Shown piece after piece: positions 1 to 64,000 of a stretch of DNA of 64,000 nucleotides. How positions within the stretch are numbered: the first letter of the stretch is position 1; every line of letters begins with the position of its first letter. Source of the stretch: Bryoerythrophyllum caledonicum (Eukaryota; Streptophyta; Bryopsida; Pottiales; Pottiaceae). The DNA is taken from the NCBI GenBank assembly GCA_963971425.1, contig OZ020525.1, positions 2,959,560 to 3,023,559 of the forward strand. Direction: 5' to 3'. A model generated the notes under the pieces. It had not been told where the DNA came from. It worked only from the letters and a program-made list of their open reading frames with translations, and did no database searches. Made by a program: the position numbers and the translations under genes.

Positions 1-540
1 TGTGCGCTCTCTTCACCGTGCAGATCTTCGACTTGTACCTTCTGCTCCTACCTCCTTACTTCCCACCTGGTTCTTAGTCCCGACTAGTGGATACCCCCTT
101 TCTCCACTTTGTTCTTCACCAGGGCTTCTCCCTACACATCACTAAACCCTAGGGATGAGTGAGTACTCTCTACTGTAAACCTTGTCTCCTAATCTGAGTT
201 CGGTAGCTCCTCCAAATCCTAGATTGGTCAGATCAATTAGTTTTCTTCTACCCTCGACTTCCTACTTCCTGATCTTGCTTGGCTTGTGTGGATCTCTCTA
301 GCACGTCTCACCAGATTTGTCTATCTGCCAAACAAGCACACTTGCTGTGATCCACTCTTTGAACTCCGCAATTTGCGGAGCCATTGTTCCTCCAAAGGCA
401 AATAAATTAACAACATGACCTACAATTCAAGAGAGAATCTAGTAAACGCTTTTAATAAACACCACCACTCCGATCTCATGTTGTTACTTTGTTCACATAC
501 ACACATGAAACACACACACAAAACGAAATCCGATGTTTCG
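1..540. other. Unassigned sequence upstream of kinase pseudogene
   Basis: No gene is recognised here. The first 400 bases are C/T-rich on the plus strand and contain no long open frame. A short minus-strand frame around 300-395 is open, but I cannot assign it to a family. Confidence 0.4.
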
Positions 541-1960
541 ATATAGAAAGAAATTAGTCATAGTTGGTGCGAGCCACATGTACTGTCATGATGCCACCCT
601 CAAAAGGGGGAAGTAGTTCCATACTACTAACCCATGTCCGGTGGGCATGGACTTAGTGGTGGAATGAACGGACGTTCTATTCACGCAAGCCCCCTACGGG
701 GACCGGCGTTCTTCTTCTTCTTCTTCTACTGTCATGATGTGGCTCTGTTCATCCGGAAAAACAAGGCCAATCCAAAATGTGCAATCTTTGGCTCAAAGTT
801 CTTGTCTAGCGAGACGTTGTTGGCTTTGATACCTCGATAGATGATCTTGGGGCGCACTAGAGAATGTAAGTAGTGCAAGCCACGGGCTACTTCTAGTCAG
901 ATGTTGTGCCGTAGCATCCAACTCAGGGAAGTCTTGTGTTCGCCTCCTAAGAAGGATTGGACATTTCCAAGCAGCGAGACGCTATTCAAATGATGAAATC
1001 AAACCCTGCATATGAGATGCAAGTAAGCAGTGTACAAATGCTGCTACATTTGGAAAAATGATGAACTCACGAAAAAGAACTTGGTCGATGTAGTAGTTGT
1101 CTACATATTCATATACCAGCAACCTCTAGTGTTCGCGGAGACAACACCCTTGCAGATTCACAAGGTTCCTGTGCTTCGTTCTAGTGATCAACACTACTTC
1201 GTTCAGGAAGTCATCCATACCCTGCGTGTTCTTCACAAACAGCTGCTTCACAGCCACCATACTCTGGGTACCCTGCAAGACCAAAGAACCATATCCAGTT
1301 ACACATTACTGAGTAGCATTATACGCCTTTAACAACATTCATCAAGCTAAGAGATGTAAGAAGGAAAAATAGATGATTTGTCTTTTTTCCTCCGACTCGA
1401 AGTTTGACCATTACATTCTCCGCCTGACAATCAACTGCAGAACCACTTCTTCAACTTAGGGCGAAACTCCATGCAATGCCCAATCCAAATTATCATTTTA
1501 GCTTCCCTACTTGCGGAACGTAGGGAAGAAAATGTAGGGCCACTTCTATGCGTCACATCCGTCAGCTATTATAGTCAACCCAAGGTTTTAGGTGCTTCCA
1601 AGTTGTCCTCAATTACCTTTATTAAGAGAATCTGACTTCAATTACCTTGAAGTTCCCCATGCATCATTGCTCTGTTTAGTATGTTGGGAGGAATGGGGAA
1701 GTTGACAGGCTTGAAAAGTGGCTCCATCATTTCCGAGATAATTAGCTACACCCGACCTTCTTTTTTTGGGTAGGGTGAAAAGCTAGCTACATGGAAGTGA
1801 CTCGACCCCGTCAAAGATGATAGGTATTGCATGGAACCACGCTCTTAGCCTAAGTTGAGATACCGTTTGTAAATTGGGCACCCTAAACCGTAGCAACAAC
1901 AACAGCGACAATGACAAACACCAATGCTGCACTTGCAGCGGCTGCTATTTCAATAACTTT
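541..1960 (-). pseudogene. Receptor-like protein kinase pseudogene
   Basis: Read on the minus strand, this carries pieces of a plant receptor-like Ser/Thr kinase in the right order. At 1960-1885 there is a hydrophobic Ala/Val segment like a transmembrane helix (ends AALVFVIVAVVVATV). After a splice acceptor near 1273 (TTGCAG) come the VAVKQL lysine box, the helix-C glutamate region (DDFLNEVVLIT), HRNLV and LLVYEYVD. At about 1000-740 come SLSW, VARGLHYLHS, the catalytic-loop relic IYRGIKANNVSLD (family HRDIKANNVLLD) and PKIAHFGLAL (family PKIADFGLA), then DEQSHIMTV. Stops interrupt the frame at LREH*RLL and RHNI*LEV, a one-base shift precedes DEQSH, and both catalytic Asp residues (HRD and DFG) are changed. 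The frame then runs into a LINE fragment at 594-726 and resumes as HVARTNYD. The order of parts and the intron positions fit an old genomic kinase gene rather than a retrocopy. The exact subfamily cannot be told. Confidence 0.85.
594..726 (+). mobile_element. 5'-truncated tail of the large LINE, with 13-bp TSD
   Basis: These 133 bases match the last part of the full LINE (17.33-17.46 kb): the stretch CCCATGTCCGGTGGGCATGG, the unpaired-looking middle, a CCCCTACGGGG hairpin and a (TTC)n end. The fragment is flanked by the perfect direct repeat TACTGTCATGATG at 581-593 and 727-739. Removing the fragment and one repeat rejoins the kinase pseudogene reading frame. This is a target-primed insertion that stopped after copying only the 3' end. 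Confidence 0.93.
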
Positions 1961-1989
1961 CGTGTTACTTCAAACACCTGTGGAATATA

Positions 1990-3530
1990 TTACCTTTGTG
2001 GAAATATCAATGACTTATAATTTAGCATAAGTGATAATAAGCCGAGGTGAAAATGCTCCATGGCTATTGTACATTGGACCTTCACTTTGCTCATTGCAGT
2101 ACTGTTCAGAGAAGCATCTTGTGGCATCATCAGCTCTTTTTGAGCAGTAAGGATTGCCTTGTAGCCTGTAAAACTAGACCAATCAAGTAAGTACTGCTCA
2201 GTCAGTTGGGGAAAAAATGTTCTAGATTTCAATCCTCCAAAATATGCAGAGACATTGGCACAGGGAAAAAGCAGGCTATGGACTACGTAATTGTAAAGTA
2301 GGTGAAGTTATCAAAAAATAATCATAGGTTAGTACCTTCCGAGGCGCAGGGCGGCAAATGCAAATGCCTTTGACAACGAGCAGGATGACCAATACTATTG
2401 GAAGCATTAGAGAGCATAATCTTTTCTTGTTGGAAACTCACATAGTCCACTTTATGTCTCTCTTTAGTGGCTCCTGCACCCTTACTACGTCTCATGGCAT
2501 CTTCTACCACTTTAGTTACACTTTTAAACCAAGGATGCTTTATAATATTGAATTGAGGTTTAAGGACTCCAGTCAAGATGATCCGTTCATCTTGTGCATG
2601 ACATAGTATCCTATTAAAAGCCTGAAGGAGATTCATAATAGTTCCAATGGAGTAGTGATTTCCATTCTCTTTGCAGAACATGCTAAAGAACTTGGTCAAC
2701 ATAGATCCAAAGTCCTGTAAGGGAATGTTTTCAATCAACATAGTTTTATCCAATCCACAAGTTTCTCTCCACTTACTGAAACTATTCCTTGCCCAATTTT
2801 CAGATTTCTTGTTTGGGTTCTCACTATTATCTATGATATTTTGGACTCTTACTGGATCATATTGCAAAAATCCACTGGTCCCACCCACTAATTGAGAACC
2901 TGATGCCATCATACTTGAAGTATTTTCTTGGACACTATTAACATGACTATGATTTAAATCCAAAGATGAACTATAGCCATTGGACTTTTCAATCATTGGC
3001 TCATTTGTACCTATGACCAAAGTCTCATTTTCAACAAGAGAGACTGGAACATATGACTCAAATCCACTTCTTGAAGGTCTACTAATGCATTGATCAAGAA
3101 GCATGTTAGCAACATCATCAAAATGCAAAAATTCCATCAAGTTCACGATCTAAAAATTGACCATTCCTGACATGATGGGCCTAACTGGAAGAGTATTGGA
3201 GTAGAGAAATCTATTCTCATGTTGAATGGATCAATATTCTCTCCAACTGTAGAATCGTGAAGCAAAGAAGGAACAACTTCAGAAGACATAGGAACAACTT
3301 CAATGCCTACAGAACAAGCAATAACTACAATTTAGGGATTTTGAGATCTTCCTTCTGCCACCTTCAAAGCTATAGTTTTTTCTCTCAAGCTCTCTCCATT
3401 CTTAGCACTTCTACTTGCTCCACGTCCATGACATTTGCTAGTACCTTGGGAAGCATAATACTCTAGCTGTTTGGCAATTGGAACTCTTTTGCTCTTACTT
3501 CTCTCCATGATAAGTCTCAATCCAAGAAAA
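1990..3530 (-). pseudogene. Crypton-type tyrosine recombinase-like gene, N-terminal half
   Basis: The main exon (about 3152-2335, minus) encodes a protein whose second half resembles the N-terminal SAM-like/DUF3504-type region of Crypton recombinases and their domesticated relatives (ZMYM/QRICH1 family). Motifs in order: ENWARNSFSKWRE, LTKFFSMFCKENGNHYS, GTIMNLLQAFNRIL, FNIIKHPWFKSV, VEDAMRRSKGAG. The exon starts after a plausible acceptor (TTTTTAG at about 3153) and ends at a good donor (GGAAG then GTACTAAC at about 2334). A preceding open stretch (3520-3332, basic and Ser-rich) and a following one (2232-1990) may be further exons. No catalytic C-terminal domain follows, because the kinase pseudogene comes next, so the gene is truncated. 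The domain match was made by eye. It could be a relic of a transposon or of a domesticated gene. Confidence 0.6.
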
Positions 3531-3654
3531 ATAAACTCTCACTTACAAAACCAAAAGTGCTCATCAAATATCCAAATTCCACAACAAAATAAACTTGGTA
3601 GAAATTGAACATTCATACATGTATCCTACAATTGCAAAGAGAAGTTCATCAAAC

Positions 3655-3742
3655 ACTATTCACAACTTTACATGGTACTATTCACAGCTTTACATGGTAC
3701 TATTCACAGCTTTGCATGGCACTATTCACAACTTTGCAATAA
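3655..3742. repeat. 22-bp tandem repeat, four units
   Basis: Four consecutive 22-bp units of the type ACTATTCACAGCTTTACATG plus two bases, differing at a few positions. They lie in non-coding DNA just upstream of the TTAA element into which the LINE inserted. Confidence 0.9.
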
Positions 3743-3764
3743 GACTGACAAGTAGTTGAAGACC

Positions 3765-4059
3765 TTAACCCCTAAAAGCCCAAGGCATTTTCCCTCATGA
3801 AGCACTCCAAAACTGCCATCATCAATAAGTGGCAACAAAATCTAATAATAAAGTCTAATTTTAGATTTTATACCGTACAATCTTAAAATAGACATGTATA
3901 TGAACTTACAGTATAAATTTGGTTGCAATCCACCGTACGAATGTGAAGATTATAATGTTTGAAGTGCAAAGAAAAGTATTTTTTCCCCCTTGCCCGGCAA
4001 GGTCAGCCTACTTTGACTAGGCATATCTTCTAGTTTTTACATTGAAATGTGATAAAATC
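3765..4059. mobile_element. Left part of a TTAA-type element, split by the LINE
   Basis: It starts TTAACCCCTAAAAGCCCAAG, like the termini of the roughly 0.94-kb TTAA elements elsewhere in the window. Its interior matches the element at 28,179 (an AAACTGCC box, a TTAAAATAGAC box, GGTTGCAATCCAC and the CAG.CTTTGACT box). The LINE begins at 4060. The sequence after the LINE (AAATCTTTTACCA at about 17,472) continues as the 28-kb element does (AAATCTTTTACCA at about 28,485), so the LINE landed inside this element. No right terminus of the split copy is found. Confidence 0.7.
4048..4059. repeat. Target-site duplication, left copy
   Basis: TGTGATAAAATC, identical to 17465-17476. It defines the 5' end of the 13.4-kb LINE. 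Confidence 0.85.
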
Positions 4060-4483
4060 GAGACGGGAAGGAATAGAGAGGTCTTTGAGATGAGTGAGGA
4101 GTAGCTCCGCAAAACCTGGTGAGGAGGAGTTTTAGGTGTTAGGCACAAACACAGAACACAAGGCAATGAGGGTTGCTGGGTCTCATTGCGAATCCCGATG
4201 TGTACCATGTTTTGCTGCTAAACGGTGTTCTAAGATGTGTAGAGTGTTGGAAGGGATTGCAAGATCTAGATCTATTGTCATAAGTTTGCATGGACTGCAA
4301 AGGTCTAGCACTAGCACATGGGAGAGTAGATCTAAAGTGGGGGCTCTGTGTTGGCCCAGATCTAGCGCTAGAATATGCACTACCATGTCAAACCATTACA
4401 AACAGATCTAGATCTAGATACCACATCACACTTAGAAACACCACACACCTATTCACCTCCTCAACTAGGATACAAGCACACAC

Positions 4484-7400
4484 ATGTACGATTACTACCT
4501 GCAACGAACACGAGACCAACGCCAACATACAAGATTTGCTCACAAGTATCAACACTCTCGAAGTCCAGCTAAGTTACACACTTATATTATGCACTTTGTA
4601 ATGTCTCAACATTGCTTTTACAAATATGGTAGAAATACTCTGGTGATTGCTATTGCTGCATTATACATGCCTAATTCCCATCACAAGAAGTCACATGGTA
4701 GCAACAACCCGGGAGGACCAGCGCAGGTGTGTAGGAGACACCGTATGGAGCGGCATCACACATGGAAGATCGCATGGACCTCACCGCCCACTCCCAAGAC
4801 ACCTGCACCATCAGCACCACACCAACAACAATGCACCAAGATTAGCCCAACCATCACCAACTACACGACACATAGCGCCAAACTCAACGTCACATCATCT
4901 CCCCTGGCCAAGGTAAGAACTATAATCTCTCGCCTAATTATCATGTGCATCCAATCTCATGTCAACAGGGAAGACTGCGATCTACTCCACCAGGCAACAA
5001 TCAGTAGAGAAACTCGTCAACGCAGCAGACAGGAGCTAAGTGAAGAAATCAACAGAGGAACTTGTCAACGCAGCAGACAGGAGCTGAAAGAAGAAATCAA
5101 TAGCGGAACTCATCAACACAGCAGAGAGGTGTTGCAAGAAGAAATCAGCAGAGAATCTCATCAACGCAGTAGACAAGAGGGGAAAGAAAAGATCAATACG
5201 AAACATAAAGATCCGCCAGCAAAGAAAGAAGTGCAAGCCACCAGGCTTCACACTTTGCGAAGACACACATTGCGATCACTACAACGTCAGTACAACTCCC
5301 AATACCAAGATCGCCAACAACAAGAAGACAAGACCTCAAGGCACCAAACGAGCATCAAGTATGTACACGCCCAGGTAAGCAACCCTACCACCACCTCATC
5401 TCCCCCCTTCCTTATTAGCAAATCACTACTAAGTTTTGACAGAAGCTTTGGAATGACTAAGAACAAGCAGCACACAGGGAAGAAGGACCAACCACAACCA
5501 TACAGACAAAGCCCTAGCCGCCATAACCACAAAAACGTCGAATCTACAGAAGAGCAAGATCTGAGCGGTCATCCAAGTCAGCACAATCAGCAAGCTACAA
5601 CCCAACGGCTCCACGAAGAAGCCAACCCTAAACACCCAAAAACCCTAAAACAAAGACGTTCATCGACGACTACCACATCCATCAAACAACAACTCAACAC
5701 CAGGTATATATCGTGCCCTCACTCCACTCTCAAACCCTCTTATATTGCCCTACTGCGCAGACACCAGCTTCATGTGTTGTGGAACCAGCGCACCATCTGT
5801 CCAGTACAGTTAGAAGTAACGGACCTGCGAGAGGAAGTGAAGCGCCTACAAAGGAGAAAGTCGCCACTCCCACGTCCAACTAGGACACTTCTTGACAGTG
5901 AAGAGCAACTTACTCCCCTCCTTACAAACTTGTTGTATCTTGTCTGGTTTGCTTTTAAACAGTTTCACACTAACTCGACGTTGGCATGTTCCTCGCAGAC
6001 AATACAACACCTGCAGACAAGAAGTGCAAGACCGCCCAAGCTAGAAGTTACGCCTCATGCACAACACATACGAACGAAGATTACACAAGGTGTAGACAAG
6101 AGCGTGAAGGCAACCTGCGCACAAGAGTTGAAGACAACAACCTGCACACGTAAGATCTGGAGGCAGCAAACCAAGCACACAAGATCTGGAGACCACAACT
6201 TCTGCACGCAGACAGACAGAACGTACGGACGCACCCTGTCCGAACTCACCCTGCTTGAAGCTCTGCCTGGAGTTCTGCCCGAATCCACTCAACGTACCCT
6301 ACTTGAAGTCATGCCCGAAGCCCTGCCCGCATGCAGAACAAGAAGACGTTACACCAATAGTCCACTTAAGCCACGTGGGCTATCACCAAGGTTGGAATCC
6401 TGAAGGAGACCAGGAGACACTGCCCGCAGTCCCCAGCCTGAACCTCGCCACTGTTACACGACGCACACAGGCTGTATATTCGGCAACGGCTGCTACTCAC
6501 CACACACAGCCTGGTTCGGGCAGGACACTGATGAACCAGTACTGTGTGTGAATATTTCTTGGTGTACACAGCCTGGTTACTCGGAGACAGCTGCCGCATG
6601 CCAAAGACAGCAAAGTTCGAGCTGGACATCGACGCAACTAATCAACGTCACACACAGCCTGATCGTCGTCAGAGGAGCCTTACTCGAAGTCGTGCTTGAA
6701 TTTCCACTGTCCATACACAGCGACCTCGACGTCACTTGGAGACCGCTGCCAACTCCTACAAGACGCCGAACACAGCTAGACGTCACATGCGTCAACACAC
6801 CCTGCTCATCGCCATTCTCAGACCGACCCCGAATCGAACTCGGCGCCAAAACCAACTTCCTCGACATCACGTGCTACGTCACAGGCTGTCCGTTGCCGAT
6901 CCAAGCTAGGTGCCAAATCGTGACCATCGTCAAATCGAACCTGACCCAGCAAGTTGACGTTTGCCGAAAGTGGACGTCCAGCGACTTTGACTGCAGGAAC
7001 TCCCAGACTGCTGTAACTCCGAGGCAGTCCCAACTAGATCTGTACGCTCCCAGAGTATCCGAGACAGACGTCCCAGTACCGATACCAGTGGTGGTCCCAG
7101 TACACTTGCTGGTCCTGTTGCTGGAACACTCAATTGACCGGTACACTCCCAGGCAGTTACAGTACCGATACAACACTGGGACTAAACACCTGCTGGACTT
7201 AGACTGCAGTAATAAGTCTATTGTTGTAATTCCTGCGGCGCGATTGAGTAAGAGCACCTGCAGGCGTAACAGGAGTCCTCGCCAAACCCGTAGCTTACTA
7301 GACATCAGGGGTCCTCGTACTTTATCATCCCCAGCAAGTCGTATACTAGACTGGTACCCTAGGTTAGATAAACCCCAGCTACGCACCCCCAAGCCCGTGG

Positions 7401-7555
7401 GAGGACTGAAAACAGAGAGTAGCAATAGAAGACGAAGACCAGCAACTACACTCTCAAAAACAAGGAGACTGCAACGTGCAGCCACAGAAGAGAAGGGGCC
7501 GTGTAGTAAGAGATTCCAGATCACGACAAGTCAGAGCCACACAACCGCGGGCTAG
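4484..7555 (+). pseudogene. Long leader reading frame of the LINE (uncertain coding)
   Basis: In the same frame as ORF1, this stretch is open except for a TGA at 6401-6403 and the TAG at 7553-7555. The 639- and roughly 380-residue products are rich in Arg, Gln, Thr, Ser and His and show no recognised domain. The first contains four 16-residue repeats (5005-5196). The region is C/A-rich, which lowers stop frequency by chance, and a 216-codon antisense frame also exists at 6874-7524, so coding is not proven. It may be a structured 5' UTR/promoter region, an extra ORF, or an N-terminal extension of ORF1. Three intron-like intervals occur (4913-4968, 5375-5442, 5704-5760), each GT...AG and 56-68 bp. 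Confidence 0.35.
5005..5196 (+). repeat. 48-bp tandem repeat, four units, in LINE leader
   Basis: Four diverged 48-bp units. In the open frame each encodes 16 residues of the form R-x-T/S-x-QRSRQEL-x-EEIN (for example RGTCQRSRQELKEEIN). Charged and Gln-rich, the product would probably be helical. The repeats keep the frame, with no length change between units. Confidence 0.8.
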
Positions 7556-7963
7556 TCACAAGGTGTGACTACAGATTCAGGTCACACTCCTCTCACACCC
7601 TCTATTGTTTTTTGCCATCAATGGGATTATTATGCAACCCCAAAGGCATGTAAACAACTTTTAATATCTAAGCCAGTTACTTGGAGAGGTGACCATTATT
7701 TTGGCACCTGTCGTGTGTGTGTATGTGCAAAAGTCCAAGTATATCACTATACTGATTTCTCTCACCGCCAACCCCTAGGAAAGTGTGTAGTTAGTAGTTT
7801 ATGTATCACCTTTGCTAATATTTTTCACCCCTTCTTGATAATCTTAACTTCAATAAGCCCTCAACGTATGTTGGGGGGAGAAGTTAAGACCAAGAGGATA
7901 AGGGGTTATAGTGAGATAATACGATGCAAGTCAATTAACACACTTTGTTTTGAATGCTACAGT

Positions 7964-9544
7964 ATGTCTTCAGCTCAAGATGTTGCCACCTCCTCCAAGC
8001 GCCTCTTTGTTGATGTGGTTGAGGGAAGCCCCGTTAACACTAGTCAAAATGTCTTGTTTATCACAAACACCACCCAGAAAAAAGTGAGGGCAACAAGTTT
8101 GCCTTTCACCGAATACTGGCTAGGTTTTCATGCAATGAATACAATTGCGAAGAAAAATGGGAATGATAAAATACCAATAGTAGGTATTGAAGACTTGGTC
8201 AAATGTGGTCTAAATACAAAAGAGGCAAGCGAAAGTTATGGTGCAATTCCTGCCTTTCCATTTACCCCCCAAACTGAGTGGCCATCCAAAAGAATGGATG
8301 GGAAAATGGGTAACCATTTTAATCTCACTCAACTTCCAAGTGAAGTTGAAGTGGATAAAAATGGTTATGCATTAGACTACCAAATATCAATCCACTTCGA
8401 GCTCGGGGATCAAGTTTGGACAAAAGATATTGTCCTAGATATGATAAAAAATAGACTAAATGAAATGGGAATCCCTACTGGGGTAGACATTGGTGAGCCT
8501 ATAGCCATTTTTTGCTACCACCAAACCAACAATTGGAATGGGGTCATTAAAATACACTTAAAAAACCCCGAGATTGACGGTAGAGGATTGTTGAAAGGAT
8601 TGAGACCCTTCATTCTCATCTTGAATGAAGGGATTCCACATAAGGGGAAAGTATGCAAAACATACGACTCCCTTGCCTTCTCACACCTCTTATCAGTGAA
8701 AATTTCGGGTCCAAACCTTGTCAATAAAGAATCATATGAATTACATGAAGAGATTGTAAGGGAGAGCTTTGCGAGAGGGCAGGATTTTGAAATAACCGGG
8801 GTAGAAAAAAAGGGTTTTTCTGACTTTGCATGGGTCAAAACTCCCTCCCCGGAGCAAGCGGCCAAAATAAAAGACTATAAAGTCACTTTCTCCAATGAGA
8901 TTTTTGTGCCAAGCTTTGCAACTAGAAAAATGGATGAGGATGAAATTGCAAAAAAGAATTGTCTTATTCTCATCGCTAAAAACCTCAATAAAACAAAAAA
9001 TGAAAAGGAACTTGCAAATGGAATCAAGTCCATACTCGGTGAAGAGAATGTGGTTGATATATTCTTCAAACTCGAGCATGGGCGGCATGTGGGGACTTGT
9101 AATATTGAATGTCTAAACGCTGCAGTATACAAAAAACATGTCAAACAAAGCAAGAAACTTCATGGAAAGTATGTCATGTTTACTCCCCACCCTAAAAGTT
9201 TAGATGGAAGTAATAAACCGAATGCGGATGAACTTGCGAGATTAGGGTTCTCAGATGTAAACTCGGCAGTTGCCAATGCTGTGATTGCCATGGAGAATGG
9301 ACCAAACAAGGGCAATGGCGTCACCTTTGAACAACTCCGAAAGGAAATGAAGACTATGAAGGGGGAAATCGTTCAAGAGGCAAGACAATACGCGGATATG
9401 GTACAAGCCAACACGGTGAAGTCCCTTAGAGGGGAAATGACAACTCTTCGATCTCAACTCATCCAAACAATCATGGCGGCCGAGTCACAAGCTTCGAAAC
9501 GGGAGCAACGTGCTATAGAAGGCAAAATGGACACGTCAAACTAA
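7964..9544 (+). CDS. LINE ORF1 protein: RRM-like domain plus coiled coil
   Basis: An intact 526-codon frame starting at ATG 7964 (MSSAQDVATSSK). The frame is open further upstream to 7556 but has no better start. It is the presumed RNA-binding ORF1 protein that packages the LINE RNA. A first possible RNA-binding fold lies at about residues 165-220 (PIAIFCYH ... VIKIHLKNPEID ... LRPFILIL). A clearer RRM-like unit lies at about 330-412, with LILIAKNL as the RNP2-like strand and HVGTCNIEC as the RNP1-like strand. The C-terminus (about 455-522) is a heptad-rich coiled coil (LRKEMKTMKGEIVQEA ... LRGEMTTLRSQL). No CCHC knuckle is seen. Base composition is ordinary, unlike the G-poor ORF2. It stops with TAA 640 bases before the ORF2 AUG. 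Confidence 0.75.
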   Translation: MSSAQDVATSSKRLFVDVVEGSPVNTSQNVLFITNTTQKKVRATSLPFTEYWLGFHAMNTIAKKNGNDKIPIVGIEDLVKCGLNTKEASESYGAIPAFPFTPQTEWPSKRMDGKMGNHFNLTQLPSEVEVDKNGYALDYQISIHFELGDQVWTKDIVLDMIKNRLNEMGIPTGVDIGEPIAIFCYHQTNNWNGVIKIHLKNPEIDGRGLLKGLRPFILILNEGIPHKGKVCKTYDSLAFSHLLSVKISGPNLVNKESYELHEEIVRESFARGQDFEITGVEKKGFSDFAWVKTPSPEQAAKIKDYKVTFSNEIFVPSFATRKMDEDEIAKKNCLILIAKNLNKTKNEKELANGIKSILGEENVVDIFFKLEHGRHVGTCNIECLNAAVYKKHVKQSKKLHGKYVMFTPHPKSLDGSNKPNADELARLGFSDVNSAVANAVIAMENGPNKGNGVTFEQLRKEMKTMKGEIVQEARQYADMVQANTVKSLRGEMTTLRSQLIQTIMAAESQASKREQRAIEGKMDTSN

Positions 9545-9694
9545 TATTGATAAACAACGCTGCAATAAATCTAAATATAATAGTATATATATATACTACA
9601 ATAAATAATAATAAAAACCGGAAAAAACATTATAAAAATTCACACAAAACTAAAACTAAAACCAAAACCTTAGTATATTTATATACTACTAAAC

Positions 9695-10093
<399 letters not shown>

Positions 10094-10130
10094 CTCTACA
10101 CCCCTCCCTCTAAAAACCACAAACATTACT

Positions 10131-10184
10131 CATTTAAAACTACTAATTATACTTTGCGGAGACATAGAAACTAACCCCGGCCCA
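10131..10184 (+). other. 2A-like ribosome-skipping motif at ORF2 N-terminus
   Basis: In the ORF2 frame the codons immediately before the first ATG (10185) read HLKLLIILCGDIETNPGP. This matches the canonical D-(V/I)-E-x-N-P-G-P motif, preceded by the short hydrophobic stretch typical of 2A-like sequences found in APE-type LINEs of animals. The predicted break lies between the Gly at 10179-10181 and the final Pro (10182-10184), one codon before the Met. The frame is open to the left through poly-Gln up to 9693 but has no AUG, so a 2A event would require non-AUG initiation or a frame change in the CAA tract. Confidence 0.85.
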
Positions 10185-10830
10185 ATGCCAAATGTCTTCC
10201 TCAACCATCCAAAAACACATAAAAGAGTATCCAAAATCTATTTCATTCCGAATACTATAAAACTCCACCCCAAATATCAACATCTAGCATCTTCGTTTGT
10301 GCCACTTCTAAAAAATAACCACATACTCCACCATACTTATTCCACCCTCTACCCCAACATTTCCCATTACATACATCAAAAAAACGGCCACCCACCCCCA
10401 CATATCTTATTCGCCATAATTACCACCCTCCACCCTTCAATAGAAGAATGTAATAATATCACCAACCAACAATCTACCAACACAAATCCAACACATTGGA
10501 CAAATATATTATTAAACACCCTATCCTCTTTACACAATCCCCCTAAAAGACATATAAATATACCCCACCCATATACCAAATTCCTAGGAGAAAACCAACA
10601 CCTTCTTGAACACAAAACTTCTTTACACAACGACCTATACAACTATATTCATAGCCAAACCCCACCCCCTTCTCCAGATGAACTACAACAAAAATTTCCT
10701 TACTTCCCGCACAATCTTATCCTTGAAGCTCTTAGATGTTTTGAACCTATTCATGATTACACGCATCCCACTCCAACACTCACTTACATTTCCCCTCCAT
10801 CCTGTAACCATGAAAATATAGATAATAAAA

Positions 10831-11605
10831 ACACATACTTTACTACATGGAACGCCTCAACATTAAACACTGCCCTACCATGCATCCACAAACTAACCAC
10901 CCACACCAACACACCACCCGCCATAATTGCCATACAAGAAACTAAAATTACCGCTACTAAATCCACAAAATACATACAAAAGATATTCCCGAACTATAAA
11001 CTTATTTTCAACAACACTCATTCTCTCACACGATGCACCCAACAACGAAGGCCATATACACCGGCAAGAGGAGGTCTATTCATGCTCATACACCAATCAT
11101 ATGCCTTCCCCGGGAATATTACTAAAATCCCTACCCCGGCTAATATTTCACCATATCTTCAAATCATTGAAATTACTAACCGACCCCTTCAACCATGGCT
11201 CATCCTACACCTATACATGCCTTCGCACACAGAAGACTCTAGGCTCATTCCGGACATCCAAAATTCCATTACCTCACAAGTAAATACACACACTAACCAC
11301 ACAATAATACTCTGCGGAGACTTTAACCGAGATATCGCCCTTATTGGACGACGAAACGGAGAGGTTTTTACCCCCCCACTCGACATAGACCATCAATGGA
11401 AAAGATACACGGACGATCTAGATTTATATCTAATCCCAACTTACACACAATACTCTCGTCAAGGAGGACTCAATTACGCACACACTAGCCTAATTGATGG
11501 ATTTTACATTAAAACACCTAACCATACTCAATATACATCCATTACCAATACTACAACCAACTTAAACTCGGACCATTATCCAATCCAACTCAATATACCT
11601 CACAA
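10831..11605 (+). other. APE-type endonuclease domain of ORF2
   Basis: Exonuclease-endonuclease-phosphatase fold motifs occur in order: TTWNAST (strand 1 Asn), IIAIQETKI (metal-binding Glu), RGGLFMLI, LILHLYMPS, IILCGDFNRD (catalytic Asp/Asn), SLIDGFYI and LNSDHYPI (terminal Ser-Asp-His). All key residues are present. This is the nuclease used by APE-class LINEs to nick the target. Confidence 0.9.
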
Positions 11606-12499
11606 CACCCTTATAAGCAGACCTCCCGCTACCATCAACTCACATAACATTAAAATACTAAACCCCATTCCAAAAGAAAACCTTGCCAACTTTAACACAA
11701 TATTTTTTGAAAAAAACTCACCACTAATAGACTCCCTTACAGATACTCTTTCTAACCATCAACACCTCACACACATACAATGGCAGGAAGCTTGCACAAC
11801 CCTTGACCAAATTATTAATGAAATCTCTAGTACACTAGAAAAGACTTGCAAAGCTCCTCCAATCCCACAACTCATACCTAGGACCTCAAAACAAGGGGGG
11901 TATCTCCCAAGAAAACTAGCAAAAAAGTGGAAGCAACATCTTGTCACATACCACATGATTCGTAAAACAATTCATATTGCTAAAACTAACCAAAATTGGC
12001 GAACCCACCCAGTACTATCCGAACTACAAAACCTCCGTCACCCCCAAATCCCACAAGTACCAATACCCAACATCCATCACGAAGAATGGTTAATAGACAT
12101 TGCAACCATTGCAAAAAATGCCAACAAAGAAGCTCGGAAAATTACTACAAAATATGCAAGAGAATGTGTCAAAAAAGCCATTTCTAAGTATCGTCAACTA
12201 TACGAAACTAGCCCAAAAAAGATTAATAGAAAAGTCTTTAAAAATAACACAAACCTGCCACTAGACTGTATTTTAGATCAAAACAACAACATCTTAACCA
12301 GCCCTGACGACATCGCAAATGAAATACATTTTCAACAAACGAGAAACAACAGTCCAACCACTCCCCCATGTCACTTCCAACCACAACATACACCAACATG
12401 CACATGCGGTGTTAGGCAATACCCGTGGCATGATTTGGACGGATTTACAATTGATAAAAGAGGCGAACCAACAACACCTCTCCACACATATTACAACAG

Positions 12500-13520
12500 A
12501 CACATATAACATGTGTCTAAAAAATTTGGGAACCAACAAAGCCCCCGGTCTGGACCATATACCTAACTCAATCCTAAAAAACATGCCCCTAAGATTCCAC
12601 GACCTTTTATCATTATTCTTCCTTCACTGTTATAAACAAAAATCCATTCCCACATCTTGGAAAACAAGTCTAACAATCTTATTATACAAAAAAGGAAACC
12701 CATCTGAGCTACCTAACCACCGACCTATTGCCTTAGCTAACACCATTTATAAATTATATACTAGCACAGTAACATCAATATTATCGGCTTACGGGGAAAC
12801 ACACCAAATATTACACAAAAGCCAAGAAGGGTTTAGAGCCGAGAGAAGTACCACATGGTAACTTCAAACCCTCATTGCCGCACTCGAAGATGCAAAATTC
12901 ACCAATAAAGATATTTACATACTCTACATCGACTTTAAAAACGCATTTGGTTCCATTGACCATCCTCGATTACTAGCCATAATGAGTGATCTTGGGTACC
13001 CGGAAGACGCAGTCACATTGGTTGGTAATATATATTCTCAATCTACCACTATATACATCGGAGAATTCTTTGGTAAAACACGCCCTATCTCCATCCAACG
13101 GGGTACCATCCAAGGCGATACATTGAGCCCGTATCTCTTTATTATTTTTCTAGAACCTTTATTGAGATGGCTTCAAAGAGGCGATAATGGTTACACATTT
13201 GGCACCTCAAAAATCACCGTAAACTCGGCCGTATATGCCGACGACCTAGCAGCCATCTCCGGCCACCTTAAATCACTCCAAATTCAATTAGACAAAATAG
13301 ACAAATTTTGTCTATGGACCGGGATGGAACTTGGGGTCCAGAAATGTGCCGTAACGGGATGCCCAAACAAATCAAAAATAAATCCGACCGCCTTCAAAGC
13401 CCTCATTCAAGCCACCAATATCCAATATCGTAACCAACCAATTCCGGTTCTCAACCAAAACCAACCCTACATATACCTTGGAATAAACCTAGTCCCATCG
13501 TTAAAATGGAAAACTCAAAT
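12500..13520 (+). other. Reverse transcriptase domain of ORF2
   Basis: RT motifs: NKAPGLDHIPNSILK (motif 0/1), ILLYKKGN..NHRPIALAN (motif 2), YIDFKNAFGSIDH (motif A with catalytic Asp), IQGDTLSPYLF (motif B), VYADDLAAIS (motif C with both Asp), LGVQKCAVTG (motif D) and YLGINLVPSLKW (motif E). The domain is interrupted by a stop at 12859-12861 just before motif A. Confidence 0.95.
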
Positions 13521-15159
13521 TCACGCTACTACTACTAAACTTATTAAACAATGCAAGGAACTTACACTATGTCCGGCCACATTGCAACAAAAAATAAAAA
13601 TGATTGATACCGTCATACGACCGGGTATCTCCTATAGTTTCTATGCGGTACCTTATTCCATGCCCGCCATAAACAAACTTGATAAAAAAAATCATAGCCA
13701 TACAAAAGAAAGTATGTGGACTCCCTAATTGTACTCCCAATGTCATAACACAACTCCCCCACGAACTATTCGGATTAGAAGCTTTTTCCCTCAAAGATGC
13801 CTATCTACGTTGCATCGGAGAACAACTCCAGAATGCACTTAACGACAAGGGACGACTAGGACTAATCTATAGTGGACTCCTTCGGCACATCCTTGCCATC
13901 TATGGAGGAGCACAATACCTCCAAAGACTTAAAAAAACTGACTGTCTTCGGTCTCCCATTACCCGCACACTCTTTCTACTCAAAACAAAAGGTCAAACAT
14001 TTCTAAACAGCACAATAGAAAATTTCCTACTAGGCCCCGCGCCACTCGAACAAAATTGGGCAAATGAAATACATAATCTCCCAAGACTTGACCGACAATT
14101 ATCCGCCAAACTCCTACAAAAACTTTTCTCTGCAAACATTACCGACCTGAAACAAATTACACTACCAAATGGAACACACCTTATGGACGACAAGAGCTAC
14201 AAAATATTCTACGGCACCCCCCATAAATTAATAAAAAGTGCACTAAATATTGCTAAACAATTATTTTGTCACCCTCCATGCCTCCCTATATGCCCCAACC
14301 CTTGCACCACCCACGCCACACCGTACACACTTAAGGACTCATACATCATCGATCACAATAACACCCACCACAATATAAACCTCCCACTAATCCCTCCAAA
14401 CCCGCCACATTCACGACCATATACTCCCCCACCACATGTATTAAAAAATCCCTCCATACACCCAATAAACAACATAACTGCACACAAACATAGAAAGTAC
14501 ATTGACTCCTACAACATAAACAAACAATATACGTCATACCTATGCCATTGGACCGACAACAACACCACCTACGCCAAATGGCTCCCACAAAGAAATCTTT
14601 TCCCTTGGCATAACCCAAATACTTCCCTACATAACACCGAAATCCTCACACAATACTACCTTAAAACTCAAAACAATTACTACCTAAATATCATACAATT
14701 ACACCACCCTCAAGCACAAATTCGAGATAGAAGATCTGTCACGCCACCTCTTATTATCCCCCTCCTTAACATCTTTACAACCGAATGCAACCCTGAAATT
14801 GACATCCTCGCACAAACAAATACAATCAAAATACAACAAGATAATGCCGACATATACGAAGATAATGGGAGACATCTAATAACCATACCACTCGCTAGAC
14901 TACAATGGCTGTGGAACCAATATCACGACGCAATACAAACCCCCATTAACATTGAACCAATACCGCAATCATTTGAAACCGAAATTGTTTGGCTATACCA
15001 AAGATATAACTACCGAATACCCAAAAATGAACCCCTTAAAAATGCACACTACACAATACCCAATCCTATCTTAGACTACCTTATTACATCTCTAAATATA
15101 ACACATTCATACTTCTCATCCCCCGTTACATGCTCCACAAAAATCTCAAAATTCTACTC

Positions 15160-15520
15160 CCCATTCGAACGAGATAAGATCTTTGGTTCTCTTGGAAAAG
15201 CTTTTGATTATAGGTGGAGCGGAATAGGCCTTGCACACCCTCACAATGAAGAAGAAACACAACAAGCAATACATTGGGCACGCTTAGCGGCAAACAATGA
15301 CCCTGACCACAACATCACCATTATTATCACTCCCGACACTCATTGGTACCACAACTCCAATCCACACTTAGGCCCATTCCCGGACTCACACATCATAGTA
15401 CTATTTGAAGCCGACTCTATGACTTACAAAGAACCCACTATATCCCCGCATATACAAACACCCCGCCTTGAACCAGCAACCCTACGTATCCTATGCATAC
15501 ATCACCAAACTCGAGAAATA
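15160..15520 (+). other. Unassigned globular module between RT and RNase H
   Basis: This part of ORF2 contains FGSLGKAFDYRWSGIGLAHP, then EEETQQAIHWARLAANN, then ITIIITPDTHWY and GPFPDSHIIVLFEADS. Alternating helix and beta-strand patterns suggest a compact alpha/beta fold. It faintly recalls adenine-methyltransferase-like modules carried by some retroelements, but no clear DPPY/NPPY catalytic motif is seen, so I leave it unassigned. Confidence 0.4.
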
Positions 15521-15729
15521 GGCAATCTAGAAAACCTCACTCATCTCACTTTGATAGCAAAAAATCTAAACATTAACAAGGTACACACCGCAACTGCCTC
15601 TCCCACACCCATTTCAACCCGTGTAAACCGCAATAAAAAATGGTCTAAAACCCCCCACACAAACATTCCCACAACACCAATTACCAAACTAAGCCTCCCC
15701 CTTTCCTACTACCAAATTAATACAGACCT

Positions 15730-16190
15730 TAAATTTGACCCCAACTTTAGCTACTACACGGACGGCTCCTTTAAAGAACCAACTGAAGTAAGCCCGGGAC
15801 ATTGGCACCGAGAAAAAGCCGGTTATGGGATATATAATCCAACCAAACAAATTAAATCAAGCAAAAGACTGCATGGACTCCAAAATATTCTATGAGCCGA
15901 AATGATGGCTATACATAAAACCCTTAAAATAATCACAACTCAATACCCAAATGAACCGGCTCACATTTTTACAGATTGCGTAAATGTATTATATCTCCTT
16001 AATACACACATTAAACATCCTACTTTACACAACAGTCACCCGGATAAAACTATCCTTACATCTATGGTTGCAATGCTCCAGAACCGTACACAGATTACTA
16101 CACTTTACAAAGTCCGAGCCCATGCTAATATCGACGGTAATGAACAAGCCGTCAAACTAGCAAAGGAAGGAAGAGAAAAAACCCACAAGA
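15730..16190 (+). other. RNase H domain of ORF2
   Basis: RNase H motifs: YYTDGSF (first Asp), GYGIYNP, the Glu of AEMMAIHKTL just after the TGA at 15893-15895, HIFTDCVNVLYLL (third acidic residue), then HANIDGNEQAVKLAKEG (the terminal His/acidic box; the usual GNE.AD reads GNEQAV here). The two truncated copies at 24.0 and 25.6 kb cover this region and the region after it respectively. Confidence 0.85.
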
Positions 16191-16534
16191 ATGCCGAACA
16201 CCCATACGAACACGCCCATGCCACCCCATATTACTTCCATAGATATGAATGGCCCTCTATGGGCGATACTCCCGATAAAGGCCCCATACGATTCTTGGAC
16301 AAATACCTCAAAAAACATGATCTTATAAATAACCTAGAAAAACTCACAGAAAACTTCCCCAATATTGATAAATGGACTGGCAACCCAAACATTCACAACG
16401 TACTGTCCAACAATTTTTGGAAAAACCCCATTATAACAGATCCACAAATCACATGCCTAATCAAATTCCGTACCGGACAATACATGGGTAATGCCCGCAA
16501 ACAACTCTTCTTTGGAATAGAAAGATTTCCTACA

Positions 16535-17080
16535 ATTACATGTCCAATTTGCAACACCACGGACCCAGACACATGGCTACATGTCTTACTCAAATGCCAA
16601 AACCCCCATATACACTCACTAATAGTCAAAAGACATAACAAAGCCGTATGGGCTATTCGTAAACTACTTATATCATCAACCAAATCCCGGTGTTTCATTC
16701 TCATGAATGCCGGAACCTTTAATGACAACCCACAAGAAAATACGGTCCCTCCTTGGCTATTGCCTTGCATCTGTCATACACAAAAATGCCACTGTAATGC
16801 AAGATTCAAACCGGACCTACTATGTGTTAGAGGACTTTCATACAAAGACCCCCCACCAAACCACATTGACCCTAGTCTCACCATCCAATTTATAGAATTC
16901 ACATATTGCAACGATAGATTCTCTCCGAACACTATTGCAAACAAAACAAATAAATACCAACCACTACTTGACGATATTCAAGCACTAGGATGGAAAGTAG
17001 ACCCCCTCATTGTCATCACCGCGGGTGCTAGAGCCACCACCTTCATTCCCTCAATGACAACCCTTGAAGAAACATTTAAA
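16535..17080 (+). other. CCHC finger and restriction-like endonuclease of ORF2
   Basis: CPIC followed by WLHVLLKC gives a C-x2-C...H-x4-C finger. After it comes VKRHNKAV, equivalent to the conserved R-H-N/D after the finger in R2-type proteins. Then RFKPDLLCVRG (the K/R-P-D motif), IQFIEFTYCND (acidic strand), NKYQPLL (Lys/Tyr helix) and DPLIVITAGARA. This order is that of the PD-(D/E)XK restriction-like nuclease of R2/NeSL/CRE LINEs. The degenerate copies at 24.9-25.3 and 25.9-26.2 kb keep the acidic strand (IEFKYCN). Confidence 0.75.
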
Positions 17081-17218
17081 ATCCCCATCACTTCAATCAA
17101 AACCACTTTTTCAAATATTAACATCATTGCAACTCAACATGCTTTGTCGATACTCCTACATAAACGAAAACTAGAAAACAACCAACCCCTCCCTGACGCT
17201 TCAAACCCCCCTTCATAA

Positions 17219-17464
17219 CTCTACACTTGCATCTACATCTCACCGCACTTGCCCCCCCTCTCTTTTCGGACTTTTTGGGACCTAGGGTCTTTTTGATATT
17301 GGTTACTTGTTACCGGATACATAGTGTCTACCCTCGAAAGGGGGAAGTAGTTCCATACTACTAACCCATGCCCGGTGGGCATGGACTTAGTGGTGGAATG
17401 AACGGACACTCTACTCACGCCAGCCCCCTTCGGGGACCGGCGTTCTTCTTCTTCTTCTTCTTCT
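17219..17464 (+). promoter_or_regulatory. LINE 3' UTR with two hairpins and (TTC)n tail
   Basis: Hairpin 1 (17366-17384): CCATGCCC pairs with GGGCATGG around a three-base loop. Hairpin 2 (17424-17435): a C-rich stem closed by a C(TTCG)G tetraloop. The element ends in (TTC)n. The same two hairpins recur, with changes that keep pairing, in the truncated copies at 594-726 and, for hairpin 1, at 25.48, 26.46 and 27.30 kb. This is the likely recognition site for the element's reverse transcriptase. Confidence 0.8.
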
Positions 17465-17476
17465 TGTGATAAAATC
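17465..17476. repeat. Target-site duplication, right copy
   Basis: TGTGATAAAATC, identical to 4048-4059, directly after the (TTC)n tail. Confidence 0.85.
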
Positions 17477-18744
17477 TTTTACCAATATAACTTATACGTT
17501 GTTAGCTATTTCTGTATAAAATTTGAGGTCAATTTGAGGGGTAATAGATATAGAAATATATACTTTAGTGAAAGGGGGTACAAAATGATGACAATTACTA
17601 CATAAGTGATATGAAATTGTTTGTTTCATACAAGTTGTTGCATTTGAGAATCCCAACGGCATAAATTTAAATTTTATTTTATCACTATTTTTAGAAGAAA
17701 ATTATTAAAAATAATAAAATCCCTAATTTACATGAATTTATGGAATAAATGAAGCATTATGGGGAAGGCAACGCTTGAAATTGGGGGCTCTTCACAATGT
17801 AAAGGACCACCTCATTCACCCTCTCTACCTGAAGTCAGGGTCTTCATGCATTAGACTTGGAATGTAAGAAGAATCTTCAAAACATTCAATAAAAAAGAAA
17901 TAAACAAATCTTGTTCATTTGGGGTGCGCGGGACCCGCTGCAGCCAGGCCGCTGCCTTGCTGGCGGCAATTCTCGCACAGTTTTTTGTTGTTTTTTTTTT
18001 TCACATTTGGGAGGGGCGTCGACAGCGGGTGGCGGGTGGGTTTTTTGCTTTTTTTTTTTTTTTTTTCTTTTTTCCTCCAGTTGGGAGGGCGATAAGGGAT
18101 TTTAACATTTTTTACTCTTTTGTTTTTTTATATGTTTTTTTGGTTCTTTTCCATTCTCATTTCTTGTGTTCATGTTTTTTGGGTTATTTTTTGTTTGATT
18201 TTTTTCCACATTTTTAAATATAATTTAATATCCTACTTTGTAGTCGCTTTCATACATCATTGATATAAAATGGGGAGTTGTACAAAATTTTGGAAATTTC
18301 AAAGGACTTCGTTAGGTGATACCTCTGTAATACCACGGTGACACTCATACGATATGTAGGTGATATCCGTCCAATGTTTGTTCATACCATGTAATACCCA
18401 TTCTATCCAAACACGTGCATTAAAAAAAAAATTCGACATGCAGGTGTTGAAAGCGACCACGGCATACGGTATTACTAAATTATCGTAATAAATTGTGTAC
18501 TATTTTTTATTGAAAATTCAACATATTACTATTTTATCATAATAAATCCATGATAGATTTATTTTTCACACATTTTTTTTAATTCCCACATAATTTCAAT
18601 TCCCTTTTTTAATTTTCCTCTATGTTTATTTTGCATTTTAACTTTGTTCACAGTACATTTGATTATCTGATTCACTTTTGTGAACTATTGAATTGTTCTT
18701 TAGAAATATAAAATCTCATAAAAGGAAGAAAAACTCGGGATTTT
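17477..18744. other. AT-rich DNA without recognised gene
   Basis: The first part continues the TTAA element split by the LINE. Around 17.92-18.1 kb is a short GC-rich stretch followed by long T-runs. Open frames of 64-97 codons are low-complexity Phe-rich artefacts of the T-runs. Confidence 0.6.
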
Positions 18745-18847
18745 GAAGGAGGCCGACGTTCATAAAGTCTCTATTCAGTCCACCACTAATCATGCTCACC
18801 AGACAAAGGATTAGTAGTGTGGAACAACTTGAGGGTAGACACTAAAA
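18745..18847 (-). mobile_element. Diverged LINE tail, inverted
   Basis: On the minus strand this reads like the LINE 3' tail: TAGTGTCTACCCTCAAG, GTTCCACACTACTAATCC, GATTAGTGGTGGA and GACTTTATGAACG correspond in order to the tail at 17.32-17.43 kb. No TTC tail or clear target-site duplication remains, so it is an old copy. Confidence 0.7.
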
Positions 18848-19533
18848 GTTTTTTCAAATTTGAAAAATATTTATTCTTGATGAATATCTCCATAATACCT
18901 AGGAACCCACAGTTTCACGTATAAGTAAAACTTATACACATATGAGAATTTCTAACAATAACTATGCTTGAAATGTATGTATTCTTTGCAACACTCCTTC
19001 CACACTTTAGATGCAAGGTTGATTCAAAAATAGAAAATATGAAAAATGCGTTCCAAATATTCTGATAGGTGATTAGAAGCATGTTCTACTACCTTGTAAT
19101 AATTTATACTTCGATTTATTTTTTAATTCCTAATTGCATCACTCAAATAATCTAAATGTGAAAAGAGAACGTACATGAAATAACCTCTAAAGGCCCTAGA
19201 TCAATCTCTACTTCATTGATTGATTTGCAAAGATGAACTTATTGAAAATGTAACTGTAGGATCTTCTTCTAAACTTATATAAGATGATCTGGACAAAATT
19301 TCATGAGTTTTGACTCTACGGATTAAAACATAATTGCAATCAAAATGCACATTTTTTAATCCTGTAGGTACACCTGGGCCTATTGGGGTTAAGTTAGTGA
19401 TATGATATGTTTTTTAATCTAAATGAAATAAATTTTCAAATGTTAATTGCCTAAGTACATAACCCTAATTTGAGGTGAGTATTCATTTTCAAGCAAGTGT
19501 GAGGTTGTCGCTAATTGAATGTAAATATTCAGC

Positions 19534-20284
19534 TACACTAAAGATCACATTTAGTGTATGACCACGAATAGTGAAATTACCTTAGTACACCATTTGTGAA
19601 TAAGTTCGCAATTAGTGTTAGATGCCAATGTCATTAATGACACCACCAAACAACCGCTTAGTGGTCGTCATACTTTCATTCTCACAAGTTCCTAAGAATC
19701 TTCAAAAGAATCTCCAAAATGCATCAAGATTCCTCGAATTATTCCAAAAAATTCTGCAACATTCTCAACATTCCTTACAAGATTCTCCAAAAAGATTCCA
19801 AAAAGATTCTTAAAAGATTCATCAAAAGATTCCAAAAATCCTAAAAATTCCTACAAGATTCTTCAAAACTCTCCATAATTCTCTAGGATTCCTCCAAATT
19901 CCACAAAATTTCTCTACATTTGTCTATATTCCTCAATATTCCATAATATTCCTTAATATTCCTCAAAATCTCTTAATATTCTTCATTATTCTTCAAGCTT
20001 TTTTTGTTTTCCTTGTTTTTCTTGCAAGTTCTGTTTGATTTAATCAACGTTCTTCCTCCAAATGGTTGTTTTTGGTCTTGATGAACACATTATGTTTTTT
20101 TACTTTTCATACACTAAATGCGCACGAGTAAAATAAAATCCGTTACAATCTTTACTGAAATTCACATATAGTGTAGTCTTTCACATTTACTATATGGTTA
20201 TGTCAGTACACCAATTGTGAATTTTATATTTAGTGTATGGCTTCGCATTTAGTGTATGCTACACTAAATGTGATCTTTAGTGTA
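19534..20284. mobile_element. 751-bp element with perfect 25-bp terminal inverted repeats
   Basis: Both ends carry the same 25-base inverted repeat, starting TACACTAAAGATCACATT at the left. The interior (about 19.68-20.0 kb) is a degenerate array of roughly 10-base AAGATTCCTC-like units. No coding capacity. The ends are self-complementary in part (ACACTAAA...TTTAGTGT), as in the element at 59,498, which has related ends. Confidence 0.85.
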
Positions 20285-20619
20285 GTGTAGAAACTCAAAC
20301 TACTCTATTCCACACTATATTCGGTGTTTGGTGTCCCATTTTGTAAATACCATCAAAACCACATTGTTCTATTCTTCTATATGACTTCTTATTCTCCTAT
20401 TGATTTTCTATATGTTAGAATTTGAACTATTTGTTTCTAAAATGTGACAAATTATATTTGATTATCTAAATCACTTTTGTTAAAAGATAAAGTATTTAGT
20501 GAGAAATAAAATTATTCACTTAAAAAAATCAAGTTCATTCCATAAATGCTAACAATAATTTTGCTACAAATTGAAATATGTGAATTATGAATACAAATTA
20601 ACAATATACTATATAAATG

Positions 20620-20770
20620 ACTGATATGCATGAAACATATATGTTAGACATAGATATTTGTTAAACATAGACAATTATTAGACATAGATAAACTCATATC
20701 TGTTAGACATGGATAAACTCACTTATGTTTGACATACACAAACTCATATTTGTTTGACATGGAAAGCAAA
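20620..20770. repeat. Degenerate tandem repeat, about 25-bp units
   Basis: Six imperfect units around the core GTTAGACATAGATAAACTCA. AT-rich and non-coding. Confidence 0.65.
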
Positions 20771-20851
20771 TGAACAATAACCATATTTTATTTATGTATC
20801 TAAAAACATATAAATTGGCATATACTATAAACCGTCATACTAGACATTTGT

Positions 20852-22515
20852 CTATCTACGGTTGAGAGGCTCGTGCCATATTTGGAAACATCCTTTCTTG
20901 AAACACATGAATCTATTTCCACATGTTGGATAGTAAGAACAACCCCGCACTTTGCAAATAATACATAGTCCACGAGGATTTTGTAATGTTACCGGATAAC
21001 ATACGGATCCTTGATTGCAAATTGGAAGTACTTCTCGCACGTCTCTACGTTGCTTATTCTTGGTCAATGCCTTACACATTTCCTCCATAAATTGTAAATG
21101 TGTCAGTGGATCTCTAGGTGGAGAACAAGATTTGCATTTTTCTACACAAATAACATACATATTCACCGATGTCATGTCTAACAAGAAAAAAAAGATGCCA
21201 CCACTTATGCGTCCGATCTTGAGTAGCATATGACGCCCTCAGTTGATCAGCGACGTCTACACCTCTCTTATGTATAGTATATTCTAAATGAATTGGCGAT
21301 GTTGTGATGTTTTCCCGAACGGCTCCATTTCGTCGAGGAACTGTACCTATCGGTAAACCGGGAGTTACTTGAGGCAATGCATGCGTGGAAAGCAAAATAA
21401 CCGGTTTCTTGTCTTTCCATATGACGCATGCAGTTTTCCGTGATGTATGCATTCTCCATGCAAAAATATCTTGTCGCTCTCCTGCAAAGATTCTAGTGTT
21501 TTTACAGATACGAGGAATGTCAACCATATTAGACCTAATTGTACCCGTAGCATAAATATCACGTTTTAATAAACTAAAAAATAACCCAATACTTGTAAAA
21601 TAATTATCCATCACCAAAACACGGCCTCTTTGTCCTATGTCTTGAACCAAATCTAAAACCACTATGTGAGCTAGTTGTGGCTCTCCTCGTGAAGTTGGGG
21701 GAAGATTGACCGCAATGGATGTTTTTTTCGTAATATACCTCAAAATTCCACACAAACTTTGTAGCCAAATTTGCTAAACACCATACTTTGATGCCCCACT
21801 TTTGCGGTTTTTGTGGCATATATTCACACAATGGACAATATATACCCTTATATCTAACCATCATTTCATCCACCATACAAAATTTTCCTAAATTCCAAAC
21901 TCTTTTACAATTGTCTCGTATAAAAGTTACGAGCCATCGAACTTGTCCTAACTTGTCATATCCAGGAAGCTCCCTATTTCTCATTTAGGTATTTGTATTA
22001 GTAACATCTAAACAACTCTTAATGTAGAAAAAACAGATTCTTGTCACAAGGTTGGATAAAGTGGAACAATGAGAAATCAAATCTTTCTGATAGCAATAAC
22101 TTCACATATTCGGTTGTCTATTCATATCCATGTACAAACATATGGCCAATAACACTTTCAAATATAGGATGTTAAAATCTTTCCAATTGCGTACGCCAAT
22201 ACATCTCCCGGAAGAATTTGTACTTCGAGCATAACAGTTTCTTTCAACAATTATTTTGCGCATCAAAACCTCGGGCAAAATTAAATGAAACAATTGCATT
22301 AATGATGGAAAGAAATGCCATGCTGCTACATGCCCCGAAATACCATCAAAATCCATTAGCATAGGAGAATAGATTGAAAAATTATCATCCCACGTTGACT
22401 CTTGATATAGATGTTTTATGCTTTCATCGTGCGCTTCGCTTGAAATTGTACCATTGTCCTCACTCGAACTGTCGTGAATATTATCACTATCATCATGCAA
22501 AATTGGAATGTTCAC
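20852..22515 (-). pseudogene. piggyBac-type transposase (DDE_Tnp_1_7), frameshifted
   Basis: On the minus strand, open segments in successive frames cover a piggyBac-like transposase in order. N-terminal acidic part (22515-22102). The first catalytic Asp box is MVDEMMVRYKG followed by YMPQKPQKWGIKVW (about 21.9-21.8 kb). The second is RVLVMDNYFTS with YATGTIRSN (about 21.6-21.5 kb). The third is KRGVDVADQLRASY followed by THKWW (about 21.23 kb). The C-terminus is Cys/His-rich, CIICKVRGC and CFKKGCFQIWH, as in the family's zinc-binding tail. All three Asp are present, but at least three frame changes and a stop after RQPNM break it. Product would cut and paste DNA at TTAA sites. No terminal repeats or TTAA duplication were found around it. 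The N-terminus abuts a Crypton-like remnant at 22.6 kb. Confidence 0.85.
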
Positions 22516-22589
22516 TCTATCTCCATCAATATAGTTAAACGGCTTAAAATAATTAAACAGCTCAAACTGGTTGCTTTGAGATTTTGTCC

Positions 22590-22660
22590 GGTAATTGTAA
22601 AATATGCAAAGTTATCAAAAATAATCACATGTCAGTACCTTTGACAACTAGCAAAGAGTT
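22590..22660 (-). pseudogene. Small remnant related to the 2.3-kb Crypton-like gene
   Basis: On the minus strand, GTTGTCAAAG then GTACTGACATG, followed by GATTATTTTTGATAACTT and TTTTACAATTAC, matches the exon-intron junction of the 2.3-kb gene (GTTGTCAAAG ... GTACTAACC ... GATTATTTTTTGATAACTT ... TTTACAATTAC). The 2.3-kb copy has about 30 extra bases before the donor. Only about 60 bases match clearly. Confidence 0.5.
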
Positions 22661-22915
22661 TTGGGACTAATTGAACCTAATATTTTCAAAATGTTAGTAT
22701 TTGGAACTAATTAAACCTAATACTTGTACAGATACAATGAAAGGCTCTCCAAAGCGAATAAGCCGACAATAAAATGCTTCCAACATGAGTACTTTTGAGA
22801 ATCTACTGACTCTTACAACAAGAATATTTTACTAATTTTCTTGACATTATTGCAACACATGTTTGAAGAGTCAAAGAAATAAGTTTTTATACTTTAATTA
22901 CCAATTACTCAACCA

Positions 22916-23779
22916 AAATCATGTATTTGGTACAAAAGAAGGGTCCAAGTTGGTGAAAGTACAATCAAAGGTTGGATCAAGAGCATGATGACCAATGCAG
23001 GTATTATGGGAGATTTTGCAAACGAAAGTGAACGTGTTACTGTTATCACACGAATGTCAATTGCTCAAGTACCAGTGAACATCATGACTAAAGTAACTCG
23101 TTTTTGTAATGAAAAGATTTTGACCAAATGTGATCAGAGTGGTGTTTTGAAGCAAAAAGCGGCACAAGTTCTAAATCATGAGCCTTATGACATGACTACA
23201 AAAATACTATTGAGTTTTGAACATCACTACCAAAAAGAACTTCATGGTTGGCACTGTAATCAATTTGAAGGTTCAAGTGGTGTGCAGACTCAATTACATC
23301 AACAACTTTATATGCTCACTGGTACAAATGTTCAAGGTAAGTTTTCATCATATCGTTAGTAGATTATTGAATATGCATTTTTAACTTGTGGAAAATTCAA
23401 AAATCTAATTATAAAAATAAATTGTTAAAATTGACATTTCATGACTAATCACAACAAGTTTTAATTAACTACGTGGCTTTTGGTGTATGCAGATAGAATG
23501 CAAACTCCAGTTTCATGTGACATTGTGTATGGTGGACCAAGAGACATCATTGAACGTGAGGTTCTTAATTTTGATGATGGTTTTTGGGAGACGATGGATT
23601 TAGATCTGCTTGAAAGAGCTTTGAAAGCGTCAATAAAATCCAAGTTTTTAAAAAAAAAATGGAAAATTTCTAAACGCCTTGATTCTGAAAGCCCTAATCA
23701 AGCTAGTCATATAGAAAATGAGAATATTTCTCAATATTCTCAAAGTCTTGGTGAAAGAAATTATGTTGACATGTTTTGA
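22916..23779 (+). pseudogene. Crypton-type tyrosine recombinase, catalytic half (residues altered)
   Basis: Two open segments joined by a consensus intron: donor AAG|GTAAGT near 23,337 and acceptor TGCAG near 23,493. The joined frame keeps phase (GAT across the junction). Exon 1 resembles the C-terminal catalytic part of Crypton/DUF3504 recombinases: VGESTIKGWIKSMM, then FANESERVTVITRM (family NHS.R.T..T+), then VTRFCNEKILTKCDQS (family TGH...L..Y.R). By this alignment the Arg of the H-x-x-R box remains, but the His of that box is Glu, the second His is Phe and the Tyr nucleophile is Cys. Exon 2 (to TGA at about 23,777) has no known domain. It is a dead transposon relic or a non-catalytic derived gene. 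The start is missing. Confidence 0.5.
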
Positions 23780-24009
23780 GATGTTGATACAAGCCCTAAT
23801 CTTATGAGATGCACAAGAATCCTTGAGTGGAGGCTGTGAAATTCACAAGCACAAGGACACAGCCAATGAATATGCGTTTTGCTACGAAGTAGCGGGTTAT
23901 AACTTATGTAGAGCATGTGAAATTAATGCTCTTAGCATTATCAGTTTTAACCAAGTTCCTCAAAATCAATCATCACTTGCCACAACGGCGAAAATTGGCT
24001 GCTTTGAGA
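23780..24009. other. Short unassigned interval
   Basis: An 89-codon frame at 23823-24092 runs into the LINE copy and is not recognised. The stretch mainly provides the target of the LINE insertion at 24,010. Confidence 0.4.
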
Positions 24010-25564
24010 TTATGGAATGTACAACCCCACCAAACGAATTAACGTTGTCAAAAGACTACATGGACTTGGAAACATGCTTAGACCCGAAATGATGGCTTTC
24101 CATAAAACCCTCAAGATACTTATCATGCAATACCCCAAAGAATCGACACACATTTTCGTGGATTATATTGATGTATTATACCTCCTAAACATACACATAA
24201 CACATCTTTTCCAACACAATAGTCATCCGGACCAAACTATCCTAACATCCATGGTTGAAATGCTCCAAAATTGCACACTAATCACCACACTCTACAAAAT
24301 TCAAGCTCACGCTAACATCGACGGAAACAAACAAGCCAACAAACTTGCAAAGTAAGGTTGAGAAAAAGCCTACCAAGATGCCAAACACCCCTACAAACAC
24401 GCTTATGCCACCCATACTACTTTCATAGATATGAATGGCCCTCTATGGACAAAACCTCCAACAAAGGGCCCATAAGATTCTTGGATAAATACCTCAAAAA
24501 TAATTTGGAAATAGTTACAAAAAAATCCCCCAATATTGATAAACGGACTAGTAATACAAACATTGACATGAACTCTCCACTAGTTTTTATAAAAACCCCA
24601 TAATCAGAGACTGAGAAAAAACATGTCTAGTCAAATTCCGCATGGGACAATATATATTGGCATAGAAAGATTCCCCACCATAACATGCTTAAGATGCAAT
24701 ACTACCGTCCTGGACACATGGCTACACGTTCTACTCAAATGCCATAACCCTCATATACACGCCCTAATTGTTAATTGCCACAATAAAGCGGTGTGGGTAA
24801 TCCATAAATTAATTGTGTCATCAAACAAATCTCGTTGCTTCATCCTCATGAATGCTAGAACCTTTAATGAAAAACTCCAAGAATACACAGCTCCCCTATG
24901 GTTATAACCATGCACATGCGGTATTCAAAGATGTCATTGAAATGCAAGATTTAAACCCGACCTATTATGTGTTAGAGGGCTACATTACAAAGACTCCCCA
25001 CCAACCCACATAGACCCAAATCTCACTATTCAATTTATTGAATTCAAATATTGTAATGATAGATTCTCACTAGAAGCTATTACCAAAAAAAAAACCATCA
25101 ACCACTCCTCAATGATATCCAAGCACTCAGATGGAAAGTAGACCCCCTCATTGTCATCACCGTGGGTGCTAGAGCCATCACCTTTATCCCCTCAATGACA
25201 ATCCTTGAAGAAACATTCAAAATTCCAATGACCTCAATCAAGACCACCTTTACAAACATTAACACTATTGCATTCCAACATGCTATGTCCAACCTCCTAC
25301 ACAAATGGATACTCAAAAACAACCAATCCACCCCGGACATGCAAGACCCCCCATGAAAATCTACTAAATACTTCATTGCCTTAGCCACCTTGGCGTCATT
25401 GGTTCTTTGTTCTTGGTTACTTGTTACATGGTACATAGTGTCTACCTTCAAGAGAAGGAAGTAGTTCCATATTATTAACCCATGTCCGGTGAACATGGAC
25501 TTAGTGGTGGTACAAACAAACACTTTATTCATGCCAACCCTCCTACAATGACCGGAGTATTCTT
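24010..25564 (+). mobile_element. 5'-truncated LINE copy (RNase H to 3' end), 8-bp TSD
   Basis: Begins within the RNase H coding part (compare RLHGLGNMLRPEMMAFHKTL with the parent's RLHGLQNIL*AEMMAIHKTL) and runs through the CCHC finger, RLE and 3' tail to a short (TTC)n. Flanked by CTTTGAGA at 24002-24009 and 25565-25572. It has many stops (for example after ANKLAK) and small deletions, so it is older than the 13.4-kb element. It has the sense codon of the parent's TGA region as Pro-Glu, which supports that TGA being a late mutation in the parent. Confidence 0.88.
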
Positions 25565-25572
25565 CTTTGAGA

Positions 25573-26556
25573 AATACCCGCAAACAACTCTTCCTTGGAA
25601 TATAACAATTTTTGTCCATAACATACCCAATATGCACCTCCACAGACCCGAACACATGACTACACATACTCCTCAAATGCTGAAACCATCACATACATTT
25701 CCTAATTGTCAAAAGAGACCACAAAGTGATATGGGAAATCCAAAAACTATTTGTTTCCTCAAACAAATCCAGATGCTTTCTACATATGCACCCCGAGACC
25801 TTCAACAACAACCCATTGTCAAGAAAACACCGTTCCCCCATGGCTACTTCCATGCACATGTGCAACCCAAAGATGTCATTACAATGCCAGATTTAAACTA
25901 GATATACTATGCATCAAAGGACTACCATATAAAGACCCTCCTCCGGACCACATAAATACAAACTTTACTGTCAAATTTATTGAATTTAAATATTGTAATG
26001 TCATATTTTTCCTAGAAGCAATCAAAAACAAAATTGATAAATACCAACCACTTATTAATGACATTGCAACTCTTGGATGCAAAATTGACCCCCTTATTGT
26101 CATCACCGCTGGAGCTAGAGCTACTACCATTGTCTCCTCAATGAAAAGTTGTGAAAAACATTCAATATCCCCATTAACCCAATTAAAAAGACATTCACAA
26201 AAATCAACACCATCGCTATCCAACATGCAATGTCTATAGTACTTCTATACAACAAAAATTTGAAAATAACCAACATAAGCCAGAATGATATGATGCCCCA
26301 TAAACCTTTCAAAAACACGCAATCAACATTTACAGACCCTCTATTAGAATTGAGCCTCGTGGCTCTTGTTGGTCCCTGGTTCTTGGTTACTAGGTACTAG
26401 TTACTGATTCCATGGGTACATAGTATCTACTCTTGAGAGGGGGGAGTAGTTCCATTCTACTAAACTCATGTCCGGTAGACATGGATTTAGTGGTGGAACA
26501 AATAGACACTTTATTCACTTCGGCCCCTCAAGGGACCAAAGTTCTTCTTCTTCTTA
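25573..26556 (+). mobile_element. Second 5'-truncated LINE copy
   Basis: Starts exactly after the right target duplication of the previous copy, at the position corresponding to 16.49 kb of the parent (CCGCAAACAACTCTTC). It covers the finger, KLDILCIKGLPYKDPPPDHI, the RLE acidic strand IEFKYCNVIF, ITAGARA and the 3' tail with (TTC)n ending near 26,556. Heavily mutated. No target duplication found. The two copies sit head to tail, so the first probably inserted at the 5' boundary of the second. Confidence 0.8.
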
Positions 26557-27238
26557 GCATAAGAACCTTTGACTTACCTTCAAATAGAAATTTTGTGCTA
26601 AACCTTTTCTTTATGACCTCTATTATCTTTTTTAAAATTTGAATATAAAATCTCAATGTAAAGTAAAAGGGCGTAGCAATTTTTTGGAGTTGCCCCATGT
26701 CCAACCAATTATACTTTTAGATTGTTTTAGATTATCATCTTAATTCATTGCCCAAGAACTATAGAGATTAAAATATCTTCAATAAGCATAATTACAAAAT
26801 TCTAAAGCATCACTTCTTTCTTTTCTCAAGTTAATTTTTAAAATATTTTAAAAATATGGATATATATTTTAATATTAATATTTAGAAATTTAAATATATT
26901 TATAGGTTGATACAATAGGTAGAGATGTAAATTAAATTGTATTAACTACATATTGAAAATTGAAAATCTTCCAATAATATGTAGAAATTTTTCAAATGAT
27001 GGAAAAGGTTTTATGTCTTGAAAAGATAGTTCCACTAGATATTCACAACTAGTTCCAAGCAGAATTGGCACACATCAAAGTGACATACAAATGGACACAA
27101 TTTTTTTCAAATAAATTTTTATGATTGTAATTACCTTTCAACTTGGCTTTGTTGTGCAATAACTATTTTATTTGTAAGTAAAATGTTAAAATGTTGCTAA
27201 TTTTTATATTCAATTGATTATCATTCCAATTTAATTAA
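26557..27238. other. AT-rich DNA, nothing recognised
   Basis: Very AT-rich sequence with no open frame of note and no clear repeat structure. Confidence 0.6.
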
Positions 27239-27254
27239 CCCCTACATTTCCAAG

Positions 27255-27378
27255 AGTCCCCTCTAGGGACTCTAGAAGAGTTCCATGTGACTAATCCTTT
27301 GTCCGGTGGACATCAACTTAGTGGTGGAACCAACAAACACTCTTCAAGTCAACCTCCATTAGAGACTAGAGTTCTTCT
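27255..27378 (+). mobile_element. Old LINE tail fragment
   Basis: GACTCTAGAAGAGTTCC, CTAATCCTTTGTCCGGTGG, ACTTAGTGGTGGAACC and AACACTCTTC...GAGTTCTTCTTT line up with the LINE 3' tail. The hairpin is kept as TGTCC-GGT-GGACA. Just before it, TTAACCCCTA...AAGAGTCCCCTCTAGGGACTCT resembles the start of a TTAA element, so the two are adjacent or nested. Confidence 0.75.
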
Positions 27379-28178
27379 TTGGCTAAGACAACCTTTCATT
27401 TTGAAATCTTTGAAGATATTGATACCTTATTGTTTTAATGCTTAATAAACTTCCTCAATGAAGAATTTGGTGAACTCTTCCCTTTCTAAAATCAATGTAG
27501 TCTATATTCGCAAATACAACAAAATACCAAATTTTTCTACAATTAAGTATAAATACATATAACTTGTTCTCTAAACATCTAAAAATATGACATGTGTCTA
27601 ATCTTATTTACTAAACATCCTTCACATCCAAGGTGACCCCCCTAGTTAATAGTAACCAACCAAATCCTATAAAACGACACTTGGGTATATCCAACCCACT
27701 CCCATCAAATGGAGGTTTGCCATAATCTAGTCAATACCCCTTAATTTTGGTTGGCGCTTATAGAGGTACCTACTGGCAGCCAGGAGCAAAATATGGCAGC
27801 GCACTTTGGAAATTTGTAAGTATTTCACATCCCATTGGAAAAATATGAAATCACTCGGGTTAACATTGTAATTCTATTGGCTATCACTGAAAAATAAATG
27901 TATCATTATCTGTTCTCTCCATCAAGGCTCATTGCTTAACTTGTCGGTCAAGCTGTTGTATAAAATCTGGGATGCTGCTGGGCGTTGCTCTAGAACATGC
28001 TCTAGAACATGCTTCAATTTTCTGTGCACCTTGTGTGAGTGTTCGTTGCTAGACGATGCTCACAAGAAGTTGCAACATGGCTCTGATTGAATCCTTGAGA
28101 AGACCATAAAAATTGAGGTGGACGAGAAACTCCATTCACCTTCCTAAAGATGTAACAATTAGACCCAAACGACTTGCA

Positions 28179-29114
28179 TTAACCCCTAAAGGACCACGAC
28201 CACTTTTGCTCTAAAACCAGTCCAAAACTGCCACTGCCAAAAAGAGACATGAAAACCACATTTTAAAGTGAATTTCGGATTTTCAACCGTAAGATCTTAA
28301 AATAGACTTTTATATGAACATTCCAACAAATTTTGGTTGCAATCCACTGCACAGATTGATAGATTTTAGTGTTTAAAGTCAAAACAATGGTTCATTTTCT
28401 TCCCTGCGTTGAGTAGATCAGCAGACTTTGACTTCACTTTGTATTGAATTTTTGCATTGTACTGTACAAGGTCTAAATCTTTTACCATTGTCTTAAGAAT
28501 GATGTTATTTCCCAACACACCAATTCTTAGAGGTAAAAAAGGGGTGTAGCATATTCAAAACAAGTGTGCAAGGAGTGGAAGTTCAAAAATTGCCATTTTA
28601 TGTTTTATTTTTTTGTGAACTGCGTATGTATTCAAATGATAATCCAAACGGTCAAGAAGAAGGTTTTCATCACATATTGTTGTTGAAAAAATAAAAAGTG
28701 AAAAATATGAAGATCTCTAGGTTTAATGTAGAAAAGATGAAGTTTTTTCCCCCGTTGCCCGACAATATGTGAAAATGTTTGACTTGGAATAAAATGCCTT
28801 TTTACACCAAAGACAAGATTTTTTTTTGAAAATTTCAAAAAACGGAAATATTCTTTATATGTGAAAATTCTCAATGTCAATAGAAACTTTTGTCAAATTT
28901 TTTGGAGGTGCCCGGTGTCTCCACTTTTGGCTTTAAGTGGTACTAACTTTCAAACCACAAATCCAAAAAATAAAATAAAAATATGACCACGAAGCTCTTA
29001 TCAGAGGCAATCTAGAATAAAAATTTCAGAGAAAAAGGATATTTTTTCGAATTTTAGGAACCTGCCCAAAATCAGAAATCCCCCCGAAGGAGACTCTGGT
29101 CCTTTAGGGGTTAA
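28179..29114. mobile_element. 936-bp TTAA-flanked element, perfect 18-bp ends
   Basis: Starts TTAACCCCTAAAGGACCA and ends with its exact reverse complement. TTAA at both outer ends fits a TTAA target duplication, with the repeat proper starting CCCCTAAAGG. The interior has no coding frame. Copy 2 of the tandem duplication lacks it (GACTTGCATTAGTTATAC at 45.44 and 46.43 kb), so it inserted after the duplication. Termini and TTAA preference are those of piggyBac-type elements. Confidence 0.88.
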
Positions 29115-29655
29115 GGTAGAGGCACCCAATTCCGATCAGCCACCCCATTTTGATCACTAGAGTATGCATGGCATGGTGCATGAAAATGGCAAATGCTTGA
29201 AATGGTGCATGAAGTGACCCTAAACCGATAACTCAAAATCTGAAAACACTAGTCATTATTGGCATTGGGTCATGATGTGTGCAATTTTGGATTGCTCCAC
29301 CTCAATTGAGCTCTCATTGGTGGCATTGCCTTGGAAGTCAAACAAGGCCAATCGGTATTGGGTACCCTCCATGAGTTGGTTATACATGGCATGAGTTCTC
29401 TCTTTTACTCACTCACTTATTGGCATTGGGTGAAGGAGGGCACCAAATCTTAGCTACTCTAGAGTTTAATTGTGGGCTCCGGTGGATTTTGGGCATTTAA
29501 ATTCTATATCAATTCAAAATCTTTGTAATTAAATTTGAAAAAATATTTGTTGAGTTTCATTCCTAATTCCACATCTTTCTACATAAATGCTTTTGACATA
29601 CAATGTTGTTTGAGTCCCCAATTGGCATAAGTGATCGGAATTAAGTGCCTCTACC
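29115..29655. mobile_element. 541-bp MITE with GGTAGAGGCACCC ends
   Basis: Left end GGTAGAGGCACCCAATTCC; the right end is its imperfect inverted repeat ending GTGCCTCTACC. It lies directly against the TTAA element. A second copy is at 56,791-57,336. The interior contains a truncated match to other window repeats but no coding frame. Confidence 0.8.
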
Positions 29656-29973
29656 TTGGTTATAAACAAAACGCAGGTCGTGTTGTTTCCTAACCGGTTG
29701 ATGTTAGCATGATGCCCGCTTCTGCGAAACTGGCAGAAATCCATGTAGTTTCCAAGCATAACACATATGATTTTCTTCATAATAAATTCCTCACACAACA
29801 CAAATGAAGGTGAGCTTCACCTTCCAGCAAAAGGAAAGAACTATCCTCAAGAGAGGCACAGTAGGCGTTGGACTTTAACCTAGTATTTTTTTATATATTT
29901 TTTGGCACAAAAACAAAACGAATTTGAATTGCAAAAAGAACTGAGGAACCTTTGTCCTAGTATATATGGTTCA

Positions 29974-30215
29974 CTACTCCGTTCCGTGAATATAGTGTAG
30001 ACTATACTATTTGAAATTTACTACACTAATTGAAAATTTACATGCAATTGTTGACTGACACACACTTGCTTGAGAACAAATACCCAATCAGAACTTGGCA
30101 TGAACATGCTTTGATGGAAATTAGTGTGAGTGATCTACTTCAACAATCCCTCTACACTATATTCAGTGTTTAGAGTAGTCTACTACACCGTTCACGGAAT
30201 ATAGTGTAGAGGTAT
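29974..30215. mobile_element. MITE of the CCGTTCCGTGAATATAGTGTAG type
   Basis: A short element whose ends contain GAATATAGTGTAG in inverted orientation, with an interior shared with the copies at 46,671-46,893 and 47,935-48,136 (ACTTGCTTGAGAACAAATAC). A further end of the same type is at 30,800. Confidence 0.65.
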
Positions 30216-30760
30216 AGGTAATGTGGATGAAAATTGAGGTGGACCACATCAATTCTAGTTTTGGATGAAAATTGATGTGGACCACATCAATTTTGGTTAT
30301 TAATATAGTATTAATATGTTATTAGTATATATGATATTATTGTATATAATATTAATATTATAATATATGTTATTATGTTATTCATATATGTTATTATTAT
30401 GATATTATTATATTATTATGTTATTATGTTATATTATTATGTTAATATTATATTCTTTTATATTATATTATAATATTATGTTTATATTCTTATGTAATAA
30501 AATATTATTATTATGTTATTATATTATTATGTAATATTATATTATTATGATATTATATTATTATGTTATTATTTTATTATGTTATCATGTTATTATTATG
30601 TTATTATATTATAATTTTGGTTTTAGGGTACAACTTGTAAAAACTTATCCACATCAATTCCCGTGTCTTTTATTTTGAAACAAGCCACACTATTTCTAAT
30701 GGACATGATTTGATGTGGATGGAAAATTGAAGTGGACCACTTTAATTTGCGTTTAATGAA
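30216..30760. repeat. AT-rich low-complexity block flanked by an inverted motif
   Basis: About 300 bases of ATTATGTTATT-like low-complexity sequence, bordered by GAGGTGGACCACATCAATT on the left and GAAGTGGACCACTTTAATTT on the right. Absent from copy 2, so probably an insertion. No coding content. Confidence 0.65.
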
Positions 30761-31063
30761 ATTAGTGTAGGAAATTTCAAATAGTCTAGTCTACACTATA
30801 TTCAGGGAACGGTGTACCTGCTTCTCGGTACTATTCACACTGACAGAGAATAAACCTGACAGATAGACAACTTTGAATTAATCTACACCACACTTCTGAC
30901 GTCAAGCCCCTTGAATAATCAGAAAACTGGATCTGGAAAATGACAAGGGTGATTAAACGAAAAGAGCTACACGTCCCTATTTACCATCAATATCAAAATA
31001 AAAGTGTACTCATAAAAACCGAACTGGAGGGATTCAAAATATAAACAAAAGTTTGGCCAACTC

Positions 31064-32450
31064 ACCGTCCACAGTTTGGGAGGTCGTTTCCATATACTCT
31101 TCAGCAGCATTACCAATATTGTCAGGGCTAGATGAGCGGGGGAGATCAGCCACTGTGGAATGGATTTAAACGAGAATTAAACAAAAGCCGTGATGGAAAC
31201 ATCATATCATATGAATGAAACAACATAACCTAAGCTCTCTTCGGTGGAATGACCAGATGAGGCGCTCCAATTGCACATGAAATTTCAAAGATATCTAGAG
31301 CAATTTGAAAGGAATAGAACAGGAAACCGATGCAACCAGCCCTGGATACATGTTCAATTAAATAGAGAGAACTTTAATTTTACCTTCACGGCTGTTCAAG
31401 GACCCCATTTCTATGTCATGCATGGCGTCAGCGTGAGGCAGGGATTGTTCACCAGAGTCAGCACCTGTTGGAGAAAACAATCAACCAGATGAGAATACTC
31501 ACACCAAATTAGCAACAAGGGAGCAAAGACATGTCTAGGATTCAGATGACAGGGGCCATGGCATAGTCAACTTGAGATTTTGGATGAATTTGGGATGAAA
31601 ACAGAGCCTGCGAATTTGTACATGACAGAGCCGTCCAGTATTCTGTCTCAATCCTACCAGACGTTGAAACGATTCTTGATCCACGAAACTCACTATGGTT
31701 TAAACTCACTATGGTTTAAACATAGAAAAAGCATCCAGAAATCGAACCTTTGCGTGAAAGCATTCCTATCTACTCCAGTTGAGCATTTTGGAGCTAAAAT
31801 GTTAGACAACATGAGATAGGGACTCTTTACACAAAAGGGAGGTTAGTCATGCTTTACCATATTGGTCAGAATATTGTCTGCAGAACATCAAGTAGGATGA
31901 GACTCAAACAAGAATATTAGCTTGGTCAAGTGATGATATTTTACCCGGTGACGTCGGTCGAGCCCGAAGAGCTGCTCTACGAGCATGCCACCGTTTCAGA
32001 ATCAGCTTGCAGAGAAAGCTGCAGAGAACGAGGAGGATGCCAGAGCCTAAGCCGATCAAGAGCTCCTGAAACACATCCTTCATCCACGCAGATTCCATGT
32101 TTGCACTTGCGAGCGCGAAGGAACGAACTAGTAGTACAGCTGCGCAGAGATGCAAAAGAGCGAGTCAGAAAACTTATAATTCTGCGACAACAGAGCCAGT
32201 TGACATTTATTTCTAGACCACTAGAGATCGATAATTGCATGAGCACGAGCTGAGACGCACTTCTCGATATAGGATCAAATCAAGTGCAGCGTGGACAACT
32301 GCTGCAAAGCAATGGCAGCAGCGAACTTACATGCTACCTCGTGCTGTGATTGCCAGTACGACTTGAAGCAACTGAATTGTCGAAGGCTGGCCAGAGAAAT
32401 GGCGAACAAGAGAACAAGGAGGAGTTGAAGCCTTCTGCATAAGTCCTGAA
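31064..32450 (-). CDS. Predicted small single-pass membrane protein gene, spliced (hypothetical)
   Basis: Minus-strand exons inferred from splice signals and conservation in copy 2. The core exon (about 32139-31945) encodes MESAWMKDVFQELLIGLGSG followed by a hydrophobic helix (ILLVLCSFLCKLIL) and a basic stop-transfer stretch (RWHARRAALRAR). It ends at a phase-1 donor (CCGG|GTAAAA). The next exon (31464-31384) starts after CCAACAG and continues in phase as GADSGEQSLPHADAMHDIEM; it ends at GAAG|GTAAAA. A further exon-like stretch is near 31155-31064 (ADLPRSSSPDNIGNAAEEYM). An upstream exon near 32.4 kb could give a signal peptide (LQLLLVLLFAISLASL). Both duplicate copies keep these parts open. 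No family recognised. The start codon and full exon set are uncertain. Confidence 0.4.
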
Positions 32451-32748
32451 GTTCCCATTAATCTGTCGATATTTCTATGACGTCTGAAAATGAGAGCACG
32501 AATAGAATGCCGTCCGATCAGGCGTCATCGACGGCCGTGGGTTCTGGAAAGAATTGAGGACGGCGACTGCTGTTTCCAAAGTTTAGTATGCACCCCAGTG
32601 TGTGTTCTAGGTTGCACTAGGTTAGCCACGTGTTCAGTGAGGCCTCCGTGAGCCGTCCGATCAGGCGTCATCGACGGTGCGATTTGGGATCCACACTTTG
32701 GTCAACCTGTTGTAGAGGTATTTACTCGAGTTGGAGCATCAGGTCCAG

Positions 32749-33172
32749 TTAACGTCAAAATACCTTAAACCGACACTTTAGTGATTCTGTGTTTCAAAAG
32801 TTGAGATTTAATTGCAAAAAAAATATGCTTGGGTAGAGAAATAAGGTTCTGATTTGTGAGAGAATTTTTTTTTGAAAAGAACGTTGTAGATTGTGAGAAA
32901 AAAGAAAGAAAGTGGGTTTCCTCCAATCAACCCTACAGCGACCACGTTTAGTGACAAAACCAAACCTTAAAAGCACATTAAACCGTCACCTCTATCCCAC
33001 CAAACCGCCAGCTCCATCCAGCTCCATCCTTGCATTCATTGGTGGGCTTGGAATAGACTTGGAATATTTCTGACAGAAATTATGACAACAAAAGAGAGGA
33101 AGAAATCGGTTCTGACGAGGTCTGTAGGGTCGCTTCAGGGTTGAGTGTCGGTTTAAGGTATTTTGACGTTAA
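32749..33172. mobile_element. 424-bp element with perfect 29-bp TIRs and TTAA ends
   Basis: Left end TTAACGTCAAAATACCTTAA...; the right end is its exact reverse complement over 29 bases, ending GACGTTAA. TTAA is at both outer ends. Not related in sequence to the CCCCTAAAGG family. Absent from copy 2. Confidence 0.85.
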
Positions 33173-33399
33173 TATAAGCTTATTCCGGAGTATATCAATG
33201 GTGGTACAGTATACCATTGGTTTACGTAATAATCAAATCTTTATACTGGAGCTCTTTTTTTATTACTTATTTCAGGTCTTTTTCTAATAGCAGGTTGGCT
33301 ACACTTTTTTTTTCTTTTGACACAAGCAAAGGAAAACTTTACTGCAGAAAAATGGGGGAACAAGGCGGGCCCCCGCTAGGGCAGGCGAGGCTGGGCCAA

Positions 33400-33830
33400 A
33401 GCCCGGGCCAGGTCAGGTGTTAGAGAGTAACCCAAGGTTAGAGTGAGTCCTAATACTAACTCTACTACTAGCACTCAAATTGGAGAAGAACTTCGAAGTT
33501 GGTCTCTTATCAACCCAAGAGATGAGGACCTCATTGCAACACCATTGTTTCTTGAAGCAGTTGGCATAGAGCTCGCTCTTCTCCGGGGCTTGATTGCAGA
33601 GGTTGAGAGTTTTGATCCACGCATTCCTACCGTAATCAACGAGCCCCATTCAGATCTTGGCCTGAGCCTTCTAATGCTGCCACCGAGTGTTGATGAAAGC
33701 GGCGTCGTTTCTCTCCATCCAAAGGTTCCAAATAATGAGGCCCCTAAGTAACAGCCAAATCTTGCTCACAGGCTTGAACCTGTTCGGCATGCGATGTCCA
33801 AAGACGGTTGGCTACACTTACAACCAAAAT
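33400..33830 (-). pseudogene. Plant L1-type LINE ORF2, C-terminal fragment
   Basis: On the minus strand, [20 protein letters not shown], then AAFINTRWQH, a stop, then MGLVDYGRNAW and SWVDKRPTSKFF match the C-terminal end of plant L1-type LINE ORF2 proteins and the fragment at 45.9-46.3 kb. It has at least two stops and no other domain. Unrelated to the 13.4-kb LINE. Confidence 0.75.
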
Positions 33831-33988
33831 GGAAACTCAGTGTTTCATGGTTTAAAAATGTCGAATCTCGCTTGAATCATCACTTATTGGGGCTTTTTGG
33901 AGTAAGTTCTTTAGCATGGACTCAACATTTAGTTCATGTGGCTATTCTTGAATCCAGAGGTGAACACTGAACATGTAAGATGGAACAT

Positions 33989-34940
33989 TTAACCCCTAAG
34001 GTACCAAGTGTCAAAAATGGGCTTTTTGAAAGTTCGGTCAGGTTCCTATGGTGTCAATTTCCAACATTCATCTTTGAGATATTTACTATAGAAAGGCATT
34101 ACTAAGACCTGAGTAAGAAAACAATTTTTTCCTAAATTGGACATTTGATGAAAAAGTTATAAGGTTTTTAATTTTAAATGGGGAGGGCGGGCACCTCGGG
34201 CACCTACAAAAACTTTTGATAGGACACTCTATTGAAAGTGAGATTTTCAATACTCGCAAGTATTATTATTTCCCTTCATGTTGTTAAAAAAAAGTTCTTG
34301 TCTTTAGTGAAAAATAGCATACCAACCCAAGTCAAACATTTTCATACATTGTCACTCATTGTCGGGCAAGGTACCAAAAAAACTTCTTCTTTTCCACATA
34401 AAACCTAGAGATCTTCATATTTTTCACTTTTTATTTTTTTCACAAAAATATGTAATGAAAACCTTCATATTAACCATTCGGATTATCAATCAAAAACATA
34501 TTAAGTTCAAAAAAAATAAAGTGTGAATTAACAAATTTCGAGCCTCCACTCCTTGCACACTTGTTTTGAATATTCTACACCCCGTCTCTACCTCTAAAAA
34601 TTGGTGTGTAAGGAGCTAACATCATGCTTAACAAGATGGTAATAGATTTAGACCTTGTGTAGTGAAATTTTTTGACACCAAGTGAAGTCAAAGTCTGCTG
34701 ATCCTCTAAACGCAGGGAAGAAAATGAACCATTTGCTTGACTTCAAACACTATAATCTTTCTATCCGTGCGGTCAAAGTTTATGAAATTTTGTACATGTA
34801 TTACTTAATAAGCCTTTATTGAGATCCTACGGTCAGAACTAAAAATTAAAGTTTTTGTTACCCTCTTTATTCATTGGACTAGAATCCATTAATTTTGAAG
34901 TGTTTTTGGTGTAAAACTGTCACGGTACCTTAGGGGTTAA
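33989..34940. mobile_element. 952-bp TTAA-flanked element
   Basis: Starts TTAACCCCTAAGGTACC and ends with its exact reverse complement. The interior matches the 28.2-kb, 39.6-kb and 38.1-kb family members, including the CAAAGTCTGCTGATCC box and the repeated GAGATTTTCAAT segment. No coding frame. Absent from copy 2. Confidence 0.88.
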
Positions 34941-35037
34941 TTAGGATACTGAACGCGTGGCTAACCATCTGGTTGTGAGGATTCTCATCTGGTTTATGTT
35001 TTCTCCAAGAGCACTATCAGAAACAGCTTAGAAACAG

Positions 35038-35258
35038 TACACTAAACATCGCAATTAGTGTAGCGCCCAGTAAATGACTTGTAAATGCTATAAGTTTTTA
35101 CTCTTGATGCCAATTTTTACCAAGAGCACAACTCTTTATAGTATTCAAATAAGAGGATCATCATAAACATAGTTGGTAAAAATATTCACTTAAAGTAAAA
35201 ACTTATAGCATTTCCAAGTCATTTACTGGGCGCTACACTAAATGCGATGTTTAGTATA
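35038..35258. mobile_element. 221-bp snapback element
   Basis: Nearly the whole element is an inverted repeat: arms of about 67 bases from TACACTAAACATCGCA to AAGTTTTTACTC, with a central non-palindromic part. The RNA would fold into a long hairpin. A second copy is at 59,175-59,395 with a mutated left arm. Confidence 0.85.
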
Positions 35259-35609
35259 GTGTCCACTTTACCCACCACTGACTGCAGTGCATGCCTACCA
35301 CCACCCACGGCGGTCGATGACACCTGACCAGACGTTCTAATTGATTGCCATACTATCGCCATACTAAAGTCTAACGCCATGTAGAATTGGTACATGTTAG
35401 CATGGCGATCAATTCTAATTGGTCGGACTTGGGAATCACATGGATGCTCCAACCCGAAATTTTATAAGCGTATTTAACCTATTACTGCCACAGGTACCCC
35501 CCATTAGCGCCGACCACTGAGTATGGGATCTTGACCAATAGCAAGCCTCAATTTGGATGTGTGAAAGAGTATATGGGTGGAAATGGGACCATCTCTAGAG
35601 TGGCACTAA

Positions 35610-36193
35610 GGGCCGCTTTACACCAGGCCGAGTTGAGAGTCCGTCCGTCAAAATTTCTGCCCAAACTATGGCGAGAGTCCAAACTTTTGGATTAAAAAAA
35701 ATATTAAAATATATGTATTGAAGCCATTGGGCGGCTATGGTGTGAAGCCCCAAAGTCCAAGTCCAAAGTCCAAACCCCATATCATGATGCCAAAAAAAAT
35801 CAGCCAAAAAAAATTAGCCAAAAATAATCAACCCAAAAAAATCAGCCCAAAAAAATCAGCCAAGAAAATCGGCCTCTTTCATTTAACGGTCTAGATCTTG
35901 TTAGATTTTGATTATTTTGTTGAAAAAATCGACGGACTCTCGAAGGAAGTTTGGGTCGACTAAAAACGGCGACCAAGTTTTGCTCGAGAGTCTGGCACCA
36001 AAACTCTCCAAGAGTACTGCCTTGTAGGCACATTGGAAGACTACTGCCTTTGGACTTTGGCCTTTGGTGTGAAGGCCGAGAGGCGAGACTTTGGCCTCTG
36101 GACTCATTGGTGGAAACCTTTGACCTTCGGCCTTTGGACTCATTGGTGGAAACCAACGGACTCTCGACTCAGGCGGTAGGTGTGAAGCGGCCC
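35610..36193. mobile_element. Tourist/Harbinger-like MITE, TAA duplication
   Basis: Begins GGGCCGCTTTACACC and ends GGTGTGAAGCGGCCC, flanked by TAA on both sides (35607-35609, 36194-36196). A 3-bp TWA target duplication and GG-starting ends are typical of PIF/Harbinger-type MITEs. The interior is partly self-complementary (AGAGTCCGTCCGTC / GACTCTCGACTC). The copy at 49,524-50,033 shares the same site, so it predates the tandem duplication. Confidence 0.8.
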
Positions 36194-36196
36194 TAA

Positions 36197-38116
36197 CAGG
36201 AAGATGGCGGTGAGGGGCTAGATTATTTTACAACAAGATACTCAAAACATTTCATAAACTTTGACCACAAGGATTGTTAGATACATGCATTTGAAGAATG
36301 CACTATGGTTTTATTCTTCCATACGGAGACAAGGTTAACGTTTCTCGACTCATGATAATGGCAAAAAATTTGTACTGTACATAGCATAAATCTTATGGAA
36401 CTTTATTCTGAGTACAGTATGTATATCATTACGTGATTAAGTTGCTTTCAAGTTTGCAAGGCGAGCAGACAATGGTGAATACTTGTACATGACAGGACAG
36501 GGAGGGCATCCTGCTGTCTGTCTAAAGAAATGGACAATCTCTATGCCTAGATGGCAAGCAAGTTGGGTCTCAATCAACCCGATTTTTTAATACTAGGATG
36601 TATTCTGACACACTTTGTAGTGATTCCCGTGTTCATAGTATACAATAACATTATCCAGGACTCCATTAGCGGATGTTATAGTCATTTGTTCATACAACCA
36701 CCATTGAATATTTGTTGAATATGACAATAAACCAATGTAAAATTTATTGTACAAGTTATAAACTAATAACTATGACTTAAAAAAAATTCTCGCATATTGT
36801 ATATGCAATCATCAAATATAACTACGTATAACTACCATAGGTGAACCTCTAGTTCGGCACCTCCATAGAGAATAAATATGGAATCACTATACAATAACTA
36901 TACATGTGTATGTCATTTATAAAAAGTAATTATGTATTACAAATATAACTTAAAATACTATAGTAACAATGTACAGTAAGTGTAAAATAACTAGACAGTA
37001 CATTTATTAACTTCATCAAATAAAAATGCCGCCACATAAAAATAAGTGGGTTCCAGAAGAGACATTAACTACGAATGAGAAGATGACACATAAGCTTTCA
37101 CATAGAATCACACATGAGTGCGGGAACTAGCTCATCAACCACGTCCATCGCCACCATAAATTCCATGTCATACCAAAATCCATGTCAATAGCTACCTCAT
37201 TATCCCCTGAATACTATGCAAAATAGAGAATATTCTTGAAGGATACATTTCAAGTCCAATTGGTAAATTTGGTGGACCTCTATCTTTCTTCCCAGACACG
37301 GCCTCAACATCCTAAGTACAATTTGATGTATCTGTACCATTGACATCATCTACAATTGATGTCAATAAGTGGAGTATTTTAAGATCAGATCATGGTGGAC
37401 GTTAAAGTCAAATTTCCCTCCCCTCGAAAGGTGGATTTATTTTCACAAAAACAATTCTATAAGCATTTCTGGGCACAGGTACATTACATACAATGAAGGC
37501 AAGGGATGGTTTTGAAGTGACTTGTGTTTTTGACAGGATCGCATCACTTCTGGAGTCAAATATGGGAGATCATCCATCTCCAATAATGTTGGAGCAAGCA
37601 ATGGGTACAACATATCATAGATGAATGTATGTGAGGCACAAAAACTAGTCAAACATGTGCAATTTTTGGAAGGTGTAAAGACAAATTTCCAATTTTGTGT
37701 TTATTTGTGACTATGTGAATGTGTATGAGTTTTTTCTATAAAGGATAACACTTATTACAATATGTTTTTGAATAATATAAATATAATCGTATTTGCTTTT
37801 AACTCATTTTGCAATATGAAAAACTCCGACATTATCATAGGTATCATGTTTTCTATAGAAGTAGGTTTTATTCTTAGATTGATTTCCCAACTTTTGGAAT
37901 ATTGGGATGTGGTTTCTATTAAAGATATGTTATATATGAAGAAAAATACATCAAAACTTGGATATAAAATGATGAAAATATTATACATATATGTGTATGT
38001 ATCCACAATGTTTTTATTTTTTCCTGTATAACCTTTTATATGTGAAGATTACTAGAAGGATACAAGTGGCCTTGTTTGCGTCTCTTTTTTTTTGCAAACA
38101 TTGTGTTTCTACTTCT
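36197..38116. other. Duplicated non-coding stretch with decayed exon-like segment
   Basis: Matches 50.03-52.72 kb. A segment around 37.34-37.62 kb pairs with the 106-codon open frame at 51850-52167 in copy 2 but has stops here. Two stretches present in copy 2 (50.69-51.05 and 51.42-51.75 kb) are missing. No gene recognised. Confidence 0.55.
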
Positions 38117-39054
38117 TTGACCCCTAAATTACCAAGCCATTTCCAAACCAAAAACATTTCAAAACTGCTAGTTTTAGTGCAATGAGTAAGGAAGAAAACA
38201 AAAACTTATATTTCTAGTTTAAGCGTGAGATCTCAATAATGACTTACTGAGTAACATACTCACAAAATTTCATAAACTTTGAATACACGAAAGATTATAG
38301 TGTTTGAAGTACAGAAAAGGGTTCAATTTATTTTCTGCGTTTTGTGGATCAGCAGACTTTGACTTCACTTGCTGTTCAATTTTTGCACTACACAAGGTCT
38401 AAATTTATAACCACCATGTTAAGCATAATATTAGTTCCTTGTATGCAGATTTTTAGAGGTAAACAAAAAGGTGAAGCATATTCAAAAAAATTGTGCAAGG
38501 AATGGAGGTTCAAAAATTTGTCCATACACGTTTTTTTTTGTGAACTAAATGTGTTTTAGGATGAGAATCTAAATGGTCAATGAAAAGGGTTACACTACAT
38601 AATGTTGTGGGGAAAGTAAAAAGTAAAAATATGAAGATCTCAAAGTTTTATGTGGAAAGGAAGAAGATTTTTTGGATACCATGCCCGACAATGTGTGACA
38701 ATGTTTGACTTGGATTAATATGCTATTTTTCACCAAAGACAAGAGATTTTTGTGGACAATGTGAAAGGAAGTAATATTATTAGCTACCATTGAAAATCTC
38801 ACATTCAATAGAGTGTCCTAGCAAAAGTTTTTAGAGTTGCCCAACGTGCCCACTTTCCCCATTTGAACTTCAAAAGGCTACAACTTTTTCATCAAATGTC
38901 TGATTGAGGAATAAATTGGATCCACACAAAGCTTTTAGTAATTTCCATTTGTAGTAAAAAATTCAAAAAAATAAACGTTTTAATTTGACACAAGAGGAAC
39001 ATGCCCAAACCTTTTAGAGTCACTTGAGGGGACTCTTGGTAGTTTAGGGGTTAA
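38117..39054. mobile_element. 938-bp TTAA-family element, left TTAA mutated
   Basis: Left end TTGACCCCTAAATTACCAAG; right end CTTGGTAGTTTAGGGGTTAA. The left flanking TTAA reads TTGA in both duplicate copies (52,723-53,656), so insertion and this change precede the tandem duplication. Confidence 0.85.
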
Positions 39055-39592
39055 CACGATTAACAAGTGCTTCCAAAAATCCTTCAATGCCATATTATAA
39101 TGGTGAAGTGTTTCTAGATGGGAAGAAGAACAACCATGTTCCAAAAAATCCTTGAATATTTCTCACCAAAAACACTTCAAGAATCTCATATTGGTGCAAA
39201 GAGTTGAAATAAACAAGAAGTTTCTTGATTCCATCCCAACACATAAGATCTTTCTCTCTACTAAAAGCATGTGCTCACATATTTTCATAACATTTATCTA
39301 AAGAGATAAGAAAAATTTTGTGCTTGAACTGAAGATAAAGAACTTCTTTCTTCTTATACTCTCAATTGTTTGTCACATTTTGCGTTATAATAGTTCAAAA
39401 AATTTAGACCAATATGATGTACATGACGTTAGTTCCATGTACAATAATTTTTGGAGGAAGAAAGAAGTGAAGCATTTTCAGAATAATTGTGCTAGAAACG
39501 AACGTTTAAAACTTGCCAAAATATAACTAGTTTTTAATGAACTAATTTCTATATAAATTGAAATTAACTATTTAACATGCTCATGACACTTT

Positions 39593-40539
39593 TTAACTCC
39601 TAAAGGCCCAAGAGTCCCCATGGGGGACTCTTGAAGGTTTGAGCAAGTTCTTATGGTGTCAATTTGTATCATTCCTTTCTGGAATCTCTAGCGTAGATGG
39701 ACATTGCTAAAAGCTTTTTGTGAGTCCAACATTTCCCTAGATCCAACATCCTATGCAAAAGTTATAGGGTTTTGAATTTCAAACGGGGAGAGCGGGTACG
39801 TCGGGCACCTCCAAAAACTTTTGCTAGAACACTCTATTGAATGTGAGATTTTCAATACTAAAAAATAGTATTATTTCCTTTCACATTGTCAACAAAAATC
39901 TCTTGTCTTAGTAGAAAATAGCATAATAATCTAAGTCAAACATTTTTACACATTGTCACACTTTGTTGGGTAAGGTACAAAATAATCTTCTTCCTTTCCA
40001 CATAAAACTTCGAGATCTTCATTTTTATTATTATTTTTCCATACCATTATGTGGTGTAAACCTTTTTATTGACCATTTGGATTCTCATTCTAAAACATAC
40101 TAACTTCAAAAAAATAAAACGTGAATTGTCAATTTTTGAACCTCCACTCTTTGCACATTTGTTTTGAATACACGACACTCCTTCTCTACCTCTAGAAATT
40201 GGTGTTCAAGGAAATAACATCATGATTAACATGATGGTAATGCTTTCAAACCTTGTGTAGTGCAAAAAATTTGACACCGAGTGAAGTCAAAGTCTGCTCA
40301 TCCACTCAATGCAGGGAAGAAAAAGAACAGATTTCTTTGCTTCAAACATTCTAATCTTTCCATCCGTGCGGTCAAAGGTTCATGAAATTTTGTGAGGATG
40401 TTAAAAGATAAGTCTTAGTTTAGATCCTACGATTAGATGTAGAAACAAAAGGTTTAGACTACCTCGATACTCATTGTACTAGGACAAGGAGTTTCAAAGT
40501 GTTTTTGTTGTGAAAATGCCTTGGGTCTTTAGAGGTTAA
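39593..40539. mobile_element. 947-bp TTAA-family element
   Basis: TTAACTCCTAAAGGCCCAAG at the left, CTTGGGTCTTTAGAGGTTAA at the right. Interior is the reverse of parts of the 38.1-kb member. Duplicate copy at 54,194-55,139 keeps the intact CCCC end. Confidence 0.87.
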
Positions 40540-41532
40540 AGTATGAAAAAAAAAAAAAACCAAAAAAAAAAATGATCTTTAATTTCTATGAGCAAGTTAA
40601 AAGTTTCTTTTTGCACCTTGTCCAACAAGGTGAGAAAACTTTGACTCCCCTTGGAGTGAAAGTTTTATACTATGAAAGAGTACTCAATAAGGAATTGAAT
40701 ATTTTGAATTGCAATAAACCAATCATCCAAAGCCCAATTCTAAATCTTTATGAGTCTATATGAAGTATTTTTATTGTCCTCATTCTCTTAAAATGAATTG
40801 TTATTAAGATTTCAACTTTTCTTTTACTTTAGTTTCTTCCTCTTCATCTAGTTTTTTCATATTTCTATTACTTTACTTACTTATCTCATTTTACTTTTAC
40901 CTTGCTTAAATACTTAAAATGCTCCATAGCCCATTTTACTTTGTAGTATCACCAATCACCTATACAATATGATTTTTCAGTGTTATATTTCTAATCTACA
41001 TTTCCATGTTTCTAATACATTTGAGTTATTTGTAAAGGGAACCGGTCTTTTGTCCTCCTTTTTCCATGCAAGAGAGAATCTAGCCTGTGTTTGAGTGTAG
41101 CCGCAAAGTAATCCTGTGAAAAAAATTCAGGGTTTGAGGGTTTTGAGGAGGTGTTATTTATGGCACAAGTGGCACAAATTTCCCAAAAACAAACAAGAAC
41201 AATCATGAACGTCATGACACTCTGGCATGTATCCTACAATCCTAGAGTTGTGCATGATGTGAAGGGTCAGAGTTTGCTTAAAATATAAGCCAGGCACAAA
41301 CTCGAGTTTGGGAATTCTAGGGCTCAAAAACTAGTCTATCTAGTGTTCTATTCAAGGTCTACGGTGAAACCCTGCCAGTGGACTTGGCGACCCTGGCTTT
41401 TCTATTTTACAGGTTAGAAACTGAGGATTTGGGGTACATTGCGGATAACTCTATTGTCTTTCAAATTCTAGACTTTCTTAATTTCTAAATTAAGTGCTAA
41501 ACAAATAAGATATATTGTCCCAACTGAAGAAT

Positions 41533-42177
41533 ATGGTATTGACAAAATTAGATCTCCTGAGAACAAAGACTTTAGAAGCCACAAACTGCCAAGTAATTCT
41601 AGAGTTCAACATTCTCCGTGCCCAAGGTCTACAATGGCCTCAAAAACATGGTTTACACAAACTGAAAAAACTATCAACCATGAGGCCATACGCACAAGCA
41701 TGGATCTCCTCTGACGAGCTTCAAAAACGAGAAAGTAACCTTCTGGAAGGCAAAAGTCCCATTTGGAACACAACACTCGAAATCATCTGTGAAAAGGAAC
41801 ATGTTTTTTCAAACAAGACCCAACTCAGCATTCAGGTTCTGCATAGAATCTCAAAAGTTGGGGAAGATAAACCTTTGAGAATGGCAACATTTGATTTGAA
41901 GGATGTACAATTCTCCGGCGTTCCTTCAAAGGTATTCACATACCCACTTCACCAAAGTGATGGCAAGGAAAGGGTTGTGGTTCATTTCACCATCACCATC
42001 AAGCCTTGTCTAGTACCACAACATGTGAACCAAGACGTATCGTTGTCAAGTACAACAATGGATGAAATGAATGAGCCGGTTTCCAGAACTTTTGTAGATG
42101 CTGATGTCCATGATGGGATTCATGCATTCCTCTGTTGCAGAAAAATGGCAAATTTACAGATGTTTGTCTTTGCGTAA
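41533..42177 (+). CDS. C2-domain protein, SRC2-like
   Basis: A single open exon of 214 codons from ATG 41533 (MVLTKLDLLRTK) to TAA. A C2 domain fills residues about 20-160: CQVILEFNILRAQGLQWPQK (strand 1-2), MRPYAQAWISSDELQKRESN (the Y-A-V-V-W-type strand), GKSPIWNTTLEI (the G..NP.WNE motif), LSIQVLHRI, DKPLRMATFDLKDV (the D.xLG....L motif) and FTYPLHQSDGKERVVVHFTI. This order matches plant SRC2/BAP-type small C2 proteins, which bind membranes, often in stress or defence responses. The usual Ca2+-binding Asp pairs are largely absent, so binding may be calcium-independent. The C-terminal 50 residues are not recognised. The only intact cellular gene found here; copy 2 has a decayed duplicate at 55,764. 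Confidence 0.75.
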   Translation: MVLTKLDLLRTKTLEATNCQVILEFNILRAQGLQWPQKHGLHKLKKLSTMRPYAQAWISSDELQKRESNLLEGKSPIWNTTLEIICEKEHVFSNKTQLSIQVLHRISKVGEDKPLRMATFDLKDVQFSGVPSKVFTYPLHQSDGKERVVVHFTITIKPCLVPQHVNQDVSLSSTTMDEMNEPVSRTFVDADVHDGIHAFLCCRKMANLQMFVFA

Positions 42178-44080
42178 TTCTGTTTAGTAACACAACACTG
42201 AGAAGCAATGTAAGTGGAGCAGAAGTAGATACACTCTCCAGCCAAATATGGTGTTGGTGGATGGAGGAGGTAAGAAGTTAGTAGAGGTTAGAAGTTAGGA
42301 CCGTACTGAATTTAGTAGAAGGCTTGGTAACTTCATCCAATTCCATCTCCATCCACCTTCACCGACGAGAGGTGCAACCGTCATCATACTTTAGAGGTTG
42401 GCAAAAAGACTGGAGAGGAGGCTCGAGGTGGACACGGAGGCAGGAGCACTGGTGAGGCCGTAAGCAATGGATATAAGGTTATATTAGTCGAGGTTTTAAT
42501 ATATCGACATAACTTATTGGAGGTAAAATTTATGAGGGATGAGTGTAACAACTAAAGGTCAGAGCCCTAGACCGTAAATACAAAAGAATTGTATCACTCT
42601 TCCTTTGCATCAATCATAATCACTCAATGGCAAACTGCCTGTACTTTTAAATAAACTGCCAAAAAAGATTTCACGAGAATCCTCTTCCTAATTTATACCG
42701 AGAACCCTTGTTCTAAAAAGCACCACAGCTCAAGCACAAAATCCTACTTCTTTGTCCAATCTCAACACCTTTGTTGCCTTGGTTGTTGTTTCTAGCCCTC
42801 CAAGAGTGACCAAGCGCAGTGCAAGTCGTTTCTCTAAAGGAATAAGAATCTCTTGGCGAACTCGTAGCTTTTACAAACCATGTAGTGTGGACACACTAAA
42901 TGTCATTTTTAGTGTACTCCTATATCATCATAATCCATGATTGTTCCTTCTCATTGTCAAAGTAAGAGCAAAAAATGATAATGATTATAAATCTAGATCC
43001 TTGATTACCTCACGCATTGGTCAGTTTTGTACACAATTAATTCAAAATTGAGATTGTCCAAATTCTTTGGAAAATATCAAATATTTGTCTAAGGTGATAT
43101 CCATGTAATGCCAAGGTCATACCCTTGTAATATCTAGGAAATACTCATGTAATACCTAGGTGATACCCATTGTGTCCAAACCAGTGTGTTAAAAAAATTT
43201 GGTTCATAATGGGGGTGTCCAAACGAGACCAATGCATATGTTGATATAAAATTCTCACACCAAGGAGAAGTTGAAATATCCTAGTCAATTTTTATTTATG
43301 AACAAAAATTAAAAATAAAACACAATAATTTCTAGCCCATGTAGGTAACTGTAAAGGATTTTTAATGCAAGTGCTCTCAATAGTCAAAATCAAGATCATA
43401 CATTTTCAGCATGTATCAACTCTAATTTCTTTTAACCTCTTAAAGACCAAGACTATGTTTCAATGTAAGCACTCCAAAAATTCCTCTCTAAGATGACATG
43501 TTGCAAAACTAATTTAAATAACTTTTTATAATATTCAACTGTAAATCATCATGTCAACTATTACAAGAAGGCACTCAAAACTTTTTTAAACCTTGATAGC
43601 ACAAATTGTAAGATACATGCATTTGAAGAGTGGAGTTCTTCCCTGCATGGATAGGGTCAACGTACTTTGACTCAAAATGATGGCATATTTTTCCACTATA
43701 TATTGCATAAATTTTATGGATCTATGTTTTGCCTTGTGTTAGGTCATTGCATGCCAAAAATCACAAGTAATGGAGGTATTTAGAATAGAAGCAATGGACT
43801 TGCAATGACTAGGGTATGGAAAGTAGCCATTTATAATGGAAAAAATATAGATTTCTCAAATAAAGAATACTTGTTGGATCCAAAATCCATATGGTGTATA
43901 CAATCACTATACATTTTTCTAGTAGAAGATATTTGTTAAAAAATTAAAAAAAACAATGAGGATTGCAAAGAACTTGCATGCACTGATACCCGCTACAAAA
44001 AAATTGCACTATTGAACTCTGTAATAGGTTTATTCAAACTCTATAGTAGTATTATTCAGCTCAGTAGTAGGTTTATATGC
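42178..44080. other. Duplicated non-coding DNA downstream of the C2 gene
   Basis: Matches 56.37-58.94 kb apart from two MITEs found only in copy 2. A TTAA-family left end (TTAACCTCTTAAAGACCAAG) is at 43,435 without a matching right end. No gene recognised. Confidence 0.55.
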
Positions 44081-44890
44081 CCAATTCAACTATTTCTGGA
44101 CTATGAGGTAAATTCTAGACTAAGGACTAAAATAAAGATCCGGAGATATGCCTGATAAAAGATAATGAAGCATAGAAGTCCAGGAGTTTAGAGTACTGTT
44201 CAAGCATTAAATGCATCACTAACGACACTTATGAAGGAAAAACTGGCTCAAGTAACGAAATTTGAATTTAGACAATATGTAAGTCCGCAACATGGAGCCG
44301 GATATCTCCGGCTAAATATCAAAGTGGGCTTCAAAAGAAGAACTGAGTCCTAAAAACAGAAGTTGATGGACATACTAAACATCACACGGGTGCCCATACA
44401 TGACATCACATGTGTGGTAGGGAAAACTGGGATAGAGATGCCGACAGAAATTTCTCGCAATTGATAGAACATGCAACCGGATATCTCCGGAAGAGTTCGG
44501 AAAAAGAGTTCAGTAGTTCATGGTTTCATTATAAAAAAGTGTCATACAATAAATAAAGGGTGGCCGTTGTTAACAGTCGCGTGTAATCTAGGATAATTTG
44601 ATTCAACTATTCTAATTTAAGTGCTATACAGATGCCCTCTACCCGTCTTGTATGGTGCCTCCCAAATGTTAGATAATGGACTATAGCCTTTCTAGGATTC
44701 TTGAATGGATCTAGGTCTGCAACAACGACACATTTAGGCCACAAATAATGCCTTGTTCTAGGATTAAATGAGGCCTTTTTATGAATGTGGAGAAGCCTAA
44801 CATACCTAGGCCTTCGGGTCTATTTGCTGGCATAGAGAAATAGAATATCTGATAAGATGTCGGGGCAATAACACCTGATAAGATTACCTG
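44081..44890. other. Spacer between the two tandem copies
   Basis: Not shared with either copy. The palindrome-like CCGGATATCTCCGG occurs twice (44,298 and 44,476), with a related CCGGAGATAT at 44,139. No coding content. Confidence 0.5.
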
Positions 44891-45596
44891 AACATCCTTC
44901 ACATCTAAGGTGACCTCCCTAGTTAATAGTAACCAACCAAATCTTATAAAACGACACTTGGGTATATCCAACCCACTCCGAGCAAATGGAGGTTTGCCAT
45001 CATCTAGAAAATACCCCGTTGGCGTTTATAGAGATACCTATTGGTTGCCAGGAGCCAAATATGGCAACACACTTTGAAAACTTGTAAGTAATTCCCATCC
45101 CATTGGAAAAATATGAAATCACTTGGGTTAATATTGTAATTCTGTTGGCTATCACTGAAAAATAAATGTATCATTATTTGCTCTCTCCATATAGGCTCAT
45201 TGCTTAACTTGTCGGTTAAGCTATTGTATATAATCTGGGTTGCTGCTGGGTGTTGCTCTAGATCATGCTCTAGATCATGCTCTAGAACATGCTTCAATTT
45301 TCTGTGCACCTTGTGTAAGTGTTCCTTGCTAGAAGATGCTCACAAGAAGTTGCAACATGGCTCTGATTGAATCCTTGAGAAGACCATAAAAATTGAGGTG
45401 CAAGGAAACTCTATTCACCTTCCCAAAGATGTAACAATCAGACCCAAACGACTTGCATTAGTTATACACAAAATGCAGGTCGTGCTGTTTCCTAGCCAGT
45501 TGATGTTAGCATGATGCCCGCTTCAGTGAAACTGGCAGAATTCCATGTAGTTTCCACACAACACAAATGAAGGTGAGCTTTACTTTCCAACAAAAG

Positions 45597-45796
45597 NNNN
45601 NNNNNNNNNNNNNNNNNNNNNNNNNNNNNNNNNNNNNNNNNNNNNNNNNNNNNNNNNNNNNNNNNNNNNNNNNNNNNNNNNNNNNNNNNNNNNNNNNNNN
45701 NNNNNNNNNNNNNNNNNNNNNNNNNNNNNNNNNNNNNNNNNNNNNNNNNNNNNNNNNNNNNNNNNNNNNNNNNNNNNNNNNNNNNNNNNNNNNNNN
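45597..45796. other. Assembly gap of 200 N
   Basis: Two hundred N, a round length that suggests unknown size. The roughly 200 bases left of the gap (45,398-45,596) are repeated to the right at 46,399-46,614. Reading frames drawn across the gap are meaningless. Confidence 0.99.
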
Positions 45797-45884
45797 AGGG
45801 CACCAAAGCAAAAAGAAACAACAAACATCACACAACTATAAGTACAGAGAGAAAAAAGAGGAAAAAAAAGAGAAAAGGAGAAAG

Positions 45885-46270
45885 CTACGTAACGCTATTG
45901 TCTCTAAAGCTAGGACCGGTGATGTTCCACTGGGGGCGGTCGCCGACCCACTGCCCAATCACCGAATTGCTACACCAAGACTCCTTGAAGGCAACAAGTT
46001 GTTTGCCAGCCTTAGACGGATTTTTGGTGCGGCATTCCTGCACTTTACGCCAAGCGGCACGACCATAATCTACAACTCCTAACCAGAGCTTAATAGCTCT
46101 TTTTTCATCGCTCCAGTGGACGCCATTGAATGCAGTGTCGTTGCGCTCTTGCCAGATGGTCCACGTCACAGTACCGCGAAGAAGGAGCCAGACTCTACTC
46201 ACTTTCTTGAACCTCTTCGGGGTACGATGGGCAAAGATACTTTGCTTCCAAGTAAATGAGGGACAAAAGG
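45885..46270 (-). pseudogene. Plant L1-type LINE ORF2, C-terminal fragment
   Basis: On the minus strand, IFAHRTPKRFKKVSRVWLLL, then TWTIWQERNDTAFNG, LGVVDYGRAAW and GQWVGDRPQWNITGPSF form the C-terminal end of a plant L1-type LINE ORF2, without stops in this part. It is related to 33.4-33.8 kb, but the two are not at equivalent positions of the tandem copies. The rest of the LINE may lie in the N gap. Confidence 0.78.
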
Positions 46271-46670
46271 GTCTGTCCTCCGACTCTTGGGTGGAGGCAA
46301 GAGACTCGACAGGGTTACTCCTATCATCATTAGCTTGCTGGGAGCTACAGTTATGGCTCCTGTACCTGACTCGGGGGCCTTGATTTCTACTATGCTGCCT
46401 TCCCAAAGATGTAACAATCAGACCCAAACGACTTGCATTAGTTATACACAAAACGCAGGTCGTGCTGTTTCCTAGCCAGTTGATGTTAGCATGATGCCCG
46501 CTTCAATGAAACTGGCAGAGTTCCATGTAGTTTCCAAACATAACACATATGATATTCTTCATAATAAATTCCACACAACACAAATGAAGGTGAGCTTTAC
46601 TTTCCAACAAAAGGAAAGGACTATCTCCAAGAGAGGCACAAAAGGCGTCGGACTTTATCCTAGTATTAAT

Positions 46671-46893
46671 GGTTCACTACACCTTCTACTACACTAAACA
46701 ATGAATATAGTGTAGAGGGATTATTGGTGTAGATCACTCACACTAATTTCCATCTAAGCATGTGCATGCCAAGTTCTGATTGGGTATTTGTTCTCAAGCA
46801 AGTGTGTGTCAGTCAACAATTGCATGTAAATTTTCAAATAGTGTAGAAAATTTCAAATAGTCTAGTCTACAGTATATTCACGGAACGGTGTAC
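46671..46893. mobile_element. MITE of the GAATATAGTGTAG type, inverted copy
   Basis: Shares its interior with 29,974-30,215 and 47,935-48,136 but in the opposite orientation (ATTTGTTCTCAAGCAAGTG). Ends are GAATATAGTGTAGAGGGATT and CACGGAACGGTG. Confidence 0.7.
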
Positions 46894-47129
46894 CTGCTTC
46901 TTTGTACTATTTACACTGATAGAGAATAAACCTGACAGATCGACAACTAATCTACACCACACTTCTGACGTCAAGCCCCTTGAATAATCAGAAAACTGGA
47001 TCTGGAAAATGACAAGGGGGATTAAACGAAAAGAGCTACACGTCCCTATTTATCATCAATATCAAAATAAAAGTGTACTCATAAAAACGGAACTGGAGGG
47101 ATTCAAAATATAAATAAATGCTTGGCTAA

Positions 47130-48870
47130 CTCACCGTCCACAGTTTGGGAGGTCGTTTCCCATATACTCTTCAGCAGCATTACCAATATTGTCAGGGCTA
47201 GATGAGCGCGGGAGATCAGCCACTGTGGAATGGATTAAACGAGAATTAAACAAAAGCCGTGATGGAAACATCATATCATATGAATGAAACTACATAACCT
47301 AAGCTCTCTTCGGTGGAATGACCAGATGAGGCGCTCCAATTGCATATGAAATTTCAAAGATATCTAGAGCAATTTGAAAGGAATAGAACAGGAAACCGAT
47401 GCAACCAGCCCTGGATACATGTTCAATTAAATAGAGAGAACTCTAATTTTACCTACATGGCTGTTCAAGGACCCCATTTCTATGTCATGCATGGCGTCAG
47501 CATGAGGCAGGGATTGTTCACCAGAGTCAGCATCTGTTGGAGAAAACATCAACCAGATGAGAATCCTCACACCAAATTAGCAACAAGGGAGCAAAGACAT
47601 GTCTAGGATTCAGATGACAGGGGCCATGGGATCTCCTTATCGACCCTGGTCGAGCGTTGCACCAAACCTCAGCCTTGGGTGGGTCCATTTTTCTGGCCCT
47701 GCCCGTTTTAGGATTCTAGAGGCTTTTTTTGGATTTTTTTTATCAAGCCTGAGGCTTGGTGCAACGCTCGACCAGGGTATTTAAGCAAATCCGGGACCAT
47801 GGCATAGTAAACTTGAGATATTGGATGAATTTTGGATGAAAACAGAGCCTGCGAATTTGTAAATGATAGAGCCGCCCAGTATTTCTGTCTCAAATCCTAC
47901 CGTTGAAACGATTTTCGATCCACGAAACTCACTACACCGTTCCGTGAATATAGTGTAGACCAAACTATTTGAAATTTCCTACGCTAATTGAAAATTTACA
48001 TGCAATTGTTGACTGACACACACTTGCTTGAGAACAAATACCCAATCAGAACTTGGCATGGACATGCTTTGATGGAAATTAGTGTGAGTGATCTACATCA
48101 ATAATCCCTCTACACTATATTCAGTGTTTAGTGTAGTATGGTTTAAGATAGAAAAAACATCCAGAAATCGAACCGTTGCGTAAAAGCATTCCTGTCTACT
48201 CCAGTTGAGCATTTTGGAGCTAAAATGTACGTTAGACAACATGAGATAGGCAAACTTTACACAAGAGGGAGGTTATACATGTTTTACCATATTGGTCAGA
48301 ATATTGTCTGCAGAACATCAAGTAGCTAGGATGAGATTCAAACAAGAATATTAGCTTGGTCCAGTGATGATATTTTACCCGGTGACGTTGGTCGAGACCG
48401 AAGAACTGCTCTACGAGCATGCCAGCGTCTCAGAATCAGCTTGCAGAGAAAGCTGCAGAGAACGAGGAGGATGCCAGAGCCTAAGCCAATCAAGAGCTCC
48501 TGAAACACATCCTTCATCCACGCAGATTCCATGTTTGCACTTGCGAGCGCGAAGGAACGAACTAGTACAGCTGCGCAGAGATGCAAAAGAGCGAGTCAGA
48601 AAACTTATAATTCTGCGACAACAGAGCCAGTTGACATTTATTTCTAGACCACTAGAGATCGATAATTGCATGAGCACGAGCTGAGACGCACTTCTCGATA
48701 TAGGATCAAATCAAGTGCAGCGTGGATAACTGCCGCAAAGCAATGGCAGCAGCGAACTTACATGCTACCTCGTGCTGTGATTGCCAGTACGTCTTGAAGC
48801 AACTGAATTGTCGATGGCTGGCCAGAGAAATGGCGAACAAGAGAACAAGGAGGAGTTGAAGCTTACAACA
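47130..48870 (-). CDS. Second copy of the predicted small membrane protein gene
   Basis: Same exon candidates as 31,064-32,450: MESAWMKDVFQELLIGLGSG with ILLVLCSFLCKLIL and RWHARRAVLRSR, the same CCGG|GTAAAA donor, and a second exon with AACAG acceptor and TAG|GTAAAA donor. Changes between copies in the core exon are few and conservative (K to R, A to V, A to S), and the frame is kept. Two MITEs (47,630 and 47,935) lie in its presumed introns. Function unknown. Confidence 0.35.
47630..47796. mobile_element. 167-bp hairpin MITE, CCATGG duplication
   Basis: Flanked by CCATGG at 47624-47629 and 47797-47802; copy 1 has the empty site (GGCCATGGCATAG). The interior arms CCCTGGTCGAGCGTTGCACC and GGTGCAACGCTCGACCAGGG are exact inverted repeats. 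Confidence 0.85.
47935..48136. mobile_element. About 200-bp MITE, present only in copy 2
   Basis: Inserted in ACTCACTATGG of copy 1 (about 31,690), giving ACTCACTACACCGTTCC...TTTAGTGTAGTATGG. The duplication is probably TA, but the overlap of the element end with the target leaves this uncertain. Confidence 0.75.
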
Positions 48871-49523
48871 TTACTTGTACTAGTTTCAACATCCAATCCG
48901 TCGATGTTCTATGCCGTGAGAAACAGAGAGCACGAATAGAATGCCGTCCGATCAGACGTCATCGACGGCCGTGGGTTCTGTGATGGTCAGCGGCGGAGAC
49001 TGTTGTTTCTAAGCTGTTTCTAATAGTCCTGAAAAAGATGTTTCTAATATTCCTGCAGGTGCTGTTTCTGGTATTCCTGTTTCTAAGCCACGTGTTCAGT
49101 GAGGCCTCCGAGAGCCGTCCGATCAGGCGTCATCGGACGGCGTGGGTTCTTTTGCATAGTGCAATATGGAGTGACCCGGAATTGGTACATGGCGTTAGTT
49201 AGGGGATCAATTCTAATTGGTCGGACTTGGGAATACATGTTATCATGGTGCCTTTCGATCAGCCCCCCCACTAGAGGAATCTTGTGGCGCTAACTATAAG
49301 AATGGGATTTGGTGTTGGCCTTTTGGAGTACAGTAAAGGTGTCCTTTGCTTGTGTCAAAAAAATAAAATAAAATATGGGATCAAGCTAAATACGCTTATA
49401 AAATTAGCTTGTTCCTCTAATGGCGCAAACCATAAGTATGGGATCTTGACGAGTAGCAAGCCTCAATTTGGAAGTGTGAAAGAGTATATGGGCGGAAATG
49501 GGACCATCTCAGAGTGGCACCAA

Positions 49524-50033
49524 GGGCCGCTTCACACCAGGTCGAGTCGAGGGTCCGTCCGTCAAAATTTCTGCCCAAACTATGGCAAGAGTCCAAATTT
49601 TTGGATTAAAAAAAAACATTAAAAAATATATATTGAAGCCATTGGGCGTGAAGCTCCAAAGCCCAAGTCCAAAGCCCAAGTCCAAAGTCCAAACCCCATA
49701 TCATGACGCCAAAAAAAATCAGCCAAAAAAATCGGCCTCTTTCTTCAAACGGTCTAGATCTTGTTAGATTTTGATTGTTTTATTGAAAAAATCGACGGAC
49801 TCTTGAAGGAAGTTTGGGTCGACTAAAAACGGCGACCCAAGTTTTTCTCGAGAGTCTATCACCATGGCGCCAAAACACTCCAAAAGTATGCCATGTAGGC
49901 ACATTGGAAGACAATAGCCTTTGGACTTTGGCCTTTGGTGTGAACGCCTAGAGGCCGAACTTTGGCCATTCAAGCAATCTCATTGGTGGAAACCGACCGA
50001 CTCTCGACTCGGGCGGTAGGTGTGAAGCGGCCC
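49524..50033. mobile_element. Tourist/Harbinger-like MITE, copy 2
   Basis: Counterpart of 35,610-36,193: GGGCCGCTTCACACC ... GGTGTGAAGCGGCCC. The left TAA reads CAA here; the right TAA is kept. Shorter by internal deletions. Confidence 0.8.
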
Positions 50034-50806
50034 TAACAAGAAGATGGCCTTGAGGGGATAGATTACTTTACAACAAGATACTCAAAACATTTCATAGACT
50101 ATGACCACAAGGATTGTTAGGTACATGCTTTTATTCTTCCATACGGAGACAAGGTCAACGTTTTTCGACTCATGATGATGGCAAATATTTTATACTCTAC
50201 ATAGCAGAAATTTTATGGAACTTTATTCTGAGTAAGTATATTATGTGATTAAGCTGCTTTCAAGTTTGCAAGGCCTGCAGACAATGGTGAATACTTGTGC
50301 ATGACTGGACAGGGGAGGGCATGCCGCTGTCTTTCTGAAATGGACGATCTCTATGCCTAGATGGCAAGCAAGTTGGGTCTCAATCAACCTGATTTTTTAA
50401 TACTAGGATGTATTCTGAAGCACTTTGTAGTGATTTACGTGGTTATAGTATACAATAACATTATCCAGGACTTCATTAGCGGATGTTATAGTCATTGGTT
50501 CATACAACCACCATTGAATATTTGTTGAACATGACAATAAATCAATGTAAAACTTATTGTACGAGTTATAAATTATTAACTATGGCTTTAGAATTTTTCT
50601 CGCATATTTTACATGTAATCATCAAATATAACTATGTATAAAGGTGAACCTCTAGTTCGGCACCTCCATTCCGAATTATTAATTAAAGTGAGTAAAGGCC
50701 ATTCAACATCAAAAATAGAAATAAATTAATTTTTGGCAAGAAATAACATATTACTGTATTTAGCACATTTCATGACCGTGGGGTTTGAATCCAAGACCTT
50801 GGGGTT

Positions 50807-51037
50807 CTAAATCAAAGCCTCCATGCATGCACAACCTTGAAGGGAGGCTTTTCCAAGCCCCACTCCCCTTTGATGTCTTCCAATGTGACAAAATCTGTAA
50901 ATATATAGTTTCTCTAGTTTTGGCAATTCGTTAAATATTTTCCCACTGAATTCGGCAAGCATTTTTCTAATTAATAAACCCTGAACTAGAGCTTCATCAA
51001 TGGTACAAGTAATATTACATACATCTAACACAACCAC
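50807..51037 (-). other. Possible LRR-type fragment (weak)
   Basis: A 76-codon minus-strand frame within the stretch absent from copy 1. IFNELPKLEKLYIYRFC resembles a leucine-rich repeat of plant NB-LRR proteins. Too short for assignment. Confidence 0.2.
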
Positions 51038-51849
51038 TAGAGAATAACTCCCTAATTACTACGCAATCACTAGAGAATAAATATGGAATCACTATACAAT
51101 AACTATACATGTGCATGTCATTTATAAAAAGTAATTATGTATTACAAAAATAACTTAAAATACTATAGTAATAGTTTACAATAACTGTAAAATAACTAGA
51201 GAGTGCATTTATTAACTCATCCAATAAAAATGCCACCACATAAAAATAAGTGGGTCCCAAAAGAGACATTAACTACAAATGAGAAGATGACACATAAGCT
51301 TTCACATAGAATTACACATCCGTGCGGGAACTACCTCATCATCCACGTCCATTGCCACCATAAATTCCATGTCATACCAAAATCCACGTCAATAGCTACC
51401 TCATTATCCCCTGAAGATGATAGTCCAAGTAAGCACATGGATGAGAAACCGACGTGGCAAAAAGAATTATAACATAAATAAATAATTCACGAAAATTACT
51501 CTGCTCGACCAATTTGTTTTTAGTAATTCTCATAGTAATATGGGTCATGTATAACTGTTCAAAGGAAAATTTTCTAGTATTAAAAACCTTTGTTTCTAGT
51601 AGTGTAGAACACAAGAAACAAAACTTAGTTTTTTTATCCTTCAAAATCAAGTTCCAAAGAAGAAACGTTCAAAAAGTGGTGAGATGCAACTCTTGAGGAT
51701 CATATCCAATTACTAGGAGAAGAATAGTAAAACAATGTAGAGCAAAATAGAGAACCTTCTTGAAGGATACATTTAAAGTCCAATTGGTAAAGTTGGTGGA
51801 TCTCTCTATCTTTCTTCCCAGACACGGCCTAAGTACAATTTGATGCATG

Positions 51850-52167
51850 TGTACATCATCTACAATTGATGTCAATAAGTGGAGTATTTTAAGATCAGAT
51901 AATGGTGGACATCAAAGTCAAATTTTCCTTCCCTCAAAAGGTGGATTTATTTTCACAAAAACAATTCAAGATCATGTGGTGGATGAAATAATTATATATG
52001 CATTTCTGGGCACTGGTACATTACATACGATGAAGGCAAGGGATGATTATCACCGTATTGATGTGGGTGGTGTTTTTGACATGATCGCATCACTTCTGGA
52101 GTCAAATATGGGAGATCATCCACCTCCTATAATGTCGGAGCAAGCAATGGGTACAAACATATTATAG
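51850..52167 (+). other. Open frame of unknown function in duplicated stretch
   Basis: An open stretch of about 106 codons (TIDVNKWSILRSDNGG ... LLESNMGDHPPPIM) whose copy-1 partner at 37.34-37.62 kb has stops. No family recognised. Could be an exon of a decayed gene or chance. Confidence 0.25.
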
Positions 52168-52312
52168 ATGAATGTATGTGAGGCACAATAATTAGTCAAA
52201 CATGTGCAATTTTTGGAAGGTGTAAAGACAAATATACAATTTTGTGTTTATTTGTGACTATGTGAATGTGTATGAGTTTTTTCTATAAAGGATAACACTT
52301 ATTACTATGTAT

Positions 52313-52313
52313 G

Positions 52314-52383
<70 letters not shown>
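52313..52383. repeat. (TA)n microsatellite
   Basis: About 33 TA units following three GTAT units. The equivalent place in copy 1 (37.76 kb) has no array. Confidence 0.95.
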
Positions 52384-52385
<2 letters not shown>

Positions 52386-52722
52386 GGTATATGATTTTAA
52401 CTCATTTTGCAATATGAAGAAACTCCAACATTATCATAGGTATCATGTTTTCTATAGAAGTAGGTTTTATTCTTAATTTGATTTCCCAACTTTTGGAATA
52501 TTGGGATGTGGTATCTATTATAGATACATGTATATAATGATATATGAAGAAAAATACATCAAAACTTTGATATAAAATGATGAAAATATTATACATATAT
52601 GTGTATGTATCCACAATGTTTTTATTTTTTGTGTATAACCGTTTGTATGTGAAGACTACCTGAAGGATACAAGTGGATTTGTTTGCGTCTTTTTTTTTTG
52701 CAGAAATTGTGTTCCTGCTTCT

Positions 52723-53656
52723 TTGACCCCTAAATTACCAAGCCATTTTCAAACCAAAAACACTTCGAAACTGCTAGTTTCAGTGCAATGTGTAAGAAAG
52801 AAAAGGAAAACTTATATTTCTAGTTTTAACCATGAGATCTCAATAAAGACATATTGAGTAACATACTCACAAAATTTCGTAAACTTTGACTACACGGAAG
52901 ATTATAGTGTTTGAAGTACAGAAAAGGGTTCAATTTCTTCTTTGCGTTTTGTGGATTAGCAGACTTTGACTTCAATTGCTATCCAATTTTTGCACTACAC
53001 CATGTCTAAATTACCACCATGTTAAGCATAATATTAGTTCCTTGAACACAGATGTTTAGAGGTGAACAAAAAGGTGAAGCATGTTCAATAAAATTGTGCA
53101 AGGAGTGAAGGTTCAAAATTTGTCAATACACGTTTTATTTTTTTGTGAACTAAATATGTTTCAGATTGAGAATCCGAATGGTCAACGAAAAGGGTTACAC
53201 TACATCATGCCGAGGGGAAAATAAAAAGTAAAAATATGAAGATCTCAAAGTTTTATGTGGAAAGGAAAAAGATTTTTTTGGTACCTTGCCCAACAATATG
53301 TGACAATGTTTGACTTGGATTAATATGCTATTTTTCACCAAAGACAAGAGATTTTTGTGGACAATGTGAAAGGAAATAATATTATTTGCTACCATTGAAA
53401 ATCTCACATTCAATAGAGTGTCCTAGCAAAAGTTTTTGGAGTTGCCCAACGTGCCCGCTCTCCCATTTGAACTTCAAAACGCTACAACTTTTTCATCAAA
53501 TGTCTGATTGAGGAATAAATTGGACTCACACAAAGATTTTGGTAATTTCCATTTACATTAAAAATTTCAAAAAATAACATTACAATTTGATACAAGATAA
53601 ACCTGCCCAAACCTTCAAGAGTCCCCCGAGGGGACTCTTGGTAGTTTGGGGGTTAA
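52723..53656. mobile_element. TTAA-family element, copy 2 partner of 38,117
   Basis: TTGACCCCTAAATTACCAAG ... CTTGGTAGTTTGGGGGTTAA. Same position and same mutated left TTGA as in copy 1. Confidence 0.85.
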
Positions 53657-54193
53657 CACGAGTAACAAGTGCTTCCAAAAATCCTTCAATGCCATATTAT
53701 GATGGTGAAGGTTTTCTAGATGGGAAGAAGAACAACCATATCCCATATAATCCTTGATTATTTCTCACCAAAACCACTTCAAGAATCTCATATTAGTGCA
53801 AAGAGTCAAAATAAACAAGAAGTTTCTTAATTCCATCCCAACCATAAGATCTTACTATCTACTAAAAGCATGTGCTCACATATTTTCAGAACATTTATCT
53901 AAAGAGATTGGAATTTTTTTGTGCTTGAAGTGAAGATAAAGAACTTCTTTCTTCCTATACCATCAATTGTTTGTCACATTTTGCGCTATAAAAGTTCAAA
54001 AAAATTAAACCAATATGATGTACATGACGTTAGTTCCATGTACAACAATTTTTTGGGGAAGAAAGAAGTGAAGCATTTTCAGAACAATTGTGCTAGAAAA
54101 GAACCTTTAAAACTTGCCAAAATATAACTTGTTTAAAATGAACTAATTTCTTTATAATTTAAAATCAACTATTTAACATGCTCATGACACTTT

Positions 54194-55139
54194 TTAACCC
54201 CTAAAGGCCGAAGACTCTCTCGGGGGAATTTTGAAGGTTTGAGCAGGTTCTTATGGTGTCAATTTCTAACATTCCTTTTTGGAATTCCTAACGTAGATGG
54301 ACATTGCTAAAAGCTTCGTGTGAGTCCAATTTCTCCCTAGATCCGACATCCCATGCAAAAGTTATAGGGTTTTGAATTTCAAACAAGGAGAGCAAGCACA
54401 TCGGGCACCTCAAAAACTTTTGCTAGAACACTTTATTGAATGTGAGATTTTCAATACTAAAAAATAGTATTATTTCCTTTCACATTGTCAACAAAAATCT
54501 CTTGTCTTTGTGGAAAATAGCATAATAATCTAAGTCAAACATTTTCACACATTGTCACACTTTGTCAGGCAAGGTACCAAAAAATCTTCTTCCTTTCCAC
54601 ATAAAAGTTTGAGATCTTCATCTTTTTTAAAATTATTTTTCCATAGCATTATGTGGTGTAAACCTTTTTATTGACCATTTGGATTCTCATTCTAAAACAT
54701 ACTAACTTCACAAAAAAATAAAACGTGAAGTGTCAATTTTTTAACCTCCACTCCTTGCACATTTGTTTTGAATACACGACACTCCTTCTCTACCTCTAAA
54801 AATTGGTGTGCAAGGAAATAACATCATGATTAACATGATGGTAATGCTTTCAAACCTTGTGTAGTGCAAAAATTTGACACCAAGTAAGTCAAAGTCTACT
54901 GATCCACTCAATGAAAGGAAGAAAAAGAGCGGATTTCTCTACTTCAAGCATTATAATCTTTCAATCCGTACAATCAAAGTTTATGAAATTTTGTGAGGAC
55001 GTTAAAAAATAATTCTTAGTCTAGATCCTGGGGTTAGATGTAGAAATAAAACGTTTAAACTACCTCAATACTCGATGCACTAGGACGAGGAGTTTTAAAG
55101 TGTTTTGGTGTGAAAATGCCTTGGGCCTTTAGGGGTTAA
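54194..55139. mobile_element. TTAA-family element, copy 2 partner of 39,593
   Basis: TTAACCCCTAAAGGCC at the left and GGCCTTTAGGGGTTAA at the right, an exact inverted pair. Confidence 0.87.
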
Positions 55140-55763
55140 AGTACTAAAAAAATTAAAAAATCCAAAATAAAATAAAATGATCTTTAATTTTTATGGACAA
55201 GTTAGTAGTTTTTTTTTGCACCTTGTCCAACAAGGTGAGAAAACTTTGACTCCCCTTAGAGTGAAAGTTTATACTATGAAAGAGTACCAATAAGGAACTG
55301 AATATTTTTAATTGCAATAAAGCAATCATCCAAATCCCAATTCTAAATCTTTATGAGTCTATTTGAAGTATTTTTATTGTCCTCCTTCTCTTAAAATAAA
55401 TTGTTATTGAGATTTCAACTTTTCTTTTACTTTAGTTTCTTTCTCTTCATCTAGTTTTTTCATATTTCTTTTACGTTACTTACTTACCTTTCATTTTGAT
55501 GTTTCTTTTCCTTTCCTTTTGCGTACTTGAATTGCATTCTCATTTTACTTTTACCTTTACTTTAACTTGCTTAAATACTTTAAATGCTCCATAGCCCATT
55601 TTACTTTGTAGTATCACCAATCACCTACATAATATGATTTTTCAGTGTAACATTAATAATATACATTTCCATGTTTCTAATACATTGTCTTTCAACTTCT
55701 AGACTTTCTTAATTTCTAAATTAAGTGCTAAACAGAGAAGGTATATTGTACCAACTGAAGAAT

Positions 55764-56371
55764 ATGGTATTGACATAATTAGATCTCCTTAGAACAAAGA
55801 CTTTAGAAGCCACAAACTGCCAAGTAATTCTAGAGGCCAACATTCTCTCCGCCCAAGGTCTACAATGCCCACAGAAACATGGTTTACAAAAACTGAAAAA
55901 ACTATCAACCATGAGGCCATATGCACAAGCATGGATCTCCTCTGACTAGCTTCAATAACGAGAAAGTAACCTTCTGGAAGGCAAAAATCCCATTTGGAAC
56001 ACAACACTCGAAATCATCTGTGAAAAGGAACATGTTTTTTCAAACAAGACCCAACTCAACAGTCAGGTTCTGCATAGAATCTCAAAAGTTGGGGATGACA
56101 AACCTTTGGGAATGGCAACATTTGATTTGAAGGATGTACAACTCTCCGGCGTTTGTTCAAAGGTATTCACATACCCACTTCACCAAAGTGATGGCAAAGA
56201 AAGGGTTGTGGTTCATTTCACCGTCACCATCAAGCCTTGTCAAGTACCTCAACATGTGAAATGGACGAGCCCGTTTTTACAAGTTTTGTAGATCCTGATG
56301 TCCATGATGGTATTCATGGATTTGTCAGTTGCAGAAAAATGGCAAATTTACAGATGTATGTCTTTGCATAA
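55764..56371 (+). pseudogene. C2-domain pseudogene, duplicate of 41,533
   Basis: Aligns along its length with the C2 gene in copy 1, but codon 5 is TAA (ACA TAA TTA), further stops replace Glu and Lys codons in the ISSDELQKRES part (SSD*LQ*RES), and the C-terminal part is frameshifted after QHVK. The C2 signature parts (SPIWN as NPIWN, DKPLGMATFDLKDVQLSG) remain readable. The early stop leaves copy 1 as the only possible source of protein. Confidence 0.9.
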
Positions 56372-56407
56372 TTCTGTTTAGAAACACAACACTGAGAAGC
56401 GATGTAA

Positions 56408-56759
56408 GGTAAGCCTCCCCATAACCAACAACAACCCATAGCCAATGCCTATAAAATTGGGGTATATCCAACCCTCTTCCATCCCATTACCACCAACTCA
56501 GCTCCAAATGGAGGTTTGCTGTTAGTCAAGACCCTTACTTTTGGTCGTTGGTCATGGGGGGTACCTACCGCTGGCCACCCACTAGACATGGCTGCACAGT
56601 TTGAAAATTCATTGCTACTTTAGTTTTCATCAAAAAAATATGGAATCACTTGGGTTGGAATTGTAATCCTATTGGCTATCACTGAAAAATAATAGTATAA
56701 TTATCTCCTCTCTCCATATATGAACATTTGTTAACTTGTCGGTCTTAGGGGGCTTACCT
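56408..56759. mobile_element. Tourist-like MITE, TAA duplication
   Basis: GGTAAGCCTCCCC at the left, GGGGGCTTACC at the right, inserted in GTAAGTGGAGCAG of copy 1, with TAA on both sides. Copy 1 (42,208) is the empty site. Confidence 0.75.
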
Positions 56760-56790
56760 TAAGTGGAGCAGAAGAAGATACACTCATCTA

Positions 56791-57336
56791 AGATAGAGGC
56801 ACCCAATTCCAATCACTTAAGCTAGTTCGGGACTCAAATGACATTGTATGTCAAAAAAAATTATGTAGAAAGATGTGGAATTAGGAACAAAACTCAACAA
56901 CTATTTTTTCAAATATAATCACATAGATTTGGAATTGATATAGAATTTAAAAGCCCATAAACTACCGGAGCCCATAATCAAACTCTAGAGTAGGTGAGAT
57001 TTGGTGCCCTCCTTCACCCAGTGCCAATGAGTGAAAGTGAGTAAAAGAGAGAAGACATGCCTTGGATAACCAACTCATGGAGGGTACCCAATACCGATCG
57101 GCCTTGTTTGACTTTTGAGCCAATGCCACCAATGAGAGCTCAATTGAGGTGGAGCAACCCAAAATTGTACACATCATGACCCAATGCCGATAATGACTGG
57201 TGTTTTCAGATTTTGAGCTATCGGTTTTGGGTCTCGTCATGCACCATTTCAAGCATGTGCCACTTTCATGCACCATGCCATGCATCCTCTACTGATCCGA
57301 ATTGGGTTGCCGATCGGAATTGGGTGCCTCTACCTT
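56791..57336. mobile_element. MITE of the AGAGGCACCCAATTCC type, second copy
   Basis: Counterpart of 29,115-29,655 at a different site, in opposite orientation of the interior. Ends AGATAGAGGCACCCAATTCC and GGAATTGGGTGCCTCTACC. Confidence 0.8.
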
Positions 57337-59174
57337 ATCCTATATAGCCAAATATGGTGCCAGTGGATGGAGGTAAGAAGTTAGTAGAGGTTAGAAGTTA
57401 GTACTAGATTTAGTAGAAGGCTCGGTAACTTCATCCAATTCCATCTCCTTCCCCCTTCACCGTTGAGAGGTGCAACCGTCATCATACTTTATAGGTACAA
57501 TGAGGTTGGTGCAAAGACTGGAGAGGAGGCTGGAGGTGGACACGGAGGCAGGAGCATTGGTGAGGCCGTAAGCAATGGTTATAAGGTTATATTAGTCGAG
57601 GTTTTAAATTATCAACATAACTTATTGGAGGTAAAATTTATGAGGGATGAGTGTAAGAATAAAAGTTCTGAGCCCTTAACTGTAAATACAACAGAATCCT
57701 TCAAAGGGATAAGAATCTCTTGGCAAACTCGTAGCTTTTATAAACCATGTAGTGTGGACACACTAAATGTCATTTTTAGTGTACTCCTATATCATCATAA
57801 TCCATGATTGTTCCTTCTCATTGTCAAAGTAAGAGCAAAAAATGATAATGATTATAAATCTAGTCCTTGATTACTTCACGCATTGGTCAGTTTTGTACAT
57901 AATTAATTCAAAATTGACATTGTCCAAATTCTTTGGAAAATACAAAATATTTGTCTAAGGTGATATCCATGTAATGTCAAGGTCCAACCCTTGTAATATC
58001 TAGGAAATACTCATGTAATACCTAGGTGATACCCATTGTGTCCAAATCAGTGTGTTAAAAAAAATTGGTTCATAATGGGGGTGTCCAAACAAGACCAATG
58101 CGTATGGTAATATAAAATTTTTACACCAAGGAGAAGTTGAAATATCCTAGTCAGTTTTTATATATGAAAAAAATAAAATTTAAACACAATATTTTTTAGC
58201 CCATGTAGGTAACTGTAAAGAATTTTTAATGCAAGTGCTCTCAATAGTCAAAATCAAGATCATACATTTTCAGCATGTATACAACTCTAATTTCTTTTAA
58301 CCTCTGTAAGACCAAGACTATGTTTCAATGTAACCACTCCAAAATTGCCTCTCTAAGGTGACATGTTGCAAAACTAATTTAAACAACTTTTTATAATATT
58401 CAACTGTAAATCATCATGTCAACTATTACTAGAAGGCACTCTAAAAAAAATTTAAACCTTGATAGCACAAATTGTAAGACACATGCATTTGAAGAGTGGA
58501 GTTCTTCCCTGCATGGATAGGGTCAACGTACTTTGACTCAAAGTAATGGCATATTTTTCCACTTCATAAATTTTATGGATCTATGTTTTGCCTTGTGTTA
58601 GGTCATTGCATGCCAAAAATCACAAGTAATGGAGGTATTTAGAATAGAAGCAATGGACTTGCAATGACTAGGGGTATGGAATGTAGCCATTTGTAATGGA
58701 AAAAAATCTAGATTTCTCAAATAAAGAATACTTGTTGGATCCAAAATCCATATGGTGTATACAATCACTGTGCATTTTTCTAGTAAAAGATATTTGTTAA
58801 AAAATAAAAAAAAAACAATGAGGGTTGCAAAGAACTTGCATGCATTGCTACCAGTTACAAAAAATTGCACTGTTGAACTCTGTAATAGGTTTATTCAAAC
58901 TCTATAGTAGTATTATTCAGCTCTATAGTAGGTTTATTCAAAATCTATAGTAGTACTATTTAACTCTACAATAAATTACCCATGCCACTCTCCCTTGTTG
59001 AAATTCAAAATCTTGTAATTTTAGTTTCATGGGTTTAGTATCAATGATTTTCTCCCCCCTCGAAGCTAGTTGTCAAGGTACGCGGCGTCAGACACATCAC
59101 CGTGTCAAGCTGTGGTTGAGTAAATAAGCAGTCTACTTTTGGTAGTAAAGTAGATCGTAGTTTATTTGAAGTGG

Positions 59175-59395
59175 TACACTAAACATCGCATTTAGTATTG
59201 TGCCCAACAAATGACTTGTAAATGCTTTAAGTTTTTACTCTTGATGCCAATTTTTACCAAAAGCACAATTCTCTATAGTATTCAAATAAGAGGACCATCT
59301 TAAACATAGTTGGTAAAAATATTCACTTAAAGTAAAAACTTATAGCATTTACAAGTCATTTACTGGGTGCAACACTAAATGCGATGTTTAGTGTA
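59175..59395. mobile_element. 221-bp snapback element, second copy
   Basis: Arms as in 35,038-35,258; the left arm has substitutions (TTAGTATTGTGCCC) that spoil part of the pairing. Confidence 0.8.
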
Positions 59396-59497
59396 GTGTT
59401 CACCATTCTTTTACTTTTTAAGTATGTATGCGTGCAACCCCCCTTGGCTTGTCACTATTGTAAAGACAACTTTGGAAATATAAATGTGATAGCTCAT

Positions 59498-60198
59498 TAC
59501 ACTAAAGATGATATTTAGTGTTCGCAACACTAATTACGAACTTGAACGCTAAATGTCAATTACCCTACTAATGTAACAACATTAAATGTCAATTTAAACA
59601 CTAATTGTCAATTTCAGTAACTTTTGCCCTTATTACATTTTAACATATTGACATTTAGTGTTGGTGATGTAACAATGTCATATGCCACATTTCATTGCAA
59701 GTCACCCAAATCTTGCCACATGTCAAAAGCAAACCTTCCATGTTGGGCAGAGTTTTATAAGGTTGGATTTTCAAATGATGATTTCGGGGGCAGTTTTTGT
59801 CCAATTTGAGAGTTTCCGGTGCCTATCTAAACTGATTTGAAAAGACGCTTCCAATGGCATCTTACCCATCTTCAAATTCGTCTTCAATAACAAGTTATAG
59901 TGAATATTTTTGGGCAGATTTCTTAAGTTTTGGTTGAAAGTTTGAGGAGGCATATCTTTATCAATTTCGCACCAATTCTATCGAGTGAGGTAAACAGATT
60001 ATGTGTTTTTTCAAGGAGATTCCATCAGTATACGGTACATCTTCTAATTCATCGTGATGCAAAAGTTATGAGCAATTTTGTTAGACTGATTTTTTAACAT
60101 TAAACACTAAATGTAAACAAATTGACATTTAGTGCAAGTCAGGTCATAGGGGTAACTACACTAATGGTCCCTAAACACTAAATATCATCTTTAGTGTA
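59498..60198. mobile_element. 701-bp element with perfect 25-bp TIRs
   Basis: The left end TACACTAAAGATGATATTTA plus five bases is exactly inverted at the right end. The ends are related to those of the 751-bp element at 19,534. Several internal ACATTTAGTGTT motifs. No coding frame. Confidence 0.85.
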
Positions 60199-60357
60199 GT
60201 GGTAGCTTATGCCAAGAGCAAGCAAGTTTGTTGGAAGGTGGAGCCACTTGGGTTAGGCGTCTAGTAAGTTTCAGCATCGCCAAAAGTGTCCCGAACTGTG
60301 ACCCGAAATTTGTCATGCAGTGTTGTTATTACGATCGGCTAAGAGTACCAGCACGTA

Positions 60358-61226
60358 TTGACCCCTAAAGGACCGGGCCTTGTGCTTCACCAAAACCACC
60401 CCAAAACTGTCACTTTGAGATGAGATATTATTAGACTTATTCAAAGGTCTTTTCACTATCATCAACCGTTGGATCTTCAAGATTACTACTATAAGAATAC
60501 ATTCTAAATTTTTTGTAAACTTTGACCGTACGGATCGAAAGATACATGCATTTGAAGAGTGCAAAATTGTTTTTTCTACGGTGCTTGGGCTGGTTCAGCA
60601 TACTTTGGCTCAAGATAATGGCATATTATTCCATTATAAATTGAATAAAGTCAATGGATTAATGTTTTAACATGTGTTAGGCCATCGCACGCCAAAAATC
60701 ACAAGTAATGGAGGTGTTTACAATAAGAAAAATGGACTTATAAAGACTAGGGGTTTAGAGAGTGGCTTTTCACTTACGAAAGCAGTTTTTTTTTATTAGA
60801 TAAATAGTTGTTGGATTTAAAATCCAAACGGTGAATAGAACCACTATGTTGTATTCTAATAAAAGGAAATATAGTTTTAAAAAAAAATCCTTAATTTCTA
60901 TGCAATTAAAAGTGAAAACAATGAAGGTACCCAAAAACTTTCCTTCACTACTACTCGCCTCAATTAAGTGCAATTTTCAACTCTTCAATAGCACTATTTG
61001 TCTCTATAGTACCTTGATCAGATGCCAAAAGAGTCGAGTTTTTTATGTTTGAAGCACCATAACTTTTTCCCTATAGGTCCAAAAAAAAAGAAAAATCCCC
61101 GCAACAATAATCTGTATTTCTAATAGGAGTAAAAATTTCAAAAAATTATCTTTAAAAATGGATTTTCAAGAACCTGCCCAAAATCAATTTGTCCCATGTA
61201 TAAACAAACTGATGTTTAGGGGTTAA
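60358..61226. mobile_element. 869-bp TTAA-family element, diverged
   Basis: TTGACCCCTAAAGGACC at the left, TTTAGGGGTTAA at the right. The interior carries the family's ACTTTGACCGTACGGAT and CATGCATTTGAAGAGTG boxes. The inverted repeat has decayed to about 12 bases. Confidence 0.75.
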
Positions 61227-61362
61227 GGATCTTTGGCTTTAGTTTTTCCTGGATGTCCTCCAGGTTGCAAAGCACTCACATAATCTGTTGCCCTTGGTCA
61301 CACTTTTTTGTGTCTATTCATTCTCTCTTGATAGGCGGTATTGACGGACTAGTTGTGTAGCC

Positions 61363-61781
61363 ATGGCTGAAGCCGGCGAAGCCAAAGACATAGTTTGTGA
61401 TTTTTGTGGCCATAGCCATAGCCATAGCCAACCATTTCCAGGGCCAGTCTAAGGAGCCATTGTTGTTGCTCCTCCTCGTCTCCTTATGAAGAAGGTATGA
61501 ACTACAACGTATTCCTCCACAACTTTGGGAGTGGTGAGAGTGCGAGCTTTGTGTTGAACTTGTACGACGAGCTCAAGTCGGTCGAGTTGAATCCCTTCTT
61601 GGAGGAGAAGGTGGACAATGGTGAAAATGTATACTCTCTTCTTCATGAGGCGCTAAGAAGGGCAAGGATACATGAGCTTGTAATGTTAGTAGGCTACCTG
61701 ATGTCCAAGTATCGCTTACGAAATCCCAATGACATTTTGAGTTGCAGTAATCTGGTGATTTCTATGCTCTATAATGTATAG
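61363..61781 (+). pseudogene. TIR-domain fragment (plant immune receptor type)
   Basis: After an ATG at 61363 (MAEAGEAKDIVCDFCGHSHS) there is a TAA at about 61453. From 61497 another frame reads NYNVFLHNFGSGESASFVLN, LYDELKSVELNPFLEEKV, NGENVYSLLHEALRRARIHE. This is the start of a TIR domain (family YDVFLSHRG.D....F...LY..L...G...F.D.....G......L..AI..S). The G-x-D of the first box reads G-S-G. The frame ends after about 95 codons with no NB-ARC. So it is a truncated TIR gene or an exon of a decayed TNL gene. Confidence 0.6.
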
Positions 61782-64000
61782 CACTTGTGGGGATCAGAGA
61801 TGCTTCGTAAGTTATCTCAGAAAGCCAAGTCTACGTGCCTATTGGACATGCAATTTAATTTTTTTGCTAAAGGGATGGAAAAAAGCAGTAAATTCCACTT
61901 GTCTGAGTATGAGCACTAACTGTTTTTTTACAAATGAATGTAAAATTATAAAATTCCATGTATATTACTGTGTTTTGTTTTTTAAATACTGCAATTATTT
62001 TCAAGTTGTATTGTAGGTAGATTAATGTAAAAACAAGAGAAAGAATGAATACATCTATTCCTTATTCATATCTATTTTTATATTTCTACATACATGTGGA
62101 TGTGTATATAATTGTGCATGGATGAGAAATATCAAATACACAAAGAAACGTGAAGCTCATAATTTATATTCTTAGTAGATATCACACATTAGATTTTATC
62201 CGCACTGCACTATTCTACATAATACGGTGTTATTATGAATTTATTAACTTGGCTTCATTCTGTGCGTGAAGCTAGCTATAATACTACTATAGCTCAAGGA
62301 TAGATGTTTAATATATCTAACTAATGAGTTTTCTATCATTGATTCATAATTCTCAGGGATGATAAAAAGCTTACACGCAAACTAGTGGATGTTATATTAA
62401 ACTTGATTTCTCTCTTGCAACTTGAGGTGAGTTGTAAGAAGTTTATTCAAAAGATATAGCATTGAGTTTATGATACATAATGTTTTTTTAACATTGTGGT
62501 ATATATTTATAAAATTGGAATGATGTTGTCTTACAATGATAATGTACATTGAATACTAGGTCTTACAAATAATTCTAATTATTTTGAATTATACTAATTC
62601 CATTTTGCAGGGTAATCATATGGCAGAAGTTGTTGGTGTTGGATTGCAATATGTTGAAGCAATTGTTTACCGTGGGTTTTGTATAGAAGCCAAAGAAATT
62701 GAAAAAGAGTAATTGGAAAAAATACAAGATGGAGAAAAAAGAGCATGTTTGAATTTGACAACGAAGGGCTTGAAGGTGAAATTATAGACGAAAGCATGAA
62801 TAGAGGTTTATCAAAATAGTCGACAGGAGGATCTTGCAACTTCATCAAATGATGAAATCTTTCAAGAACATGCATCTAGGATTGCTAACAAACAAATACA
62901 AGTACCATTTCCTTAGGAGCTTTTTAAATTCTTCATCATAAGCAAAGTGGTGGTTGAAATTTGTACAAAGTTTGGTGTTCAGACATACGATATTCATGCC
63001 TACGTATAGAGAGAATTTTTAGCTTTCATGTACGATTTTAGATTTTAAGTGTGAGCAATCTTCCAAAAAGCTTTAAATGTCTTAAAAGTATGGATATGTA
63101 GAATGAAGAGTTGTTGAAATTCATTAAAAGACATGGATAGGAAGAGCTTGCGACTTTTCATGAAGGGTTGCTTAGAAATGCAAACCGTAAAGAAACTACC
63201 AATGAAGTTGAAGATTACTTATGGCCAAGATTTTGCCATTGTAGTTGCCACACAAATTATAATTGTTATAAAGTTTTGTTCATATGTGTGTCGTAGCTTA
63301 GAAGTCAAGCTAGTAATATTGTATTAGAATGAATCCAAATAATCTAAGATAAAGCTAGATTAATTGTAGATTGTTCTAAAAACTATCTCAATGAGGAGGA
63401 TTGACATAGAAATGGGGTATGCTCCTCTAAATGGGTTGGAGAGCCAGGCAAGGACGACTCCATATGGGATGAAAATAAGAGAAGTGGAGGTGCAACTCGG
63501 ACCACGCATCCATGTTGATCTTCCAACAACAACGGTGCCAAAGCGACATCCGTCCAAAACTAGACCTACAACAAGTTGAAAGAAAGGACACGTGAAGGCC
63601 GCCATAGCACAGTCTGTGCTGCAAACTTTATTATCCATTGTTCAGGGCACCCGCAATGTGGCACTACGTCGATCCTTCTCATGGCATGTAAAACAATGAA
63701 GTGGTTTATTGACAGCAACCTTTAAACCACACCTGAAGGAAGTCGCACCATCATCTGGCCGTCCATTACACTGCCACAGTAAACACCATGTCATTACAGT
63801 GGAAAATGTGGCAACAAATTGCGCTCTCTTAAAAAGGATAGCAACCTTTTTGACATCAACCTTTATTACTTCTCTTGTTGTAAAATTTTCAGAAGGTCTA
63901 AATTCATTACCAATATACTATACATGGCGTTAGTTCTTGCTACAAAGAATGTCAGGAAGTGGAGGAATGTAACATTTTCAAAGCAAGTCATGTGAGGGAT
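61782..64000. other. AT-rich DNA with possible decayed exons
   Basis: A stretch at 62,611-62,712 begins after TTTTGCAG and is open for 34 codons (QGNHMAEVVGVGLQYVEAIV...), then stops. Fragments up to 63,030 and at 63,100-63,280 (ELLKFIKRHGEELATFHEGL) look exon-like but I cannot assign them. The rest is AT-rich, without repeats that I recognise. Confidence 0.35.

Follow-up and report, generated by a model that had tools for sequence, protein, structure and literature searches.

The translation of ORF2 in LINE retroelements is a long-standing question, and one element in the genome of Bryoerythrophyllum caledonicum raises it in a pointed form: how do ribosomes reach an enzyme-encoding ORF2 that directly follows a 2A-like peptide motif and a spacer free of start codons? 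The window analyzed here is the whole 64,000-nucleotide stretch of DNA containing this element, all parts of which lie on the + strand. ORF1 (7964-9544) is related to a widespread ORF1 family and encodes 526 aa from ATG 7964, ending in KMDTSN directly before the stop codon TAA at 9542-9544; it had no Pfam match over the cut-off and no PDB match. A spacer of 640 bases separates it from ORF2, which opens with ATG 10185. The 18 codons directly 5' of this ATG (10131-10184), translated in the ORF2 frame, read HLKLLIILCGDIETNPGP and form a 2A-like segment that is conserved across copies. The first-pass annotation had described a full 2A-like motif with a hydrophobic lead, adjoining the first AUG of ORF2 in a dual-endonuclease LINE, and a spacer without AUG. 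Both descriptions were confirmed, and no ATG of any frame occurs between 9545 and 10184. Its two explanations, a non-AUG start within 9693-10184 or a motif persisting as a remnant, were not supported, as the motif is kept and its frame is continuous with ORF1 at -1 in most copies.

The core of the segment agrees with the 2A (StopGo) consensus (D/G/C/N)(V/I)ExNPGP, to which a 2026 virus survey widened the motif (PMC12846837). A hydrophobic upstream context was also present, with a KLLxLL-type lead in most of 39 sequences inspected by eye; the DIEQ family carries FDTSTLLHRC in its place. Within the window, the codon pattern of the motif occurs at a single site when both strands are scanned. Across the 437 Mb of genome searched, the D(V/I)ExNPGP codon pattern was found at 1717 sites (880 + 837), compared with 2 (2 + 0) for the pattern read backwards, which rules out a chance motif. 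An ATG immediately followed the motif in all 25 pattern loci inspected.

Conservation was assessed in two sets of copies. With the N-terminal ORF2 protein and its motif as the query, 58 scored family copies were obtained from 6275 first-look candidates, and 54 of these, the window copy among them, carry the exact 2A core; the remaining four have NLGP (two copies), NPSP or a decayed end. The second search used only the residues after the motif of a diverged family and returned 150 scored hits, from which 19 regions were sampled along the list. The exact core was present in 12 of these 19 relatives found without the motif in the query, and a recognizable decayed core was present in the other 7. 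In all 19, the 2A segment ends at an AUG, directly before M-P-N or M-P-D. For the last nine codons of the segment, pN/pS was 0.21 in the ORF2 frame versus 1.43 and 1.19 in the shifted frames in a set of 21 representatives, which differ from one another by six or more changes and were taken from 71 copies of both sets (6 of the 58 family copies could not be placed). Likewise, 12 representatives thinned from the 19 motif-free-query regions gave 0.21 versus 1.32 and 1.34. The KLLxLL-type lead is looser, with pN/pS values of 0.65 and 0.73 in the sets of 21 and 12 representatives, respectively. As the ratio is low in the ORF2 frame and above 1 in the other two, the 2A peptide is translated and selected, and its retention across diverged families argues against a remnant. 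The 2A-like motif is thus real and is neither a product of chance nor a relic. The check that had been proposed for it, conservation in other copies with synonymous bias, therefore came out in its favor, and stops between the repeat tract and the motif, which had been named as grounds for rejection, were seldom seen: in only 2 of 58 copies (L016 and the decayed L030) is the ORF2 frame interrupted within 30 codons of the motif.

Two departures from the standard arrangement were observed among individual loci. The related copies L103 and L104, which contain stops, share the core GDIEHHPGP and possibly represent a 2A-dead lineage. In L007 and L117, a decayed older 2A (GDMETNPRP followed by MPNILKRH) lies in the linker upstream of the intact 2A, and the frame is open through both, as if a new 5' part had been placed ahead of an old one.

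The domain content of ORF2 indicates which kind of LINE is involved. P0002, a naturally uninterrupted ORF2 of 2344 aa from locus L087, contains APE, reverse transcriptase (RT), PCIF1_WW and RNase H domains; its APE match falls just under the Pfam cut-off and is clear with a profile of 16 sequences, built from the P0002 C-terminal segment and 15 relatives. This profile matches three parts of R2, namely the RT, the zinc knuckle and, with a weak match, the endonuclease tail, as well as PCIF1 structures, APE/ExoIII and RNase H. Among PDB matches to the RT, three R2 chains rank first, followed by LINE-1. Against the R2 structure, the CCHC stretch (i-E 3.8e-4) and the restriction-like endonuclease (RLE) tail (i-E 0.11) are collinear, the tail being weak when taken alone. 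The CCHC residues and the RH and D residues are invariant in the 16 sequences, and the P of PD is nearly so. The profile was needed here, as a search of the C-terminal region with a single sequence found nothing. APE, RT and RNase H in ORF2 together with a C-terminal CCHC and RLE are the features of Dualen/RandI elements, and on this APE-plus-RLE domain architecture, as predicted from sequence, the element is classed as a Dualen-type LINE. Dualen is described as encoding both endonucleases in the relevant part of PMC4640811 and as present in Chlamydomonas and relatives in that of PMC8226300.

The best-scoring named relatives of the ORF2 protein come from green algae (Haematococcus, Parachlorella and Pleodorina), with oomycetes and animals scoring lower. 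An exact 2A core within one long predicted ORF is present in six of the 100 relatives listed (P0012, P0026, P0051, P0057, P0065 and P0075), of which four come from Haematococcus, and in the five that were scanned, all but P0057, this core lies ahead of the APE domain. The other 94, many of them incomplete, have no exact core. The position of the core ahead of APE in relatives suggests that the placement of 2A between an N-terminal part and the enzymes probably predates the B. caledonicum genome, and it is the separate ORF1 in the -1 relation that is the special feature of the element studied here. Two metagenome relatives, P0079 and P0085, show LLLLLSxNxAxLLNPGP, a hydrophobic lead and NPGP without D(V/I)E, which may be a diverged or lost 2A. 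As a further observation, a PCIF1_WW-like domain, of the cap adenosine methyltransferase family, lies between RT and RNase H (14963-15337 in the window copy) and is common to many relatives; among the matches listed in the literature searched, no paper was found on this domain in retroelements.

With the motif under selection as translated peptide, the frame in which ribosomes arrive at it becomes the central issue. The end of ORF1 was located in 47 of the 58 family copies. Where both ends could be placed, ORF2 stands in the -1 frame relative to ORF1 in 30 of 44 copies, in +1 in 10 and in frame 0 in 4; the copies are related, so that 30 of 44 does not represent 30 independent events. The spacers of these 44 copies, measured up to 48 nt before the ORF2 ATG, range from 187 to 1235 nt. 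In 28 of the 30 -1 copies, the -1 frame crosses the spacer without a stop, and frames 0 and +1 contain 2 to 15 stops each. Readthrough of the ORF1 stop was also considered and is ruled out by the 2 to 15 stops in frame 0 of the spacers in the 44-copy set. Among the 47 copies with both ends located, the linker is open in the -1 frame from ORF1 to the 2A in 31, a condition found in 14 of 16 copies whose ORF2 is intact and in 17 of 31 whose ORF2 is broken (Fisher p 0.049, just below 0.05). In the remaining 16 of 47, the window copy included, the -1 frame fails to reach ORF1, and two of these copies (L012 and L057) have an intact ORF2 but a closed linker. Since the 2A frame is continuous with ORF1 at -1 in most copies, no start codon is needed.

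The same relation was found outside the family. The ORF1 end could be located in 8 of 12 extended loci of other families, and a fully open -1 linker was present in five of the eight (L067, L077, L078, L117 and L118). As L078 and L118 come from a single family and the ORF1 end of L067 is that of the window's family, these amount to fewer than five independent cases. Stops in frames -1/0/+1 numbered 0/11/5 in L067, 0/8/6 in L078, 0/6/15 in L077 and 0/6/4 in L118. In L117, a diverged copy, a linker of 3206 nt contains 0/109/118 stops, and L075 has 2/37/53 in 1796 nt. In L082 and L119, ORF2 is not in the -1 relation to ORF1. When the non-repeat part of 15 spacers was shuffled with dinucleotides preserved, between 0 and 28 of 2000 shuffles kept the -1 frame open. 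Furthermore, the -1 frame extends 5' of the ORF1 stop, overlapping ORF1 by approximately 19 to 115 nt in L067, L075, L077 and L078 and by 40 to 58 nt in L117 and L118. An overlap of the 0 and -1 frames of this kind is found in canonical -1 programmed frameshifting, and from its extent of about 19 to 115 nt the shift can be placed close to the end of ORF1.

A candidate shift site is present exactly there. The sequence G TCA AAC (9535-9541), directly before the stop TAA, is invariant: ORF1 finishes with the codons TCA AAC in all 47 family copies with a located ORF1 end, in which many nearby codons differ by silent changes, and the codon ahead of TCA AAC has G as its third base in every copy (47/47), whether it specifies T, K, M or L. 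Among the other loci, G TCA AAC recurs in L067 and L082, G CCA AAC in L075, L077 and L117, and G ACA AAC in L078 and L118; L119 has C in place of the G, and its linker is closed. The site, G NCA AAC, does not have the form of the X XXY YYZ slippery heptamer, and we therefore call it -1-shift-like rather than canonical. No canonical heptamer common to the families was seen by eye in the ORF1 overlap. The frozen G-NCA-AAC may instead represent an undescribed type of -1 shift signal. As a weak candidate for a shift stimulator, a small possible stem-loop (TATTG...CAATA, 9545-9567) follows the stop. Small stems at this position, TATTGC/GCAATA or TAGCGT/ACGCTA, the latter an alternative stem of other subfamilies, are found in many copies and absent in some, and the folding of 11 sequences gave z from -9.2 to +0.4 against single-base shuffles, which is weak evidence.

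The strongest alternative to slippage concerns this same site. The -1 frame might be entered by another event at the ORF1 stop, such as AUG-less termination-reinitiation, hopping, RNA editing or splicing, with the rest of the model unchanged. Apart from the noncanonical heptamer, at which P-site re-pairing after a -1 slip would be poor, such an event would suit the position of the stop directly after AAC in the window's family, L067, L075, L078 and L118, and the ORF1 proteins themselves: 75 of the 120 relatives listed end in Asn or Asn-Met (39 SN/TN, 13 EN, 10 IN, 10 NM and 3 other). The 45 that do not end in this way probably include some cut by contig ends. The residues before the Asn end are variable in 14 aligned ORF1 relatives, and one scan each of viral and genome contigs recovered no DNA relatives of the metagenomic ORF1 relatives. 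Against an event tied to the stop, AAC and the stop are one or two sense codons apart in L077, L117 and L082, and no shared codon fit for a restart was seen after the stop. We therefore regard entry by such an event as rather unlikely.

A less probable alternative is initiation in the 2A frame at some non-AUG codon of the spacer, perhaps helped by the unstructured CAA tract, with 2A then releasing ORF2p. It would accommodate the failure of the frame to meet ORF1 in the 16 copies noted above, two of them with intact ORF2, as well as the lack of an in-frame AUG in the linker of most copies compared and a conserved lead that, in the 39 sequences inspected by eye, begins only some 20 to 25 codons 5' of NPGP. 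The same 39 sequences, however, show no near-cognate codon at one place before the 2A, and a spacer start predicts neither a -1 frame open back into ORF1 across differing linkers nor a frozen ORF1 end, which makes this reading improbable. Very improbable is a start of ORF2 at AUG 10185 by internal entry or reinitiation, with the 2A as a remnant: the AUG does follow NPGP in 25 of 25 pattern loci and 19 of 19 sampled relatives, and the spacers of the 44 copies contain only 0 to 3 AUGs, but the protein-level constraint on the 2A, found also in relatives recovered without the motif, and the C at both -3 and +4 in 57 of 57 placed copies speak against it.

C at these two positions, which the adjoining Pro codons dictate, is a poor initiation context by the usual rule. 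The AUG behind the 2A is thus a poor start, perhaps a back-up, and could provide a second route to ORF2p.

In our judgment, a -1 shift at the ORF1 end, passage through the linker and release by a working 2A/StopGo is likely how intact copies of this Dualen-type family are expressed. Ribosomes would translate ORF1, and a fraction of them would slip to the -1 frame at, or a few codons from, the frozen G-NCA-AAC, bypassing the ORF1 stop. The shifted ribosomes would cross a low-complexity linker rich in Asn, Gln or Thr and often bearing a microsatellite. At GDIETNPG|P the chain would be released, and the same ribosome would go on to make an ORF2p starting P-M-P-N. ORF1p would be the main product, in excess, and ORF2p would be made at a smaller ratio. 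The linker varies by kilobases, and the 2A would give ORF2p a clean N-terminus whatever its length. The shifting of ribosomes, 2A skipping in the host and the ratio of ORF1p to ORF2p are what we infer from these sequence patterns. The more general formulation, that LINE enzymes are made here through two serial recoding events, a -1 site of a new type (G-NCA-AAC) and a natural StopGo, with a microsatellite linker insulated by the 2A, is favored with somewhat less assurance.

Each component of the proposed route has a known counterpart. Work by Odon in 2013 and by Heras in 2006 reportedly described 2A in APE-type LINEs of animals and in L1Tc/ingi LINEs of trypanosomes. In such elements, the 2A is close to the N-terminal end of an ORF that begins with AUG. 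The B. caledonicum element resembles them in that D(V/I)ExNPGP precedes the non-LTR enzymes and differs in being a dual-endonuclease LINE of a plant-type genome, in which ribosomes would come to the 2A from ORF1 by way of a -1 shift and across a long linker. Gag-Pol-style -1 frameshifting in retroviruses and LTR elements likewise bypasses the stop of a first ORF to make the enzyme part, as proposed here in the -1 frame; in contrast, a 2A instead of a protease would separate the parts, and there is no canonical slippery heptamer. With Dualen/RandI of green algae, the element shares APE, an R2-like RT, RNase H, CCHC and RLE, and some algal proteins also carry the 2A core inside one long ORF, whereas here ORF1 is separate and in another frame, and the PCIF1_WW-like domain shared with many relatives is added. 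Cardioviruses (Theiler virus, EMCV) also bring two recoding events together, combining StopGo and a -1 frameshift in one coding region according to the portion of PMC5009743 that treats them; their shift comes just after StopGo and leads away from the enzymes, whereas the one proposed here would precede the 2A and lead toward them. Occurrences of 2A in LINEs are cited for trypanosomes and other species, including sea urchin, in the pertinent passages of PMC11512398 and PMC4981915. Among the matches listed in the literature searched, which covered few subscription papers, there was no report of 2A in Dualen, green-algal or plant LINEs, nor of a LINE using a -1 shift together with 2A.

If the model is true, the pairing of a -1 shift with 2A would be a novel mode of expression for an element of this kind, in effect a Gag-Pol strategy in which a LINE dispenses with the protease, and the first natural StopGo shown in a land-plant-type genome. 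The survey in PMC12846837 found no evidence that plant viruses use StopGo naturally and mentions that it works in plants when supplied in constructs. A natural plant-lineage 2A, with approximately 1700 coding sites in one genome, would thus provide the biology that is lacking as well as native 2A peptides for use in plants, and an abundant family with conserved frames makes the proposal testable by short reporters.

The window copy itself no longer follows the scheme. Its linker contains a (CAA)132 microsatellite (9696-10091), and the -1 frame (9430-10113), which is already open within the tail of ORF1 and crosses both linker and tract, reads the tract as poly-Asn and ends at a stop at 10111-10113. 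ORF2 consequently stands at +1 to ORF1, with 7 stops between them. The poly-Gln frame noted to the left of the motif in the first-pass annotation is true for this copy; it is due to the loss of register at the 3' end of the CAA tract, where register is maintained in other copies, in several by means of an A-run. The ORF2 region (10185-17218) is broken by frameshifts near 12.4 and 13.7 kb and by in-frame stops at 12859 and 15893. Its first part (10185-12509) holds the N-terminal region and APE (approximately 10845-11585), and the frame is lost near its end. The second (12298-13728) holds the reverse transcriptase in two pieces, interrupted by an in-frame TAA at 12859-12861. The third (13673-15895) includes the PCIF1_WW-like domain and ends with a TGA at 15893-15895 inside the RNase H region. 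The fourth (15896-17218) comprises the rest of RNase H, the CCHC (from approximately 16541) and the RLE tail, which were placed by comparison with P0002 and the profile, as this piece alone had no Pfam match. The window copy is dead, with its linker register lost at the 3' end of the tract; it is therefore not expressible in the way proposed, which agrees with the broken state of its ORF2.

The surroundings of the element yielded a few further observations. The LINE appears to end in a (TTC)n tail (17441-17468) after a GC-rich segment, and its 3' end seems microsatellite-linked. An ORF of the window with a C2 domain had no relative at E 1e-10. Downstream of the LINE, pieces of a piggyBac-type (DDE_Tnp_1_7) transposase lie at 21114-21773 and 22102-22611 on the - strand, the latter being a weak match. 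Elsewhere in the assembly, the RuBisCO large subunit (rbcL) was found on three small contigs, C821 (locus L120), C590 and C894, with 9chz as the best PDB match; this points to a photosynthetic host resembling land plants, unless these contigs are contaminants. Its neighbor on C821 is presumably accD, which looks plant-like.
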